Origin: Algisphaera agarilytica
GTDB taxonomy: Bacteria; Planctomycetota; Phycisphaerae; Phycisphaerales; Phycisphaeraceae
DNA length: 64,000 bases
NCBI RefSeq assembly: GCF_014207595.1
Contig: NZ_JACHGY010000001.1
Location: 3,690,212 to 3,754,211 of the forward strand
Reading direction: 5' to 3'
Shown here: piece after piece, positions 1 through 64,000 of the stretch
Position numbering within the stretch: position 1 is the stretch's first letter
How the letters are laid out: the number at the start of each line of letters is the position of its first letter
The notes under the pieces: generated by a model
What the model saw: only the letters and a program-made list of their open reading frames with translations
What the model was told of the DNA's origin: nothing
Database searches by the model: none
Position numbers and translations under genes: made by a program

Positions 1-1207
1 CGCCCTTGCACGCAAGCAGGAAGTTGAGCCAGTGGTTGGACATCTTGGTCTCGAACTTCGGCAAAGACGCGTGGACCTCTTTGTACTTGTCACGCGGGAT
101 GACCTGCAGGACCTTGCCGTGCGATCCGCCTTGGAAAGTCAGGTCCTTGCCGTAGATGATCTTGCCGGGCGAATCGGCTTTGATTTTCAAGGGATCGCGT
201 TCGCCGGTGGCTTCGTTGATGCGTCCGTATTCCGGCTCGACCACGGGGATGTTGTCCACGCCGTCGTACCAGGTCACCTCGCAGGCGGGCATGCCGTGGC
301 GCTCGGGGAAGTCGAACCGGATCGTGCTGGCTTGGGGATAGACAAAATCGTTTGCGCCTTCGAGTTTCACGGCTTCGATCGTGTCGGGGTAGCCGAGCTT
401 CAGGAAACGGTGGGCCGTGTCGAGGATGTGCGGGCCCCAGTCGCCGAAGCAGCCGCAACCGTAGTCGAACCAGCTACGCCAGTTCCCGGGGTGCAGCCTG
501 TTGCTGAAGGGTTTCTCGACGGCGGTCGCGGTCCAGGCGTCCCAGTTCATGCCTTCGGGCATCGGGTCGGAGGGGTATCCGGTTGTGGAGGAACCCCAGC
601 CGTGCCAGCGTCGGCCCTTGTTCATGTAGGCGGTGATGTGGGTGACATCTTTGATCACACCGGCCTCGGTCCAAGCTTGGAACTGGGTCATGTTGCCCGA
701 GGAGTGCCCCTGGTTGCCCATCTGGGTCACGACGCCGGTCTTCTCGGCCATCTGCATCAGCCGTTCACACTGACCGAAGGTGTGGGCCAGGGGCTTCTCG
801 CACCAGACGTGTTTGCCCAGCATCATCGCGTGCATGGTCGCGGCGAAGTGCGAGTGGTCGGGCGTCGAGACGACAACCGCGTCGATCTGGTCTTCCATCT
901 CGTCGAACATCTTACGGAAGTCGGTGAATTGCTTCGCTCCGGGGTGCATCGCGGCCGACTCTTTGGCGTTGTCCTGGTTGAGATCAACATCGCAAAGTGC
1001 CACCACATTAAGCAGCCCGGTACTCATGAAGGCTTTGCAGTTGCGATAGCCCTTGCCCGAGCTGGCGATAAAAGCCACGTTGACTTTTTCGCTGGGAGCG
1101 ACGCCGGTCGACGCGGTGTTGCCCAAGGCGATGTGTGGAGGCAGAAAAGTTGCCGCTCCGACCGCCGCGGAAGATTTCAGGAAGGTCCGTCGAGATACGT
1201 TGTTCAT
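1..1207 (-). CDS. Gfo/Idh/MocA-family oxidoreductase, Tat-exported (3' end outside window)
   Basis: NAD(P)-dependent oxidoreductase-like protein of the Gfo/Idh/MocA family; these act on sugars, inositol or related polyols, and the exported planctomycete members are mostly of unknown substrate. The reading frame begins at ATG 1207 and stays open to base 1, so about 402 N-terminal codons are present and the C terminus is missing. The N terminus reads MNNVSRRTFLKSSAAVGAA, a twin-arginine signal (SRRTFLK) that predicts export of a folded, cofactor-loaded enzyme. A Rossmann-like segment precedes the family-typical CEKPLAHT motif, whose Lys is the expected catalytic residue. It follows the urt operon on the same strand after a 349-bp gap with a terminator-like hairpin, so it is probably a separate transcript. 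Family is confident, substrate unknown. Confidence 0.85.
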   Translation of the reverse strand, partial: MNNVSRRTFLKSSAAVGAATFLPPHIALGNTASTGVAPSEKVNVAFIASSGKGYRNCKAFMSTGLLNVVALCDVDLNQDNAKESAAMHPGAKQFTDFRKMFDEMEDQIDAVVVSTPDHSHFAATMHAMMLGKHVWCEKPLAHTFGQCERLMQMAEKTGVVTQMGNQGHSSGNMTQFQAWTEAGVIKDVTHITAYMNKGRRWHGWGSSTTGYPSDPMPEGMNWDAWTATAVEKPFSNRLHPGNWRSWFDYGCGCFGDWGPHILDTAHRFLKLGYPDTIEAVKLEGANDFVYPQASTIRFDFPERHGMPACEVTWYDGVDNIPVVEPEYGRINEATGERDPLKIKADSPGKIIYGKDLTFQGGSHGKVLQVIPRDKYKEVHASLPKFETKMSNHWLNFLLACKG

Positions 1208-1458
1208 GGGGCAGGCTTTTGATGGTGGGGGAGTGAAAGTAGAAAATGATCAAAAACAGAGATCCGCTCACGAAGCTTAAATACTTATTCTAGCCGCAAT
1301 ACAATACGTAACGCAAGCGTTATTTTGCGTTTTCGCTCATTGGTTGTCTTGTGATTTCGATAATGAGCGTCTGCCCAGTGGGGCTATCAACTCCAGTCAC
1401 CGCCGGAGCTTCCGACGCTAAACCCGTTGGCAGAGCCGCGATGGCCCCCATAAACACC

Positions 1459-1491
1459 AACCGGAGCGGCCTGCATCAGACCACTCCGGTT
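1459..1491 (-). terminator. Putative terminator downstream of the urt operon
   Basis: Perfect 8-bp inverted repeat (AACCGGAG at 1459-1466, CTCCGGTT at 1484-1491) about 65 bp past the urtE stop codon. The following T tract on the minus strand is weak (GGTGTTTATG), so termination here is plausible but not certain. The rest of the 1208-1556 gap shows no gene. Confidence 0.4.
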
Positions 1492-1556
1492 AGCGAGCAC
1501 TATGTTTGCTTTTGAGCATCCCACCAATTGCCGAGTCAGGCGGCGCCTCGACACAC

Positions 1557-2264
1557 TCAAACCGACAGATACTTCGCGATCGTCTCCTCCTGGACGTCTT
1601 CGCGTTTGTCTTCATGGATGAGCTTACCGGACTCAATCACGAACAACCGGTCCGCAACCTCCATGGTGAAGCTGAGTACCTGCTCAGACACCACGATGGT
1701 TAGGTCGTACATCTGTTTGATTTCGTTCAGCGCTTTGGCGATGTCCTTAATGATGGACGGTTGGATGCCTTCGGTGGGTTCGTCCAAGAGCAGGACTTTG
1801 GGTTGGCTGACCAGGGCGCGGGCGATGGCGAGCTGTTGCTGCTGGCCACCCGAGAGGTTGCCACCTTTCCGGCGACGCATGTCGTAGAGCACCGGGAACA
1901 GCGCGTAGATGTTGTCGCTGATCTTTCGCCGATCCTTAACGGTCTCTAAGCCCGTTCGGATGTTGTCCTCGACCGAGAGCGTGGAGAAGATCTGACGGCC
2001 CTGGGGAACGAACGCGAGCCCGCCTTTTACGCGTTGGTAGCTCTCTTTCTTGGAGAGCTCAACACCGTCGACCTCGATCGAACCCCCCGAATTGCCCAAG
2101 GAGCCGATGAGGCTTTTCATGAGCGTGGTCTTGCCCATCCCGTTGCGCCCCATGATGGCGATGGTTTCGCCTTTGCCGGCATTAAAACTGACGCCACGGA
2201 TCACCGGGCTGGAGCCATACGCCACATTTAGTTCTCTAACATTCAGCATTAATTCATCCTTCAA
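1557..2264 (-). CDS. urtE: Urea/amide ABC transporter ATP-binding protein UrtE
   Basis: Cytoplasmic ATPase of a branched-chain-amino-acid-type (HAAT) importer, of the LivF/UrtE kind. It is 235 residues, the usual length. Walker A is GRNGMGKTTLMKS near residues 39-51, the signature motif is LSGGQQQQLAIARAL, and Walker B is KVLLLDEPTEG. The N-terminal MLNVRELNVAYG and the GxxxxxPQGRQIF switch are typical of UrtE. It is the last gene of a five-gene run on the minus strand, 45 bp after urtD, and is presumably co-transcribed with the formamidase upstream. The Urt assignment rests on order and partner genes; LivF of an amino-acid transporter is the main alternative. Confidence 0.9.
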   Translation of the reverse strand: MKDELMLNVRELNVAYGSSPVIRGVSFNAGKGETIAIMGRNGMGKTTLMKSLIGSLGNSGGSIEVDGVELSKKESYQRVKGGLAFVPQGRQIFSTLSVEDNIRTGLETVKDRRKISDNIYALFPVLYDMRRRKGGNLSGGQQQQLAIARALVSQPKVLLLDEPTEGIQPSIIKDIAKALNEIKQMYDLTIVVSEQVLSFTMEVADRLFVIESGKLIHEDKREDVQEETIAKYLSV

Positions 2265-2309
2265 TACAAGAGAGCGCCGACCCGGCTGGATCAGCGTCCA
2301 TGATGTCTA

Positions 2310-3056
2310 TTAGTGTCCCAGATAGACTTCGATCACCTTCTCGTCGTTTTCGACTTTGTCCATGGACCCCTCGGCGAGGACCTTGCCCTGGTGCATCACG
2401 GTGACTTTGTCCGCGATTTCTCGGACAAAATTCATGTCGTGTTCAATGACGACCACGGATCGCCCCTGGCTGATCCGGCGGAGTAGTTCTGCCGTTTTCT
2501 TGCGTTCGCTCACACTCATCCCCGCCACGGGTTCGTCGAGGAGGATGAGTTGAGGGTTGGCGATCAGAAGCATCCCGATCTCCAGCCACTGTTTCTGGCC
2601 GTGGCTGAGGATCTCGGCTTCGGTGTCGAGGTCCTCGTCAAGATAGATTTCCTTGGCGACCTCCAAAATCCTCGACTTCACTTCTTCGGATCGAGAGAAG
2701 AAGAGCGATCCCCAAACCCCGCGGCCCTTCGGGAAAGAGACCTCAAGGTTCTCGAAAACCGTGAGCTTCGGGTAGATGGATGGCGTCTGAAATTTACGCC
2801 CCACGCCGTTGCGAACGATCTTCTGCTCGGCCATGGAGGACAGTTCGCGGTTCAAAAACTGAATACTCCCGCTGGTGGGGCGGGTCTTGCCGCAGATCAG
2901 GTCGAGCAGGGTTGTCTTGCCTGCGCCGTTGGGGCCGATGACGACGCGGAGTTCGCCTTTATCGACATACAACGACACGGCATCCACTGCTTTGAAGCCA
3001 TCAAACGAAACGGTCAGGTTCTCGACCGCGAGAGCATAATCGGTGGGTAGTACCAT
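2310..3056 (-). CDS. urtD: Urea/amide ABC transporter ATP-binding protein UrtD
   Basis: Second ATPase subunit of the importer, LivG/UrtD type, 248 residues. Walker A is GPNGAGKTTLLDLI, followed by CGKTRPTSGSI, a form common in UrtD. The family signature is LSHGQKQWLEIGMLL, in which SHGQKQWLEI is a good hallmark separating UrtD from LivG. Walker B is PQLILLDEPVAGM. It pairs with UrtE to drive the UrtB/UrtC permease. It lies about 100 bp after urtC and 45 bp before urtE on the same strand. The SHGQKQWLE signature makes the Urt call firmer here than for the other subunits. Confidence 0.93.
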   Translation of the reverse strand: MVLPTDYALAVENLTVSFDGFKAVDAVSLYVDKGELRVVIGPNGAGKTTLLDLICGKTRPTSGSIQFLNRELSSMAEQKIVRNGVGRKFQTPSIYPKLTVFENLEVSFPKGRGVWGSLFFSRSEEVKSRILEVAKEIYLDEDLDTEAEILSHGQKQWLEIGMLLIANPQLILLDEPVAGMSVSERKKTAELLRRISQGRSVVVIEHDMNFVREIADKVTVMHQGKVLAEGSMDKVENDEKVIEVYLGH

Positions 3057-3158
3057 GGTTCAATCTCAAAATGCGGCTAGGCCGCTGTTCATCAAATCAA
3101 AATAAGGACGAATTAACCCGCCGGTCTAACTGACGGGCAGACGCATAGCGCAAGTCCG

Positions 3159-4328
3159 TCAGGTACCCACCGCTTCAGCAGGTGGCTGCGATCCCTGTTG
3201 CTCGCCAGTCTTGGAGAACACCTTCCCGAGCCACGGCGTTGCACTTTCGACAATTCCGGCCAAACCCTTGGGAAAGATGACGGTTACCAGGATGAACACG
3301 CCGCCCAGCGCGAACAGCCAGAGTTCGGGGAACTGTTCGGAAAAGTAGGTCCGGCCGTAGGAGACCACCAGCGTGCCATAGACCGCGCCGATCAACGACA
3401 TACGGCCGCCGACCGCACAGAAAATCACCATGTAGATGGAGGGCTCGATCGTGACGAGCTTGGGCGACATAAAGCCGACGTTCATCACGAACAACCCGCC
3501 GCCGAGCGCCGACATCGCCGCCGCGATACAGAAGATAAACGTCTTAAAGCTGGCCACGTCGTAACCCGAGAAGCGGACACGGTCCTCGGTATCCCGCAAC
3601 GCCACCAGCAGCTTCCCGAGCTTGGAAGTTAGGATCAGCCGGCCGAGGATGATGCAGACCCCGATCATGATGACGGTGATGAAGTACACCAACCGCTGAC
3701 CGGTCCAGTGTTCGCCGTTCATGAAGTCCCAGCCCAGAAGGGTGCGGAGGTCGGTGATGCCGTTGATCCCCCCGGTCCAGCCCTGGCGGGTAACAAAGAG
3801 CAGCTCCATGATCCAGCAGAGTGCCTGGGTGATGATGGCGAAGTACACCCCGCTCACCCGCCGCTTGAACATGGCCACGCCGATGATGTAGGCCAGTACC
3901 GTGGGGATTAGGAACATTAGGGCGAGGGTCAACGGGAAGTTCTTAAACGGGTACCAGAACCACGGCAGTTCGGTGATCTGGTTCCAGTCCATGAAGTCGG
4001 GCAAGCCAACGGTGGTGAGCGCGTTGATCTGGTCGGTGCCTGCTTCGTTGGCGATGTTGCGGGCGGCTTCCAACTTTAAGAACGCGGCCATGCAGTACCC
4101 GCCGAGGCCCCAGAACACGCCTTGCCCGAGGCTGAGGATGCCGCCGTAGCCCCAACAAAGCACCAAGGCGATGGCCACGAAGGCGAGGCTGAGGTACCGA
4201 CCCATCAGGTTGAGACGGAAGGTGTCGAGGAAGATCGGGAAGATGATAAGCAGCAGCGCTGCCAATACGAGCATGCCGATCAAGCCGGATCGCCCGCCGA
4301 GGGCTTTTTCGTAGATTAAAGATTTCAA
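3159..4328 (-). CDS. urtC: Urea/amide ABC transporter permease UrtC
   Basis: Integral membrane permease of the LivM/UrtC family, about 389 residues with roughly 8-10 hydrophobic segments. Conserved stretches include CWGYGGILSLGQGVFWGLGGY near the N terminus and RVRFSGYDVASFKTF before the later membrane spans, both typical of UrtC. The longest frame starts at ATG 4370, but a TTG at 4328 has a good ribosome binding site (TAAGGA, 7 nt away) and gives LKSLIYEKALGGRSG as N terminus, so I prefer it. The C-terminal tail is short and polar. With UrtB it forms the transmembrane channel fed by UrtA. Confidence 0.9.
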   Translation of the reverse strand: MKSLIYEKALGGRSGLIGMLVLAALLLIIFPIFLDTFRLNLMGRYLSLAFVAIALVLCWGYGGILSLGQGVFWGLGGYCMAAFLKLEAARNIANEAGTDQINALTTVGLPDFMDWNQITELPWFWYPFKNFPLTLALMFLIPTVLAYIIGVAMFKRRVSGVYFAIITQALCWIMELLFVTRQGWTGGINGITDLRTLLGWDFMNGEHWTGQRLVYFITVIMIGVCIILGRLILTSKLGKLLVALRDTEDRVRFSGYDVASFKTFIFCIAAAMSALGGGLFVMNVGFMSPKLVTIEPSIYMVIFCAVGGRMSLIGAVYGTLVVSYGRTYFSEQFPELWLFALGGVFILVTVIFPKGLAGIVESATPWLGKVFSKTGEQQGSQPPAEAVGT

Positions 4329-4416
4329 AGCGTAATCCTTACAGTTGGGTGGGAATCGTCGTTTCTTCAAACGTCTTAAAACGGGAGCCTTGCATCCCTA
4401 CGAACTACAGGTTCAT

Positions 4417-5370
4417 TTACGGTTTACGGATCTTGGAGACCACCAGGCCCTGCGGACGGAGCATTAGGATGCCGACCACGGTGAGCAGGATGAAGACCTT
4501 GGCCAACACGCCGTCGAGGAAGAACTCGAGGATCGATTGAGCCTGGGCGATGGAGAAGGCCGCGAGGATCGTGCCGATCAGGCTGCCCGCTCCGCCGAAG
4601 ACCACGACGATGAACGTATCGACGATGTAGAGCGAACCCGCCGACGGCGACACCGACCCGATGGTGGTGAAGGCCGCCCCGGCGATACCCGCGATGCCGC
4701 AGCCCAGGGCGAACGTCATGCGGTCGGTCCGCTTGGTGTTGATGCCGGTCGCCGCAGCCATCTCACGGTTCTGTACGGTGGCACGGACCCGCAGCCCCCA
4801 GCGGGAACGCGCCATCAGCAGCCACACCAGGACCGTCATGAAGATCGATGTCCCCAGCAGAAACATGCCGTTGATCGGGATGTCGACCATATCGCTGGCC
4901 GCCCACGATCCCATCAGCCAGTCCGGCATAACCGCACTGTCTTCGCGGGCCCCGAATGTGAGTCGGAAGATCTGCTGCAGGATCATGCTCAAGCCCCAGG
5001 TCGCCAACAAGGTGTCGAGCGGACGCTTGTATAGGAAGCGGATAAAGCCGATCTCCACGAGGTACCCCATGAGGAACGCCACGCCAAACGCAGCGAGCAT
5101 CGCAAACGGGAAGTAGTAGGGCAGGAACCCCGGGGCGCTTTCGACCGCCCAGTCGGAGATGAACACAGTGGTGTACGCCCCGATCGTAAGGAACTCGCCG
5201 TGGGCCATGTTGATCACCTTCATCTGGCCGAAGATGATCGCCAGCCCCAAGGCCATCAGCAGGAACACCGAGAACATGCTGAGGCCCGAGAAGCCCTGCA
5301 TGATGAAGATCGCGCGGATCTCCTCGCCGGTGTAGCCCTCAAACATTGAAATAAACGCCAAAAGTTCCAT
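4417..5370 (-). CDS. urtB: Urea/amide ABC transporter permease UrtB
   Basis: Inner-membrane permease of the LivH/UrtB family, 317 residues, strongly hydrophobic. It carries IFGQMKVINMAHGEFLTIGAY, the conserved block of this family (short form INMAHGEF), and the later GLRVRATVQNREMAAATGI loop typical of UrtB. A ribosome binding site (ACGGAG) lies about 8 nt before ATG 5370. The 219-bp gap from urtA is unusually long for this operon and GC-rich with inverted-repeat potential, which may attenuate transcription so that the binding protein is made in excess. The next gene is urtC. Confidence 0.92.
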   Translation of the reverse strand: MELLAFISMFEGYTGEEIRAIFIMQGFSGLSMFSVFLLMALGLAIIFGQMKVINMAHGEFLTIGAYTTVFISDWAVESAPGFLPYYFPFAMLAAFGVAFLMGYLVEIGFIRFLYKRPLDTLLATWGLSMILQQIFRLTFGAREDSAVMPDWLMGSWAASDMVDIPINGMFLLGTSIFMTVLVWLLMARSRWGLRVRATVQNREMAAATGINTKRTDRMTFALGCGIAGIAGAAFTTIGSVSPSAGSLYIVDTFIVVVFGGAGSLIGTILAAFSIAQAQSILEFFLDGVLAKVFILLTVVGILMLRPQGLVVSKIRKP

Positions 5371-5589
5371 CTATAGACTCCGTGAAAAGCGGGTGCGTTT
5401 CGAAAGCGGGGCGACGCGGTGGGCCTCGCCCGGCTGGGCTGGACGGATCGATAGAACACGTCGTTCTCACGATCGCTCCAGCGTGTTTCTCCCCCCAGGG
5501 CGCCCTCCCCCGTCCCAGCCGGAGGGGACGAGGAAGGACTGGTCGGTCTTACGCAAAGGCTCCATCACGCAAGACCAATTGCCTTGGAT

Positions 5590-6888
5590 TTATTTGTAAC
5601 CTTCGGGGAAGGGGTTGGGCTCGATGAGCTCGGGCGATTCGGCGATCACCTCGAACTGACCGTTGGCGAGCATCTTGCCGATACGGGCCTTCGACCAAAG
5701 GTGGTTGTTCGTATCGTGGATACGGACGTAGCCTTCGGGCGCTTCCTTGAACTCCACACCACCCGAGGCGGCGGAAATCGCATCGATGTCGAAGCTGCCT
5801 GCTTTTTCAACAGTCGCCTTCCACAGCCAGGGGCCGAGATAAGCGGCCTGGGTCACGTCACCGATGACGGAGTCGCTGCCCCACATTTCCTTGAACGCGG
5901 CAACGAACTTCTTGTTGTTTTCGTTGTCGAGGCTCTGGAAGTACTTCATGCAGGCGTAGAAGCCTTCGACGTTCGCGCCGCCGATGCCGAGGATCTCGTC
6001 TTCGGTGGTCGAAATGGTCAGGAGGATCTGTCCACGCTTCGCAAGGGAATCAGCGGTGATACCCGCCGCGTTGAGCTGCTTGTACCAGGCCACGTTCGAG
6101 CCACCCACGATGATGGAATAGATGCAGTCGGGCTTCTTCAGCTTGACTTTGTTGATCAGCGAACCGAACTGGGTGTGACCCAGGGGGTAGTACTCTTCAC
6201 CGACAACCTTGCAGCCTTTCAGGAAGCGCTCGATGTGGATACGAGCGATCTTGTTGGAGGTGCGCGGCCAGATGTAGTCCGAGCCGATGAGGAAGAAGGT
6301 CTTGGCACCTTTTTCTTCGTGGGCCCAGTCCAGGCCCCAGAGGATCTGTTGGGTGGCTTCCTGGCCGGTGTAGATCACGTTCTTCGAGGCCTCGAGGCCT
6401 TCGTAGAAGGTGGGGTAGTACAGCATGCCGTTCTCTTTCTCGAAGATCGGCAGCACCGCTTTACGCGACGCCGAGGTCCAGCAGCCGAACACGGTGCCGA
6501 CCTTGTCGCTGACCAGGAGTTTCCGGGCTTTTTCGGCGAAGGTGGGCCAGTCGCTGGCGCCGTCTTCCTGGATGATCTCGATCTTTCGGCCGAGCACACC
6601 GCCCATGTCGTTGATCTGTTTGATCGCAAGACGTTCGGCCTCGACCGAACCGGTCTCGGAGATCGCCATCGTGCCGGTCACAGAGTGGAGCTGACCCACG
6701 GTTACGGTGGTGTCCGTGACCATCAGGCCGGTGGTGTTGACCTTGTCGGTCGGGTACTTGTCGAGAACGGGGTTGGTCCACTCCGCCGAGGCGCCCACGG
6801 CACCCGCCATCGCAAACGCTGCCGACATTGACCAGGGGCGTAGACGCCGCCCCCACGTCTTAAGACTTGATGCGTTGATACTAATCAT
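5590..6888 (-). CDS. urtA: Urea/amide ABC transporter substrate-binding protein UrtA
   Basis: Periplasmic substrate-binding protein of the type I (amide/urea/branched-chain amino acid) family, 432 residues. The N terminus has basic residues (WGRRLRPW) followed by a hydrophobic run ending AVGASA, a signal peptide with a predicted cut near residue 34. Conserved features include VGQLHSVTGTMAISE near the start of the mature part and FGCWTSASRKAVLP, typical of UrtA/FmdD proteins. The C-terminal half holds RIHDTNNHLWSKARIGK, also UrtA-like. It sits between fmdB and urtB. Because the cluster begins with a formamidase and no urease is visible, the natural ligand may be formamide or another short amide instead of urea. 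Confidence 0.93.
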   Translation of the reverse strand: MISINASSLKTWGRRLRPWSMSAAFAMAGAVGASAEWTNPVLDKYPTDKVNTTGLMVTDTTVTVGQLHSVTGTMAISETGSVEAERLAIKQINDMGGVLGRKIEIIQEDGASDWPTFAEKARKLLVSDKVGTVFGCWTSASRKAVLPIFEKENGMLYYPTFYEGLEASKNVIYTGQEATQQILWGLDWAHEEKGAKTFFLIGSDYIWPRTSNKIARIHIERFLKGCKVVGEEYYPLGHTQFGSLINKVKLKKPDCIYSIIVGGSNVAWYKQLNAAGITADSLAKRGQILLTISTTEDEILGIGGANVEGFYACMKYFQSLDNENNKKFVAAFKEMWGSDSVIGDVTQAAYLGPWLWKATVEKAGSFDIDAISAASGGVEFKEAPEGYVRIHDTNNHLWSKARIGKMLANGQFEVIAESPELIEPNPFPEGYK

Positions 6889-6982
6889 CGTTGATTACTC
6901 CTTTTCGTCTCCATTGACGAATGTTGAAAATGACTGCATGACACACGTGCGTCATGCCCTCTGAACACTGATGTTTGGTTGA

Positions 6983-7306
6983 TCAGGCGTGCTCGACGAC
7001 CCAGGGCCGCGGTCCCTTGTAAACCTGGGGTTTGGGCTGGCCGTTGGGTAGCTTGTCCTGTTTCCTCGCCTTGCCCGATGAGCATCCGCAGCCCGTCTTG
7101 CAGACGTGGGGCTCGTGGCGGCTCTTCTCGTTGCGTTCCATCCCGATCAGGCGTCCCTTGTCCATCTGACGCATCCGCGGGACGGTCAGGACGCGAGTCG
7201 CTTGCTCCCCACAGATGGGGCAGGCGATCGGGGCGCTGCTGTGTGAACTCGGTCGAAACTCGTCGAAACTGCCGTGGGTGGGGCAGCAATATTCGTATAG
7301 GGGCAT
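6983..7306 (-). CDS. fmdB: FmdB-family zinc-ribbon protein
   Basis: Small protein of 107 residues with the FmdB/CxxC_CxxC_SSSS zinc ribbon at the N terminus: MPLYEYCCPTHGSFDEF followed by CPICGEQA. The first pair is CCPTHG, a changed form of the usual CxxCG, so metal binding may use Cys and His. A second Cys cluster (CKTGCGCSSGKA) occurs mid-protein. In Methylophilus FmdB is linked to amide and urea utilisation and proposed to regulate formamidase; that role is family knowledge and unproven here. It lies 57 bp after fmdA and 94 bp before urtA, consistent with one operon. Confidence 0.82.
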   Translation of the reverse strand: MPLYEYCCPTHGSFDEFRPSSHSSAPIACPICGEQATRVLTVPRMRQMDKGRLIGMERNEKSRHEPHVCKTGCGCSSGKARKQDKLPNGQPKPQVYKGPRPWVVEHA

Positions 7307-7363
7307 CGTTTTTCCTTGTGTTGGAGATTGTTGGTTCGCTGGATATCCAGTACGTCTTCGAGG

Positions 7364-8593
7364 TCAGACCGCCTTGGCCAGGTCGATGCCTTGCGGGATC
7401 GAGACCTTCGGGCCATCCGCATTGGGTTTGATATCGAAGTCGAAGATTTCGGTTGGGAGGGCCAACGTTGCACACGCATTAGGCACGTCAACGATGCCGC
7501 TGATTCGGCCCTCGACCGGAGCGGTGCCGAGGATGGCGTAGGCCTGCTCGCCCGTGTAGCCGAACTTCTTCATGTATTCGATCGCGTTCAGGCAAGCCTG
7601 GCGGTAGGCGATCGTTGCATCCAGGAAGTGCTGCTCGCCTTGCTCGTCGACCGAGATGCCTTCGAACATGACGTAGCTGGTGTAGTTCGGCTCAAGGGGC
7701 GAAGGCATGAAGATGGGGTTCTTCACGGCATATTTGGCCATGCCGCCCTTGATGATGTTGACCCGCAGGTCGAGGTAGCCCGCCATCTCGATTGCGCCGC
7801 AGAAGGTGATCTCACCATCGCCCTGCGAGAAGTGGATGTCGCCCATCGACAGGCCGCCGCCGTCAACGTAAACGGGGAAGAACACCTTGGAACCCTTGCT
7901 CAGGTTCTTGATGTCGCAGTTGCCGCCGTGTTCACGCGGGGGAACCGTCCGGGCGGCTTCCGCGGCAGCCGCGTCGCGGGCATCACCCTTCATGCGGCCC
8001 ATGTGTGCGGTGTCGGCGTAAGGCAGAGTGGCGTAGGGCGGAACCCGCGTGGGGTCGGTATCCACCAGCCCCTTTTCCCGTTTATTCCAGGTATCGAGAA
8101 GGTCCTGGCTCGGCAGGCACCCGATGAGTCCGGGGTGCATGATGCCCGCGAACTCAACGCCGGGGATGTGACGCGAGTTCGCATAGATGCCGCTAAAGTT
8201 CCAGCAAGCTTTGCGAGCATCGGGATAATGCTGATCAAGAAAGCCGCCGCCGTTTTCAAGGGCAAAGATGCCGGTGAAGCCCCATTCCGAAGTCGGCAAA
8301 ACGCCGACATCAAGGATATCCACCACGAGCAGGTCGCCGGGCTCGGCACCCTCCACTGCAACCGGGCCGCTGAGGTAGTGAACCTTCGAGAGGTCCACCA
8401 CTTGGATATCCATCGCCGAGTCGTCGTCTTTGATCTGACCGCCGGTCCAGTCCACGCATTCGATGCGGAACTCGTCACCGGGTTTGACCGTAGCCACCAT
8501 CGGGATATCGGGGTGCCACCGGTTGTGCAGTACATCCTGCTTTTCGGGTACCTCAGAAACATCAACTTTGATCAGCGTTTCCATATCTTTCAC
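7364..8593 (-). CDS. fmdA: Formamidase
   Basis: Cytoplasmic enzyme of the acetamidase/formamidase family that hydrolyses formamide to formate and ammonia; 409 residues, the usual length for FmdA. Recognisable blocks are HNRWHPDIP near the N terminus, ECVDWTGGQI, VHYLSGPVAVEGAEPGDLL, the FPGIxHPGLIG-like GIMHPGLIGCLPS, and GGNCDIKNLSKGS with the family-conserved HGGNCD core. A ribosome binding site (GGAAAG) precedes ATG 8593. It is the first gene of the cluster fmdA-fmdB-urtABCDE. Ammonia release fits a nitrogen-scavenging role. No sigma-54 promoter could be found in the upstream 300 bp. Confidence 0.95.
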   Translation of the reverse strand: MKDMETLIKVDVSEVPEKQDVLHNRWHPDIPMVATVKPGDEFRIECVDWTGGQIKDDDSAMDIQVVDLSKVHYLSGPVAVEGAEPGDLLVVDILDVGVLPTSEWGFTGIFALENGGGFLDQHYPDARKACWNFSGIYANSRHIPGVEFAGIMHPGLIGCLPSQDLLDTWNKREKGLVDTDPTRVPPYATLPYADTAHMGRMKGDARDAAAAEAARTVPPREHGGNCDIKNLSKGSKVFFPVYVDGGGLSMGDIHFSQGDGEITFCGAIEMAGYLDLRVNIIKGGMAKYAVKNPIFMPSPLEPNYTSYVMFEGISVDEQGEQHFLDATIAYRQACLNAIEYMKKFGYTGEQAYAILGTAPVEGRISGIVDVPNACATLALPTEIFDFDIKPNADGPKVSIPQGIDLAKAV

Positions 8594-8940
8594 TTTCCAT
8601 CATTCACGGACGACATACTGAGCATGTGAGGCTCACAACGAGCTTCGATCCACGCGGCTTTGTTGCTGGGTTTGGCCGTACGACAGCGATATCCGCGCGG
8701 GATAGCCTCAGAGCTCTTGGCTGGAGAAATGCATAAGACAACTGCTCGCCAAACATCGAATGCATACGCTCGTAATTGCTACGTTGCAGCCGTATTGGCC
8801 ATGTACACACTCGAGGCAGTTTAGATGCGCCCCACGGTCTCGAGTGATACGTAAGTTGTCGAAACGTCTGCGGTCTCCGGCTACTACTCAATCGTCTGGT
8901 CAAACACAACCAATGGAGCCTAAGACGACGCGTCGGAGGG

Positions 8941-8973
8941 AGTGCATCTGGTAGTTCCGGCTACAGATGCACT
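8941..8973. repeat. Strong hairpin in the fmdA upstream region
   Basis: Inverted repeat with 10-bp perfect arms AGTGCATCTG (8941-8950) and CAGATGCACT (8964-8973), extended inward by TAG/CTA after a one-base bulge. No T run follows on the plus strand, so it is not an obvious intrinsic terminator. It could be an operator or part of a structured RNA. Confidence 0.55.
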
Positions 8974-9220
8974 TGTCGGTGACGCGTGCCGTGATCTTCG
9001 GGCGTTTCCCACATCTTTGCCGCTGGCAAGATGAGCCATAGGGAACACCTTCTGACCCGCCGATGAATATGCAAGCATGGTGCCATTTCTGATGGCCTAC
9101 GTTTTCAGCCGACGCAGGCGTGAACGTTTTGCGTTGTTTTTAAGGCGTTATCGGTGTCATCAAAATTTTCAACCTTCTGTCAATTCGATTCTGAGTTCAC
9201 TTGCGTTGCCCAAATACTGT

Positions 9221-9287
9221 CGCGCATCTATTCCCGTTGTGCACGGGTGCGCCTTAACTGCGCAGTGAGTTCCCGGATAGATGCGCG
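9221..9287. ncRNA. Candidate branched structured RNA or cruciform
   Basis: An 11-bp perfect closing stem (CGCGCATCTAT at 9221-9231, ATAGATGCGCG at 9277-9287) encloses two smaller hairpins: CCCG/CGGG (9233-9236 and 9244-9247, 7-nt loop) and TGCGC/GCGCA (9248-9252 and 9260-9264, 7-nt loop). The result is a multi-branched fold of about 67 nt, 208 bp before the next gene. It does not match a tRNA or a riboswitch class I know. Whether it is transcribed, and from which strand, is unknown. Confidence 0.4.
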
Positions 9288-9494
9288 CGAATGACTCATA
9301 CACGTTGTCGCCTTGTCATCGATTCTTAAAGGAATGAGGCCACCTGGCTAAGGTGCTTTCGCTCTAGCTCAAGTTTCCACTGGCCGCACCACATATATGA
9401 ACCAATGTTCACACCGGCATGAAACTTGCAACAACACATTTGGCTTTCAACTCCAACACGCCTTTACTTGTTTACGACTGATTGAGGTATCCCG

Positions 9495-10409
9495 ATGAAC
9501 GTTAGGTACGCTTACTTCTTCACCGCACTGCTCGCTCTGTGTGCATCCAGCTCGGCTGATATGCAGAAAGTCTCGTCTTGGAGTCAAGACCCGGCGCAGG
9601 CATTGAAGTCTGCAGCCGAACAAGACGCGCCCTTGTTTGTCCTCATCCGTATCGAAGCCAACGGCGAGATAGACCTTGCGCCCACGCTCGCTGCTCAGAT
9701 CGCAGATGAAGATTTCGGCTGGCAAGGTACGGAACTCATCTATCCCGAGGAGTCGTATTCGAACGGATCGGTGGCACACCGCGTGATCACGTGGGCTAAT
9801 CGTGTAGGGGCGACGCAGCTCCCCGCTCTGTCTGTCGTTTCTCCAGAAGGCCGTCCTTGCGGGATCATTCAGGGTGATAGCCTTTCTGAACCCCATTTAC
9901 TCCAAGCCGAAATCGACCGCCTGAAGCAGAACTACGAAACAAGCCAATCGGCCTTTGCAAAGGCGGAGCTGGCCAAGGGATCAGAACGTGCTGAGCAACT
10001 GCACATCGCTTTGCAGGCGATCGACGCTCCCTGCCGTGACGCCTACCACGATGTGATGCAGCAGATCGTTACGCTTGACCCGAACAATGGCTTGGGCCTC
10101 CAGTCGCAATACCAGCCTGTCCTCACCGAAGTGCTGATCGATGAGGTCATCCAGGGCGAGGTCTATCCGCTGGTGGATGCCGGGGCCTACGAACAGGCTC
10201 AGAGCATCCTGGCCCGCGTGATCCGTGACCACGTGCTCACGATCGAGCAGCACCAACTGCTTCTGGCCTTCCAAGCCCAGCTGCTCCACTCGCAGGACCG
10301 CACGCAGGAAGCGATCGCGATGATTGACGAAGCCATCGCGATCGCCAACAACACCGGGCCAGCCCACGAGAAGCTCGTGACGGCGCGGCTCCAGCTCATG
10401 GCCCAGTAG
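9495..10409 (+). CDS. Hypothetical secreted protein, thioredoxin-like N-terminal part with TPR-like C-terminal helices
   Basis: Unrecognised 304-residue protein. It begins with a signal peptide (hydrophobic run FFTALLALCASSSA, predicted cut near residue 21) and a fair ribosome binding site (GAGG, 8 nt before ATG). Residues about 25-140 contain the pattern SQDPAQALKSAAEQDAPLFV and TQLPALSVVSPEGR, reminiscent of a thioredoxin-like fold (a cis-Pro-like LPAL segment) but with no CxxC, so redox activity is not expected. Residues about 145-300 are helical, with repeat-like AYEQAQSILARVI and TQEAIAMIDEAIAIA segments resembling TPRs. It stands alone. A periplasmic scaffold role is only a guess. Confidence 0.6.
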   Translation: MNVRYAYFFTALLALCASSSADMQKVSSWSQDPAQALKSAAEQDAPLFVLIRIEANGEIDLAPTLAAQIADEDFGWQGTELIYPEESYSNGSVAHRVITWANRVGATQLPALSVVSPEGRPCGIIQGDSLSEPHLLQAEIDRLKQNYETSQSAFAKAELAKGSERAEQLHIALQAIDAPCRDAYHDVMQQIVTLDPNNGLGLQSQYQPVLTEVLIDEVIQGEVYPLVDAGAYEQAQSILARVIRDHVLTIEQHQLLLAFQAQLLHSQDRTQEAIAMIDEAIAIANNTGPAHEKLVTARLQLMAQ

Positions 10410-10566
10410 GACGTTGCAACTCAGCCTGTCGATCATCCTTGCTTGCCGATATTTGGCTATAGCGAGAAGCCATGAGCTTTCGGCTTGCACGCTTTCGCGG
10501 ACAACATCAATCTGCCCACAAAGTGGATCTCTGAAACTCGGCCCACAGTTTCTTCTGGCTGGATTT

Positions 10567-11727
10567 CTACTCTTGATCTCTGAAAGGAGGCAGTTCCGGC
10601 GGCAGGACTCGGCGATGCGGCTCTTCCAGCGATTCCAGGAAAGCGACCAGGTCATTGAGTTCCGAGTCGGTTAGATTCAACTCGTGAAGTAGGGGGGAGT
10701 TCTTGGGCAGAAGCGGATCGTTGGGGCGGTTCTTCTTGGCCCTCGGCTCGATCATGCCGCCGTTGTAGGCCCGAACGGTGACCATCAACGACTCGAACAA
10801 ACCGTGGTGCATGTAGGGCCCGGTCCGTGAGATGTGGCGGAGCGGGGGCGTCTTGAACTTGCCCGAGTCCTGCGGATCAAGGGTGACGTGATACGCTCCA
10901 AGGTCTTCGCGCGGGGTGCCGTACAGCGAGAGGCCGGTGGTGTGGAGTTTGTTGTCCGACAGCAGCGGGCCGTGGTGGCAGTTCATGCACATGGCCTTGG
11001 TGCGGAACAGGTGCAGGCCACGCAACGCCGCATCAGATAGGGCATCAGGTCGGCCTTTGAGGAAGCGATCGAAATTGCTTCGGCCTCCGTTAATCGTCCG
11101 GACAAAGGTGGCGACCGCCTTGGTGATCGCATCGATGGTGACTTCGTCCTGGCCGAAGACCTCTTGGACCTTCTCGCGGTATTCGGGGATATCGTTGATG
11201 AAGCGGGCCACCTCATCGCCGACGCCGTGCATTTCGTTGGCGTTTTCGATGACCTTGAGCGTCAGGTCTTCAAGCGAATCGGCACGGCCATCCCAGAACA
11301 AGACATCCATATGACCGGAGTTCATCGCCGACGGCGCATTGCGTTGAAGCTCCAGCCGTTGCCGGCCAAACGACACGGTCCGCCCATCAGCCCAGCCCAG
11401 ATCCGGGTCGTGGCAAGAAGCACACGCCATCTCGCCACTGGCTGAGAGCCTGGGGTCATAGAACAGCTGTCGGCCGAGCTCGGCCTTTTCTTTGGTGTAA
11501 GGGTTGTCTTCAGGAAACTCGACGTCCGGCAACAACCCCAGTTCCACCGCATCCACCCCCTCATCCACGATCATCACAGGCCATTCAGCGGACGGTTTGG
11601 AATAAGCTTCGCGGAGTTCTTCGGCTTCAAGAACTGCCGATGAGTCCGTAGAGTCGGAGCCACCCGCAAAGTTTACGCCGAACAGGATTATCAGAGATAA
11701 TGCCGCAGGTACACTAGCTAAACGCAT
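10567..11727 (-). CDS. Di-heme cytochrome c peroxidase (MauG/CcpA family)
   Basis: Periplasmic di-heme c-type cytochrome, probably reducing hydrogen peroxide with electrons from a small cytochrome, or a MauG-like oxidase. Two heme-attachment motifs are visible: CASCH (residues 112-116 counted from an alternative upstream ATG at 11757) and CMNCH (257-261). The family block RNAPSAMNSGHMDVLFWDGRADSLE lies between them (core FWDGRA). The signal peptide begins MRLASVPAALSLIILF, so I place the start at ATG 11727. The C-terminal region has YMHHGLFESL and VRAYNGG, family-typical. It lies just after the prepilin gene on the same strand, possibly one transcript. Planctomycetes carry many such paralogues, and the donor is unknown. 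Confidence 0.9.
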   Translation of the reverse strand: MRLASVPAALSLIILFGVNFAGGSDSTDSSAVLEAEELREAYSKPSAEWPVMIVDEGVDAVELGLLPDVEFPEDNPYTKEKAELGRQLFYDPRLSASGEMACASCHDPDLGWADGRTVSFGRQRLELQRNAPSAMNSGHMDVLFWDGRADSLEDLTLKVIENANEMHGVGDEVARFINDIPEYREKVQEVFGQDEVTIDAITKAVATFVRTINGGRSNFDRFLKGRPDALSDAALRGLHLFRTKAMCMNCHHGPLLSDNKLHTTGLSLYGTPREDLGAYHVTLDPQDSGKFKTPPLRHISRTGPYMHHGLFESLMVTVRAYNGGMIEPRAKKNRPNDPLLPKNSPLLHELNLTDSELNDLVAFLESLEEPHRRVLPPELPPFRDQE

Positions 11728-11766
11728 GTGAATTGCCCGATTCAATATTGTGACCAATAAAGATAA

Positions 11767-12585
11767 CTATCGGAAATCCGTTACCGTTTCACGCAAAGCT
11801 GCAGAGCCATCTAAGAAAGAGGCGTTGACCGCGCCGAAATTGGAAACTTGACCATTGGTGTGTGGCTCATTGGGAGTTTCAAAGGGTGCGTATGCAACGC
11901 CTGGTGCGGCAGGTGGTAATGGGAATGGGCCGTAGCCTAGCCAGTTGGGATTGCCTGAATTGGCGTCAATCGTCATTTGATTATGAGCGGGGGCAGCTGC
12001 GGTGTCCCGGTTTCCCTGGGCATACCAATAACGACCAGGTCGATTTCTGTACTCAATCTCTTCATATGGATTTGAGCCAATATCCTGATCTCGGTTAGAG
12101 GCATTAAGATCCGCTGGACGAACCGCAGGGCGAACCAAATATGTATTCCCGTAATCTTGCATTTCTGGAATGGCAGACGGGCATATCCAAGCTTGGCCGG
12201 AACCCACCATATGGTTCCCTTTCTCCAGGGCAGCTGCAGCCCCCATAGCGTTCTCAACTCCTGTGATAAGAGGAGTTTGGTGCGAAGTGGCAGGGAAAGC
12301 TTGACCTGGAGCGATGTTATAAGAGTGGTAGCCGACCTGGACACCGCTTGGTAGGAAACCCTTGTAATCCACGGCATAGGTCGCACCGCCTTGGAAGATG
12401 CTGCGAACATTGGCAAGGCAGGCGATTTGACGTCCTTGAGCTCGGGCCTTGCCCAATGCGGGTAGAAGGATGCCTATGAGTAGTGCGATGATACTGATCA
12501 CCACCAGCAACTCGATCAGAGTAAACGCACGCTGGGCCATAGGCCTACGGAATCCACGCAATATCAAAGGGGCTGGTGTCATCAA
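11767..12585 (-). CDS. Type II secretion/type IV pilin-like prepilin (DUF1559-like)
   Basis: Secreted pseudopilin-like protein of 272 residues, from a family massively expanded in Planctomycetota. The class III signal is RAFTLIELLVVISIIALLIG; cleavage would fall before Phe, and the residue before it is Ala instead of the more usual Gly. The N-terminal helix is followed by the family pattern KARAQGRQIACLANVRSIFQ. The C terminus has VNASFLDGSAA, the diagnostic xxxFxDGSV-like block. The ATG at 12585 gives a basic leader of about 20 residues; a later ATG (MAQRAF) would give a shorter one. Its specific role in this genome is unknown. Confidence 0.85.
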   Translation of the reverse strand: MMTPAPLILRGFRRPMAQRAFTLIELLVVISIIALLIGILLPALGKARAQGRQIACLANVRSIFQGGATYAVDYKGFLPSGVQVGYHSYNIAPGQAFPATSHQTPLITGVENAMGAAAALEKGNHMVGSGQAWICPSAIPEMQDYGNTYLVRPAVRPADLNASNRDQDIGSNPYEEIEYRNRPGRYWYAQGNRDTAAAPAHNQMTIDANSGNPNWLGYGPFPLPPAAPGVAYAPFETPNEPHTNGQVSNFGAVNASFLDGSAALRETVTDFR

Positions 12586-12780
12586 TGGTGGGGTGACCTA
12601 CGCTTGAAGGGGAGGTCAAAGGTAGGGGAAAGTCGTTTTTAATTGCAGGCTACGGGATAACCCCTTAGGATAAGGTGTTGGGAAATGTATGACAAGCCTA
12701 AACTTAATGAGTTGAATCAATAAATTCTTTAACGACTTAAGCGTTGCCCGCCGAACGGAATGAGAGAAAAGAAGGTTCAT

Positions 12781-14481
12781 ATGCTGATCAAGAATCGCGT
12801 TACCACTAACGTTAGGCGGTCCGGATGTCTCTCGGCCACCGTCATTGCAGGCTTATGTGCCGCTTCGGTAGAAGCTCAGTTTTTGAATAGCGGTCCGGTC
12901 TCTTCAAGTGTGCCCATGCGCCTGATCGGTGACGACGATGTCTTTCCGGAGGCCTCGGTTTCGTCACTTGGTGGGTCACCAAGGATTTCGTCCAACGGCG
13001 AGGTTGCCGTCCGAGTTCGTACTTCCTTTCTTGATACCAGTACTTTTCAGACGGTTTCGATTGACCGCTTCTACGGCGGCGACCCCGCTTCACCGGGTGT
13101 AGTCCTGCTTGAGAACACAGGAACAACCGCCACCACCGCGCTCGGCATCGGCCAGTTCAACTCAGCCGGACAACTCGGCTACAGCGCCAAGCTATCCACC
13201 GGTGCTCGTTTTGAACCCGATGGCATTTTCCTCGATGACACCCTGCTGGTCGCCGAAAGCACCGCGGTCCCCGTTTCCGCGGGCCTCAGCGCCGGGGCCA
13301 ATTTCGGCGACGGCACGACCGGGCTCCGCTTTGTCGATATCGCCGACGACGGCGACGTGTTTTTCCTCGGTGAATACACCACCAACAAGACCGGCACGGT
13401 CAACTCGCCCGGCTCGACCCTCGACGGCCGCATGGGGCCGATCCTGGATCAGGCGTTGTTCCGCTACGACTTCGCCACCGGCAATTACAGCACCGTCCTG
13501 AACTCCGGCGACACCATCATCGACCCCGGTGCGTCTAACTACACCGTCGGTGCCTCCCAAATCGATAATAGCAGTGGCTATGAGGTCGAGCCGATTAACT
13601 CGGCATCCGTGTCCACCGACGGCAACAACTACGCGGTCCGGATCGATGTTAACCCGATCTCCAACGTGCTCAACGTCGACGGCATCACCGAGCGTCTTGC
13701 CGTGAACGGTACGTTTGCCACGTTCTCCGACGGCTCGCCCATCACCGAAGAAATCATCGCCCCGGTGGCGTTTGGCGGTGACGGGGTGAACGCGGTCATC
13801 GAGAGCATCAACACCTTCGACGTCAACAACAATGGCGACTACGCCGTGTCGCTGACGCTGGGTAACCCCACCCTCAACTCCTTTGAGGACCCCGATGCGA
13901 CCAACGTTCTGATCGTCAATGGCGAGTTGGTCTTCAACAGCCAAAACACCTCGGCCATCGAAAACGTGACCCTCAACAACGACGGCGATATCGCGTTTAC
14001 CTTCGAAGAGTCGATCGTCGTCAACGGCAGCACCGTCCTTGTCCCCGGCGACAGCACCAGCAACGGCACGCTCTTCGACCTCACCGGTGGTATCGACTTG
14101 TCCGACCGCGACGACAGCGAATCCGCCACCCTCGCGTTGCTCGGACGCAGCAACGTCACCGGCGGAACCAATCGTGCGTTCTTCACCATGGAAATCGATT
14201 GGCCCGCGATCTTGCTGGGTGATTACAACCAGAACGGCGTCGTCGACGCCGCCGACTACACCGTCTGGGCCGACAGCTTTGGTTCGATGGTCGACCTGGA
14301 TGCCGACGGCAACGGAAACGGCGTCGTGGACGCGGCGGACTATACGGTTTGGCAAGACAACTTCGGCAACACGCTGAATGGGCAATCGAACACCATTGTC
14401 ATCCCCGAGCCTGCGATGGGGGTGGTCTTGACCTGGGGGATTGCGTTGCTGTCCTTCCGCCGTTCGCAACGCAAGGCTTGA
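12781..14481 (+). CDS. PEP-CTERM surface protein with paired dockerin-like repeats
   Basis: Secreted protein of about 566 residues. The longest frame starts at 12760, but ATG 12781 has a better ribosome binding site (AGAAGG) and begins directly with the basic signal-peptide region (MLIKNRVTTNVRRSG) ending near ASVEAQ. The central 440 residues are rich in Asn, Asp, Ser, Thr and Gly with beta-propeller-like repeats such as DVNNNGDYAVSLTL and TLNNDGDIAFTF. Near the C terminus are two EF-hand-like dockerin half-repeats, GDYNQNGVVDAADYTVW and DGNGNGVVDAADYTVW. The tail is VIPEPAMGVVLTWGIALL followed by RRSQRK, a PEP-CTERM sorting signal processed by an exosortase (not in this window). Probably surface-attached; the function of the central part is unknown. 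Confidence 0.85.
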   Translation: MLIKNRVTTNVRRSGCLSATVIAGLCAASVEAQFLNSGPVSSSVPMRLIGDDDVFPEASVSSLGGSPRISSNGEVAVRVRTSFLDTSTFQTVSIDRFYGGDPASPGVVLLENTGTTATTALGIGQFNSAGQLGYSAKLSTGARFEPDGIFLDDTLLVAESTAVPVSAGLSAGANFGDGTTGLRFVDIADDGDVFFLGEYTTNKTGTVNSPGSTLDGRMGPILDQALFRYDFATGNYSTVLNSGDTIIDPGASNYTVGASQIDNSSGYEVEPINSASVSTDGNNYAVRIDVNPISNVLNVDGITERLAVNGTFATFSDGSPITEEIIAPVAFGGDGVNAVIESINTFDVNNNGDYAVSLTLGNPTLNSFEDPDATNVLIVNGELVFNSQNTSAIENVTLNNDGDIAFTFEESIVVNGSTVLVPGDSTSNGTLFDLTGGIDLSDRDDSESATLALLGRSNVTGGTNRAFFTMEIDWPAILLGDYNQNGVVDAADYTVWADSFGSMVDLDADGNGNGVVDAADYTVWQDNFGNTLNGQSNTIVIPEPAMGVVLTWGIALLSFRRSQRKA

Positions 14482-14620
14482 TCGTTCAACTTGCGTGGCT
14501 TTTTACAATGGGCACGTCCCTTGCGATACCTATCCCTGGATACTCGAATTTAGCACAATTTTTGATTCAGCTGAGTCGTTCGTGATCGTCCCATATCGCG
14601 AACCGAGCTAGAATACGGGT

Positions 14621-15601
14621 ATGCAAAGATCATATGCCCGCCCCCGAATGACCTCTCCTTCAACTGGCGGGTTGTGTTTTCTTTCACTTTTCCTGTTGCT
14701 CTCGATTTGTTTTTCATTCGGATGTGCAGCCACCGACACAAGCCACCAGAAGTCCGCATCGGGCTTGCAGGCTATCTGGGATTCCACACGGGTTTTCATC
14801 GAGCCCGATCAGCTGCAGCAGGTGTTGGATGAGCCGCAGCTCGTGTTGCTTCATGTCGGACACGGCGAACGAGGCTACCGGCTTGGGCATATCCCTGGGG
14901 CCCGCTACGTGGACTTCAAGGAGATCATAGAACTCGAGCGTGATGGATTGAAATCCGAATTGCCCAACCCTGAAGACTTCCAGAAGCGTGTCACAGCCTG
15001 GGGTATCGGCGAGGATTCGGCCGTGGTGCTTTATGGAGACGCGGCGGGCGTTTTCCCTTCACGCCTCTATGTCACCATGCAGCATTATGGTTGCGGTGAC
15101 CGGGTTCGTCTGCTCAATGGCCATCTCCGCGGTTGGGTGGTCCAGGAAAGTGAATTGGATACGAGTGATTCGGCTGCTAGTGATTCGACTTTGCCCGGCG
15201 TGTCATTGACGATACTGCACGAGGGGGTTTCGGGCGTCATCGCCAGCACCGCAGACATCGACCGTGCGGTTGAAAGAGGCGAAACCACAATGCTTGATGT
15301 CCGCCCGGAAGATCAATACGCGGGGCTTAAAAGGGGGCCAGGCGTAAAGGAACCCGGACAGATCCCGGGGGCGGTGAATATGCCGTTGCAGCAAATGGTG
15401 ACCGGGGTCAAGCCGCCCTGGCTCGTGAATCGAGATCAACTCAAGGCCGAGCTGTTAGCGATTGGAGTCGAACCAAACCGCCCGGTGGTGGTTTACGACG
15501 CACAGGGTATGCACTCCGCGCTCGCCTTCGCAGTGCTGAAGGAACTGGGTTATCGCGTTTCTCTTTATGACGCGGGGTATGCAGCCTGGTCCAAAAGGTA
15601 G
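14621..15601 (+). CDS. Rhodanese-like (sulfurtransferase-type) lipoprotein, catalytic Cys missing
   Basis: Two tandem rhodanese domains as in thiosulfate/3-mercaptopyruvate sulfurtransferase, 326 residues. A hydrophobic N-terminal segment ending FSFGCAA looks like a lipobox, so the protein is probably an envelope lipoprotein. Domain 1 (about 55-180) has HIPGARYVDF and VVLYGDAAGVFPSRLY; domain 2 (about 200-326) has MLDVRPEDQY, GQIPGAVNMP and VVVYDAQGMHSALA. In active enzymes the last motif holds the catalytic Cys just after VxY; here that position is Asp293. Thus sulfur transfer by the usual persulfide seems unlikely and the protein may bind ligands or partners instead. No neighbour suggests a partner. 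Confidence 0.8.
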   Translation: MQRSYARPRMTSPSTGGLCFLSLFLLLSICFSFGCAATDTSHQKSASGLQAIWDSTRVFIEPDQLQQVLDEPQLVLLHVGHGERGYRLGHIPGARYVDFKEIIELERDGLKSELPNPEDFQKRVTAWGIGEDSAVVLYGDAAGVFPSRLYVTMQHYGCGDRVRLLNGHLRGWVVQESELDTSDSAASDSTLPGVSLTILHEGVSGVIASTADIDRAVERGETTMLDVRPEDQYAGLKRGPGVKEPGQIPGAVNMPLQQMVTGVKPPWLVNRDQLKAELLAIGVEPNRPVVVYDAQGMHSALAFAVLKELGYRVSLYDAGYAAWSKR

Positions 15602-16215
15602 ATGTAGGCCACTATTCAACTGCGTGACGCCGTATCGATAGGCGAGATCAATATCTTGTGGCAAGATTCTCCTCGAGAATCGGTTCCACCTTGTGGGATG
15701 TGGCATGGCCATGGCATTGGAGTTCGCGAACACGAGGTTACCGGAAGTAATCACAGCCCCTGCGTGATGGCGGAGTTTGGGGCCAAAGCATTTACACCTG
15801 CCGGGGCGTAGCCCTGAAGAGTAGGGTAGGAAAGCGCAATTGTGTTGCCTCGCCAGATTGACACTATTGCTCGGCACGGTGGGTTAGGCGAAAAGGAAGT
15901 TGGATTTGCAGAGTATTTTCCGCATATCCCCTTTATTGAAAATCGCTTTGGGTGATATCTTTCCACGAGCGTGGGAATGTTACGCCGCGCCAGCCCGCAG
16001 CGGGTCGCACGTCCAGTGTTGAGTACCGCAATCAGAGGCGGGGAGAAACCTTTCGAATCTTTGTCCTGAACGGCAGTTAAACCACGTTCGCGGACCGACC
16101 TGTGCACTCAGGTCTAGCCCCGCGCAAGTTGTATGTCAGTGAAAGACTCATAACGAAACACTGTTTTTATTCATTGGCGGCGGACTTCGAGGCCGTCCTC
16201 ATCCAGGTAGCATCT
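15602..16215. other. 614-bp intergenic region upstream of the sulfatase
   Basis: No gene recognised. Open frames on the minus strand overlap each other and have no domain signal. Short palindromes are present (for example GACCT/AGGTC arms near 16095-16115). The sulfatase promoter is expected in its right half. Confidence 0.5.
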
Positions 16216-19200
16216 ATGACAAAACTATGGCCCGGTTGCGTGTTCGGTTTGGTTTCCGTTCTTTCTGCGGTGGGGAACGGCGGACAGGCGGTAGCGCAAC
16301 CCAATGTCATCGTGATCGTCGCCGACGACGCGGGCTATGCAGACTGGGGATTCATGGATGGCGTGGACGGCAGCAACCCGACCCCAAGCCCTATTCCGAC
16401 GCCGAACCTCGATGCGTTGGCGGCCCGGGGGGTCAAATTCTCGCGGGCCTACGTTGGACAGTCCTGCCAACCAACAAGGGCGGCGATTATCACCGGTGGC
16501 TACCAGAACCGTATCGGCAACGAAGTTGTCGGGAACAACATTCAAGGTTTGCCGGCGAGCGCGACCACGCTGTGGGACCGGATGGGCGGCCAGGGCTACA
16601 CGACCGGCGCGATTGGCAAGTGGCACCTCGGCAGCGTCGCAGGGCCGCAGGGCAATCGCCCCGAGACCCAGGGCGTTGATGAGTTCTACGGCATCTGGCA
16701 CGGCTCGCGGAACTACAACCTTGGCAACACAAACCTGCAACCAACGCAACTGCTTCGCGAAGTCATTACCCAACCCAACGGGACTTTCACGGACACCGTG
16801 ATCGAAGGCAACCATCGCGGCGAATACTTCACCAACACGATGGGCGACTTCGCCGTCGATTTCATCACCGACCACCACGATGACGCCGAGCCGTTCGTAC
16901 TCTACCAGTCGTTCACGGCTCCGCATACACCGCTGCAAAATTCGCCGGATTTTAACGACCCGCGTATCGCGGGCTTGTCTGGCATCCAGAAGACCTATGC
17001 GTCGATGATGCTGACGATGGACAAAGAGATCGGCCGGATGATGGACCGTCTCGATGACCCTAACGGCGACGGCAATTCCAGCGACAGCATCAAGGATGAT
17101 ACGCTGGTGATCTTCGTAAACGATAACGGCGGCGCGCACTCTGGCTCATCTTCGCCCAACGGTGCAGACAATGGCCTGCTGCGGGCGGGGAAGGGGTCCT
17201 CGTTCGAGGGCGGCATCCGCGTCCCGATGATTATCGCGGGGGCCGGTGTCGACGCCGCAGTCCACGGCACGACCTACGACAAGAATGTACACGGTGTGGA
17301 TATCCTGCCCACCGCATTCGCCGCCGCGGGTGGAACCTTCGGACCCGGTGACACTGGGATCGACGGCGTCAACCTACTGCCCTTCATCAATGGTACGGAC
17401 ACCTCCGACCCTCACGAGGTACTTGTCAACCGCCACCGTAAGCAGTTCGCCGTCATAAAAGGCGATCTCCGGCTGGTGAATAACGGCGGAAGCTCAACGA
17501 GCAATCATCAGCTATACAACGTCGCCACTGACATCGGCCAGACCAACAATATCGCCGGGTCGAACCCGGCCCTGGTCGCTGAGCTCGAGCGTGACCTCAC
17601 CCATCATGAGGTCGAGTTCGACAAGCAGCGCTATGCGATCCTCGGCCAAACTGCAGAGGCCACGATCAACACCTTTGATCACTTTGTTTTTAACCCGACC
17701 CAGGGCGGCGGGGCCGGGGGCGACTTAACCATCATCGACGGCGCTACCGGTGACGGCGATTTCGAGGCCCCAGGGGCTGGATCTGGCTCGCTGAACTTTA
17801 CGAACCACGCCAACTGGTTCAACGCCGGTGGGACAGAGACGATCAACTTCTCCAGCACCACCCAGACCAACGGAAGCTCGCAAGCGGGCTCACGGGCCGC
17901 GATGCCATTTCAAGACCGGACGCAGGTCAACAACACCGGGCATACCGTTGCAACGGCCGGCGAGACCTTCTCCCTGACCTACGACTTCGGGGCTGGCGGA
18001 GCCCTCGCTAACTGGAACGGAGACGAGACCATGCGGGTCTTCCTCTTCACCTCACCGGTCGCGGTAGACGGCTCGCTCGATACAGGAGACATCACCGAGA
18101 TCGCGAGCACCAGCTACGCCGTTGACCGAGCCAACGATGGTCAGTGGACGACTTTCTCCGCCAACAACTTCTACACCACCACAGCGGCCGACATCGGCAA
18201 GGAGCTATTCCTTGGCATGGTATTTGAGGACCTGAGTGGAAGTACGCTCTTCCCCCGACTCGACGTTTTGTCGCTGTCCGCCACGGTGCAGAGCACACCG
18301 TCGACGGCTACCAACTGGTCGAGCAGCGAAGGATGGTTTGAAGGCGGTACGTCTAACGTCGAAACAATGTTCAACTCCGATGCCTTCGCTGGTGCGGTAC
18401 TGGAATTTGGAACGACTGACGCCTTCAGCTACATCTCGAATAACGATATGGTCCGCGAGACGGGGCTGGAGTTCATGTTGAATAAGATGATCCTCAGCGG
18501 CACTTTCGGCGGCGCGTCGAACCAGACGGCGACAATCCAGGGCAACGAGCTACTCTTCACCGACGACCTCGACGGGAACGGACCGGAGATAGCAGTTAAC
18601 GCAACCAACGACGGGGCCAACAGCTTCGCCTACGGCATCGATCTAGACGTGGTCATGTACGATAACCTCACTGTAGGCGGCGACGGCGACGTGTCGGTGA
18701 CGATTAACGGTCAGATCCGCGACTACTACGATCCTCGGAACCTGACCAAGTCGGGAACCAGTACCGTGGTCCTTGCGGGCAGCAACGCTTACGAAGGCGA
18801 TACGATCGTTGAAGGTGGTACGCTGACCATCACGTCGGCATACCTAGAGGAATCGGCTGACGTCTACCTGACCACGGGTGCGGTTTTCGACTTGGATTTC
18901 GCCGGAATCGACTCGATCGATGAACTGTTCTTTGATGGTGTGTCTCAGGCCATCGGTACCTGGGGTTCGATCGGCTCCGGGGCCGACAATGAGTCGGCCT
19001 TCTTCAACGGCACAGGTCTGCTTCTGGTCAGCACGATCGCGATCCTCGCCGGCGATTACAACGATGACGGCAGCGTGGATGCGGCGGACTATACGGTCTG
19101 GGCCGACAACTTCGGCTCAACTACGCTGCTCGATGCCGACGGCAACAATGACGGCGTGGTCGATGCGGCGGACTACACGATCTGGGCAGATAATTTCGGG

Positions 19201-19296
19201 GCCAGCAGAGCATCGGCCCAAGGCTTGTTGATCCCCGAGCCTTGCACGGCGATTGTGTTGTTCGCCGGTTTGTTAGGTCTATCGCGCAGACGGTAA
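16216..19296 (+). CDS. Secreted modular sulfatase with autotransporter-type repeat, dockerin-like repeats and PEP-CTERM
   Basis: Type I sulfatase of about 1026 residues that would cleave sulfate esters, probably from algal polysaccharides. I place the start at ATG 16216, which opens directly onto a signal peptide (GCVFGLVSVLSAVGNGG, cut near QAVAQ); the frame extends 38 codons upstream without support. Metal ligands DD are at residues 37-38 (IVADDAGYADWG) and the formylglycine motif CQPTR at 84-88, so the Cys is of the anaerobic-or-FGE type. GKWHLG follows. After the catalytic part (to about 510) come a beta-rich domain, an autotransporter-associated repeat (TVVLAGSNAYEGDTIVEGGT), two dockerin-like EF-hand repeats and a PEP-CTERM tail (IPEPCTAIVLF). 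Substrate cannot be told from sequence. Confidence 0.9.
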   Translation: MTKLWPGCVFGLVSVLSAVGNGGQAVAQPNVIVIVADDAGYADWGFMDGVDGSNPTPSPIPTPNLDALAARGVKFSRAYVGQSCQPTRAAIITGGYQNRIGNEVVGNNIQGLPASATTLWDRMGGQGYTTGAIGKWHLGSVAGPQGNRPETQGVDEFYGIWHGSRNYNLGNTNLQPTQLLREVITQPNGTFTDTVIEGNHRGEYFTNTMGDFAVDFITDHHDDAEPFVLYQSFTAPHTPLQNSPDFNDPRIAGLSGIQKTYASMMLTMDKEIGRMMDRLDDPNGDGNSSDSIKDDTLVIFVNDNGGAHSGSSSPNGADNGLLRAGKGSSFEGGIRVPMIIAGAGVDAAVHGTTYDKNVHGVDILPTAFAAAGGTFGPGDTGIDGVNLLPFINGTDTSDPHEVLVNRHRKQFAVIKGDLRLVNNGGSSTSNHQLYNVATDIGQTNNIAGSNPALVAELERDLTHHEVEFDKQRYAILGQTAEATINTFDHFVFNPTQGGGAGGDLTIIDGATGDGDFEAPGAGSGSLNFTNHANWFNAGGTETINFSSTTQTNGSSQAGSRAAMPFQDRTQVNNTGHTVATAGETFSLTYDFGAGGALANWNGDETMRVFLFTSPVAVDGSLDTGDITEIASTSYAVDRANDGQWTTFSANNFYTTTAADIGKELFLGMVFEDLSGSTLFPRLDVLSLSATVQSTPSTATNWSSSEGWFEGGTSNVETMFNSDAFAGAVLEFGTTDAFSYISNNDMVRETGLEFMLNKMILSGTFGGASNQTATIQGNELLFTDDLDGNGPEIAVNATNDGANSFAYGIDLDVVMYDNLTVGGDGDVSVTINGQIRDYYDPRNLTKSGTSTVVLAGSNAYEGDTIVEGGTLTITSAYLEESADVYLTTGAVFDLDFAGIDSIDELFFDGVSQAIGTWGSIGSGADNESAFFNGTGLLLVSTIAILAGDYNDDGSVDAADYTVWADNFGSTTLLDADGNNDGVVDAADYTIWADNFGASRASAQGLLIPEPCTAIVLFAGLLGLSRRR

Positions 19297-19300
19297 TGGC

Positions 19301-19438
19301 CAGCCGCCGCTGGAAATGCGTCTGCCCGCTCACGCCCAACGGTCGGCAAACCTCGGGCACCTTCAAACCTTTGCCAAATTCTACGTCGACCCGACTTAGC
19401 ATCGCCGCGATCTGTTCGACAGGATGTCGCTTATTCAT
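19301..19438 (-). pseudogene. Transposase orfA remnant (IS3-like)
   Basis: On the minus strand from ATG 19438 the frame reads MNKRHPVEQIAAMLSRVDVE, then KGLKVPEVCRPLGVSGQT and FQRR, closely resembling the N-terminal helix-turn-helix of IS3-family OrfA transposases. Similarity stops after about 46 residues and runs into the end of the sulfatase gene, so it is a 5' fragment. It lies immediately outside the left tRNA-derived repeat. Confidence 0.7.
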
Positions 19439-19511
19439 CCTGAGAATCCTTTCCGGCTTGCGGCCGGTGAGATTCGCTCACAACGCGTGGATCAAGATTT
19501 TAAGAGAGGTC

Positions 19512-19620
19512 ACATACTGCCCATGTTTACCAACAAAAAAAGGACTCGCATTGCTGCAAGTCCTTTCATCAAAACGAATAGTGGGGAGTGGATTCGAACC
19601 ACTGACCTCCGGGTTATGAG
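19512..19620. repeat. Left attachment repeat: displaced 3' end of the initiator tRNA plus its terminator
   Basis: This 109-bp segment repeats 39106-39213 with one substitution and one 1-bp indel. It holds the tRNA part from the anticodon loop to the 3' end (19577-19620) and the native hairpin terminator. The substitution (T for C in the acceptor stem, tRNA position 70) breaks a base pair and fits a non-functional displaced copy. It marks the left boundary of the composite island. Confidence 0.88.
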
Positions 19621-20098
19621 GGACCCTTGGAGGTATTTCGCAAATCTTTACTGCCAGAGCAATTACAGCCGTGAATGAGGGTTAGGCACTCTCAACAGCC
19701 TGTCCCATGTACACCGTGTTCTCCAAACCGCATGGGGCAGTTTATGGGGTAATTTGCGAGCAGATATGAGTCTGCTTGTAGCTTTTATTCATTCGCTCAC
19801 TATAGCGACCCTTGGCGTAGCTGCTATTGGCTTGCGCAACCTCCAGCCAGCCGATCAGCACGCGTAACCAGATACTGAAATATGACTGCTGGCTGAATCC
19901 AAAATTCATCTAGACATTTCTTGGTTTGCTAACACTTGGCTCACTCTCAACAAACATCTCGGGGCTATTTTCTCATCTCAACGTTGAGCGAACAGGCTTG
20001 ATCTGTCGGTAAGTCATATTTCATCGTGCGGGCTAGTCGTAACCAAATGCTCTCACTTACCTAACAAAACCAGCTAACGAGGCTGGAAAGGATACGTT
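19621..20098. other. 478-bp leader region of the phn operon
   Basis: No gene seen between the left attachment repeat and phnD. It is more AT-rich than flanking genes and probably carries the phn promoter and regulator sites. I could not find a convincing Pho box. A good ribosome binding site (AAAGGA) precedes phnD. Confidence 0.5.
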
Positions 20099-21031
20099 AT
20101 GCGGAATTTATTAAAACGAATCGCCGTCGGGGTATTGTCGCTTGGTGTAGGGATGTCTGCTGCCACCGCTGGTGAGCATCCAACGGGTACGTCGGACAAG
20201 CCGTTGCGTGTGATGTTGATCCCAGCGGATACTGGTGCGGACACGACCAAGAACGATTTTCAGCCTATTTTCAACGCGATTACCGACAACTATGGACTAC
20301 ACTTCGACCTGCGGGTCGGTAGCTCGTACGCTGCGGTGGTCGAAGGCATGGAGAGCGGTGTCGTGGACATCGCCTTCCTCGGTGCGGTGACCCTGCACCA
20401 GGCTAAGGAGCGTGACGCCGCGGAGCTTCTGGCTGTGTCGGTGAAGAAAGGGTCGAGCTCCTACTACTCGGGCCTGTTTGTACGTAAGGATTCGGGCATC
20501 ACCACCCTCGAAGGACTCAAGGGCAAGGCGGTTTCGTTTGGCGATGTGAACTCGACTTCGAGCTTCAACTTCCCCGTGGCGATGCTTCTGGCTGGAGGCG
20601 TGGACCCGGTGAAGGATCTTTCAAACATCTATATCACTGGTAGCCACTCCAACTCCATCGCCGCTCTGGTTGAAGGTCAAGTCGATGCGTGTGCTTGCTC
20701 CTTCAACGCTTATGAGAAGGCGGTCAAGAACGGCGTTGTCGATCCGGCCGTGATTGTGCCGCTGATGAAGTCGGATCCGATCCCCAACCCGCCCCTGGCG
20801 ATGCACCCCAACCTCGACCCGCAGGTCAAGGCCACGCTGATTGAAGCCTTTGAGAACATCCACGAGACCCCGGGCGTGACCCCCGAGATGATCCGCGGCT
20901 ACGGCGGCAAGAAGTACGACCGCTACGACACCACCTTCCCGCAAGAATCCTTCGATGAAGCGATGACCAAGCTCGCCGCGGTCACCGACCAGCTCAAGGC
21001 TGAGATGCTTGAAAAAGCAGGCGAGAACTAA
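20099..21031 (+). CDS. phnD: Phosphonate ABC transporter substrate-binding protein PhnD
   Basis: Periplasmic binding protein for phosphonates (or phosphite/phosphate esters), 310 residues. A signal peptide (basic RNLLKRIA, hydrophobic VGVLSLGVGMSAATA) is cut near residue 25. Family motifs are LRVMLIPADTG near the mature start, GSSYAAVVEGMESGVVDIAFLG, KGKAVSFGDVNSTSSFNFP and EGQVDACACS; the SYAAVVE and STSS segments line the phosphonate pocket in known PhnD proteins. It is the first gene of the phn operon, with a strong ribosome binding site. It delivers ligand to the PhnC/PhnE transporter encoded next. Confidence 0.94.
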   Translation: MRNLLKRIAVGVLSLGVGMSAATAGEHPTGTSDKPLRVMLIPADTGADTTKNDFQPIFNAITDNYGLHFDLRVGSSYAAVVEGMESGVVDIAFLGAVTLHQAKERDAAELLAVSVKKGSSSYYSGLFVRKDSGITTLEGLKGKAVSFGDVNSTSSFNFPVAMLLAGGVDPVKDLSNIYITGSHSNSIAALVEGQVDACACSFNAYEKAVKNGVVDPAVIVPLMKSDPIPNPPLAMHPNLDPQVKATLIEAFENIHETPGVTPEMIRGYGGKKYDRYDTTFPQESFDEAMTKLAAVTDQLKAEMLEKAGEN

Positions 21032-21173
21032 TGATTGCCAATCGGCGTGTCCGCATTCGGGCATGCTCGAGTTAATCGAAAGCATCTTCTGCGGCGGGGG
21101 ACCGCCGTGGAAGGTTTCCGCCTCGCCCGATGGGCATAGGCCTGCCTGAGAGAAGTACTGCGAAGGTAAAACG

Positions 21174-22004
21174 ATGCTTGAACTCCGTGCAATCGACAAG
21201 GTGTATGAGTCGCGTCAGGGCAGGGTGACCGCGGTGGAAGGCGTGAGCCTCAAGCTAGAGAAGGGGGAGTTCTGTGTGTTACTCGGGCCTTCGGGGGCGG
21301 GTAAATCGACTGTACTCCGTGTGATCAACGGTATGACGCAAGCAACGAATGGTGAAGTGTCATTCGATGGTGAGCTAGTGACACGCCGCAATCGCCGATC
21401 GATCCAGAACCGCATCGGCACAATCCACCAGCAGTTCTTCTTGGTCCCACGTCTCAGCGTGCTGGACAACGTGTTGTCGGGCATGCTGCCGAAGCTCGGC
21501 TTCCTCCGATCGATGCTCAAGCTCTTTGCCTCGGCAGACCGAAAGCGGGCGTGTGAGCTCCTTGGGAAGGTCGAGTTGAAGGAGTCGCAGCTTTATCAGA
21601 AGGCGGGCAAGCTCTCGGGCGGCCAGCAGCAGCGGGTGGCAATCGCCCGGGCCTTCATCCGCAATCCCGATTTAGTTTTAGCCGACGAGCCGGTCGCCAG
21701 CTTGGACCCGTCGACGAGCCGTGGCATCCTTCGTCTTCTGCGTGGTGCCGCCCACGAAACCGGAGCGACGGTGTTGTGCAGCCTGCACCAGGTCGACTTG
21801 GCCCACGAGTTTGCCGACAGGATCGTGGCGATGCGTCAGGGCAAGCTGGTGTTTGACGGCAAGCCCAGCGAACTCGACGAGGCGATGCTGGCTCACATCT
21901 ACGACGGGACGCCCACCTCTAGCCAGTCGGCTTCGACATCCAAGCCCCGGTCCCATGAAGAGGCGGTGGTGTCGATGCCCGGCCTGGAGGTCGCCCCCGC
22001 GTGA
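21174..22004 (+). CDS. phnC: Phosphonate ABC transporter ATP-binding protein PhnC
   Basis: ATPase of the phosphonate importer, 276 residues. Walker A is GPSGAGKSTVLRVI, signature LSGGQQQRVAIARAF, Walker B LVLADEPVASLDP, all canonical, and the segment RIGTIHQQFFLVPRLSVLDNVL is typical of PhnC. A 142-bp gap follows phnD, with no gene, and may hold an RNA structure uncoupling the binding protein from the rest. The stop overlaps the GTG start of phnE (GTGA). The C-terminal 30 residues are polar and variable. Confidence 0.94.
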   Translation: MLELRAIDKVYESRQGRVTAVEGVSLKLEKGEFCVLLGPSGAGKSTVLRVINGMTQATNGEVSFDGELVTRRNRRSIQNRIGTIHQQFFLVPRLSVLDNVLSGMLPKLGFLRSMLKLFASADRKRACELLGKVELKESQLYQKAGKLSGGQQQRVAIARAFIRNPDLVLADEPVASLDPSTSRGILRLLRGAAHETGATVLCSLHQVDLAHEFADRIVAMRQGKLVFDGKPSELDEAMLAHIYDGTPTSSQSASTSKPRSHEEAVVSMPGLEVAPA

Positions 22005-23038
22005 GCCAGGTTCCACTCCCCCATCCTGTTGCGACGAATTCGCCTACCGAGTGGAAGCTTCGTCAGCCGTACTCGAAGAAGTTTATCTTCGGCTTGCTCG
22101 TGGGTTTCGTTGTACTTGGCTGGTCGTTCCAGAACGTTGAGCTAGACCGCGGCATGAAGGAGTTGATGCAGGCTGTGGGCTACAGCGTAGGCCTCGCCGA
22201 GACTTCGCAGGTTGCGACCGGTGCGACGAATTACGTTGAAAAGGGTTGGCCCTTGGTGTTGTCCAAGGAGACGCCCGTCCTACGGCTGGAAGACTTCGAC
22301 CGTAACAACTTGCCGTGGCTCAGCCATCTCGAAACGCGGACCGAGATCGAGCCGGAGTTCGACACCGACGCGATGCAGATGATCAACCACGAGGTGACTA
22401 TCGAATACCTCGTTCAGCCTATCGGCTACCTCGGCCGGGTCGCCATGCTGATGATCGAGACGATCGAGATGGCGTTCTGGGGCACGGTGATCGCGGTGTT
22501 GGTGGCGATCCCACTAACGTTTTTTGGAGCCAAGAACTACACGCCGTGGATCGGTTTGTATCACCTTTCGCGGGGCATCTGCAGCTTCAATCGCGCTATG
22601 CCGGAGCTGATCACCGCGTTGTTCTTCGTGTTGATGTTCGGCTTTGGCCCGATCGCGGGTATGGTCGCGCTGGGGTTGCACACCAGCGGTTTGCTGGGCA
22701 AGTTTTTTGCGGATGACATCGAGAACGCCGACCCCGGGCCGCAGATGGCTTTGGCGTCGACCGGTGCGGGCAAGCTCAAGGTGATCCGCTTTGCGGTGTT
22801 GCCGCATGTGCTGCCGCAGTTTGTGGCCTACGTGCAGTACATCCTCGAACGCAACGTCCGCACCGCGACAGTGCTGGGCATCGTCGGAGCCGGGGGGATC
22901 GGGCTGGAACTCAAAGGCCGGTGGGACATGTTCGCCTACGGCCACGTCACCACGATCTTGCTGGCGATTTTCGTGACCGTTTACCTGCTCGAGTGTATGA
23001 GCCAGTATCTCCGTAAACGCCTGATTGATACCGACTGA
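22001..23038 (+). CDS. phnE: Phosphonate ABC transporter permease PhnE
   Basis: Inner-membrane permease of 345 residues. It starts at a GTG overlapping the phnC stop, indicating translational coupling. One hydrophobic segment near residues 27-45 precedes a periplasmic-like stretch of about 90 residues; the core with the EAA-type loop is in the second half (TGAGKLKVIRFAVLPHVLPQF), together with RNVRTATVLGIVGAGGIG, both diagnostic of PhnE. The long loop between the first two membrane segments is larger than in E. coli PhnE but common in other phyla. Confidence 0.93.
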   Translation: MSQVPLPHPVATNSPTEWKLRQPYSKKFIFGLLVGFVVLGWSFQNVELDRGMKELMQAVGYSVGLAETSQVATGATNYVEKGWPLVLSKETPVLRLEDFDRNNLPWLSHLETRTEIEPEFDTDAMQMINHEVTIEYLVQPIGYLGRVAMLMIETIEMAFWGTVIAVLVAIPLTFFGAKNYTPWIGLYHLSRGICSFNRAMPELITALFFVLMFGFGPIAGMVALGLHTSGLLGKFFADDIENADPGPQMALASTGAGKLKVIRFAVLPHVLPQFVAYVQYILERNVRTATVLGIVGAGGIGLELKGRWDMFAYGHVTTILLAIFVTVYLLECMSQYLRKRLIDTD

Positions 23039-23045
23039 ACCGCTT

Positions 23046-23795
23046 ATGAAGACTGCTCGCCTTGACTCTCTGGAAGAACGCTTGGTGCGTTGGCCCGCCG
23101 CCGCGGCCGAGCCTCGGCTGATCTTATTCGATATCGATCGCACGTTGCTCGACACCTGTGGCGGGAACCGTCGGGCGATGGAACGCGCGGGACGCACCGT
23201 GTTTGGCGAGCGTTTTGATCTCGAAGGGATCGACCGGTCGGGCCGGCTGGACTCGCACATCTTGATGGATGCGGCTTACCGGCTCGGCCAACACTTACTT
23301 GCCGAGCAGTTCAATCAGTTCCGGACGCAGTATGCGATCGAACTGGAAAGCGAACTGGACGGCCAACGCGTCATGCCCGGAGCGGTGGCTTGGGTTAAGC
23401 GGTTAGCGGAAATCGAAAACGTGACGCTAGGACTGGTGACCGGCAACTTCGCCAGTGCGGCGGCGGTGAAGATCCCCGCCATCGGCCTGGACTTCTCGGT
23501 GTTCAAAGCCAACGGCTTCGGGGGCACCGGTGAACGCCGGGCCGATCTGGTCGGCATTGCCCGGCTACGCTGCCCCCAAGCCAAGATCGAGTCGACGCTG
23601 ATCATCGGCGACACGCCCCGCGACATCGAGTGTGCCCGGGCCAACGGCTGCCCGAGTCTGATCGTGGCGACCGGGGATTATGATGCGGATCAATTGCGTG
23701 AAGCGGGGGCTGAGGATGTGGTCAGCGACCTGACCTCACCCGAGGCCACGCGATTCATGAACCTGTTCTTGCGGGGCAAGGAGGCCGACGCATGA
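23046..23795 (+). CDS. HAD-superfamily hydrolase within the phn operon
   Basis: Predicted cytoplasmic phosphatase of 249 residues. HAD motif I is FDIDRTLLDT (nucleophile Asp and acid/base Asp), motif II VTGN, and motifs III/IV are GDTPRDIECA with a preceding Lys region, so the active site is complete. The small helical cap after motif I suggests a phosphoglycolate phosphatase/beta-PGM type. ATG 23046 is chosen, 7 bp after phnE; a TTG at 23025 would overlap phnE. It is not an ordinary C-P lyase gene; it may dephosphorylate a pathway intermediate such as a ribose phosphate, or recycle a phosphonatase-like product. It lacks a clear PhnX signature. Confidence 0.82.
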   Translation: MKTARLDSLEERLVRWPAAAAEPRLILFDIDRTLLDTCGGNRRAMERAGRTVFGERFDLEGIDRSGRLDSHILMDAAYRLGQHLLAEQFNQFRTQYAIELESELDGQRVMPGAVAWVKRLAEIENVTLGLVTGNFASAAAVKIPAIGLDFSVFKANGFGGTGERRADLVGIARLRCPQAKIESTLIIGDTPRDIECARANGCPSLIVATGDYDADQLREAGAEDVVSDLTSPEATRFMNLFLRGKEADA

Positions 23796-24541
23796 CCAAG
23801 AAATCTGCCGTAAACCTCAGCGCGAACGAAGACGCCCCACAGAAGCAGGCGCGCTACGAAGCGATCGCAGCGATCCTCCGGGAAGAAATCATCGCGGATC
23901 ACAAGCCGGGCGACTTTCTGGAGACCGAGTCGAGCTTTGCGGAGCGGTTCGGGGTGAACCGCCACACCATCCGTCGGGCGATCGATGAATTGGTATCTGA
24001 GGATCTGGTTTGGCGTCAGCAGGGTCGGGGGACGTTGGTGCTTCAGCCGCCGATGGATTACCAGATCCACAGCCAGACCCGGTTTACCGAAACCGTGACA
24101 TCGCTGGGGCATCAGGCCCGATCGATCGTCATCGGGCGTAGGATGACCGCGGCGTCCGAGGGCGTGGCTCGTTGGTTGAAGATCGAGCCGCTCAGCCGGG
24201 TGGTTCAGCTCGATGCACTGCGATTGGTCAACGATCAGCCGGTGTTGCTGACCACACACTTCTTTGCCGCCGATCCTTACGAGCCGCTGTACTTGGAATA
24301 CGACGGCGGGTCGTTGCACGGTGCGTTACGCGAAAAATTCGGCGTCGAACTCAAGCGTATGGAAAGCCTAATCACCGCGCGTCTGCCGATGGACGAAGAC
24401 GCGATGGCTCTGCGGCTGTCGCCCAAGCAGCCGATCTTGCGGGTCAAGAGCCTGAACGTCGAGGTGAGCAGTGGCCAGCCGGTGGAGTATGTGATCTCGC
24501 GTTTCCGGGCCGATAGTGTGCAGTTGAAAGTAGAGCCGTGA
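23792..24541 (+). CDS. phnF: GntR-family regulator, PhnF-like
   Basis: Transcription factor of 249 residues with an N-terminal winged helix (residues about 20-90: RYEAIAAILREEI, SSFAERFGVNRHTIRRAID, WRQQGRGTLV) and a C-terminal UTRA ligand-binding domain (about 100-245). This is the HutC/PhnF subgroup, and PhnF of E. coli is thought to repress the phn operon. It overlaps the preceding gene by ATGA and the next gene by GTGA, so it is co-translated with the enzymes it presumably controls. The ligand is unknown. Confidence 0.88.
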   Translation: MTKKSAVNLSANEDAPQKQARYEAIAAILREEIIADHKPGDFLETESSFAERFGVNRHTIRRAIDELVSEDLVWRQQGRGTLVLQPPMDYQIHSQTRFTETVTSLGHQARSIVIGRRMTAASEGVARWLKIEPLSRVVQLDALRLVNDQPVLLTTHFFAADPYEPLYLEYDGGSLHGALREKFGVELKRMESLITARLPMDEDAMALRLSPKQPILRVKSLNVEVSSGQPVEYVISRFRADSVQLKVEP

Positions 24542-25050
24542 CCCAAGCCAGCACCACTTCAATCGATGGATCGATCGACCGTTCGCGTTGGGCGGCGGCG
24601 TTGTTGCGTGTCGAGGAATCACGCGTCATCGCGTTGGCTGAGACCTTGGCGGAACGGCACGGGGTACGCATGAAACGTGTGCCTAAGTCGGGGCTGGCGA
24701 TGATGCGGCTGCGCGACTCGGTGCAGAGCCAGGCGTTTAACCTCGGCGAGATCCCGCTGTCGTCGGCCCACGTTGTGTTCAACGGGCCGAACGGCACCGA
24801 ACACGAAGGGGGTTGCCAGATCATGCGCGACCATGAGGCGTTGGCGGTGGCGATCGCGGTGTGTGACGGCGTGTTGGCGGCGGAAGTGGAGGGGACTTCG
24901 GAAGTTGCATCGCTGGTCTGCGAGGGCGCAGCGGTATCCCGGGAGGATGCGGCGGTGCGTCGCGGGATGCGTGAGCGCAGCCGGGTGTCGTTTGCGTTGA
25001 TGAACCAGCAAGACGAATCCGGCAGCGCGGAAGGCGGGGCCGACGCGTGA
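24538..25050 (+). CDS. phnG: C-P lyase complex subunit PhnG
   Basis: Subunit of the PhnGHIJ core complex, which with PhnI installs the phosphonate on ribose triphosphate in place of adenine. 170 residues. The family pattern RSRWAAALLRVEE, LGEIPLSSAHVVFNG and CQIMRDHEALAVAIAVCD is present. It starts at a GTG overlapping the phnF stop and ends overlapping phnH (GTGATGA). Assignment is supported by position between phnF and phnH. The last 20 residues are Glu/Ala-rich and poorly conserved. Confidence 0.93.
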   Translation: MTQASTTSIDGSIDRSRWAAALLRVEESRVIALAETLAERHGVRMKRVPKSGLAMMRLRDSVQSQAFNLGEIPLSSAHVVFNGPNGTEHEGGCQIMRDHEALAVAIAVCDGVLAAEVEGTSEVASLVCEGAAVSREDAAVRRGMRERSRVSFALMNQQDESGSAEGGADA

Positions 25051-25640
25051 TGACGCTCGATCCGATCTGGCAGCCACCTCTCCAGCAACGTGTCTATCGC
25101 GCGCTGCTCGAGGCCCATAGCTTCCCCGGACGGGTGATTGATTTGCCTGTCGAACTGGGCGATCAACCCGCCACGCTGGCGGTGTTGGCGACGCTGCTGG
25201 ATACCAGTACGTCGTTCTGTGATGCGGACGGCCTGATCAGTCCCGAGGACCAGCTGCGTCTCGAAGCTCCGTCGGCCACGGCCGATGACGCCGACTTTGT
25301 GTTGTTCCAGGCCGACTTGGCTCCGCCCGATGGGTTTAAGCCTCGTCTCGGCGATGTGTATCACCCGCACGAAGGGGCAACGCTCGTGTTGGGCGGCCGT
25401 TCTATCGTTGAAGGGCACACCCGTTTCGAGTTGTCGGGCCCGGGTGTAGAGTCCACGCAACCCCTGAATCTCACTGGTTTCGACACGGCCTGGTTCGCCC
25501 AACGCGAGCAGTGGATCTCGGCCTACCCCACCGGGGTCGACCTGATCCTTTGCGACGCGTCACGCATCACAGCCATACCTCGGACCACGATGATGCGGTC
25601 GCTTATCGAAGCTCCCTCAACAGAAGGGGGGCGGGCATGA
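25047..25640 (+). CDS. phnH: C-P lyase complex subunit PhnH
   Basis: Subunit of the C-P lyase core, 197 residues, of the PLP-transferase-like fold without PLP. It opens with PIWQPPLQQRVYRALLEAHSFPG (core FRxLMxAMSxPG-like), and contains DTSTSFCDADG and GHTRFELSGPG, which correspond to known PhnH motifs. Start may be GTG 25047 or ATG 25050, both within the overlap with phnG. It ends in an ATGA overlap with phnI, so the run stays translationally coupled. Confidence 0.92.
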   Translation: MMTLDPIWQPPLQQRVYRALLEAHSFPGRVIDLPVELGDQPATLAVLATLLDTSTSFCDADGLISPEDQLRLEAPSATADDADFVLFQADLAPPDGFKPRLGDVYHPHEGATLVLGGRSIVEGHTRFELSGPGVESTQPLNLTGFDTAWFAQREQWISAYPTGVDLILCDASRITAIPRTTMMRSLIEAPSTEGGRA

Positions 25641-26848
25641 GTTACGTGGCCATCAAGGGCGGCGAGAACGCCATCCGCGAAGCGGCCGAGCTGTTGCAGG
25701 TGCTGCGTACACGCGGCAGCACGGAAGGGCAACCGCCGCTCTCACCTCAAGCCATCGAGCGCCAGCTCCACTTTCTGCACAGCCAGGTGATGAGCGAAGG
25801 CGGGCTCTACGACACGCAGCTCGCGTCGTTGGCGGTGAAGCAATCGCTGGGCGATCCGATGGAGGCGGCTTTTCTGTTACGTGCTTCCCGCTCGACCCGG
25901 CCGCGCATCGCCAACACGCCGGTGATCGACACCCGCAAGATGCGGCTGATCCGGCGGATCAGCTCGGCGTTCAAGGACATCCCTGGAGGCCAGATGCTTG
26001 GCCCCACGCCCGACTACACCCAGCGATTGTTCAACTGGGAGTTACTCGATGAATCGGGTGAGTCGTTCCGCAACAAGCTGATGCAATGGACTGACGGGCT
26101 TGATGTGGATTCAACGGAGTCGGCCGAGGAGTCGCCTCTGCCCAAGGTCCTGGATTTCCTGCGGGAGCAGGGCTTGGTCGATGACGCTCCCGAACCCTGT
26201 GATGAACCGTTCGACATCACCCGCGAGCCGTTGGTGTTTCCGGTCGATCGCTCGGCGGCACTGGCTACGATGACCCGCGGACAGCAGGGCGGTATCGTCG
26301 CACTCGCCTACTCGAACATGCGGGGATACGGTGATGTCCACCCGACCATCGCCGAGCTGCGCGTGGGCTACGTGCCCGTCGAGCTGCCGCACCCCGTCAC
26401 AGGCGAACCCACCGAGGCGGGCGAGGTGTTGATCACCGAATGCGAAGTCATCGCGATGTATGAGCGATCCGACGAAGCCTCGACCCAGCGCACCGGCGTC
26501 GGCGACACCGTCGAGATCGACCCGGAAGCCCCGCCGCGTTTTACCCTCGGCTACGGCGCCTGCTTCGGGCACAACGAAGCCAAAGCCATCGCCATGGCCA
26601 TCCTCGACCGCTCGTTGCAGAAGGGCATGCGTGACGGTCCCTCCAACCCTTCGGAGGACCCCGAGTTTGTGCTGCTGCACATCGACGGCATCGACGCCAT
26701 GGGCTTCACCGTCCACTACAAGATGCCGCACTACGTGACGTTCGCCTCTGACCTGGATCGACTCCGCAAGACCCAGCAACAACACGCCGACAAAAAGCAG
26801 TCGACTGAAACCGAGTCGCCTGTTGCGGAGGAGGTGGCCTCGCCATGA
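25637..26848 (+). CDS. phnI: C-P lyase complex subunit PhnI
   Basis: Core subunit that catalyses displacement of the nucleobase by the phosphonate on ATP. 403 residues from ATG 25637, which overlaps the phnH stop as ATGA; the longer frame inside phnH is not used. Motifs include MSYVAIKGGENAIREAAEL at the N terminus, SEGGLYDTQLASLAVKQSLGD, and LGYGACFGHNEAKAIAMAILD in the C-terminal half. A Glu/Thr-rich tail of about 25 residues precedes an ATGA overlap with phnJ. Length is close to the E. coli protein plus the tail. Confidence 0.95.
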   Translation: MSYVAIKGGENAIREAAELLQVLRTRGSTEGQPPLSPQAIERQLHFLHSQVMSEGGLYDTQLASLAVKQSLGDPMEAAFLLRASRSTRPRIANTPVIDTRKMRLIRRISSAFKDIPGGQMLGPTPDYTQRLFNWELLDESGESFRNKLMQWTDGLDVDSTESAEESPLPKVLDFLREQGLVDDAPEPCDEPFDITREPLVFPVDRSAALATMTRGQQGGIVALAYSNMRGYGDVHPTIAELRVGYVPVELPHPVTGEPTEAGEVLITECEVIAMYERSDEASTQRTGVGDTVEIDPEAPPRFTLGYGACFGHNEAKAIAMAILDRSLQKGMRDGPSNPSEDPEFVLLHIDGIDAMGFTVHYKMPHYVTFASDLDRLRKTQQQHADKKQSTETESPVAEEVASP

Positions 26849-27759
26849 GTTTGGCTGAACTCCAATCCCCGCAGCACCGCGAACACACCTTCGGCCTGAT
26901 CGACGAGACGGCCAAGCGTGAGATCCGCCGAGCGACGCTGAAGGCGGTGTGTGTGCCGGGCTACCAGGTCCCGTTCGCGTCGCGCGAGATGCCGTTGGCC
27001 CGCGGGTTCGGCACGGGGGGGTTGCAGCTTACGCTCTCGATGATCGGCGAAGACGACACACTCAAGATCATCGACCAGGGCTCGGATGAATCGGTCAACG
27101 CCTGCAACATGCGTGACCTGATCACCCGCGTCTGCCCGGGGGTTGAGCCGACGTTCAAGACCGAAGACGCCAGCATCGTCCAGACCCGCCACCGTATCCC
27201 CGAGACGCCGATGCGCGAAGACCAGACGCTAGTGTTTCAGGTACCTTACCCCGACGCGTTGGTCGTGGTCGAGGCCAACGAAGCCCGACGGGTGCAGATG
27301 CACGGCGAGGCCGACTACGCCCGCCTGTTCGTCAAGCTCTACGAAGACATCGTGCAATACGACGAGATCACCCTCAGCCACCGCTACCCAACCCGTATCC
27401 ACGGCCACTACATCATCGACCCGTCGCCGATCCCACGCTACGACGTGCCCAAGCTGCACCAATCCAAACAGCTCAACCTTTTCGGGGCCGGACGGGAGAA
27501 GAAGATTTACGCCGTCCCGCCGTACACCGACGCCAAGCCGTTGGAGTTCCAGGACGTCAATTTCCGCGTGGAAGACCACCTCGACGATGGCGGCCGTCGC
27601 TTGGTCTGCTGCAAGTGCGGCGCGGACAACACGTTCCTCGATGAACTGGTGCTGACTGATGGCAGCCGGGCTTATGCCTGCAGCGACACCGAGTATTGCC
27701 GCCGGATGGTACAACAGGCCAAGGCCGCATCTCAGACGGCGAGAGGTGGTGTTTCATGA
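26845..27759 (+). CDS. phnJ: C-P lyase PhnJ, radical-SAM carbon-phosphorus lyase subunit
   Basis: The enzyme that breaks the carbon-phosphorus bond using a 4Fe-4S cluster and S-adenosylmethionine, giving the alkane and a ribose cyclic phosphate. 304 residues. The cysteines are at 255, 258, 279 and 285 (CxxC then Cx5C), matching the unusual C-terminal cluster site of PhnJ. Other family blocks are YQVPFASREMPLARGFGTGG and LSHRYPTRIHGHYIIDP. It overlaps phnI and phnK by ATGA. All residues expected for activity appear to be present. Confidence 0.96.
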   Translation: MSLAELQSPQHREHTFGLIDETAKREIRRATLKAVCVPGYQVPFASREMPLARGFGTGGLQLTLSMIGEDDTLKIIDQGSDESVNACNMRDLITRVCPGVEPTFKTEDASIVQTRHRIPETPMREDQTLVFQVPYPDALVVVEANEARRVQMHGEADYARLFVKLYEDIVQYDEITLSHRYPTRIHGHYIIDPSPIPRYDVPKLHQSKQLNLFGAGREKKIYAVPPYTDAKPLEFQDVNFRVEDHLDDGGRRLVCCKCGADNTFLDELVLTDGSRAYACSDTEYCRRMVQQAKAASQTARGGVS

Positions 27760-28676
27760 TCCGTTCGATCCCAGTGCCGACCGATGTCGAGCAAGGCCTG
27801 CCGCCTGTGCTTGAAGTCGATGGGTTAACCAAGGTCTACGGCCCGATTGGCCCACGCACCCTGGAACACACCGGCCCCGACGCGCCGGGCGGCGGCACGA
27901 ATATTTGCCCCGACACCGGCAGCGTCGTAGCGCTCAACAACGTTTCGCTTAAGCTCTACCCCGGGCAGATCCTCGCGGTCATCGGCGAGTCGGGCAGCGG
28001 CAAGTCCACACTGCTCAAAACGCTCTACCTCGACGAGCCGCCCACCGATGGCTCCGCCTTGTTCCGCGACCCCGGCTTGCCCGGCAACACCTGGGACCAG
28101 GCCCACGACCTGTTTCTCTACAACCCCGCCCAGGCCCGCCGCCTCCGCGACCGCCATATCGGCATCGTGCGGCAGAACCCCAAGCTGGAGTTGAATTTCA
28201 ACATCTCGGCGGGTGGCAACATCGCTGAACGCGTCCTTGCCGCGAACGCCGCTGAGTTGCAGGGGCATCCGCACTACGGCGATATCCGGCAACGCGCTCT
28301 GGAGTTGCTCAGCGAAACCCAAGTCCCCACCGCCCGCATCGACGAACGACCCGGCAACTTCTCAGGCGGCATGCAGCAACGCGTCCAGATCGCCAAGGCC
28401 CTGGCCATCCAGCCGCCGGTGCTTCTGCTCGATGAGATCACCACCGGCCTCGACCTGTCGGTGCAGGCCCGCATCATCGACCTCATCCTCGATCTGCACG
28501 ACCGCCTCCAACCCGCAATCCTTCTGGTGACCCACGACATCAGCGTCGTCCGCACCCTCGCCAGTCAAACCATCGTGATGCGTTACGGCCAGATCGTCGA
28601 GCAAGGCCTCACCGATCAGGTCCTCGAAGACCCTCAGCACCCCTACACGCAGGAGCTGGTGAACGCCGCGCTATGA
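27756..28676 (+). CDS. phnK: C-P lyase ABC-type ATPase PhnK
   Basis: ATPase that binds the PhnGHIJ core complex (not a transporter). 306 residues from ATG 27756 in an ATGA overlap with phnJ. Walker A is GESGSGKSTLLKTL, signature FSGGMQQRVQIAKAL, Walker B PPVLLLDEITTGLD, H-loop LLVTHDIS. An insertion of about 30 residues (GPDAPGGGTNICPDTGS) sits between the first strand and Walker A, near the place where PhnK proteins have a short Cys-containing loop. The next gene phnL overlaps by 4 bp. Confidence 0.94.
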   Translation: MIRSIPVPTDVEQGLPPVLEVDGLTKVYGPIGPRTLEHTGPDAPGGGTNICPDTGSVVALNNVSLKLYPGQILAVIGESGSGKSTLLKTLYLDEPPTDGSALFRDPGLPGNTWDQAHDLFLYNPAQARRLRDRHIGIVRQNPKLELNFNISAGGNIAERVLAANAAELQGHPHYGDIRQRALELLSETQVPTARIDERPGNFSGGMQQRVQIAKALAIQPPVLLLDEITTGLDLSVQARIIDLILDLHDRLQPAILLVTHDISVVRTLASQTIVMRYGQIVEQGLTDQVLEDPQHPYTQELVNAAL

Positions 28677-29437
28677 TGCCCACCGACGTCTACCAAGACC
28701 CCGAGCCCGTTCTCGAAGTCCGGAGCCTGGCCAAGCGATTCACCCTTCACGAACGTCAGCGCACCATCCAGGCGTTCGAGGGACTTTCGTTCACCGCCCA
28801 CACCCACCACCTCGCCGCGATGGTCGGTGCGTCGGGTAGCGGTAAGTCCTCAGCACTCAAGTGCATCTACCGTACCTACGTCTCCGACCAGGGCGCGATC
28901 CTCTATCGGGCGCATGACGGACGGACGGTTGACCTTACCACGGCCGACGAGCAGACCGTCCTCGACCTCCGTAAGGGCGAGATCCGCTTCGTCAGTCAGT
29001 TCTTGAAGTCTTTGCCCCGCAAGACCGCGTTGCAGGTCGTGGCCCGCCCGCTGGTCGAGCAAGGCATCGAATACGAGCAAGCGATGCAACACGCCCGGGA
29101 AGCGCTAGAGCGTGTAAACCTCCCCGCCCGGCTGCATGAACTCCCGCCCTCCACGTTCTCCGGCGGCGAACGCCAACTGGTCAACCTCGCCCGTGCATTG
29201 GTCGTGCGTCCACGGCTTTTGTTGCTGGATGAGCCGACCGCCAGCCTCGACCCCCGCTCGACCGACCGTATGGTCGAGATCATCCGCTCTCTCAAGCAGG
29301 AACCCATCGCCATCCTCGCGGTGTTCCACAACCCGCAGATCGTTCAGTCACTCGCTGACTCCACCATCGAGATCGCGGGCGGGATCACCTGGGACCATGC
29401 GGCCAAAGCCGTGTCCGAACAAGCCGCCCTGGATTAA
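28673..29437 (+). CDS. phnL: C-P lyase ABC-type ATPase PhnL
   Basis: Second non-transport ATPase of the C-P lyase system, which sits on PhnK in the known complex. 254 residues. Walker A is GASGSGKSSALKCIYRTY, where the KCIYRTY continuation is diagnostic of PhnL; the segment EIRFVSQFLKSLPRKTALQVV and signature FSGGERQLVNLARAL follow, then Walker B LLLLDEPTASLD. Its start overlaps the phnK stop and phnM follows after 10 bp. Confidence 0.94.
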   Translation: MMPTDVYQDPEPVLEVRSLAKRFTLHERQRTIQAFEGLSFTAHTHHLAAMVGASGSGKSSALKCIYRTYVSDQGAILYRAHDGRTVDLTTADEQTVLDLRKGEIRFVSQFLKSLPRKTALQVVARPLVEQGIEYEQAMQHAREALERVNLPARLHELPPSTFSGGERQLVNLARALVVRPRLLLLDEPTASLDPRSTDRMVEIIRSLKQEPIAILAVFHNPQIVQSLADSTIEIAGGITWDHAAKAVSEQAALD

Positions 29438-29447
29438 TCGCCACGAT

Positions 29448-30602
29448 ATGAGCCGTACCACCCTCATCCATCACGCCCGCTTGGTGCTGCCCGACCAAGT
29501 CATCGACGACGGCTCGCTGTTGATCGAAGACTCCACCATCGCTTCGATCTGCCCCGACTCCGATGTTGCCGACGAACACATCGATGCCCGCGGGCAGGTG
29601 CTGATGCCCGGCATGATCGACCTGCACTCCGACGCGATCGAATCCGAGATCGAGCCCCGCCCCGGCGTCATGTTGCCCACAACGTTTGCCATCCAGCAGA
29701 TCGACCGCAGCAGCGCTGCGTTGGGCCTCACCACGGTGTACCACTCGCTGTCGTTTTCTGGCAAAGAGCTCGGCCTCCGCAACGATGAGCTAGCCGCCAG
29801 CGTCGCAAGGGCGGTTCACGCATACGCCCAAACGCTTCACCCTTGCATCGATAACCGGGTCCACGCCCGCTACGAAGTCACGAACGACGCCGCGATCTCG
29901 GTGCTGCAGGAGTTGTTGGCCGAGGAAGTGTTGTCGTTGCTCTCGCTGATGGACCACACGCCCGGCCAAGGCCAGTTCCAAACCATGGAGTCTTACCACA
30001 ATTACCTGGCCAAGCGCTACGCCTACGACACCGAAGCCCTAGGCACGGTGATTGCCGAGAAGCTGACCGCCGCGGACGGCGCCTGGGAAAGGGCCACGCA
30101 ACTGGTCGAGGCTGCCAAGCAGCACGACGTCCCGTTGGCTAGCCACGACGACGACTCCGCCAGCCGGGTGCAGATGATGATCGACCTCGGCGTCAGTCTC
30201 TGCGAGTTCCCGATCAATGCCGAGGCGGGCGAGGCCATCAAAGAATTCGGCGAACACGCCCTCGTCGGTTCGCCCAACGTCTTCCGTGGCGGGAGCCAAT
30301 CCTCGGGGATGCGGGCGATCGACGCCATCGAAGCCGGCCACGCCGACTGCCTCTGTAGCGACTACGTCCCCAGCACGATGCTCCCCGCGGTGTGGCGGGT
30401 GTGTGACGAGCTAGGCCACTCGCTGCCCGAAGCGGTGCGGTTGGTCACCCTCAACCCCGCCGAAGCCGTGGACCTCCACGACCGTGGCCTGCTCGCCCCG
30501 GGCCTCCGGGCTGACCTGCTGCTCGTGAATGAAGACGGCGAATACCCATCCGTTACCCGCACCTGGTCCCGGGGCCGGTGCACGTTCCGATCCGATGCGT
30601 AG
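29448..30602 (+). CDS. phnM: Alpha-D-ribose 1-methylphosphonate 5-triphosphate diphosphatase PhnM
   Basis: Amidohydrolase-fold enzyme removing pyrophosphate from the ribosyl phosphonate triphosphate, producing the PhnJ substrate. 384 residues from ATG 29448; the longer frame inside phnL is rejected. Motifs are GMIDLHSDAIESEIEPRPG (HxD form of the metal site typical of PhnM), DNRVHARYEV, SLMDHTPGQGQF, SHDDDS and SDYVPSTMLPAVWR near the C terminus. The metal ligands appear intact. It lies 10 bp after phnL. Confidence 0.95.
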   Translation: MSRTTLIHHARLVLPDQVIDDGSLLIEDSTIASICPDSDVADEHIDARGQVLMPGMIDLHSDAIESEIEPRPGVMLPTTFAIQQIDRSSAALGLTTVYHSLSFSGKELGLRNDELAASVARAVHAYAQTLHPCIDNRVHARYEVTNDAAISVLQELLAEEVLSLLSLMDHTPGQGQFQTMESYHNYLAKRYAYDTEALGTVIAEKLTAADGAWERATQLVEAAKQHDVPLASHDDDSASRVQMMIDLGVSLCEFPINAEAGEAIKEFGEHALVGSPNVFRGGSQSSGMRAIDAIEAGHADCLCSDYVPSTMLPAVWRVCDELGHSLPEAVRLVTLNPAEAVDLHDRGLLAPGLRADLLLVNEDGEYPSVTRTWSRGRCTFRSDA

Positions 30603-30611
30603 ATTATTGTC

Positions 30612-31397
30612 GTGACCACCCCCGACCCCAGCCCGCTCAAGATCGGCCTCGTCACCGACATCCATTACGCCGATACCGCCGCTAACGAAAAACGCGATAC
30701 GCGTGCCTCCCTGCACCGTGTCCGCCAAGCCATAGGCGACTTTCAGACACACGACGTCGATGTCGTCGTCTGCCTCGGCGACCTCATCCATTCCGGGCCG
30801 GACGTTGAGGCTGAACGTTCATATATGCAGACGATCGTTGCGGAGCTACGGCGCGTTGATCGACCGATCTACTTTTGCCTCGGTAACCACTGCGTGGATC
30901 GTTTAACCAAAGCCGAAGCACTTGAAATCATCGGACAGCCCACCGCCACGTTCGAAGCCATCCATAAAGGCATCCGCATCTTAGGTCTGGATACCTGTTT
31001 TAACCCCGAGGGCTCGTCGTACGGCCGGCTCAATAGCGATTGGCGAGTTGCCGTGCTTCCCGAAGCTGAACTGGACAAACTCGAACAATCCATATCGAAG
31101 AACACTTCCCCTACACTTCTCTTCTCCCACCATCGTCTGGACGCGAACGACGATTGGTCACTTCGTAACGCGGAGGAAGTCCGCCGCAGGATTGGCCCCC
31201 ACAAGCATCTCTCTTATGCCGTGCAAGGCCATGCCCACCTCGCCGATTTTCGATCGATCGGGCATCAGGGTTTCCTTACGCTGATGCCGATGGTTTACTC
31301 TGACCCCAAGCTCAATGCATACTCAATTCTGACCGTAATGTCGTCTCAGAGTATTGCACTGCAAGGTTTCGGTAATCAGACTTCTTGGAATCCATAG
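30612..31397 (+). CDS. Calcineurin-like metallophosphoesterase at the end of the phn operon
   Basis: Predicted cytoplasmic phosphoesterase of 261 residues with GTG start 9 bp after phnM. All metal motifs of the family are visible: LVTDIHYAD (D-x-H), CLGDLIHSG (GDxxx), LGNHC (GNH), FSHHRLD and GHAHLADF (GHxH). No PhnP or PhnN homologue is found in the operon, so this enzyme may replace PhnP in opening the ribose 1,2-cyclic phosphate or act as the later phosphatase. That role is inference from position only. It is the last gene before the middle attachment repeat. Confidence 0.8.
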   Translation: MTTPDPSPLKIGLVTDIHYADTAANEKRDTRASLHRVRQAIGDFQTHDVDVVVCLGDLIHSGPDVEAERSYMQTIVAELRRVDRPIYFCLGNHCVDRLTKAEALEIIGQPTATFEAIHKGIRILGLDTCFNPEGSSYGRLNSDWRVAVLPEAELDKLEQSISKNTSPTLLFSHHRLDANDDWSLRNAEEVRRRIGPHKHLSYAVQGHAHLADFRSIGHQGFLTLMPMVYSDPKLNAYSILTVMSSQSIALQGFGNQTSWNP

Positions 31398-31593
31398 ACA
31401 AAGCCGGCTCTATGGCTCATCAAGAACCAAAGGGCTTTGGTCTCGACTTTCCCTTTACGGTTCAACAACCGTTACTGCTGGGTATCGGCTGCAATATCAG
31501 GGTAGGTCCACGGACAAATGAACAGCTGAGCCGAGACTTGTAAATGCCAGGTTAAAGGGACATCTTTACGATGGAAAAATTTGTGAATCTATG

Positions 31594-31623
31594 AAAAAAG
31601 ACCAGCCCAGAGGGACTAGTCTT
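31594..31623 (-). terminator. Intrinsic terminator next to the middle attachment repeat
   Basis: On the minus strand AAGACTAG (31623-31616) pairs with CTGGTCTT (31605-31598, with a T-G pair), followed by six T. It lies just past the 3' end of the tRNA fragment at 31632-31675 and would have terminated the tRNA transcript when this module was adjacent to the intact gene. Confidence 0.65.
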
Positions 31624-31631
31624 GTGTAGGA

Positions 31632-31675
31632 AATAGCGGGGAGTGGATTCGAACCACTGACCTCCGGGTTATGAG
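31632..31675. repeat. Middle attachment repeat (tRNA 3' half)
   Basis: 44 bp identical to the 3' half of the initiator tRNA gene at 39170-39213, from the anticodon loop to the discriminator and two bases beyond. Downstream of it the sequence differs from the other two copies and has its own terminator. It marks the junction between the phn module and the integrase-bearing element. Confidence 0.88.
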
Positions 31676-31872
31676 TGGAATTCACCCGAATAGCTAAGTC
31701 GTTGGGATGTCCGTAACTGCAAGCAACCTCAACGGGTTACAACCGCCGAGCTGGTGCCCAATTATACCATTATTCCCATGTTTTTCAGGGTACAGGGGCC
31801 AGCTTAGGGTACAAATTTCGGTCCCTAAAAAGGCCTACCTCCGGTGTATTGCCCCGACGAAACTGACAGAGA

Positions 31873-32415
31873 TTAATGGGAGGTGGGAGTTATGCTCGTT
31901 TGTTCTATCACGGTATTGGGCTCAGGTATGTCCGGTTGATTTGGGGTGAATGCAACAAGAGTAAGCCCGATTAATCCGATGGCGATTGCCAGCGTATACC
32001 ACGGCCCCCAAAGCTGGGACTGTTCTTTCGCATTGATTGTTAGATCAGGTGCATATGCTCCGTCTTTAGTGAATCCCAAAGCTTCATTGATGTTCTTCAG
32101 AGTGTCCCTTGCTTCGATACGGCGCTTCGCGCTAAAGTGCAACAAGATGGCGCCGGATGCGCAGAGGATGGCAACCAAGCATACTAATAGTGTCAGCGTG
32201 ACCCCGTTGCTGATGGGGCTTGTCGCTAGCCAACTTCCCACCGCAACTTGGATAGTTATTACGCCAGAGAAAATTTTCAAGTCAAGGGCTGTCATGTACC
32301 TGAGCAGCTCAACATGATCCTCGTAGCGCATCTTTAACGCATCGAACTTCTGCTCCGCGGTAAGTTCCATTGCTTTTGGATTGTTTTGCATCTTGGATTC
32401 CATGTCTTTAGTCAT
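31873..32415 (-). CDS. Hypothetical membrane protein with two transmembrane segments
   Basis: Unrecognised protein of about 180 residues. I start it at ATG 32415 (MTKDMESKMQNN); the frame continues up to 32454. The first 60 residues are polar and helical (LTAEQKFDALKMRYEDHVELL). Two hydrophobic segments follow close together (about TLLVCLVAILCASGAILL in the middle, LAIAIGLIGLTLVAF near the end), and between them is a charged stretch of about 45 residues. It is the only leftward gene in the left part of the element, beside the middle attachment repeat. Function unknown; small membrane proteins near element ends are sometimes immunity or defence effectors, but nothing here proves that. Confidence 0.55.
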   Translation of the reverse strand: MTKDMESKMQNNPKAMELTAEQKFDALKMRYEDHVELLRYMTALDLKIFSGVITIQVAVGSWLATSPISNGVTLTLLVCLVAILCASGAILLHFSAKRRIEARDTLKNINEALGFTKDGAYAPDLTINAKEQSQLWGPWYTLAIAIGLIGLTLVAFTPNQPDIPEPNTVIEQTSITPTSH

Positions 32416-32824
32416 AGGGCATTCATCAAAGGAGCTTGCGCTAGAGCCCGTCAATTCACTCGAGGTTTAGCTGTACTAAGCGGGCACGCAAGGAACATAA
32501 ATTCTGAATAGATGAACTGGAGAAGGGGGCTTGGTTGCCGCTTTCCACGTCTGCACCACTTTCAGGGTGCGCTTTCTGCGTGTGAGTGCCCATGAACGAT
32601 GTAGTGGCTCAAATCGGGGGAGCCCGGTTTTTAGCAATCAGCCAAGTGATTCCCCTGTTAAACAGTCTATGAGGCTTTGCCTGCCATTGATGCGAAACAT
32701 CTCGTCGCAATTACCACACTGGCGGTGAAAGCCATTTCGGACGATTTGCTATCCGAGAAATGCGATATTCCACTTGAACTGCAATGTAATGCATTGTAAT
32801 ATGTTGCAACTCAAGGAGCTCCTA
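32416..32824. other. Intergenic control region of the element
   Basis: Gene-free stretch of about 400 bp between the membrane protein (left) and the ribbon-helix-helix gene (right); short frames have no support. It holds the palindromic site at 32780-32808 and a strong ribosome binding site (AAGGAG) before 32825. Confidence 0.55.
32780..32808. promoter_or_regulatory. Putative operator for the ribbon-helix-helix regulator
   Basis: Nested palindromes: TGCAA (32780-32784) and TTGCA (32804-32808) outside, and CAATG-taatg-CATTG inside, with the direct repeat TGTAAT in both halves. It lies 17-45 bp before the start of a DUF1778-like gene; autorepression through such sites is usual for ribbon-helix-helix proteins. 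No binding is shown. Confidence 0.5.
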
Positions 32825-33385
32825 ATGGAAAAGACAGAAAATCGTACAGCCAGTTACAGCACCAGATTTAGCCCCCAGCAGCGTGATGTCATTGATGAAG
32901 CTGCGAAACTTTCAGGGTGTTCGGCAGCCAAGTTCATTCGAGAAGCTGCGGTGGCCCGGGCTACCGACACTGTGAACGCCTCCGAGGAAGCTGGAGCTGT
33001 TCTCAAGCGCCTGGCAGCATTAGTTGTGGAACAGCTGCAGAATCCGGGAGTTCGTGAGTTCTGGCATGATGGGCCGCCTGAAGTGACGAACACAGTGAAG
33101 GAGGAATGGAGGTGGGACAGTTTTGCTGGTGAGGATGGCTACGTGGAGAGGCGGTACCGCGAAGAGACGTTAGTGCAAGCGGGGTTTCGAAAAGAAGACG
33201 TCCAGCCTCTTTACCTGGCCGACGAAGACCTTTCGCAGATCGAGCTCGCGCTAGACTGCGCAGGGACTGAGTTTGTCGGCATGCTGTTGGATGCTTGGAA
33301 AAAACCGCGAAGAAACCAGATTGCTTTTGCACCTCGGATACGGAAGAGCAACTTGGCGGGGACTGAGGAGGATAGTGATGCCTAG
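32825..33385 (+). CDS. Ribbon-helix-helix (DUF1778-like) protein
   Basis: 186-residue protein. The start at 32825 has an AAGGAG site 7 nt upstream; the longer frame reads through the operator-like palindrome. Residues 8-50 (YSTRFSPQQRDVIDEAAKLS, then CSAAKFIREAAVARA) match the DUF1778/RHH pattern of antitoxin-type DNA-binding proteins, which normally stop near residue 95. The remaining 130 residues are acidic and unrecognised (REFWHDGPPEV, ETLVQAGFRKEDVQPLYL). It probably regulates the rightward operon Rep-Xis. No toxin-like acetyltransferase follows, so it is unlikely to be half of a normal TacA-type pair. It overlaps the next gene by 8 bp. Confidence 0.65.
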   Translation: MEKTENRTASYSTRFSPQQRDVIDEAAKLSGCSAAKFIREAAVARATDTVNASEEAGAVLKRLAALVVEQLQNPGVREFWHDGPPEVTNTVKEEWRWDSFAGEDGYVERRYREETLVQAGFRKEDVQPLYLADEDLSQIELALDCAGTEFVGMLLDAWKKPRRNQIAFAPRIRKSNLAGTEEDSDA

Positions 33386-33566
33386 CGATAAGGAGTATCG
33401 GGTATTTGATTTTGGTAGGTATGGGCAGGCGTTGGCCTTAACGCGTGGCGAACGTTTAATCAATGTGGTGGCTATTGAATCTAGCACAAAGACCAATAGC
33501 ATCAGAACTGGAAAAGCATCTGCGGATTTAAGAGATCGAGTTTCTAAAGCTTTGCGAAGTCGCTGA
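33378..33566 (+). CDS. Small hypothetical protein
   Basis: 62 residues from ATG 33378, which overlaps the end of the ribbon-helix-helix gene and is preceded by GAGGA. The sequence MPSDKEYRVFDFGRYGQALA is followed by a basic C terminus. No domain recognised. Overlap, ribosome binding site and position in a rightward operon support translation. Confidence 0.5.
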   Translation: MPSDKEYRVFDFGRYGQALALTRGERLINVVAIESSTKTNSIRTGKASADLRDRVSKALRSR

Positions 33567-33653
33567 GCAACTTAATCTAGCCCACCGCAAGCTGTCTTGA
33601 TTGATCGCCAGCCATGGGCCTTGAAGGTGCAGTAAGCACCAGAAAGGACAGCC

Positions 33654-33905
33654 ATGGCTGTTGTTGTAGTTAGTGGGAATCGGTGGCATCGGATGCTGCC
33701 AACCCGTGTCACGCGTAGTTTGCGTTGGCGGTATACCGTCACGCAGCAATCGGATGGGCGATGGATCGGTGCGGTCTACGCGCCCCATGTCGGGAATCAG
33801 TTCCTAGGGCCATTCGATGATGTCGTCGAACTCTTAACCCGTGCGGGCGGCATCGTCCGTGACGATGTGCTGATCCGTCAGTTGGAGAACGGGGGTGTGA
33901 AGTGA
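33654..33905 (+). CDS. Small hypothetical protein upstream of Rep
   Basis: 83 residues, start ATG 33654 with GAAAGGA about 6 nt before it. It contains RWRYTVTQQSDGRWIGAVYA, a beta-hairpin-like stretch, and ends in an acidic/hydrophobic helix. The stop overlaps the GTG start of the Rep-like gene (GTGA), so the two are probably coupled. Not recognised; small proteins here in related elements often assist replication or relaxase loading. Confidence 0.55.
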   Translation: MAVVVVSGNRWHRMLPTRVTRSLRWRYTVTQQSDGRWIGAVYAPHVGNQFLGPFDDVVELLTRAGGIVRDDVLIRQLENGGVK

Positions 33906-35167
33906 GTAGCCCTAAAGACAAACATCCTCATTCAGATGGTGAGCCGGGCGGAGACGGGGGCGGGGGGCCCCGCGATTCTCGCGGGGGGCCGACACCGGCA
34001 CCGTACGGCTCCAGCATGGGGGACGCTGTAACACCCCATGCTCTAATTACAGATGAAGGTCCCAAAGACTGGCGGTTCCTACTGGCTGGTTTCGATACGC
34101 TCGACCTGGGGCTCTACGTCGCGTGGGATGACGACTGGTGGGAAGGGATCATTAAGAACCTGAATTACTACCAAGCCGAAGCTCGGATGGGCAAGCCTGC
34201 GGTGTGGAAGGATACAGAAGCTGGTCCGTGCCTCATCCTGCCTCGCGGCAAGGGGGCCAATTACAAATGGCACCTCCAGTTCCCCGATATGCACATCTTC
34301 ATTGCCCCGTTCGACAAACCCAAGAACCTCCCGAACGTCTACGTCAGTCCGACGGCGAAGTCGCTGTGGCTCCGCGGTGTGGATCAGGTCGTTGAGTCGG
34401 TCGTCAACCTCATTCAAGAAATGCACGGTCAGGTCTGCCAAGTCCAAGTCAGCCGAGTGGACCTAGCTGCCGACTTCTACATCGAGTCTGGCATAACTCT
34501 GGACTTCTTGCGGTCTCACCGCGTCAGTCGGACTCGCTCGACAAACCACTACGAGAACGACGGTGTACTAGAGACCTTCTATCTCGGCCGTAAGTCAGCG
34601 CCGATCCAAGCTCGCATATACGACAAACTCAAGAAGACCCTCAAGAGTCCAGAGTCTGCCTTCTTTCTCGCCCTGTGGGGCGGGCCTGTGCAGGCGTGGC
34701 GCGTTGAGTTCCAGCTACGGCGGGCCTTATTACGGCAGATGGGTATCAACTCCATCGACGACCTGAAGCAACAAGCCGGTGGACTGTGGATCTATCTGAC
34801 CGAGCAATGGTTCTCGCTTCGGCTACCGGACAACGCCAACTCCAAGCGACGCACGGTTCACCTCTGGTGGCACCACGTTCAGCGGGTGGCGGACCTATTC
34901 GGCCCGGCCTGCGCGATCTCGCGGGATGCTTTAGACATTCCCAAGGTCCCGGCCGACTGGTATGTCGCTCGCATTGCTGGCTGCATGGCTCCTTTGGCAG
35001 CCCGGTTGGGCATATCCGATTTAGACGAAGCCATACGCTACATGCTCGCAGATGTTCGAGCCAAGCTGGGCGAGAAGGACTGGGACGAAGAATATGCTCG
35101 ACAGCGCATCCGTATGCAGGAGAATCCGGACAGCCCGGGGATCGGGGGCAGTGATGTCCCGTTCTAA
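33902..35167 (+). CDS. Rep_trans-type replication initiator or MobT-like relaxase
   Basis: 421-residue protein beginning at a GTG in the GTGA overlap. The first 50 residues are Gly/Asp-rich and disordered. The core has QVSRVDLAADFYIESG, then ETFYLGRKSAPIQARIYDKLKK and AWRVEFQLRRALLRQ; the RVDLAxDF and RxYDK blocks are hallmarks of the Rep_trans family, which includes rolling-circle plasmid initiators and the relaxases of Tn916 and ICEBs1. The Tyr of RIYDK or a nearby Tyr is the candidate nicking residue. In this setting it would nick an origin inside the element for rolling-circle replication or mobilisation. It overlaps the excisionase-like gene by 14 bp. Confidence 0.8.
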   Translation: MSSPKDKHPHSDGEPGGDGGGGPRDSRGGPTPAPYGSSMGDAVTPHALITDEGPKDWRFLLAGFDTLDLGLYVAWDDDWWEGIIKNLNYYQAEARMGKPAVWKDTEAGPCLILPRGKGANYKWHLQFPDMHIFIAPFDKPKNLPNVYVSPTAKSLWLRGVDQVVESVVNLIQEMHGQVCQVQVSRVDLAADFYIESGITLDFLRSHRVSRTRSTNHYENDGVLETFYLGRKSAPIQARIYDKLKKTLKSPESAFFLALWGGPVQAWRVEFQLRRALLRQMGINSIDDLKQQAGGLWIYLTEQWFSLRLPDNANSKRRTVHLWWHHVQRVADLFGPACAISRDALDIPKVPADWYVARIAGCMAPLAARLGISDLDEAIRYMLADVRAKLGEKDWDEEYARQRIRMQENPDSPGIGGSDVPF

Positions 35168-35369
35168 ATCCAAAATAAAGCCAAATGAGATATCAGTTTA
35201 TCTGTCACCGAATGAACTCGCACAGAGGTGGCGTTGTTCTCGGTCAAGCGTAGATCGCATTACAAGCCGAGCATGTCTTACGCGCTTCTATTTGGGGGAA
35301 GGACGAAATGGAATCCTACGGTATCTAAGAGAGGAGGTTGAAGCTTATGAATTAAGCAGGCGTACTTAG
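35154..35369 (+). CDS. Excisionase-like helix-turn-helix protein
   Basis: 71 residues from ATG 35154, overlapping the Rep gene by 14 bp. The core YLSPNELAQRWRCSRSSVDR is a MerR-type winged helix as found in Xis and AlpA-like proteins, followed by a basic strand (RFYLGEGRNGILRY) and LREEVEAYELSRR, the helix_turn_helix_17 pattern. Together with the recombinase it would direct excision at the tRNA repeats. Assignment as excisionase is from size, fold and context. Confidence 0.72.
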   Translation: MSRSKSKIKPNEISVYLSPNELAQRWRCSRSSVDRITSRACLTRFYLGEGRNGILRYLREEVEAYELSRRT

Positions 35370-35410
35370 TTTTGTAGCGCAATCCGCTTGCAATCCAATT
35401 CTTTAATATG

Positions 35411-35441
35411 CCGCCCCGGTTATGCAAGTCCGCCGGGGCGG
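35411..35441. terminator. Hairpin between convergent genes
   Basis: Perfect 9-bp arms CCGCCCCGG (35411-35419) and CCGGGGCGG (35433-35441) in an otherwise AT-rich gap between the ends of the rightward and leftward operons. No T run follows on either side, so it may act as a transcription or RNA-end barrier rather than a classical intrinsic terminator. Confidence 0.5.
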
Positions 35442-35443
35442 TC

Positions 35444-36208
35444 CTAAAATCGGGACTCGCCGATCTGAACATCATTCAAAAATAAAAAATCGCGAAATGT
35501 ATATGAGAGTTCGACTATGGACTTGTCTCCAGAAAGAGATCTAAGCAAGCTTTGCGTAGGGAATTCGTAAACAAATCCCAATCTTGTATTTAGAAACGCG
35601 ACGTTTTCCCATGTATCACCATCACGCATGAAACGCAGAAGTATGTAGGTAACAACTTGACGGATGTCCTTTGAAGTTAAGTTGCGGTTGACAGCTTTGA
35701 CTTCAACAAGGAAATGGCTTGTGGCTAAATCAATTTGTACCGGGGACAGAAAGCCCGCACCAGGCAGATTCAGAGCATATCTGGCAGTTGCTGAATCGGC
35801 GAGGCTGGCTCTGTAGACCTCCTGCCGATATGCCAAGCGCATCGCTTCGCGTACTTCCAGGGAAGAAAGTCCATCCGAGAAATCTACGATCTCGGTGGAA
35901 AAACGCTTGGCTGATTCAATTGCAAGAGATGATGCTGTGCCGAGCATTTCCGGGTCATTGACCACGTCGGCTACATGCACAAATTGTTCGTAGGCGATAC
36001 GCGCTATGTGGTAGCCTGTTTCAGCTATAACGGCGGGGTCGCGTGTTTCAGCTGACATCTCAACAGGCCCCAAAGGTTTGCCATCCTCAATGAGAGCTCG
36101 CTGGGAATCACATGTGTTGATTACATGAACTACAGACGGCGTAAGCATCGGCAAGAGTTCATTCCAAAAACTCTTGAATTTTTGACTGAGTAATCTTTCG
36201 TCAATCAT
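35444..36208 (-). CDS. Unknown protein with PD-(D/E)XK-like motif, coupled to the reverse transcriptase
   Basis: 254 residues from ATG 36208; the start overlaps the stop of the reverse transcriptase as ATGA, so the two are translationally coupled. The N-terminal 150 residues are helical and unrecognised. Residues 157-190 (QIDLATSHFLVEVKAVNR, then SKDIRQVVTYIL) show Asp160, Glu169-x-Lys171 and Gln184, the pattern of a restriction-endonuclease-like fold with the usual QxxxY helix. I predict a nuclease-like effector or DNA-binding partner. No family name is recognised. The gene is AT-rich relative to the chromosome. Confidence 0.6.
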   Translation of the reverse strand: MIDERLLSQKFKSFWNELLPMLTPSVVHVINTCDSQRALIEDGKPLGPVEMSAETRDPAVIAETGYHIARIAYEQFVHVADVVNDPEMLGTASSLAIESAKRFSTEIVDFSDGLSSLEVREAMRLAYRQEVYRASLADSATARYALNLPGAGFLSPVQIDLATSHFLVEVKAVNRNLTSKDIRQVVTYILLRFMRDGDTWENVAFLNTRLGFVYEFPTQSLLRSLSGDKSIVELSYTFRDFLFLNDVQIGESRF

Positions 36209-37812
36209 ACTGTTATGCCTGCCGTGTCCGGACGACTGCTGAACCAATCACGTATTAGTAATTCTTTGGAATTCCAACTCCACTTCGAATTTTTTCTCCA
36301 ATGGCTGCCCTCATCGGTCAAGGCATAAGACGAAATGATTACAGCCCCGCGTTCCCAAGATGTTAAATCTGAGAAGCGTGCCCGCAAGCTTGTGAGCCAA
36401 TAATCCCGCTTCCATTTTGCCATCGCAAGAATTATGAGGCGGCGGACCAAAGGGTTGCTATGCGTGTTATATATCGAAACTAAGAATTGCTCTTTCTTAT
36501 CGGTATAGTCGAAGGCCAAGCACTGTATGAAGTACATTAGATGCAAGTCTACGTCTAATTGCGGAAGCTTAGCATCAATTAAATCATGCAGAAGAATGTC
36601 GATTTGATTTCTCTGAGTATTCGATAAGTTCGGAATAGTTGATCTTACAACGCGAAGCACTGTCGATAAGACTGGGCTTAGCGTCGATAAGTTGTTTCGG
36701 TCTAGGATTGTCTGCAATGCGCCAGTTTGCAACGTATTGTTAGGCAGTAATCGTACTGCGTTAAGCGCTTGCTTTGTGACACTTGTATCCACTACGGTTT
36801 TATTGAGTTCACGTGCAAGAATGCTAAGAATGTCAATTTCGTTTATTGCTGAGCGTAGATTCTCGTAGTCTTCTTCCGCGGTCGGGGAGTAAGGGTCAAA
36901 CCGAATTGATATGTTAAGTAGCTTGTCTTCGTCAGTAATGATAGATGTGGCGCGAGACTGATCGAATGGGCGCGACATCTCGATAAATTCTGCTTGTGTA
37001 AGTATTCGCGTCTTCGATTTCTGTAGCGCCAAGCCTTCCAGCTTTAGTTTGTCCGACAAAAACTTAATTGTCCCATAAGCTTCGGCATCAGAATCGCAAA
37101 AGAACGTGAAGTCATCTGCATAGCGAGCGTAACTTCGATTTAGATCGACAGCTAGATGTTGGTCTATGTTAACAAGCGACAGCTCGGCAAGAATACGGGA
37201 TGCTGGTCCGCCAACAGGCAGTCCATATGAGAAGCCGTTAGAAAATATCGCAAGAAGTTTCAGTATCTGTGTTTTTGTGTCGCTGTTGATACCCAACCGC
37301 TGTAGTAAGTTCTCGATCCTATGGTGCGATATTCGAGGGTAGAAATCGGCTATATCGGTCACCAGTACAACCGCATGGTCCCGCGCTAGTTGGAGGCAGT
37401 GCTCCTTGTATTGCCGCCAAGAAACATCAGAAAATATTTTACTGTCACCGTCATTCCAGGCGTATCTATATGAGTACACTTGGGCATTGGTGATTGGAGA
37501 GCGCGCTGATTCAACTTCATCGGCTATGGATAGCACTAACGCGAGATAGTAGGCATTCCAGTACGGATCGATTTGAGTGGTCCACCGAAATCCTGTGTAG
37601 CCTACTTGCGATAATGCTTGGATGAATCTGGGTGGATCGTCGGAAATCGCGCGGTCAAAATCTGCAAACATGCCTTCTAATATTGCAGCACATTCATTTT
37701 CTTTTTCGTGAAAAATGTCCTTCTCATATGAGAAAGGAAACACATCTGTATCCCCATATTTCCCTATATTTTTAATTGAACGTTTAGCTGCTTCTGCGAA
37801 TAGCAATGGCAT
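36205..37812 (-). CDS. Reverse transcriptase of the unknown-group/Abi type
   Basis: 535 residues. The N terminus has a KYGDTDVFPF block. The polymerase motifs are VTDIADFYPRIS (motif A, Asp153), GLPVGGPASRILAEL (motif B, 197-211) and RYADDFTFF (motif C, YADD at 231-234); both catalytic Asp are intact. The C-terminal 250 residues are helical and HEAT-like (TSWERGAVIISSYALTDE near the end), as in abortive-infection and DRT enzymes rather than group II introns: no maturase X domain or HNH. No msr-msd RNA is seen next to it, so a retron is unlikely. It overlaps the recombinase gene by 29 bp and the PD-(D/E)XK-like gene by 4 bp. Anti-phage defence is the likely role, inferred. Confidence 0.85.
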   Translation of the reverse strand: MPLLFAEAAKRSIKNIGKYGDTDVFPFSYEKDIFHEKENECAAILEGMFADFDRAISDDPPRFIQALSQVGYTGFRWTTQIDPYWNAYYLALVLSIADEVESARSPITNAQVYSYRYAWNDGDSKIFSDVSWRQYKEHCLQLARDHAVVLVTDIADFYPRISHHRIENLLQRLGINSDTKTQILKLLAIFSNGFSYGLPVGGPASRILAELSLVNIDQHLAVDLNRSYARYADDFTFFCDSDAEAYGTIKFLSDKLKLEGLALQKSKTRILTQAEFIEMSRPFDQSRATSIITDEDKLLNISIRFDPYSPTAEEDYENLRSAINEIDILSILARELNKTVVDTSVTKQALNAVRLLPNNTLQTGALQTILDRNNLSTLSPVLSTVLRVVRSTIPNLSNTQRNQIDILLHDLIDAKLPQLDVDLHLMYFIQCLAFDYTDKKEQFLVSIYNTHSNPLVRRLIILAMAKWKRDYWLTSLRARFSDLTSWERGAVIISSYALTDEGSHWRKNSKWSWNSKELLIRDWFSSRPDTAGITV

Positions 37813-39031
37813 TGCTCATCTCTGTTTGGGGGTGGAGGTTCTTAGGTGATAAGCCTGGAAATTCAATTTCGCTCAGCATCGTTTCGGGCGCAAGACTTGC
37901 ATAATGTCGGCGACATATCTCGGGCGAATTACCCATAAGCGAACTCACTTTGAACAGGCTTACACCGTTTTGGGCAAGCTGGCTGCCGAAAGTATGCCGG
38001 TAATCCAAACAACCCCATTGAAGGCTTAGATCTTTGTTCACTCGCCGCAAGTCCCGCGAAAACCCATCCCCATCCCACCAGCACCCCATCGGTGATGGGA
38101 AAAACCACCCCCGGAAGCTGTCGGAGGTCTTGGGTGAGTGGGTTGCGGGTGGTGAGTAGCGGTCGAGGAAGGATCGCAACGCGCGGCTGATCGGCACCAC
38201 CCGATTGACTTTCGTCTTGGGCTCCCAGAATCGTCCGTCGATGGTTTTTGCTCGTAGCCGGATCAAGCCGTGCCCCCCATGTCTTCTGGAAAGGTCTACA
38301 TCGTCTAGTGTAAGCCAAAGCAGCTCTTCACGCCGTAATCCTGCGTAGATGAGGGTCGCAACCATCTTCTGCATCTGGGGTTTGAAGCGCAGAGCATCGA
38401 GCTGTTCGTCGATCTGGGTAAGGCTGAGGTAGCGGATTTGCGGGGCGTGCTCCCGGTGTCGTTCGACCTTGGTGGCGGGGTTGATGTTGCCCGGCATCCG
38501 GATGATGCCTTGATCCATCGACCAGTTGAACAGGCGGCAGACGATCTCCCGGTAGCGGTTGGCCGTCTTCGGGGCGAGCCCACGGCTACGGACGTGGCTG
38601 TCGATGAACTGCTGGATGTCGGCGGTGGTGATGGCCTCGAAGTGGTTCGCCTCGATGATGCGGGCCCGCCGCCGTCGATCGCCACCTTCCTTGACGGGGC
38701 GTTTGCGGGTCTTGGCCGACGGGTTGCGACTGGTGATGCGTACCGCCTCGCAGCATTCCCCGAATGCTTCTCTTAAGTAGTAGACGTCGGTCTGGGCTGA
38801 CTTGGCGGTCTTAACGGTGCGGATGTGCTCGACATATTGCTCGACCACCTTACCGATGGGCGTGCGGGTCGGCAGGGGGTTGCCGTTGCCCTGGGCTTGG
38901 GTGTTCTCGATCTCGCGTAGCTTGGCTTTTGCGATCTGGAGCGAGTCGGTTTTCAGGGTGCGGCGGACTTGTCGGCCACCGATGTAGAGCTGAGCGTAGT
39001 AGATGCCGTTGCGTTTCTTGAGCGATGCCAT
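37784..39031 (-). CDS. Tyrosine recombinase (integrase) of the element
   Basis: Site-specific recombinase of 415 residues, next to the tRNA as expected. An N-terminal arm-binding domain (MASLKKRNGIYYAQLYIGGR) and a SAM-like core-binding domain (about 55-190) precede the catalytic domain. Catalytic residues are visible: Arg in AGLRREELLWL, Lys in the following beta-hairpin (KTKVNR), D-x-x-R as LDYRHTFGS (Asp replaces the more usual His), His in EICRRHYA and Tyr in the same HY pair. The gene lies 75 bp from the right attachment repeat and is read away from the tRNA. Its end overlaps the reverse transcriptase gene by 29 bp, so integration and defence genes may share a transcript. Confidence 0.92.
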   Translation of the reverse strand: MASLKKRNGIYYAQLYIGGRQVRRTLKTDSLQIAKAKLREIENTQAQGNGNPLPTRTPIGKVVEQYVEHIRTVKTAKSAQTDVYYLREAFGECCEAVRITSRNPSAKTRKRPVKEGGDRRRRARIIEANHFEAITTADIQQFIDSHVRSRGLAPKTANRYREIVCRLFNWSMDQGIIRMPGNINPATKVERHREHAPQIRYLSLTQIDEQLDALRFKPQMQKMVATLIYAGLRREELLWLTLDDVDLSRRHGGHGLIRLRAKTIDGRFWEPKTKVNRVVPISRALRSFLDRYSPPATHSPKTSDSFRGWFFPSPMGCWWDGDGFSRDLRRVNKDLSLQWGCLDYRHTFGSQLAQNGVSLFKVSSLMGNSPEICRRHYASLAPETMLSEIEFPGLSPKNLHPQTEMSNAIAIRRSS

Positions 39032-39105
39032 AGGTGATCTCCGGGCTGTGGGGGACAGGTTCCGGCGAGTCCTAAGGTTTGGCGGGTAGGGGTCAGAACG
39101 GGGTA

Positions 39106-39245
<140 letters not shown>

Positions 39246-39377
39246 ATCTGGGTCGATGACTATAGACATCGGCTACTGCAGTGTCAAATCTTCGTGAATC
39301 TCACCCGTGGGCCGGTCGACTCGCCCGCCGTATTGGGGAAAACCGGGTAGGCAGGGACTGACAGACATCGAAAGGGG

Positions 39378-39402
39378 GGGCTGTCAGAGTGACAGCCCCC
39401 GC
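39378..39402. promoter_or_regulatory. Very stable hairpin upstream of groEL
   Basis: Perfect 11-bp arms GGGGGCTGTCA (39378-39388) and TGACAGCCCCC (39392-39402) with a GAG loop, 226 bp before the groEL start. No T run follows. It is not the CIRCE element. It may be an operator, or a terminator-like barrier between the tRNA and groEL. Confidence 0.5.
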
Positions 39403-39486
39403 GGCCTGATCTCGCCGAAGATCGCTGTTTAGGGGGCTTTGCGGACTGATTTTCGGGGTTTCTGTGCTTGGAAGACTATCCGCGAT

Positions 39487-39502
39487 TGGCACAGGGCTTG
39501 CC
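39487..39502 (+). promoter_or_regulatory. Candidate sigma-54 promoter for groEL-groES-groEL
   Basis: TGGCACAGGGCTTGCC fits the -24/-12 consensus (TGGCAC, 5-nt spacer, TTGC) with only the last base off. It is 126 bp upstream of groEL on the same strand. No CIRCE element was found. The remainder of 39246-39627 shows no gene. Confidence 0.5.
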
Positions 39503-39627
39503 ATATGTATATGGATATCTCCGCGCTCCGGCTCGGAGCTGACTTCGTAGGTGAATGAACAGCCTCGGCATGTCGCCGCAGCGGCGCCACGATTTGGACC
39601 CTCATTTTTGAAACTGGAGTGATACGA

Positions 39628-41322
39628 ATGGCCGTGAAGGACCTGACGTTTGAATCTGAAGCACGGGCAAGCCTGCTCGCGGGAGTTGAGAAGCTCGCCG
39701 CGGCGGTGAAGAGCACCCTCGGCCCCCGCGGCCGGAACGCGGTGATCGACAAGAGCTGGGGCGGCCCGACCGTCACCAAGGACGGCGTGACCGTCGCCGA
39801 GGAGATCGACCTGGTCGACAAAGCCGAGAACATGGGCGCTCAGCTCGTGAAGGAAGCCGCCAGCCAGACCTCGGACAAGGCCGGCGACGGCACCACGACC
39901 TCGACCGTGCTCGCCGAGGCCCTCTTTAAGGAAGGCCTGCGTCAGGTCACCGCTGGCGTGGACGCCAACGCCCTGGTCCGCGGCATGAAGAAGGCTGTGC
40001 TCGCCGCCACCGAAGAAATCCAGAAACAAGCCAAGCCCATCAAGGGCAAGGGTGACATCACCAACGTCGCCACCATCTCGGCCAACAACGACCCCGAAAT
40101 CGGCAAGATCATGGCCGACGCCATGGAGAAGGTCGGCCAGGACGGCGTCATCACCGTCGAAGAAGGCAAAGCCCTGGACACCTACGTTGACGTCGTCGAA
40201 GGCATGCAGTTTGACCGCGGCTACCTCTCGCCGAACTTCATCACCAACCCCGATGACATGCTCGTCGAGCTCGATAAGGCTCTGATCCTGGTCTACGAAG
40301 ACAAGATCAGCAGCATCCAGAAGCTCGTGCCCCTGCTGGAAAAAGTTCAGGGCGCGAAGAAGCCGCTTTTCATCATCGCTGAAGACATCGAAGGCGAAGC
40401 CCTCTCGACCCTGGTCATCAACAAGCTGCGTGGCGTCCTGAACGTCTGTGCGGTGAAGGCCCCCGGCTACGGCGATCGCCGCAAGGCCATGCTCGGCGAC
40501 ATCGCCGCGCTGACCGGCGCCGAGCCCATCATGAAGGACCTGGGCGTTGATCTCGACACCGTTGAGCTCTCGCAGCTCGGCATGGCCAAGAAGATCACAG
40601 TTGACGCCGACAACACCACCGTCATCGAAGGTGCGGGCAAGTCTTCGGACATCCAGGGCCGTATCGCCCAGATTCGCAACGAGATCGCCACCACCACCTC
40701 CGACTACGACCGCGAGAAGCTGCAAGAGCGTCTCGCCAAGCTGGCCGGCGGCGTCGCCCAGATCAATGTGGGTGCTGCTTCGGAAGCCGAACTGAAAGAA
40801 AAGAAAGCCCGCGTCGAAGACGCCCTCCACGCGACCCGCGCTGCGGTCGAAGAAGGCATCGTCCCCGGCGGCGGCATCAGCTTCATCCGTGCCCTCAAGG
40901 CCCTGGACAAGGTCGAAACCGTTGGCGAAGAATCGGCCGGCGTCGATACCGTCCGCAAGGCCCTGACCGTGCCGCTGTTCACCATCGCCGAGAACGCCGG
41001 TGAGCGTGGCAGCGTGGTCGTCGCCAAGGTTGCTTCCCAGAAGGGCAGCAACGGCTTCGACGCCCTGAAGCTGGACTACGTCGACCTCGTTGAGGCTGGT
41101 GTCATCACCCCCGCCAAGGTCGACCGCACCGCGTTGGAAAACGCGATGAGCGTGGCCACCCTGCTGCTGACCTGTGACTGCGTGGTCTCCGAGGCCCCGG
41201 TTGAAGAAGCCGCCGGTGCCGGTGGCGACCACCACGACATGGGTGGTATGGGCGGCATGGGCGGCGGCATGCCCGGCATGGGCGGAATGGGTGGCATGGG
41301 CGGTATGCCCGGCATGATGTAA
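39628..41322 (+). CDS. groEL: Chaperonin GroEL, copy 1 (with GGM tail)
   Basis: 60-kDa chaperonin of 564 residues from ATG 39628 (MAVKDLTFE), with a CTGGAG site upstream; an in-frame start 9 bp earlier is less likely. ATP-binding motifs [14 protein letters not shown] and the GGG segment VPGGGISF are conserved, and the C terminus is the flexible Gly-Gly-Met repeat ([16 protein letters not shown]). The N terminus is slightly unusual ([19 protein letters not shown] instead of the KxIxF-type start). It is followed by groES and then a second groEL, the reverse of the normal groES-groEL order. Confidence 0.97.
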
Positions 41323-41340
41323 AGCCGCTTGCGGCTTAGC
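41323..41340. repeat. REP-like palindrome (shared with 59124)
   Basis: AGCCGCTTGCGGCTTAGC lies directly after the groEL stop and matches 59124-59141 at 17 of 18 positions. The inner part (AGCCGC/GCGGCT) is self-complementary. Dispersed elements of this form suggest a REP family. Confidence 0.55.
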
Positions 41341-41418
41341 CCGTTCCATCCGGTCAACAGACCGTTTCTTTGTAATCACACACGAATTTAAAACAACCAC
41401 TCACTGGAGTAGAAACCC

Positions 41419-41727
41419 ATGGCCACCGCCACCAAAACCAGCATCAAACCGCTCGACGACCGTGTCCTCGTGAAGCCCACCGAGGCCGAGGAAAAAACCG
41501 CTTCGGGCATCTACCTGCCCGAAGGCGCCAAGGAAAAGCCCCAAACCGGCAAGATCGTCGCCGCGGGCCCCGGCAAGCTCAACGATGACGGCAGCCGCAA
41601 CAAGCTCACCGTCAAGAAGGGCGACACCGTCCTCTACGGCAAATATGCCGGCACCGAGATCGATGTCGACGGCGTCACCCACATGATCATGCGTGAGTCC
41701 GAGTTGCTCGGCGTCATGGAGAAGTAA
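41419..41727 (+). CDS. groES: Co-chaperonin GroES
   Basis: 10-kDa co-chaperonin capping GroEL, 102 residues. The family pattern IKPLDDRVLVKPTEAEEKT, SGIYLPEGAKEKPQTGKIVA and the mobile loop before it are present, followed by KKGDTVLYGKYAGTEI. ATG 41419 has GGAG about 12 nt upstream. It lies between two groEL genes and presumably serves both. The spacing to the first groEL is 96 bp and to the second 122 bp, the latter filled with CAGACCA repeats. Confidence 0.97.
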   Translation: MATATKTSIKPLDDRVLVKPTEAEEKTASGIYLPEGAKEKPQTGKIVAAGPGKLNDDGSRNKLTVKKGDTVLYGKYAGTEIDVDGVTHMIMRESELLGVMEK

Positions 41728-41754
41728 GACCCCGCGGCATCTGCCGTGTTCCAC

Positions 41755-41814
41755 TGGTCTGCTAACTGGTCTGCGTCCAGACCAGACCACCAAAACCAGA
41801 CCACTTTCAGACCA
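41755..41814. promoter_or_regulatory. CAGACCA/TGGTCTG repeat cluster between groES and the second groEL
   Basis: Two copies of TGGTCTG (41755, 41767) and four of CAGACCA (41778, 41783, 41797, 41808) in 60 bp. They can pair in several mutually exclusive ways, the last copies lying 36 bp before the groEL start. An RNA switch or protein-binding array is possible. Confidence 0.5.
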
Positions 41815-41849
41815 GAACCCAACCACCCCAACCACGGAGCCACCCCAAG

Positions 41850-43463
41850 ATGGCCAAGAAGCAAATGATTTTCGGTGCCGAAGCGCAAGCCGAACTGAAG
41901 AAAGGCCTGCAGCAACTCGCCGCGGCCGTGAAAGTCACCATGGGCCCGACCGGCCGCAACGTTGTCATGCAGAAATCCTTCGGCGGCCCCTCGGTCACCA
42001 AGGACGGCGTGAGCGTCGCCAAGGAAGTCGAGCTCGAAAGCCCCTTCCAGAACATGGGCGCCAAGATGGTCGTCGAGGTCGCCAAGAAGACCGCCGACAA
42101 GGCCGGCGACGGCACCACCACCGCCACCGTCCTCGCCGAAGCGATCTACAACGAAGGCCTCCGCCACGTCGCCTCCGGCGCCAACGCCATGGCCCTCCAG
42201 CGTGGTATCAACGCTGCGGCCGAAGCCGCAGCCGAAGCCATCCAGGCCCTCGCCACCAAGTGCAAGGGCAAGGACGACCTCCAGGCCGTCGCCACCGTCT
42301 CGGCCAACCACGACGCCGAGATCGGCAGCCTCATCGCCGAAGCCATCCACAAAGTCGGCAAGGACGGCGTGGTCGAAGTCGAAGAAGGCAAGTCCGCCGA
42401 CACCACCCTCGACTACGTCGAAGGCATGCAGTTCGACAAGGGCTACCTCTCGCCGTACTTCATGACCGACCCCGCCTCGCAGGAGTGCGTGCTGGAAGAT
42501 CCCCTGATCCTGGTCCACGAAAAGAAGATCAGCAACCTGCCCGACCTGCTGCCCCTGCTCAACAAGGTGGCCATGGCGCAGAAGCCGCTGCTCATCATCG
42601 CGGAAGACGTGGAAAACGAAGCGCTCGCCGCGCTCGTCGTGAACCGTCTGCGTGGTGTGCTCAAAGTAGCCGCCGTCAAAGCCCCCGGCTTCGGCGACCG
42701 CCGCAAGGCCCTGCTCGGCGACATCGCCACCGTCACCGGTGCAACCTTCGTCAGCGAAGACCTGGGCGTTCAACTCGAAACCCTCGAGATCGAATCGCTG
42801 GGTACCGCGAAGAAGATCACCGTCGACAAGGACAACACCACCATCATCGAAGGTGCCGGCAAGAAGAAGGACATCAACGGCCGGATCGATCAGCTCCGCT
42901 CGCAGATCGAAAAGACCACCAGTGACTACGACCGCGAGAAGCTCCAGGAGCGCCTGGCCAAGCTCACCGGCGGCGTCGCCATGATCCGCGTCGGTGCCAC
43001 CACCGAAACCGCGATGAAAGAACGCAAGGACCGTGTCGACGACGCCCTGGCCGCGACCAAGGCCGCTGCCCAAGAGGGCTACGTCCCCGGCGGCGGCGTG
43101 TCGTTCGTGCGTGCGATCGAAGCCGTGGAAGCCAAGCGTAAGTCCGCCAAGGGCGACGCGAAGATCGGCTTCGACATCGTGGCGGCCGCCCTCGAGGCCC
43201 CGCTGCGTCAGATCGTGGAAAACGCTGGCGAAGACGGCTACGTCGTCGTCGAGCAGGTCCGTGCCGCCAAGGGCAACAAGGGCTACAACGCCGCCACCGG
43301 CGAGCACGTGGACCTGGTCAAGGCCGGCATCATCGACCCGGCTCTGGTCAGCCGCACCGCGCTGCAGAACGCCGCGTCGGTCTCGGGCCTGATGCTCACC
43401 ACCAACGTGCTGATCAGCGACTTCGATGAAGACGCCGAAGCCATCGCGGGTGCGGTCCACTAA
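41850..43463 (+). CDS. groEL: Chaperonin GroEL, copy 2 (no GGM tail)
   Basis: Second 60-kDa chaperonin, 537 residues, start [13 protein letters not shown] as in classical GroEL. ATP-binding block [14 protein letters not shown] and VPGGGVSF are intact, so ATPase function is expected. The C terminus is short and acidic ([14 protein letters not shown]) with no Gly-Met repeats. It differs from copy 1 throughout, so the pair is old rather than a recent duplication. Divergent copies often specialise in different clients; no client is evident here. An intrinsic terminator follows. Confidence 0.97.
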
Positions 43464-43489
43464 CCGACCCGCCCGCAGCCCCGACCCTC

Positions 43490-43522
43490 GAAGCCCAGGG
43501 GCGACCGTCTCTGGGTTTCTTT
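43490..43522 (+). terminator. Intrinsic terminator after the groEL-groES-groEL cluster
   Basis: GAAGCCCAG (43490-43498) pairs with CTGGGTTTC (43511-43519, one G-T pair), followed by a short T-rich stretch. Confidence 0.7.
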
Positions 43523-43523
43523 C

Positions 43524-43594
43524 GTAGGGTGGACACCGCCCACCAGACCAACCGCAGCCCTTGTCGTTGTCACGGTGGGCCGTGCCCACTCTAC
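43524..43594. repeat. Inverted pair of GTAGGGTGG-type repeats
   Basis: Two 21-bp units in opposite orientation: one starts GTAGGGTGGACAC (43524-43544), the other is its near reverse complement ending CCCACTCTAC (43574-43594), with 4 differences. Units of this form are common dispersed repeats in planctomycetes and cyanobacteria. They lie between the groE terminator and dnaJ. Confidence 0.65.
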
Positions 43595-43623
43595 AGAACC
43601 ATTGCCCCTCCTCGAATTTTCTT

Positions 43624-44751
43624 ATGGCCACCCAGCGCGACTACTACGAAATCCTCAGCGTCGAGCGCACCGCCAGCGGCGACGAGATCAAACGCTCGTA
43701 CCGCAAGCTGGCCATGAAGTACCACCCGGACCGCAACCCGGACGACGCCGAGGCCGAGGCAAAGTTTAAAGAGTGCGCCGAGGCGTACGAGGTCCTTTCC
43801 GACAGCGAGAAGCGTCAACGCTACGACCAATTCGGCCACGCCGGGCTGAAAGGCCAAGCCGGCCACGACTTCAGCCACATGAACGCCGGGGACATCTTCT
43901 CGATGTTCGAGGACATCTTCGGCGGCGGCATGGGCGGCGGACGTGGCCGTCGTCGCGGTCCCGGCGGCGCACAACGCGGCTACGACCTCGAGACGCAGAC
44001 CGAGATTACGCTCAACGAAGCCTTCACGGGCACCACCACGGATATCGAATTCACCCGCCAGGACGTCTGCGACACCTGCAACGGCACCGGCGGCAAGCCC
44101 GGCACGGAACCGTCCACCTGCACGATGTGTGGCGGGGCGGGGCAAGTTCAGCAAGCGGGCCTCGGCGGTATGTTCCGCATGGTCAACACTTGCCCCAACT
44201 GCAAAGGTGCCGGGAAGATCTATCTCGATAAATGCACCTCCTGCCGTGGCAGCGGCCGGGTCGCCAAGAAACGCAAGTTGTCGATCAAAATCCCCGCGGG
44301 CATCCACGACGGTCAGGCTATCCGCGTTTCCGGTGAAGGCGAGCCCGGCAGCGGCGGCGGCCCGCAAGGCGACCTGCACGTGGTCGTCCGCATCGCGGAT
44401 CACGAGTTGTTCACCCGCGAAGACGATCACCTGATCATGAAGATGCCCGTCAGTTTCACGCAGGCGGCGCTCGGCGCCAAGGTCAGCGTCCCCACCCTTG
44501 ACGGCGAGACCGAACTCACCATCAAGCCCGGCACCCAACACGGCGAGCTCTTCCGCGTCCGCGGCGAAGGCATGCCCGACCTCCGCTCCGGCCGCCGGGG
44601 CGACCTGATTGTCGCGCTGCTGCTCGAAGTCCCCACCAAGCTCACCAGCCGTCAAGAAGAACTGCTCCGTGAATACGCCGAGAGCGAAGACCACGACGTC
44701 CTCCCGGAAAACAAGGGTTTCTGGGGCAAGATCAAAGAACACCTGGGCTAA
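43624..44751 (+). CDS. dnaJ: Chaperone protein DnaJ
   Basis: Hsp40 co-chaperone of 375 residues that stimulates DnaK ATPase. The J domain ([21 protein letters not shown] in [10 protein letters not shown]) is followed by a Gly-rich linker ([13 protein letters not shown]) and four zinc-finger repeats of CxxCxGx[25 protein letters not shown] and CTSCRGSG, so it is a full type I DnaJ. I place the start at ATG 43624; the longer frame runs through a dispersed repeat. grpE follows after 15 bp. dnaK is not in this window. Confidence 0.96.
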
Positions 44752-44766
44752 CGCCCGAACCAAACC

Positions 44767-45375
44767 ATGAGCGAAAACATCCACCCCAACGATGATCTGA
44801 ACGCGGCCGAAGACTCGGCCGAGGTGAACGAGTTCGACCTGACTCCCGAAGGTGACGAGCCGACGCTGGCCGACTTCGATCCCGAAGCCGCCGAGGCCGA
44901 GGCCGAGGCGCAAGAGGTCATCGATGAAGAGTTTGCCGCCCTGCAAAAAGAACGCGACGAGCTTGAAGCCAAGCTGATGCGCACCGCCGCTGATTACCAG
45001 AACTTCGTCCGCCGATCGCAACTCAACATCGACGCGACCAAGCAGGAGACGCTGATGAAGGTCGCCAAGGCCCTGGTTGGCGTGATGGACAACTTCGACC
45101 GTGCCCTCGAGCTCGACCCCGAAACGACGTCAGCGGGAGACGTACAGAAGGGGGCCGCCACCATCCAGGCCGCGCTGCTCCAGGCCCTCGAAGGTTTCGG
45201 CATGAAGAAGGTCACCGTCGAGCCCGGCGATGAATTCGACCCCAACCTCCACGAGGCCCTGATGCGTCAGCCCTCGGAAGACATCGAATCGAACCACGTC
45301 GCCGCCCAGTTCATGCCGGGTTATATCCTCAACGATCAACCCGTCCGCCCCGCACAGGTCAGCGTGGCGGAGTGA
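44767..45375 (+). CDS. grpE: Nucleotide exchange factor GrpE
   Basis: DnaK nucleotide-exchange factor of 202 residues. An acidic N-terminal tail (residues 1-55) leads into a coiled coil (EEFAALQKERDELEAKLMRT), then the family block ADYQNFVRRSQLN and the beta-domain LEGFGMKKVTVEPGDEFDPNLHEALM. The start is 15 bp after the dnaJ stop, so dnaJ-grpE form an operon. Order dnaJ-grpE without dnaK is uncommon. Confidence 0.96.
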   Translation: MSENIHPNDDLNAAEDSAEVNEFDLTPEGDEPTLADFDPEAAEAEAEAQEVIDEEFAALQKERDELEAKLMRTAADYQNFVRRSQLNIDATKQETLMKVAKALVGVMDNFDRALELDPETTSAGDVQKGAATIQAALLQALEGFGMKKVTVEPGDEFDPNLHEALMRQPSEDIESNHVAAQFMPGYILNDQPVRPAQVSVAE

Positions 45376-45572
45376 GTTCCCGAGAAGGTCTTGTTATTCA
45401 GGGCTTCAATCGCAACAAGCGTCGTAACCACGCGGCCAGCCGAAGGATGCCTAGAAACTTCAAGACCCGGAACAGCCGCCACATATGCATCGCTTTCATG
45501 CGAAATATCCTACGAAAAACAGCCGCCCCCGGAGTGGCTTCCGAGCGAGCAAAAGCCTAGGGATTCCCCGCC

Positions 45573-45934
<362 letters not shown>

Positions 45935-45935
<1 letters not shown>

Positions 45936-46483
45936 TGCAGACTCCAGGAGAAGAAATCGTTGGTGAGTATCTTCGCAACCTCAGAGGTTGCGATTTCATT
46001 CAATATAACCTTCAAACGACACAAACCCAGGGCGAGATTGATGTCATCGGGATCAACATGGCCGAGCGACATCTTTATGTTTGCGAGGTGGCAATCCACC
46101 TATCCACTGGCTTGCAATACACGAAAAATAAACGCCCCGACAATGTCGATCGTTTCGTCGCGAAGTTCACGAAAGATATCCAGTACGCCCGTATGGCCTT
46201 TCCTGATTACGAGCATACCTTCATGCTTTGGTCGCCGATCGTGAAAACCTCGAAGAATCCTGTCTACAACCAAATGGTCCACATAGCCGATATCAATAAA
46301 AAAATTCACGTCGATTTCGGGGTTGAGCTTCAATTGATCGTCAATCAAGACTTCCAAGACTGTATGTCTGAACTTCGCCGTTTTGCCGGGACGCAGACTG
46401 CCGCATTCACGTCACCGATCATGCGTATGTTGCAAATTGAGGAGCGTTTGGCGAAGCATTTGAAGAAAACGCTGCCGAATTGA
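45935..46483 (+). CDS. Hypothetical protein, nuclease-like fold with altered active site
   Basis: 182 residues, start overlapping the preceding stop as TGATG. Base composition is clearly more AT-rich than its neighbours, suggesting transfer. Residues 6-55 follow the YraN-like order of the PD-(D/E)XK superfamily (EIVGEYL, QGEIDVIGI with Glu34 and Asp36, then LYVCEVAIHL with Glu51), but Ala53 stands where the catalytic Lys is expected. The protein may thus be inactive or use another base. The C-terminal half is helical and unrecognised (DIQYARMAFPDYEHTFMLW). No partner is evident. Confidence 0.6.
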
Positions 46484-46492
46484 ATCTCGGTA

Positions 46493-48418
46493 TTACTGCA
46501 GTACGCCTTGCTCACGCAGCAGCACCATGATCTTCTCGACGCATTCGTCGATCGACAGATCGTTGGTCGCCAAACGGAGCGCCGGGGACTCGGGAGCCTC
46601 ATACGGCGCGGCCATGTCGCTGAACGCGGCCATGTTCGAGCCTTCTTCCTTGGCGCGTTCCTTGCAGACGTCTTCGGGGGCATCGGTGAATATCTCGAAG
46701 AACCGGTCTTCGCCGACGATCTCCTTGGCCGTCGCGCGGTCATCAGCCGAAGGCGAAAGGAACGCACACACCGTGATCAGGCCCGCGTGGTTCGCGGTCT
46801 TGGCGAGCTCTGCGGCACGGCGGAGGTTCTCGGCACGGTCGGCATCACTAAAGGTCAGGTCGGACGATAAGCCCAAGCGGGTGTTGCGGCCGTCGATCGC
46901 CAGGGGCGTATAGCCTTCGTCGAAGAGGCGACGCTCCAGGGCGTAGGCGACGGGCGACTTGCCCGAGCCGGTGAGGCCGGTGATCCAGACGGTGGCGGGT
47001 TGCTGCTTGAGGCGGGTCGCGCGCTCTTCGTCAGAGATCAGCGAAGAGTGCTGACGGGCTTCGGTCGCCAGCGACTGGGCCAACTGCTCACGAGCCACTT
47101 GCTTGGCCGTGGTCGACTGGTCGAGGATCATGCCCGCGGCGATGGTGTTGTTGGTCAGGCGGTCGATGACGATGAAGCCGCCGGTGCCGCGGTTCTTCTT
47201 GTACGGGTCGAACGCGATGGGGCGGGCGAGTTCGATGACGACCCGCCCGATCTCGTTGAGTTCGAGGGTGGGGGCGTTGTCGTCTTTGTGCAACGTGTTG
47301 ACGTCCATGCGGTAACGAAGGTCGGAGATCACGCCGGGGGTTTGACGGGTGGTTTGCTTGATGAGGTACTGCCCGCCGGGTTTCATGGCGTCTTCGCTCA
47401 TCCAGACCAACATCGCTTCGAAGGCCTGAGCGACCTGCGGCTGGTTGTTCACGTGGACGAGCATGTCGCCACGGCTGACGTCGACTTCGTCTTCGAGCGT
47501 GATCGTGGGCGACATCGGGGCGAAGGCTTCGTCAACCTCGCCGTCGAACGTGACGATCGATTTCACTTTCGAGGTCTTGCGCGAGGGCAGGACCATGACT
47601 TCGTCGCCGGGGCGGACGATACCCGAGGCGAGCGTGCCCGCGAAGCCGCGGAAGTCGAGGTTGGGGCGGTTGACGTACTGAACAGGGAACCGCAGGTCGA
47701 TGAGGTTGCGGTCGCTGCCGATGTAGACGGTTTCGAGCAGGTGCATCAGCGTGCCGCCGTCGTACCAGGGCGTGTGCTCGCTGGCGTTGACGACGTTGTC
47801 GCCGTTAAGGGCGGACATGGGCACGAAGCGGATGTCGGGCAGGTCGAGCTTGGCCGAGAACGCGGCGTATTCCTGCTTGATCTCGTTGAAGCGGTCCTCG
47901 GAAAAGTCCACGAGGTCCATCTTGTTCACCGCGACAATCACGTGCTTGATGCCCAAGAGCGACGCGATAAACGAGTGGCGGCGGGTCTGGGTCTGCACGC
48001 CGTGGCGGGCGTCGATCAGGATGATCGCCAGGTCGGCGGTCGAGGCGCCGGTGGCCATGTTGCGGGTGTACTGCTCGTGGCCAGGGGTGTCGGCGATGAT
48101 GAACTTACGCTTGGTCGTCGAGAAGTAGCGGTAGGCCACGTCGATGGTGATACCTTGCTCGCGCTCGGCCTTAAGGCCGTCGGTCAGCAGGGCGGGGTCG
48201 AACGTGCCCCCGGTCGTGCCGAACTTCTTGGAGTCGACCTCGAGCGACGCGAGCTGGTCTTCGTAAACCATCTTCGAGTCGTAGAGCAGTCGGCCGATGA
48301 GGGTCGACTTGCCGTCATCCACGGACCCGCAGGTCAGGAAGCGCAGCAGCTCTTTCTGTTCGTGCTGCTTGAGGTAAGCGTTGATGTCGGTGGCGATCAG
48401 TTCGCTTTGGTGGCTCAT
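46493..48418 (-). CDS. cysNC: Bifunctional sulfate adenylyltransferase subunit 1 / APS kinase
   Basis: 641-residue fusion used in sulfate activation. The N-terminal GTPase (CysN, about 1-440) has [17 protein letters not shown] (P-loop), DTPGHEQY (G3) and NKMDL (G4); it drives ATP sulfurylation by CysD. The C-terminal APS kinase (CysC, about 460-641) has P-loop GLTGSGKS and the family block [20 protein letters not shown]; the usual D-x-D-N-x-R is changed to DGRNTR, which might affect APS binding. The gene lies downstream of cysD but is separated from it by a four-helix-bundle cassette. A short IR lies 5 bp before the start. Confidence 0.95.
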
Positions 48419-48422
48419 GGTG

Positions 48423-48450
48423 TAGGCGCTAGGGGTTAGGCGCTAGGCGC
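48423..48450. repeat. Left 28-bp inverted repeat flanking the four-helix-bundle gene
   Basis: Begins TAGGCGCTAGG and contains two further copies of GGCGCTAGG. It matches the reverse complement of 48842-48869 at 26 of 28 positions. Confidence 0.8.
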
Positions 48451-48818
48451 TAGGTGGTGGTTTGGGACTGGATCAGTCGGGTCAGGAGTTTTCCGACATC
48501 CTGGGTTAAGGTCCATGCGGGTTTGATCTGGTCTCTTGATTGCTGGTTGCAGCGGACGGTGAGTTCAATCTGGGTTTCGAGTTCGGCGAGTGAGCCTCGG
48601 GCGTATCTCAGATGTTTGGCGTAGTCTTTTCCGGCTCCTCTGCCGTAGCCCTCAGCAATGTTGGAGGGGATGGAGACGGCAGCTCGTTGCATCTGCGATA
48701 TCAGGCCAAAACGTTCGGATTCGGGCAACTCCATGCAGAGCTTGTATACGGCCTCACAAAGCTCCATCGATTTCTGCCAGGCAATCAGCCCCCGATACCC
48801 ATGCGTCTCATCGCCCAT
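48450..48818 (-). CDS. Four-helix-bundle protein (S23/IVP family)
   Basis: 122 residues, all helical. The N-terminal HGYRGLIAWQKSMELCEAVY with LPESERFGLISQMQRAAVSI, PSNIAEGYGR and LRYARGSLAELETQIEL is the classical pattern of the 23S rRNA intervening-sequence protein family, also related to the Avd accessory protein of diversity-generating retroelements. Function is unknown. It sits exactly between cysD and cysNC, and 28-bp inverted repeats of GGCGCTAGG flank it, which makes it look like an inserted cassette that keeps both neighbours intact. No reverse transcriptase or variable repeat is nearby. Confidence 0.9.
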   Translation of the reverse strand: MGDETHGYRGLIAWQKSMELCEAVYKLCMELPESERFGLISQMQRAAVSIPSNIAEGYGRGAGKDYAKHLRYARGSLAELETQIELTVRCNQQSRDQIKPAWTLTQDVGKLLTRLIQSQTTT

Positions 48819-48841
48819 GACAACCCCCGAAAAACGACCGA

Positions 48842-48869
48842 GCGCCTAGCGCCGAATCCCTAGCGCCTA
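48842..48869. repeat. Right 28-bp inverted repeat flanking the four-helix-bundle gene
   Basis: Reverse complement of 48423-48450 with two mismatches. It lies 1 bp past the cysD stop codon. Confidence 0.8.
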
Positions 48870-48870
48870 T

Positions 48871-49782
48871 TTAGTAGTACCCCTGCTTCTTCTTCTCTTC
48901 CATGCCGGCACCGGGGTCTTTGTCGACGGTGCGGCCTTCGCGTTCGCTGCGGGTGGCGAGCAACATTTCCTGGATGATCAGGGGCAGGTCGCGGGCTTCG
49001 CTGCGGGTGGCGCCCGAGAGCGGGTAGTCGCCGAGGGTGCGGAAGCGGACCCATTCTTTCTTGGCGGTCTTGCGCAGGTCTTCGGGCATCCGGTCGTCGT
49101 CGACGGCGATCAGGTTGCCTTCAAACTCCACGACCTCGCGTTCCTCGGCGAAGTAGGCCGGGACGAGCTGGATGTTCTCGAGGTGGATGTACTGCCAGAT
49201 GTCCAGCTCGGTCCAGTTGGACAGCGGGAAGGCGCGGATCTGTTCGCCCTTCTGGACGTTGGCGTTGTAGGTATTCCACAGCTCGGGACGCTGGTTCTTG
49301 GGGTCCCAGGAGTGGTTGCTGTCACGGAAGGAGTAGACCCGTTCTTTGGCGCGGGACTTTTCTTCGTCGCGGCGGCCGCCGCCGAACGCGGCGTCGAAGT
49401 CGTACTTGTCGAGGGCCTGGCGGAGGGCGCCGAGGTTCATCACGTCGGTGAAGACCTTGCTGCCGTCTTTGAAGGGGTCGACGCCTTGCTTGAGGCCTTC
49501 CTCGTTGATGTGGACGAGGCATTCCATGCCCAGCTCGCCGACGATGTAGTCGTCGCGGAAGGTGTACATCGACTGAAAGTTCCAGGTCGTGTCGATCTGC
49601 AGCAGCGGGAAGGGCGGTTTATCGGGGTAGAACGCCTTGCGGGCCAGGTGGAGCATCACGCAAGAGTCTTTGCCGATGGAGAACAGCATCACCGGGTTGT
49701 CAAACTCGGCGACGACCTCACGGATGATATGGATGCTCTCGGCTTCGAGCTGCTTGAGGTGGGTAAGGTTGTGGGATTCCAA
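48871..49782 (-). CDS. cysD: Sulfate adenylyltransferase subunit 2
   Basis: ATP sulfurylase small subunit of the PAPS-reductase-like fold, 303 residues. The core [20 protein letters not shown] is the PP-loop-type ATP site, and [32 protein letters not shown] and [13 protein letters not shown] are typical of CysD. The longest frame begins at 49878, but a TTG at 49782 has a strong AGGAGG site and gives a normal-length protein, so I use it. It partners with the CysN part of cysNC. A four-helix-bundle gene now lies between the two. Confidence 0.93.
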
Positions 49783-50098
49783 CGCGGAGGGCCTCCTGAT
49801 CGGGGGGCGGGTTTCGCTAGGGCTTGGCGTTCCTCGCCGCAATTCGGCCCTAAGACGACACCATAGCCTACTCGGCAAACACGGGCCAACGCATGACCGC
49901 CGATCCGGAAATAGCGGCCGATCCTGCTGCGGGTCGTGACGCCTCGGCAGGTCGATTCGCCCGATAACCGCAAGGCGGCTTGGCGGAGCGGCCGCAATGG
50001 GCTGCCCTGCTCAGACAGGGGGCCAATGTTTGAATCTTGCGGGCACCGCCGCCGGGGTTTACGATCCCCCAAGCCTTGCTGAACCCTGGAGTAGTGAC

Positions 50099-50476
50099 AT
50101 GCCCTCACCCGACGACCGCCGATATCTGGACTCTCACGAATGGCACAAGCCCGATGGCGACCTGATTGCCGTCGGCATCAGCCAATTCGCGGTCGATGAA
50201 CTGACCGACATCACCTACCTGGAGGTCTCGGTCGACTCCGGCCCCATCGAGGCGGGCGACACGTTCGGCGAGATCGAGTCGGTCAAGGCCACCAGCGACC
50301 TGTACTGCGGCATCGCGGGCGAGGTCGTGGAGGTCAATCAGGCGGTTGTGGATAACCCGGCCCTGGTCAACGACGACCCGTTCGGCGAGGCGTGGATCAT
50401 CAAGGTCAAACCTTCCGACGCGGCACAGCTCGAATCACTCAAATCCGCAGCGGATTACGACGCGGATCACGGGTGA
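50099..50476 (+). CDS. gcvH: Glycine cleavage system H protein
   Basis: Lipoyl-carrier protein of 125 residues from ATG 50099 (SPDDRRYLDSHEWHKPDGD). The lipoylation site is in GEIESVKATSDLYC (Lys in VKA). The core fold VDELTDITYLEVSVDSG precedes it. It is a solitary gene: gcvT, gcvP and lipoate ligase are not in this window. H proteins also act as lipoate donors, so an isolated copy need not mean glycine cleavage. The region before it contains a tRNA-like but non-folding stretch. Confidence 0.95.
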   Translation: MPSPDDRRYLDSHEWHKPDGDLIAVGISQFAVDELTDITYLEVSVDSGPIEAGDTFGEIESVKATSDLYCGIAGEVVEVNQAVVDNPALVNDDPFGEAWIIKVKPSDAAQLESLKSAADYDADHG

Positions 50477-50568
50477 ACCCGGTAACGCGCATGGTTTGGC
50501 GGCGAGCGGTGCGGCCGGTAACATGTTTCTAATCCTTGTCTGCCCGGCTTTCGGAAACGACCCGAGTC

Positions 50569-51510
50569 ATGATTGTCGATCTGCATACCCGCATCTGGGA
50601 CTCCGTCGAAGCTCTGGGGGCATCTGCGGCACAGACCTACCGCCGACGCCGAGGCGAGCCCTGGGAACACACCCACGCGTCTGAGCAGGCTCACGCCCAG
50701 GCGATGGCTCCGGTTGAATATGCCGCGATACTCGGGTTTGAGAGCGGGTTGCTCGAAGCCTCGATCGACGCCGAGCGGGTGCATCAGGCGGTCCAGACCC
50801 ACCCGGGCAAGTACGTCGGCTTCGTCGGCATCGACCCGACACTGGATAAACCCATCGCCAAACTCGAAGCCGCGCTCGATCTGGGGCTGGTGGGGGTGAC
50901 GGTCAGTCCCGCCGCGGCGGGCTTCCACCCGGCCGACACCCGGGCCATGGATCTTTATGAGGCCTGTGAGTCGCGCGGCGTGCCGATCATCATCGAATCC
51001 AACGCGATGATCTCCCAGGACTCAAAGCTCGAGTTCGCCATCCCGTACCTGCTGGACGAGGTGGCCCGGAGCTTCCCCAAGCTGAAGCTGGTGCTCAGTT
51101 CGTTCGGCCTGCCGTGGATCGACCAGTGCGTCACGCTCATGGCCAAACACCCCAACATCTACGCCGACGTCTCGGGACTCGTGATCCAGTCGTGGCAGCT
51201 CTACAACGCGATGGTGCAGGCTTTCCAGGCCGGGGTGATGAACCAGGTGCTGTTCGGCAGCGGCTTCCCCTTCGGCAACCCGGAGCAGGCGATCGTCACG
51301 CTGTACTCGGTCAACGTCACGTCTCAGGGCACGCCGCTGCCCAGCGTGCCCCGCGAGCAGCTGCGCACCGTCGTCGAACGTGACACCCTGGCGGAGTTGG
51401 GCATTGCCAAGCCCACGGGTGACGCCAAGCCCGCCGAGCCGACCGAAGAGCCGCCCAGCGAATTCGAGAAGATCGCGATCGCTCAAGACCAACAGGACCC
51501 GCCCAAGTGA
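50569..51510 (+). CDS. Amidohydrolase_2-like protein with degenerate metal site
   Basis: TIM-barrel protein of the amidohydrolase 2/ACMSD family, 313 residues from ATG 50569 (MIVDLHTRIWDSVEAL). The family metal motif HxH reads HTR here, the barrel-end G-S-D-x-P motif is FGSGFPFGN (Asp lost), and the mid-protein HxG position reads SSFGLPWID. Three ligand positions are therefore changed, and catalysis by the normal mechanism is doubtful. The C terminus carries a 35-residue Pro/Glu tail. It overlaps the next gene by GTGA. Confidence 0.8.
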   Translation: MIVDLHTRIWDSVEALGASAAQTYRRRRGEPWEHTHASEQAHAQAMAPVEYAAILGFESGLLEASIDAERVHQAVQTHPGKYVGFVGIDPTLDKPIAKLEAALDLGLVGVTVSPAAAGFHPADTRAMDLYEACESRGVPIIIESNAMISQDSKLEFAIPYLLDEVARSFPKLKLVLSSFGLPWIDQCVTLMAKHPNIYADVSGLVIQSWQLYNAMVQAFQAGVMNQVLFGSGFPFGNPEQAIVTLYSVNVTSQGTPLPSVPREQLRTVVERDTLAELGIAKPTGDAKPAEPTEEPPSEFEKIAIAQDQQDPPK

Positions 51511-52193
51511 GCACGGAACCGCTCCCGCCCAATCGATTCTGCCGGTGGACCGGCGTGCCCTTGGTTGGGGTGGTAATGATGGCGTTACTGGTCGGCCTAC
51601 TGGCCGGATGCTCGCGGCCGCTGGTCGATGGTGACGCCGAGCTTCAGATCTCCAGCCGAGAGACCGAGGGCCGTGAAGGCACGAAACTGTCGGGCGAGTT
51701 CACCCAGGCCTATTACCGGTTCACCGACCAGAACACTGTCACCGTCGTACTGCTGCAAGGGCCCGATGACGCTCCGGAGCGGGTTGCCTCGCTGGAGATG
51801 TTTTGGAAAGCCCGTGCGGGCCTGACGCCGATCGACCGGACCGCGACCAATGCATTGGTGCGTTTCTACGAGTTCCGCGACACCGCGGCCGAGCCCAACA
51901 CCGTCGGCGTCTACGCCGGTGCGGGGTTTATCCGCCTGCACGACAACCCGAGCGTGGGCACGATTGACGGCAACCTCTGGGATGCCGACCTCCGGCTAAC
52001 CGACCGCTCAACCGATTTCACCGACCGCCTGGGCCGCGCGGTCTTCGCGGGTTCGTTCACCGCCCAACGCGACGATGCGCGGGTCACCTCGATCCTGCGT
52101 GAACTCAACCAGCAACTCGAAGAACGGCTGGGCTACCCGCGGCTGGTCTTACACGATCCCCCCTCGAACCATCTCATGTCTTGGAGCCATTGA
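51507..52193 (+). CDS. Putative lipoprotein, conserved hypothetical
   Basis: 228 residues. It starts at GTG 51507, overlapping the preceding stop. The N-terminal hydrophobic run GVVMMALLVGLLAGCSRP ends in a lipobox (LLAGC), giving an envelope lipoprotein. The remainder is beta-rich (SGEFTQAYYRFTDQNTVTVV, GVYAGAGFIRLHD) with a helical end and no recognised domain. It overlaps the symporter gene as TGATG, so the three genes from 50569 are translationally coupled. Confidence 0.65.
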   Translation: MSTEPLPPNRFCRWTGVPLVGVVMMALLVGLLAGCSRPLVDGDAELQISSRETEGREGTKLSGEFTQAYYRFTDQNTVTVVLLQGPDDAPERVASLEMFWKARAGLTPIDRTATNALVRFYEFRDTAAEPNTVGVYAGAGFIRLHDNPSVGTIDGNLWDADLRLTDRSTDFTDRLGRAVFAGSFTAQRDDARVTSILRELNQQLEERLGYPRLVLHDPPSNHLMSWSH

Positions 52194-53986
52194 TGATCCA
52201 CGCCCCCAACCGCCAGACTCGCCCCCTGAAAGTGTGGGGGCTGCTTCTCTCGATGCTTCTGGTGATGGGTGTTGGTTTCTCGGCCCAGGCCCAAGACGCC
52301 GCCGAACTAACCCCTCCGGCGGTGGCTGAAACCACCGGGGCCGTGGCCGAAGAGGCTGAGCAAGTCGCGCAAGACGCGGCGGAAGCGGCTGATGCGTCGG
52401 CCGCCGATGGCTCGACCGACGCCACTGCTTCAGCTGATGAAGAACCCCCTTCGTTGGGTGATCGTCTGGACTCGATCCTCAATCCCATCAACGGGGCGAT
52501 CTTTACCACCCTGTTTTTCGATGTCAGCTTCGGCCTGTTTGGCGAAGACGTGAAACTGCCGTTCCTTGTTGTTTGGCTGGGTTTCGGGGCGATGTTCTAC
52601 ACCGTGTACCACGGCTTCATCAATATCCGGGGCTTCCGCCACGCCTGGCAGATCGTACGCGGCAAGTGGGCGGGGTCGGCCGACGACGGCGACATCCCGC
52701 CGTTTCGTGCGCTGACGTCGGCGCTCTCGGCCACGGTCGGGCTGGGCAATATCGCGGGTGTCGCCATTGCGATGGTGGTCGGCGGGCCCGGGGCGTTGTT
52801 CTGGATGATGGTGCTCGGCCTGTTTGGCATGACCAGTAAGTTCCACGAGACCACGCTGGCACAGATGTTCCGCGTCAAGAACGACGACGGCTCGATGTCG
52901 GGCGGGCCGATGTACTTCCTCGACCGCGGCCTCAAGCAGATCAACCCCAATCTCGAGCCGCTGGGCAAAACGCTCGCGGTGGTATTCGCGATCTTCCTGA
53001 TGGGTGCGGCGCTCGGTGGCGGCAACATGTTCCAGGCGAATCAGAGCTTCGAGGCCTGCTTCGATCAGTTTGTGCAACCCTTCCTCGCCGATGAAAACGT
53101 CGAAACCGCAAGACGCGCGGGCAGCGTGGGATTTGGCATCGTGATGGCCGCGATGGTGTCGGTGGTGATCATCGGCGGGATCGGCCGGATCGGGGCGGCG
53201 ACCTCGATCATCGTGCCGGTGATGGCGACGGTTTATGTCGCCGCGTGCAGCTTTATCATCGTGACGAATGCCGAGCAACTTCCTTCACTCATCGGATTGA
53301 TCTTCCAGGAGGCGTGGGCCCCCGAGGCGGGGCTGGGAGGTGTGCTCGGGGCGATGATGGTGGGCTTTCAACGCGCCGCCTTCTCCAGCGAGGCGGGCAT
53401 CGGCAGCTCGGCCGTCGCCCACTCGGCGGCGAAAGTGGATGAACCCATCCGGGAGGGCTTCGTGGCGTCGCTTGAGCCGTTCATCGACACCATCGTCATC
53501 TGCTTTATGACCGGCATGGTGGTGTTGATCACCGGGACTTACCAGGACTTTGAACCCAACGCCGCCGGGGCCGCGGTGACCCTGGCCGCCTTCGAGTCGC
53601 GCCCGATTATGGAGACGCTGCAGTTCCCGAAGATCCTGACGATCAGCATCGTCCTCTTCGCGTTCTCCACCATGATCTCCTGGTGCTACTACGGCGAACG
53701 GGCTTGGGGCTACCTCTTCGGCATCAAGAGTGTGATCGTGTTCCGGCTCGTGTTTGTGGTGTGCGTGTTCGTCGGCTCGGTGGCGTCGCTGGGCTCGGTG
53801 ATCGACTCGGCCGACGCGATGCTGCTGGCTTGCGGCCTGCCCAACATCCTGGGCGGAATCATCCTCGCGCCGCTCGTGAAGAAACGCCTCAAGGCCTATT
53901 GGCTGCGGTACTGCAGCGGCGAGATGAAGCCCGGCGAGGTCGTCGCAAAAATACCGAGCGACGATGGGCCCGGCGCGAACATCTAA
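52193..53986 (+). CDS. Alanine/glycine:cation symporter (AGCS family)
   Basis: Sodium-coupled amino-acid transporter of 597 residues, start ATG 52193 in a TGATG overlap. A signal-peptide-like segment (LLLSMLLVMGVGFSAQAQ) and an Ala/Glu-rich region (about 35-85) precede the transporter core, a planctomycete-style addition. The core has about ten hydrophobic segments with the AGCS hallmarks SALSATVGLGNIAGVAIA, GGPMYFLDRGL and SSEAGIGSSAVAHSAA, the latter two being substrate and sodium-site blocks. Substrate (Ala or Gly) is family knowledge. Confidence 0.93.
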   Translation: MIHAPNRQTRPLKVWGLLLSMLLVMGVGFSAQAQDAAELTPPAVAETTGAVAEEAEQVAQDAAEAADASAADGSTDATASADEEPPSLGDRLDSILNPINGAIFTTLFFDVSFGLFGEDVKLPFLVVWLGFGAMFYTVYHGFINIRGFRHAWQIVRGKWAGSADDGDIPPFRALTSALSATVGLGNIAGVAIAMVVGGPGALFWMMVLGLFGMTSKFHETTLAQMFRVKNDDGSMSGGPMYFLDRGLKQINPNLEPLGKTLAVVFAIFLMGAALGGGNMFQANQSFEACFDQFVQPFLADENVETARRAGSVGFGIVMAAMVSVVIIGGIGRIGAATSIIVPVMATVYVAACSFIIVTNAEQLPSLIGLIFQEAWAPEAGLGGVLGAMMVGFQRAAFSSEAGIGSSAVAHSAAKVDEPIREGFVASLEPFIDTIVICFMTGMVVLITGTYQDFEPNAAGAAVTLAAFESRPIMETLQFPKILTISIVLFAFSTMISWCYYGERAWGYLFGIKSVIVFRLVFVVCVFVGSVASLGSVIDSADAMLLACGLPNILGGIILAPLVKKRLKAYWLRYCSGEMKPGEVVAKIPSDDGPGANI

Positions 53987-54070
53987 TCGGGCAGTTGGCA
54001 GGTATTCGTCAGGCGGCGGGTCGTCATTCACTCATGAATACCTCGCGAATCTGGCCGATATTACCCGTGT

Positions 54071-55204
54071 ATGAATACGGCCAACCCCAACGCAGAGACC
54101 TATAACTCGTCCGAAGTCACCCAAACGGATTCGGCCAATCTAACCGTACTCGCCGTGCGCGGCGGCGTGGGTGGGGTGCTGATGGGGTTGGCGAACCTTG
54201 TGCCGGGGATCAGCGGGGGGACCATGCTGCTGGCGGCGGGGGTGTATCCCCGGTTCATCGCGGCGATCGGCGAGGTGACCACGCTCAAGTTCCGCAAGGC
54301 GTCGGTTGTCGTGCTGGGCAGCGTGGTGCTGGCGGCGTTGGCGGCGATTGTGCTGCTGGCCGGGCCGGTGAAAGAACTGGTGGTGAATCAGCGGTGGGTG
54401 ATGTACAGCCTGTTCATCGGGCTGACGCTCGGCGGGGTGCCGGTGGTGTGGCGGCTGATCACAGCAAACGGACGCAAGGCTGATGCCTCGGTCTGGATCG
54501 CGGCGGTCGTCGGATTTATCGCGATGGCGGCTCTGGCGGTCTACCAATCCGCGGGCGGCGGGAGCGACGTCGAACGCACCGGGTTCGTCTTCATGCTGCT
54601 CGCCGGAGTGGCGGGGGCGTCGGCGATGATCCTGCCGGGCGTCAGCGGCGGGTACCTGCTGCTGGTACTGGGCGTGTACGTGCCGATCCTCGCGGGGGTC
54701 GATGCGTTCAAGGACGGGCTGAAGACCCAGGACATGGAAGTGCTCACGAGCGTCGGCCTCGCGGTCGTGCTGCCCGTCGGGCTCGGCGTGTTGCTGGGCG
54801 TGGTGGGGGTGAGCAACCTGCTCAAGTGGCTGCTCGAACGCTTCGAGAAGGCGACCCTGGGCGTGCTGCTCGGCTTGCTGCTCGGTGCGGTGGTGGGGCT
54901 GTGGCCCTTCCAGGCGTCGGTCGAGCCCAAGGAAGGCGACACGATCAAGGCCCAGGTCGTGACCCATGCGGTGCCGACGGTGTGGGAAGACGATGAACCG
55001 CAGCCGACCGAAGCGACGTGGATCTTCGCCGAGTCTGGCGAGGCCGTGGACGCCGAGGATCTGCCCACCGCATTCTTCAAGCCCAACGCCACGCAGATCG
55101 GCGGGGCGGCGGGGTTGATCCTGCTCGGTCTCGCGGTGACGCTCTTGGTCGACCGACTGGGGAGGGAAAAGCCCGAGAAACCCGTGGGGCAATCCGAGGG
55201 ATAA
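54071..55204 (+). CDS. popT: DUF368 family membrane protein, PopT-type undecaprenyl phosphate translocase
   Basis: Polytopic membrane protein of 377 residues with about ten hydrophobic segments. Two copies of the DUF368 signature are visible: NLVPGISGGTMLLAAGVY near residues 37-54 and MILPGVSGGYLLLVLGVY near 190-207, an inverted-repeat topology. Family members have been shown to return undecaprenyl phosphate across the membrane for wall synthesis. A cytoplasmic or periplasmic insert of about 70 polar residues (EPKEGDTIKAQVV) lies before the last segment. Consistent with peptidoglycan use, mreBCD is close by. Confidence 0.87.
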   Translation: MNTANPNAETYNSSEVTQTDSANLTVLAVRGGVGGVLMGLANLVPGISGGTMLLAAGVYPRFIAAIGEVTTLKFRKASVVVLGSVVLAALAAIVLLAGPVKELVVNQRWVMYSLFIGLTLGGVPVVWRLITANGRKADASVWIAAVVGFIAMAALAVYQSAGGGSDVERTGFVFMLLAGVAGASAMILPGVSGGYLLLVLGVYVPILAGVDAFKDGLKTQDMEVLTSVGLAVVLPVGLGVLLGVVGVSNLLKWLLERFEKATLGVLLGLLLGAVVGLWPFQASVEPKEGDTIKAQVVTHAVPTVWEDDEPQPTEATWIFAESGEAVDAEDLPTAFFKPNATQIGGAAGLILLGLAVTLLVDRLGREKPEKPVGQSEG

Positions 55205-55251
55205 TCCGCTACTCTGTGCGGCTCCTAAAGGTTCTACACGGGAGTCACCAC

Positions 55252-56244
55252 ATGAATGTCCTCGTCACCGGCGGTGCCGGCTACATCGGATCACACGCCG
55301 TCCAACGCCTCCTCGCCGACGGTAATACCGTCGTCGTCATGGACAACCTCTTCCGCGGCCACCGCGCTGCGGTGCCTGCCGAGGCCACGTTTGTGCAGGG
55401 CGACCTCCACGACTACGACCTCATCGTCAAGACGCTGAAAGACCACGCCATCGAGTGTGTGATTAACTTCGCCGCCTGGACCTACGTCGGCGAATCAGTC
55501 GAGCAGCCGCTGGGCTACTACCACAACAACACCGCAGGCGTGCTGACCCTGCTGCGGGCGATGGCCGAGGCGGGCGTGAACAAGATCGTCCACTCCTCGA
55601 CCGCCGCGACCTACGGCGAACCCGACGAGATGCCCATCACCGAGGACACGCCCCAAGCGCCCATCAACCCCTACGGCATGTCCAAGTACATGGTCGAGCA
55701 GATCCTCCGCGACACCGCCAACGCCAACCCCGAATTCGCCTTCGCCTGCCCCCGCTACTTCAATGTGGCGGGCTGCGACCCCGAGGGACGCATCGGGGAA
55801 GACCACAGCCCCGAGACCCACCTCATCCCCGTTCTCCTTGAAGCCGCCACCGGCAAACGCGAGAAGGCCTACATCTTCGGCACCGACTACCCCACGCCCG
55901 ACGGCACCTGCATCCGCGACTACGTCCACGTGGTGGACTTGATCGACGCCCACGTCCTGCTGATGAACGCCCTGAAGCCCGGCCAGCAGCTTTTCTACAA
56001 CCTGGGCATCGGCAACGGCATGTCGGTCCGCGAGATCGTCGACGCGGTCAAGAAGGTCACCGGCGTCGATTTCACCGTCGAGATCGGCGACCGCCGCGCG
56101 GGCGACCCCCCGTCGCTCTACGCCGACCCGAAGAAGATCAAGGAAGAGCTCGGCTGGGAAGCCAAGATCACCGACACCGAGACGATGGTGGCCGATGCCT
56201 ACAAGTGGTTCAAAGCAAATCCCGAAGGCTACGGTGATGGCTGA
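55252..56244 (+). CDS. galE: UDP-glucose 4-epimerase
   Basis: Short-chain dehydrogenase-fold epimerase interconverting UDP-glucose and UDP-galactose, 330 residues from ATG 55252. NAD site GGAGYIGSH, catalytic Tyr/Lys in NPYGMSKYMVE, Ser in HSSTAATYG, and GDRRAGDPPSLYAD at the C terminus. A GGAG site lies before the ATG. It is a lone gene for sugar nucleotide supply; related epimerases on other UDP-sugars cannot be excluded. Confidence 0.93.
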   Translation: MNVLVTGGAGYIGSHAVQRLLADGNTVVVMDNLFRGHRAAVPAEATFVQGDLHDYDLIVKTLKDHAIECVINFAAWTYVGESVEQPLGYYHNNTAGVLTLLRAMAEAGVNKIVHSSTAATYGEPDEMPITEDTPQAPINPYGMSKYMVEQILRDTANANPEFAFACPRYFNVAGCDPEGRIGEDHSPETHLIPVLLEAATGKREKAYIFGTDYPTPDGTCIRDYVHVVDLIDAHVLLMNALKPGQQLFYNLGIGNGMSVREIVDAVKKVTGVDFTVEIGDRRAGDPPSLYADPKKIKEELGWEAKITDTETMVADAYKWFKANPEGYGDG

Positions 56245-56496
56245 GAATTGAACGCTGACGCGATTTGAGTTGAATTGAGTCTCTAGGAAATCGCCGCTGA
56301 CTTCCTGGAGTCACCCCAAAGAGACCACCCGCCGAACGAGGTGCCACAAGCAACACCGGTTTTATCGGCCGATGCTGGCCGTCGCGAGCTATCTCATGCG
56401 TTAATGCCCGACTACGTAATTACCGAAAAACCAGAGAGGGTTTATTGGGATAGGAGCAGGCCTTCATGACTGAGGCCCAGGAGGAAACGAGCTGGC

Positions 56497-58938
56497 ATGT
56501 GGAGCCGACAGAAGATCTCAGATTCAGCCGCTTCCTCGTCTGGTCCGCCCACGACTGAAGCCCGCCAGTACGGTTCAATCAAGCCCGCGTTCGCCATGGT
56601 GGCGATCCTCATCGGCGGGGTTTTCTTTACGTGGTGGACGGTTCAAAACACCGACCGAGAGATGCGTCAGGACCGGCTCGCGCACGCACGCTTGGCAACG
56701 ATGGCCATCAACGTCGAGCGTGTCAAAGCGCTAAGCGGAACCGAAGCCGACCTCGAATCAGATGACTACTTGAGGCTTAAGGAGCAGTTCGCCGCGGTCC
56801 GGGCCGCCGATCCCAAGTGCCGTTTCGTCTACCTCATGGGGCGTAACGAGGACGGCAGCGTCTTCTTTTTTGCCGACAGCGAACCCGCGGGATCCGAAGA
56901 CGAATCACCGGCCGGTCAGATATACGAAGAGATCTCCGACGAGTATCTCAACGCCTTCGATACCGTGACGGCCTTGGTCGAGGGACCGGTCACCGACCGC
57001 TGGGGGACGTGGGTGTCGGCCTTGGTCCCACTAGTCGACCCGGACAATGGCGAACTCATCGCGATGCTGGGCACGGATGTCGATGCGGGCAATTGGAATC
57101 AAGCCGTTGCGGCCAAAGCGGCGCTCCCCGCCGGGCTTTTCGCCCTGGCCGGTGTGATCGCGTTTTTCTACATCCGACTTCGCCACTCGGATGCGCTAAT
57201 CCGTGAACACCAGGTGGCGCTCAATCTCGAGCGGGACCAGTACCAATCCCTTGTGGGCAACATCCCGGGCGCTACCTACCGTTGCGCAGCTGACGACGAT
57301 TGGACGATCTTTTTCATCAGCAATCAGATCGAGCAGATCACCGGCTACCCAGCCAGCGATTTCATCAACAACGCGGTGAGAACGTACGAGAGCATCATCC
57401 ATCGAGAGGATGCGGAGGCGGTGTCGCGTAGTGTTGCTGAAGCGACCGCCGCAGAGAGACCTTACGAAATCGAGTATCGGATCTGCCATCGCAACGGAGG
57501 CACCCACTGGGTATACGAGAAAGGGCGATGCGTTATCGATCCCCACGGAGGGCCCGAGTGCCTGGATGGCTTTATCCTGGACGTGACCGAGCGTAAACTG
57601 GCCGAGGAGCATCTCGCACTCGCCGCGACCACCGACAAGTTGACGGGCCTACCCAACCGCACGTTGTTCTTGGACCGCCTAGATCGCAGGCTCAAACAAT
57701 CAAAACGAGACTGCAGCAAATTCGCGGTGTTGTTCTTCGATTTCGATCGATTCAAGGTCGTGAATGACAGTCTGGGCCACGAAGTGGGTGACGCGCTGCT
57801 CTGCAACATCGCCCGTATCTTCGAGCGGGAACTACGCGAGTCAGACACGGTAGCCCGGTTCGGAGGCGATGAGTTTGTGGTCCTTCTGGGTTCATTGACC
57901 AACGATGTCGATGCTGAGGCCAAAGCCAAACGGCTACTCGAAGTATTCGCTGACCCACACAGCATCAACGGCCACCATATCGTATCTACGGCCAGTATCG
58001 GTCTCGTGACGAATGCCCACGCCTACAGCTCGGGCGCTGATATGATCCGCGACGCAGACGTTGCGATGTATCGGGCGAAAGCCAACGGCAAAGGGCAGGT
58101 CGCTACTTTCGATTTTGACATGCGCAGAGACGCGGTTGACCGTCAAGAACTCGAGGCCGATATGCGCGACGCGATCAGCAACGACCAGTTTTTGCTCTTG
58201 TTTCAGCCCATCATCGATTTATCGACGGGTCAAACCAATGGTTTTGAGTCGCTGGTGCGGTGGGGTCATCCCGAGCGTGGAATGATTGGCCCAGAAGTGT
58301 TCATCCCCATCGCTGAGGAAACCGGCTTGATTATCGAACTCGGCAGGTGGGTTGCTCGAAACGCCGCCCGACAGATCGGGGAATGGAATCAGGGGCGGTC
58401 AGACGGTGAGCATTTGTTCGTGAATATCAACCTCTCCAAGAGAGAGCTTCTCGATTCACGCATCTGCGAATCGCTGGTTCAATACCGACGAGAGTTCGCA
58501 CTTGAGCCTCAGGACCTACGTCTTGAGATCACCGAGACCACGATCGCCGACCTGCGTTCCGACTTGCTCCCGATGCTCCATAAACTGCGTGATCAAGGCT
58601 TCAGTATCTCCATGGACGACTTCGGTACGGGTTTGTCTTCTCTGGGTGCGCTCCATAACTATCCTATCGATTGCCTGAAGATCGACAAGTCGTTCATATT
58701 GCGGTTGGATACAGACCGCTCGCTATTGGCAGTGGTGTCCGCAATTACTTCGATGACGCAGAGCCTCGGGATCCCCGTGGTGGCGGAGGGCATCGAGTCC
58801 AAAGAGACTGTGGTTGCGCTTCAGTCGATTGGTTGCCGATGGGGGCAGGGATTTTTCTTCGCCGAGCCGCTGCCTGAATCTCACGTAGAGGCCTATCTGC
58901 TTGATGAGAACGATCATCAGCAGACTAACGCTGCATAG
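56497..58938 (+). CDS. Membrane-bound PAS-GGDEF-EAL cyclic-di-GMP enzyme
   Basis: 813 residues. Two transmembrane segments (about 28-49 and 208-228) enclose a periplasmic sensor of about 160 residues. A PAS/PAC region follows (YRCAADDDWTIFFISNQIEQ, about 250-375). The GGDEF domain has RFGGDEF with Gly456, so the cyclase motif is intact; there is no RxxD inhibitory site just before it. The EAL domain starts FESLVRWGHPERG (ESL instead of EAL, Glu584), with ETTIADLRSD, SMDDFGTGLSS and EGIES, so phosphodiesterase residues are present. It stands alone; a ribosome binding site (AGGAGG) lies upstream. Confidence 0.92.
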   Translation: MWSRQKISDSAASSSGPPTTEARQYGSIKPAFAMVAILIGGVFFTWWTVQNTDREMRQDRLAHARLATMAINVERVKALSGTEADLESDDYLRLKEQFAAVRAADPKCRFVYLMGRNEDGSVFFFADSEPAGSEDESPAGQIYEEISDEYLNAFDTVTALVEGPVTDRWGTWVSALVPLVDPDNGELIAMLGTDVDAGNWNQAVAAKAALPAGLFALAGVIAFFYIRLRHSDALIREHQVALNLERDQYQSLVGNIPGATYRCAADDDWTIFFISNQIEQITGYPASDFINNAVRTYESIIHREDAEAVSRSVAEATAAERPYEIEYRICHRNGGTHWVYEKGRCVIDPHGGPECLDGFILDVTERKLAEEHLALAATTDKLTGLPNRTLFLDRLDRRLKQSKRDCSKFAVLFFDFDRFKVVNDSLGHEVGDALLCNIARIFERELRESDTVARFGGDEFVVLLGSLTNDVDAEAKAKRLLEVFADPHSINGHHIVSTASIGLVTNAHAYSSGADMIRDADVAMYRAKANGKGQVATFDFDMRRDAVDRQELEADMRDAISNDQFLLLFQPIIDLSTGQTNGFESLVRWGHPERGMIGPEVFIPIAEETGLIIELGRWVARNAARQIGEWNQGRSDGEHLFVNINLSKRELLDSRICESLVQYRREFALEPQDLRLEITETTIADLRSDLLPMLHKLRDQGFSISMDDFGTGLSSLGALHNYPIDCLKIDKSFILRLDTDRSLLAVVSAITSMTQSLGIPVVAEGIESKETVVALQSIGCRWGQGFFFAEPLPESHVEAYLLDENDHQQTNAA

Positions 58939-58944
58939 CGGAAG

Positions 58945-59103
58945 CTACATCCAGCGGCTGAATCCCTGCCAGGCCATCAGTGCGGTCCCCGCGAGGATGA
59001 AGGCGAGGATGACCCACGCCACAAACTTGCCGCCGCGGCCCATGCGGGGTTGCCAGCTCTCGTAGCCGGGGGGTGGCGGGTCGTCGTCGCGGAGTTTGGT
59101 CAT
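58945..59103 (-). CDS. Small membrane protein (52 residues)
   Basis: Short gene from ATG 59103 to TAG at 58945. The product has a polar N-terminal half (MTKLRDDDPPPPGYESWQPR) and one membrane helix (FVAWVILAFILAGTALMAW). It follows mreD by 69 bp on the same strand, with a long hairpin between. Not recognised; may be part of the mre operon. Confidence 0.6.
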   Translation of the reverse strand: MTKLRDDDPPPPGYESWQPRMGRGGKFVAWVILAFILAGTALMAWQGFSRWM

Positions 59104-59123
59104 GATGGGACGATTGTACTTCA

Positions 59124-59174
59124 AGCCGCTTGCAGCTTAGCGGGGAGGATCGCAGCGCTAAAATGCAAGCGGCT
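59124..59174. repeat. Long REP-like hairpin between mreD and the small membrane protein
   Basis: AGCCGCTTGCA (59124-59134) pairs with TGCAAGCGGCT (59164-59174) and, inside, TTAGCG (59137-59142) with CGCTAA (59156-59161): 17 base pairs with a 2-nt internal loop. The left part repeats the palindrome after groEL at 41323. Confidence 0.7.
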
Positions 59175-59727
59175 AAAAGACCCGTTCGTTCTTGGATCGG
59201 CCGGTGAAGCCCCAGAGCTTTCGGCTGCTCTGCAGCACAAGCCCGACGGGCACCGCGACCGCGGCGGTGTAGACCAGTTCCTGCAAGCGCCGCCAGAGCT
59301 GCTCGGTGGTGCTCCAGTCCAGCCCCTGGTTCGCCAGCCAAGGCAAACCACGCAGCGCGTAGATCAGTGTCTCGACCAGCGCCGCAAACCCGCCCACGGC
59401 AAAGACCATCAGCACGATCGTGATCGTCGACTCGCGGAACAGCAGGTTGCGTAGCTGTAGCACCGCATAAGCGCCGACGAGATAACCCACGGCGTGCGGG
59501 CCGAGGATCACGCCCTGGTCCTTCAACGGCCCCGGCAACGTGTCCAGCAGCAGTCCCACGATCAGCATCGCCCAAGGCACAGCCGCCTTGCGGGCCGACA
59601 CACCGACGAAGACCGCGAGGATCAGCAGCAGGTTCGGCGTTGCGTCGCCCACCGTCCACAGCGGCTCCAACCCCGCCTGCAGGGCGAAAAAGATGTAGGC
59701 CGTGATGGAGAAAACGATCCAGTTCAA
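59173..59727 (-). CDS. mreD: Rod shape-determining protein MreD
   Basis: Membrane protein of 184 residues with about five hydrophobic segments: MNWIVFSITAYIFFALQ at the start, then LLLILAVFVGVSA and VGLLLDTLPGPLKD. The PGPLxxxxxG segment fits the MreD loop. It follows mreC by 18 bp in the order mreB-mreC-mreD. It supports the elongation complex at the membrane. The last 20 residues are basic. Confidence 0.87.
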   Translation of the reverse strand: MNWIVFSITAYIFFALQAGLEPLWTVGDATPNLLLILAVFVGVSARKAAVPWAMLIVGLLLDTLPGPLKDQGVILGPHAVGYLVGAYAVLQLRNLLFRESTITIVLMVFAVGGFAALVETLIYALRGLPWLANQGLDWSTTEQLWRRLQELVYTAAVAVPVGLVLQSSRKLWGFTGRSKNERVF

Positions 59728-59745
59728 AGCGGGTCTCGGTCGGGG

Positions 59746-60627
59746 TCAGTTCCCGGGCGCGTCCTCATCGGCCTTGGGCAGCAGCACCGCGACCTCTTTG
59801 CGGTAAGGCGTGTCCAGCACGGCGGCGCGGATCCAGAGCTGGTCGAGCAACTCGGGGTCGGGGGTGTACGGGGCTTTGCGTTCGACGATGCCCAGCAGTC
59901 GGCCGCGGGCGTCGCTGTAGTTCACCGCGTCGGCGAGGACAACCACCGCACCGGCGCGAAGCAGCGAATCTTTGGGGACCTCGGCCACGAAGTAGTCGGG
60001 GTCGTTTTCGCTTCGACGGACCCGGATGTTTTCTTCGGGCGCGACCAGGCCGGGCTGGTTGATGCGGACCTGAAGCCCGCCGTCGTGGGACGTGACCAGC
60101 TCGACATCGGCACTCGACGGCCCGACGGGATCGACCACCCGCCCCACAAGGACGGTTTCATACACCACGGTCATGCCGGGCTGGATGCCTTGGCGCGACC
60201 CGCGGTTGAGCGTGATGACCTGCCTCGGCCCGGGGTTGCGGTAGCCGGTGACCTTGGCGGTGAGCGGACGGGTTTCGGGGGCGTCGATGGCCTGGACGCC
60301 TTCGATGAGCTCGAGGCGCTGCTTCAGTTCCTGGTATTCCTGCTTGAGGCGTTCGATTTCGACCAGCGCCAGGCCGTAGGCGCGGCGGAGTTCATCTTCG
60401 GTTTTGGGGACGCCGGGGTGGGCGAAGTCGGACGAATCCTCGCGCTCGGCGATCTTCGTCGCGGTGCTGTAGACGGGCCCACGCAGCGGCAGGCTGGCGA
60501 AGTTCACGACGGGCGCAAGCACATTGCCCGCCAGGCTGGCGATGGACGAGGGCAGTTGGCTGTTGAGGATCAGCGCCGCGGTGATGAGCAGGAGCAGACG
60601 CTGCGAGCTGAGGAGGGGGGAAGCCAT
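59746..60627 (-). CDS. mreC: Rod shape-determining protein MreC
   Basis: Bitopic membrane protein of 293 residues; short cytoplasmic start, one transmembrane segment (LLLLITAALILNSQL), a coiled-coil region (ELRRAYGLALVEIERLKQEY, about 75-110) and a beta-rich periplasmic part with VTGYRNPGPRQVITLNRGSR and IQPGMTVVYETVLVGRV, the MreC core. It precedes mreD and follows mreB after a 105-bp gap that contains a 16-bp perfect inverted repeat. It organises the cell-wall elongation machinery. Confidence 0.9.
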   Translation of the reverse strand: MASPLLSSQRLLLLITAALILNSQLPSSIASLAGNVLAPVVNFASLPLRGPVYSTATKIAEREDSSDFAHPGVPKTEDELRRAYGLALVEIERLKQEYQELKQRLELIEGVQAIDAPETRPLTAKVTGYRNPGPRQVITLNRGSRQGIQPGMTVVYETVLVGRVVDPVGPSSADVELVTSHDGGLQVRINQPGLVAPEENIRVRRSENDPDYFVAEVPKDSLLRAGAVVVLADAVNYSDARGRLLGIVERKAPYTPDPELLDQLWIRAAVLDTPYRKEVAVLLPKADEDAPGN

Positions 60628-60636
60628 GAGGAACCA

Positions 60637-60717
60637 GATTTATGATTGATGATTTTTGATTGATGATCTGAAAACCATGAGACGGTGTCGAAAATCACCA
60701 TTCATCAATCATAAATC
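60637..60717. repeat. AT-rich inverted repeat between mreB and mreC
   Basis: Perfect 16-bp arms GATTTATGATTGATGA (60637-60652) and its reverse complement at 60702-60717 with further partial copies of TGATTGATGAT between. It lies 9 bp before the mreC start on the transcribed strand. It contrasts with the GC-rich neighbourhood. Confidence 0.75.
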
Positions 60718-60732
60718 AGCAATGAAAACGTC

Positions 60733-61812
60733 TTACATGTCGTCCATGTCGTTTTCCATGGTCGACTTCCATTCCTCGAGGTGCTCGAGGTAGATGGCGG
60801 TGCCACGGGCGACGCAGGTGAGCGGGTCCTCGGCGATGCGGCAGTCCAGGCCGGTGGCGTTGGAGATCACCACGTCGATGCCGCGGAGCAGAGCGCCACC
60901 GCCCGCGAGGACGATGCCGTTGTCCACGAGGTCGGCGGCGAGCTCGGGCTCGCAGCGCTCGAGGGTGCGGGTCACGGTCTCGATGATCGAAGAGAGCGGC
61001 TCCTGAAGAGCTTCGCGGATTTCTTCGGAGGTGATGACGGTCTTGCGGGGCAGGCCGGAGATCATGTCCCGGCCGCGGACTTCCATGTTGGTCTCTTCGC
61101 CGTCGGGCGCGGCCGAGCCGATCTGGATCTTGATCTTCTCGGCGGTCTGCTCGCCGATCATCAGGTTGTAGGCCTTCTTCATGTGGTTGATGATGGCCTC
61201 GTCGAGGTCGTCACCCGCCACGCGGACCGATTCGCACTGAGCGATATCGGCCAGCGACATGATGGCAACCTCGGTGGTGCCGCCGCCGATGTCGACGATC
61301 ATCGACGCGGTCGCCTCGACGATGGGCAGGTTCGCTCCGATACCGGCGGCCATGGGCTCCTCGACGAGGTAGACCCGGCGGGCCCCGGCACGCTCGGCCG
61401 AGTCGAGTACGGCCCGCTTCTCGACGGCGGTGATGCCCGAGGGCACGGCGATGACGACACGGGGTTTCACGAACGGCCGCTTGCCGTTGACCTTGCGGAT
61501 GAAGTAGCCGAGCATCGCCTCGGTGATCTCGAAGTCGGAGATCACGCCGTCCTTGAGCGGGCGGATGGCGGTGATGCTGCCGGGCGTCTTGCCGAGCATC
61601 TCTTTGGCGACCCAGCCCACGGCGTTGCCGTTCTGCAGGACCTGGTTGGTGTTGCGCTTGACCGCGACCACGGACGGCTCGTTGAGCACGATGCCCTCGC
61701 CCCGGACGCACACCAGGGTGTTGCACGTGCCCAGGTCGATGCCCATGTCGACGCTGAAGAAGCTCAGGAGGTTATCGAAGATCAATGGTGGTTCGTTTCC
61801 GGGATCGGTCAA
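60733..61812 (-). CDS. mreB: Rod shape-determining protein MreB
   Basis: Actin-like filament protein of 359 residues. Phosphate-1 motif MGIDLGTCNTLV, adenosine/phosphate-2 blocks VDIGGGTTEVAIMSL and GIVLAGGGALLRGID, and AVPSGITAVEKRAV are all canonical. An N-terminal stretch of about 17 residues precedes the core; an internal ATG (MGIDLGT) would shorten it. First gene of the mreBCD block. Presence of mreB, mreC and mreD suggests rod-like elongation or a peptidoglycan wall. Confidence 0.96.
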   Translation of the reverse strand: MTDPGNEPPLIFDNLLSFFSVDMGIDLGTCNTLVCVRGEGIVLNEPSVVAVKRNTNQVLQNGNAVGWVAKEMLGKTPGSITAIRPLKDGVISDFEITEAMLGYFIRKVNGKRPFVKPRVVIAVPSGITAVEKRAVLDSAERAGARRVYLVEEPMAAGIGANLPIVEATASMIVDIGGGTTEVAIMSLADIAQCESVRVAGDDLDEAIINHMKKAYNLMIGEQTAEKIKIQIGSAAPDGEETNMEVRGRDMISGLPRKTVITSEEIREALQEPLSSIIETVTRTLERCEPELAADLVDNGIVLAGGGALLRGIDVVISNATGLDCRIAEDPLTCVARGTAIYLEHLEEWKSTMENDMDDM

Positions 61813-61961
61813 GCCCGCGGGGTGTCAGCCCTTAGGGTATTGCCGCGATTGTAGCGAAACACGACGGCGGCGTCGTCGGTTGGCTGGCCTTCTGAAGTAT
61901 CGTCGAACTACGGTCATCGGCCACAAAATTATTCGGACTATCGGCGATTCACGGGGGCAAG

Positions 61962-61990
61962 AAAAAACCCACGCCGCTTGGGCGTGGGTT
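61962..61990 (-). terminator. Intrinsic terminator downstream of the small membrane protein
   Basis: Minus-strand arms AACCCACGCC and GGCGTGGGTT (10 bp perfect, 5-nt loop), followed by a run of T. It ends the leftward transcript of 62022-62162 before the mreB promoter region. Confidence 0.85.
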
Positions 61991-62021
61991 GGAGTTGATT
62001 GGGTTGGGGCCGGTGCGGTGA

Positions 62022-62162
62022 TCAACCGAAGGGGTTGACGCTGCCGGTGACGGCCTGGAGCCGCATCCAGGTGTAGCCCACGCCGATGAGCAGGGCGACA
62101 AAGGCGACGAAGGCCAGGACGGTAAAGATGTTGTTTCCGGGGCCGGAGCTGTTGTCTGCCAT
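62022..62162 (-). CDS. Small membrane protein (46 residues)
   Basis: Short gene from ATG 62162 to TGA at 62022-62024, with a strong terminator just after it. The product MADNSSGPGNNIFTVLAFVA continues through a single membrane helix to an end near GSVNPFG. It follows the coiled-coil membrane gene by 73 bp on the same strand. Translation is supported by the compact layout and terminator; function unknown. Confidence 0.65.
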   Translation of the reverse strand: MADNSSGPGNNIFTVLAFVAFVALLIGVGYTWMRLQAVTGSVNPFG

Positions 62163-62235
62163 AATGCGTTTGCTTTCGAGAGCGGGCCGGGGGCCGGTGT
62201 TGTTTGTGGGGGAGGGGGACCGTGGGGCGAACGAA

Positions 62236-63075
62236 TCAGTAGGTGATGCCGGTCATGGCGTTGTCGCCGACCACGACGTCCAGGGTGGAAGAATCGATCC
62301 GGGCCACGCTGACGGTTTCATCCACCGACATCACGGTGGCGGTGCCAACGTACTGGTCGCCGTTGCGGAAGATGACGAACTTGGTGTTGGGGCTGATGGA
62401 GTCGTTGGAGCCGACGTTCAGCGAAGCGAAGGTGATTTCGTCGACCTTTTCGAGGCCGGTCACGCTGGCTTGGACTTGCTCTTCGAGGAAGCCGGGGCCG
62501 GCAGCCACATCAGAGCTCGATCCGCCACCGGCGAGTTGCTCTTGGAGGTCGACGATCTTCTCGCCCTGCAGACGCACGGTGCGGGTCAGGCCGGTGACCT
62601 GAGCGGCGAGGTCGTTGTTGGCCTGCACCAGTTGGGCGGCTTCCTTCTTGAGCTTGACGTTTTCGGATTGGCTGGTGCTGACCAGGGCGTTGCGGTCTTC
62701 GAGCAGCTGGGTGAGCTGGTCTTGGGTGGCCGACATCAGCGAGATGGTGTTGACGTGCTTGTCGACCTGGCTGGTGGCTTCCTTGAGCTGGGCTTCGAGG
62801 GTGGCCTTCTCTTGGGTCTTTTCGGTGACTTCGGTGCGAAGCGCGATGATCGTGTCGTCTTTGCTGCTGTCGCTCTGAGCCAGCTTGGCCTTGAGGGTTT
62901 CGTTCTCACCACCGACGCGGCTGGCGGCGGCGTTGGCGACCTGGACCTGGGTCTTGAGGGACGAGATCTCTTCGTTGAGGTCATCGGTGTTGGCGACGAA
63001 AGGAACAACCAACGCGACCAGAACGATCGAGAGGATAGTCACGAGCAACACGAGGGCTTTGGTCAGTGGGCTCAA
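62236..63075 (-). CDS. Membrane-anchored coiled-coil protein, unknown function
   Basis: 279 residues from TTG 63075 (SPLTKALVLLVTILSIVLVA), preferred because GAGG lies upstream and the membrane segment then begins the protein; an ATG at 63192 would add 39 Pro-rich residues. One N-terminal transmembrane helix is followed by a long coiled coil (about 30-190; DDLNEEISSLKTQVQVANAA, EKTQEKATLEAQLKEATS) and a C-terminal globular part with GDQYVGTATVMSVDETVSV and VVVGDNAMTG, a small beta barrel like that of MreC. It may be an MreC-like envelope scaffold. Not recognised as a named family. Confidence 0.7.
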   Translation of the reverse strand: MSPLTKALVLLVTILSIVLVALVVPFVANTDDLNEEISSLKTQVQVANAAASRVGGENETLKAKLAQSDSSKDDTIIALRTEVTEKTQEKATLEAQLKEATSQVDKHVNTISLMSATQDQLTQLLEDRNALVSTSQSENVKLKKEAAQLVQANNDLAAQVTGLTRTVRLQGEKIVDLQEQLAGGGSSSDVAAGPGFLEEQVQASVTGLEKVDEITFASLNVGSNDSISPNTKFVIFRNGDQYVGTATVMSVDETVSVARIDSSTLDVVVGDNAMTGITY

Positions 63076-63320
63076 GGTGGGAGTCCTCAAAAAATAAGTG
63101 GGAGCGGGGGAGGGGGCAGAATACGACACGCCGCCACGCGGAAGCTGTGGGGGAACATAATTACAACCCAACGCCGTAGGCTTGTCAACCAATTCTGAAC
63201 AGTCACCCGAGACCGGGCCGGGCCGATAAGTCGCGGCCCCATCGTTGTTTGGTTCAGAACCGGCCGGTTCCCCGGGGCTCGGGCAGCCCGCGCATCGCCG
63301 AGTGCCCGCGTTTCAGTGCG

Positions 63321-64000
63321 TTAACGGTGCAGGGATTCGAGGATCGCGGCGGCGGCCGAGATGCGGACCCGGTCGTTGGGGTCGTCCATCAGCCCGACGA
63401 GTTGGCCAACCGCCTCGGGGTCCGAATCGGCCTGGGCCAGGGCGAACGCGGCCTGAGAACGCACAGTGGCCACGGGATGCTGGGCCGCCTCGAAGATCAC
63501 CGGCAGCCCCTCCAGCGACCCCATCCGGGCCAGCGACTCGGCTGCGGCCAGCCGCAGCTCGATGGGGTTCTTCGCCAGGAAGCCGATGAGGTTGCCTTCC
63601 ATGCCCCGGTCCAGCGCCTTGCCGAGCATGAGCGTCGCGAGGATCCGCACCTCGTCGTGGCTGGAATAGGCGGCGCCGCGCAGGGCCTTGAGGCTGTCGT
63701 CGTGGCCGAGATTCAACAGCGATTCGGTGATCTGCAGCCGAACCAGTTCGCGTTCGATCGGGCGGGCGCGGTCCATCGGGGCCTCGCTGGCGTCGAGCAG
63801 CACAGGGATGACTTGCGGGTCCTCCATCCAGCCGAACAGCATCGCGGCGTTGGAGCGGGTCCCGATGTTGTCGTCCCAGAGCATGGCGGCCAGCCGACCG
63901 AGATCGACCTCTTCGCCGCAGCGGGCCGCGGCAAAGAGGGCGGCGGCCTTCACGTAGTCGGGCTGGGTGATGTCGCGGGCCATGGTCGCGGCTTGAGGGC
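63321..64000 (-). CDS. HEAT-repeat protein (N-terminal part outside window)
   Basis: The frame is open to the window edge; the in-frame ATG at 63983 is probably internal, so about 226 C-terminal residues are seen. Repeats of about 30-37 residues are visible: DEVRILATLMLGKALDRG, IELRLAAAESLARMGSLEGL, ATVRSQAAFALAQADSDPEA and DRVRISAAAAILESLH, matching HEAT/PBS-lyase repeats. Such proteins are scaffolds or partners and are common in planctomycetes. Function unknown. Confidence 0.75.
   Translation of the reverse strand, partial: PQAATMARDITQPDYVKAAALFAAARCGEEVDLGRLAAMLWDDNIGTRSNAAMLFGWMEDPQVIPVLLDASEAPMDRARPIERELVRLQITESLLNLGHDDSLKALRGAAYSSHDEVRILATLMLGKALDRGMEGNLIGFLAKNPIELRLAAAESLARMGSLEGLPVIFEAAQHPVATVRSQAAFALAQADSDPEAVGQLVGLMDDPNDRVRISAAAAILESLHR

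Follow-up and report, generated by a model that had tools for sequence, protein, structure and literature searches.

The window, i.e., the whole stretch of 64,000 nucleotides of the Algisphaera agarilytica genome (G000) that was analysed, holds between cysD and cysNC, neighbouring sulfur-metabolism genes of one operon, a short unit in which a gene of the S23 family lies between two arrays of 7-bp repeats. The features at this junction are as follows:

46493–48418, minus strand: cysNC, the downstream gene of the operon, so named in the first-pass annotation; the name fits the sequence by eye, and the P-loop GSVDDGKST was found by eye and by script.
48423–48454, plus strand: heptamer arm at the cysNC start side, reading TAGGCGC TAGGGGT TAGGCGC TAGGCGC TAGG, with a period of 7 (Tandem Repeats Finder).
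48450–48818, minus strand: S23 (four-helix-bundle) gene, 122 amino acids, with matches to PF05635 and TIGR02436.
48838–48869, minus strand: heptamer arm at the cysD stop side, in minus-strand reading TAGGCGC TAGGGAT TCGGCGC TAGGCGC TCGG, equal to the other arm at 29/32 positions.
48871–49878, minus strand: cysD, the upstream gene of the operon, given as the listed open reading frame with an uncertain true start; TIGR02039 matches above its cut-off at G000:C1:3739085-3739969.

The S23 protein of the window scores 115.4 bits against PF05635 (cut-off 33.8) and 115 bits against TIGR02436 (cut-off 24), and structures of relatives have been solved (2gsc, which is XCC0516, and 2rld). The cited part of PMC4990558 describes the function of the S23 protein as unknown and quotes the Xanthomonas S23 as a homopentamer. 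The Avd proteins of diversity-generating retroelements (PF22296, NF033474) belong to the same broad fold family, and the window protein matches their models weakly, with 25.3 bits (cut-off 40) and 23.6 bits (cut-off 80), respectively. To our knowledge, Avd has no heptamer ends and S23 has no catalytic motif. Phage records yielded no match to the window protein (P0001), and neither sigma-70 promoters nor intrinsic terminators scored above shuffled sequences when the unit was scanned for them.

The first-pass annotation had described the gene as bounded by 28-bp inverted repeats with 26/28 identical positions, and this is indeed the case (48423–48450 and 48842–48869), with a match that extends to 44 nt at 84% (48423–48466 and 48826–48869). 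The unit (48423–48869) fills the whole cysD-cysNC gap. Its one outer end lies 1 nt beyond the cysD stop codon (48871–48873), as had been noted, and its other end 4 nt (48419–48422), rather than the reported 5 bp, ahead of the cysNC ATG (48416–48418), which leaves the described clean placement between one stop and one start codon standing. The unit was also rightly said to lack a transposase, as none is recognisable within it. The earlier description overlooked that the arms are tandem 7-bp iterons (TAGGCGC, 4.6 copies at period 7 in 48423–48454 according to Tandem Repeats Finder) and that an 11-mer of this kind recurs throughout the genome. The stop codon of the S23 gene itself, TAG at 48450–48452, is contributed by the heptamer arm. 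A scan of the full window for inverted repeats (gap up to ~480, score of at least 15) produced only two pairs, so that the repeat around the S23 gene is more than a chance match. The second pair consists of:

60637–60661, plus strand: left arm of the GATTTAT/GATTGAT type, 9 nt from the mreC ATG.
60693–60717, minus strand: right arm, 15 nt past the mreB stop codon.

Here, mreB was recognised by eye from its translation and mreC was named by its position beside mreB. The internal 7-bp period amounts to 0.73 for the arms of the S23 unit and 0.83 for the second pair, which encloses no S23 gene; its heptamer is similar to those in the arms of a further S23 gene of G000 (L005). Elsewhere in the window, a tyrosine integrase (37784–39031), a DRT8-type reverse transcriptase (36205–37812; PADLOC Drt8, 4.8e-151), an RTasPDDEXK protein (35444–36247; 8.2e-51) and an adjacent tRNA-Met gene (39171–39246) are found, and the region 35444–39246 is probably an anti-phage defence island integrated at the tRNA.

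The cysD-cysNC junction was examined in 13 genomes. In G000, G001 and G027 it is occupied by an S23 unit whose arms read TAGGNNN, whereas G045, G047, G043, G020 and G038 have no insert, with stop and start overlapping or at most 14 nt apart, and thus provide the uninterrupted relatives for which the first-pass annotation had suggested looking. G022, G005 and G007 possess spacers without S23, and in G014 cysN was not found in the stretch examined. In G023 the junction holds a different S23 gene (FALRVxKLVDALP motif, by eye of a clade with arms) with AAAAGTA-type arms, which is an independent event. The S23 proteins that G000, G001 and G027 share at this site group on a single branch (93/87), and since the three genomes have the insertion in common, it is old, neither recent nor confined to the source genome. 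Consequently, the mobile cassette postulated by the first-pass annotation finds support for the S23 family, but not as a recent event at this junction. With dN/dS values of 0.19–0.39 (dS up to 1.9, near saturation for one pair) the gene seems to have been kept by purifying selection; the G027 frame has no ATG, GTG or TTG ahead of the domain. Within the shared branch the S23 protein of G001 groups more closely with that of G027, from a different genus, than with that of G000, which is a congener of G001 (L265/L077, L085, L002; 96/81).

Junctions with and without an S23 unit are likewise found on plasmids of Cyanobacteria. Anabaena sp. 90 carries an S23 gene with AGGTGAC/AGGGAAC arrays in the cas6-cas4 gap, which measures 23 nt in Nostoc UHCC 0302; in a Dolichospermum plasmid (98.9% identity, 67% query coverage) the spacer at this place is a different one, of ~245 nt, so that it is not a clean empty site. 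At the same junction, Pseudanabaena galeata possesses S23 with long AAAAGCT-type arrays, vs. 36 nt in strain ABRG5-3. In Nostoc edaphicum an S23 gene with TAGGGAG arrays separates nrdB from nrdA; in Calothrix NIES-4105 (85% identical over 62%) the two genes are 40 nt apart. The edges of the units are blurred by the repeats, and the comparison of Nostoc edaphicum with Calothrix is compatible with a target-site duplication. Neither an act of transposition nor the same unit at two sites of one genome was observed. Two Calothrix plasmids (L254, L255) that seemed to record a jump share the same S23 gene, but their neighbouring genes are also in common, and this candidate was rejected.

PF05635 matches occur at 115 places, summed over 61 genomes, of which 83 were examined. 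When arms are defined by an ungapped score of 14 or more, 63/83 of these loci have flanking inverted repeats, and other S23 genes with such repeats, for which a search had been suggested, are therefore common in related genomes. Sixteen of the 20 armless loci fall in three S23 clades, named after the scores had been seen, in which 0/16 loci have arms, as opposed to 63/67 outside them. On a tree of 97 rows the presence of arms is clustered (10 changes vs. 22.4 with shuffled labels), with a single long-branch row with arms (L127) inside one of the armless clades. An independent search of GTDB genomes, based on an alignment of 24 S23 proteins, gave 588 candidates; among the best 80, which come from many phyla, arms were present at 60/79 loci (one having too little flank), vs. 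3/237 control anchors elsewhere in the same loci that reached the threshold. Thus, 123/162 S23 loci in total bear arms, the GTDB part being the best 80 of 588. On viral contigs the number is 23/29, counted from the scores and including some near duplicates. An initial control with mismatched pairs of loci (95% quantile 11.3, 99% quantile 20.8, maximum 67, with 0/83 S23 loci above the maximum) seemed to be affected by overlapping loci or by pairs with similar heptamers by chance, and was replaced by the same-locus anchors.

The best self-match period of the arms at the 123 loci is 7 in 100 cases, 8 in 21 and 6 in two. The heptamer itself varies from locus to locus (AGTGATG, AGTTAAA, GTCGAAG, TAGGCAG, GGGGACC and others), so that arms are alike within a locus and unlike between loci; a fixed end sequence for all S23 units, GGCGCTAGG, was rejected because the heptamers at other loci are quite unlike it. 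Within a locus the two arms match at 0.90 in register vs. 0.77 when shifted by one unit, with the in-register value higher at 96/101 loci, the register having been picked for the best match, which is a favourable bias. The units share a weak motif, Y-A-G-K-N-N-T (2.41 vs. 1.85–1.93 for permuted units), and are G-rich and point inward. Stop codons in all six frames were considered as the purpose of the arms: the idea is attractive for YTAGG arms, but among the 123 5′ arms only 30 stop in three frames and 41 in none (vs. ~7 and 33 for shuffled arms), which does not yield a general rule.

Heptamers tend to follow the S23 genes of the same genome. The surroundings of the GTDB S23 loci (best 80 of 588; 456,590 bases) yielded five further heptamer pairs, one of which consisted of N only and was discarded; the remaining four (L152, L174, L179, L214) share their heptamer with the S23 unit within ~3 kb. 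The 11-mer TAGGCGCTAGG was counted in 61 genomes and occurs 33 times in G000 and 14 times in G027, which both have S23 arms of that kind, three times in G002, where no S23 was found, and 0–2 times in the other 58. For TAGGCAGTAGG, counted in 37 genomes, the numbers are 96 in G008, which has matching S23 arms, 32 in G000, none of whose five S23 loci has such arms, six in G015, and 0–2 in the remaining 34. The heptamer AAGGTCG is found 0–1 times per genome in 37 genomes, a set that does not contain G026, the genome with the corresponding S23 gene, and this count has no bearing on the link. The sequence GGGAATCGGGAATC is present 140 times in Luteimonas, where the S23 arms are GGGAATC, 42 times in Xanthomonas codiaei and 19 times in Pseudoxanthomonas, where they are GGGACC-like; it was absent from three genomes of other families, and the reversed control gave 0. 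GGGAATC heptamers have been reported as 70 (Xcc) and 75 (Xac) convergent pairs that possibly form G-quadruplexes, in a source whose cited part makes no mention of S23 (PMC4692102). These pairs are G-rich, convergent and intergenic like the arms described here, and the same heptamer flanks S23 in Luteimonas; however, the window arm is TAGGCGC and not (GGGANTN)n, so that the link is one of architecture and of Luteimonas. The TAACTGA heptamers of Beggiatoaceae, cyanobacteria and others, for which the cited part of PMC4679880 likewise does not mention S23, are also 7-bp units, located at gene starts, but they are mostly one-sided direct repeats.

Most heptamer pairs of G000 do not enclose an S23 gene. 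The 33 exact copies of TAGGCGCTAGG in this 4.17-Mb genome (vs. five for the reversed control) represent 11 sites, namely eight exact pairs of a plus followed by a minus copy, one of which is the S23 unit, two sites with decayed partners, and one half. The other ten sites lack S23 and their paired cores measure ~13 to ~130 nt (by eye). G008 contains many gene-less pairs as well, and all exact close pairs in the lists for both genomes are, by reading, G-rich inward. One long one-sided TAGGCAG array (G000:C1:894338-894418) stands apart, no S23 locus with such arms having been found in G000. The first-pass annotation had reasoned that repeats occurring widely without the gene would speak against mobility. 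They do occur in this way, yet as paired solos resembling REPINs, and since they are inverted and built from the same heptamer they do not sink the idea of a mobile unit; in our reading they are compatible with it, as REPIN-like or MITE-like derivatives would be.

Three gene-less sites of G000 were compared with relatives by eye. At L019 the junction is filled in G000; in G001 and G002 it spans ~30 nt and in G005 it is a longer spacer, armless in all three. The L019 core is present as a single copy in its genome, for which reason a gene-less core as a copied unit was rejected. At L033 a convergent pair with a very short core is present in G000 and absent from G001 and G027. Between apt and murA, heptamer pairs of three different heptamers surround an intergenic core (by eye) in G000, G027, G001 and G002, which suggests that arms were replaced in place rather than that a unit was inserted, and it is this result above all that is hard to reconcile with a simple transposon. 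A 17-nt motif of this core (16/17 by eye) is inverted between G000:C1:2110640-2110880 (L014) and G027:C74:10560-10790 (L297), from two genera, for which recombination between the arms could be the cause.

We consider the chances slightly better than even that the unit represents a class of compact insertion elements (~0.45 kb) distributed across bacteria, in which one S23 gene lies within inward-pointing iterons of 7 bp (sometimes 8 bp), approximately Y-A-G-K-N-N-T, and in which the segment is copied between genes with the help of S23. S23, an oligomer, would bind to the heptamers that end its own unit, probably in their DNA form, and the bracketed segment, either gene-bearing or a gene-less pair, would be copied into intergenic gaps with host enzymes; both the movement and the action of S23 on the heptamers are inferred. 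By analogy with RAYTs and REPINs, heptamer-ended units would have S23 as their dedicated factor, and those without a gene would be derivatives. At cysD-cysNC an ancestral insertion would have been retained, which the operon would tolerate because the arms end at the preceding stop and the following start codon. Against such a class speak the S23 clades without arms as well as the TAGGCAGTAGG copies in G000 and the three TAGGCGCTAGG copies in G002 that lack a matching S23.

The main rival is that the heptamer pairs are regulatory or insulating brackets of intergenic regions, i.e., leaders before starts and elements after stops, and that S23 is a factor encoded inside one of them. This is unlikely, but it retains appreciable weight. 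Of the arm edges, 95/211 have a facing stop codon at a distance of −8 to +12 nt, vs. 8/185 control points, a comparison that is biased since many heptamers include stop codons. Likewise, 13/20 edges of the gene-less G000 pairs lie −9 to 15 nt from a called ORF, the other seven being 19–343 nt away (some of the ORFs are doubtful), and both the apt-murA bracket, present in four genomes with three heptamers, and the TAACTGA heptamers of Beggiatoaceae, which occur just ahead of start codons (PMC4679880), would be expected of regulatory elements. However, units are present in one congener and absent from another, also at operon junctions, they can be opposed to the direction of the flanking genes, as in Nostoc edaphicum, and very short cores such as that of L033 leave little space for a promoter.

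If the bracketed segments are instead copied between genes, as we favour, the enzyme could be another than S23. RAYT genes are single genes beside repeats, with many gene-less inverted pairs with short cores and an own repeat type per gene (PMC3116915), and the gene-less inverted pairs across the genomes (11 sites with eight exact pairs in G000, the S23 unit among them, and many in G008) resemble this system. A Y1/RAYT-type transposase or a host reverse transcriptase might thus move the heptamer-ended segments, with S23 as a passenger or minor helper. Y1_Tnp genes are present in 8/8 genomes searched and RT genes in 6/8, and S23 is distantly related to Avd (a weak match, below the cut-off). Yet S23 is not a Y1 transposase, the window protein matching PF05635 and weakly bAvd (Pfam E 0.001), and the arms are direct heptamer arrays with lineage-variable end sequences and not GTAG-tagged palindromes like REP sequences (mean z −0.49; GTAG in 11/123). 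Moreover, it is S23 and not these enzymes that sits between the arms, the heptamers follow the local S23, and G001 and G002 have no RT match. Nothing found links Y1 or RT enzymes to the heptamer ends, although candidate helpers are present, and we regard this alternative as improbable.

A lesser rival is that the arms act in RNA. The intervening sequence in the 23S rRNA of Coxiella burnetii has an S23p ORF in ~430 nt with ~28-bp complementary ends forming a stem, GACAGAT heptamers, and excision by RNase III (PMC4990558). The window unit similarly has an S23 ORF between complementary ends with heptamers near the ends, its arms could form such a stem, and an insertion trimmed from the operon transcript in this way would be harmless. 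Unlike the intervening sequences, which lie inside 23S rRNA and are cut from RNA, it is located between cysD and cysNC, has another heptamer, and its ends apparently matter at the DNA level. Selection for an RNA stem was rejected, as the arm mismatches show no excess of G.U in the S23-sense RNA (77 vs. 108 A.C-type mismatches, with p 0.027 for the reverse trend); in the absence of a G.U bias, the arm likeness looks like a DNA-level property. S23 can also run opposite to its flanking genes, and an RNA role for the arms thus appears very improbable. Slippage of arrays in intergenic DNA with an incidental pairing to S23, which the very long arrays (L203, Pseudanabaena galeata, G000 894338–894418) and the slippage idea cited for heptamers in PMC4692102 might suggest, is scarcely credible given the 60/79 S23 loci with arms (best 80 of 588) vs. 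3/237 anchors, the G-rich inward orientation of every exact close pair in the G000 and G008 lists, and the variant order conserved in both arms.

It is possible, although we regard this as rather doubtful, that S23 genes define a new, bacteria-wide class of mobile elements, the ends of which are read by their 7-bp period (the phase of the AG step) more than by their sequence, each lineage spelling them anew; the Xanthomonas pairs, and perhaps the cyanobacterial arrays, would then be gene-less derivatives, and the intervening sequences of rRNA the best-known insertions. A literature search, mostly outside subscription papers, for a publication joining S23 genes with heptamer repeats gave only PMC4990558, which concerns one locus, and the pattern was found in print only as fragments. 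S23 genes are common, and the heptamer inverted repeats at 123/162 S23 loci give them a testable role, which would join the rRNA intervening sequences with the Xanthomonas GGGAATC pairs and perhaps also with the heptamer arrays known from Cyanobacteria and Beggiatoaceae. Should S23 read the period rather than the sequence, this would be an unusual way of recognising the ends of DNA.
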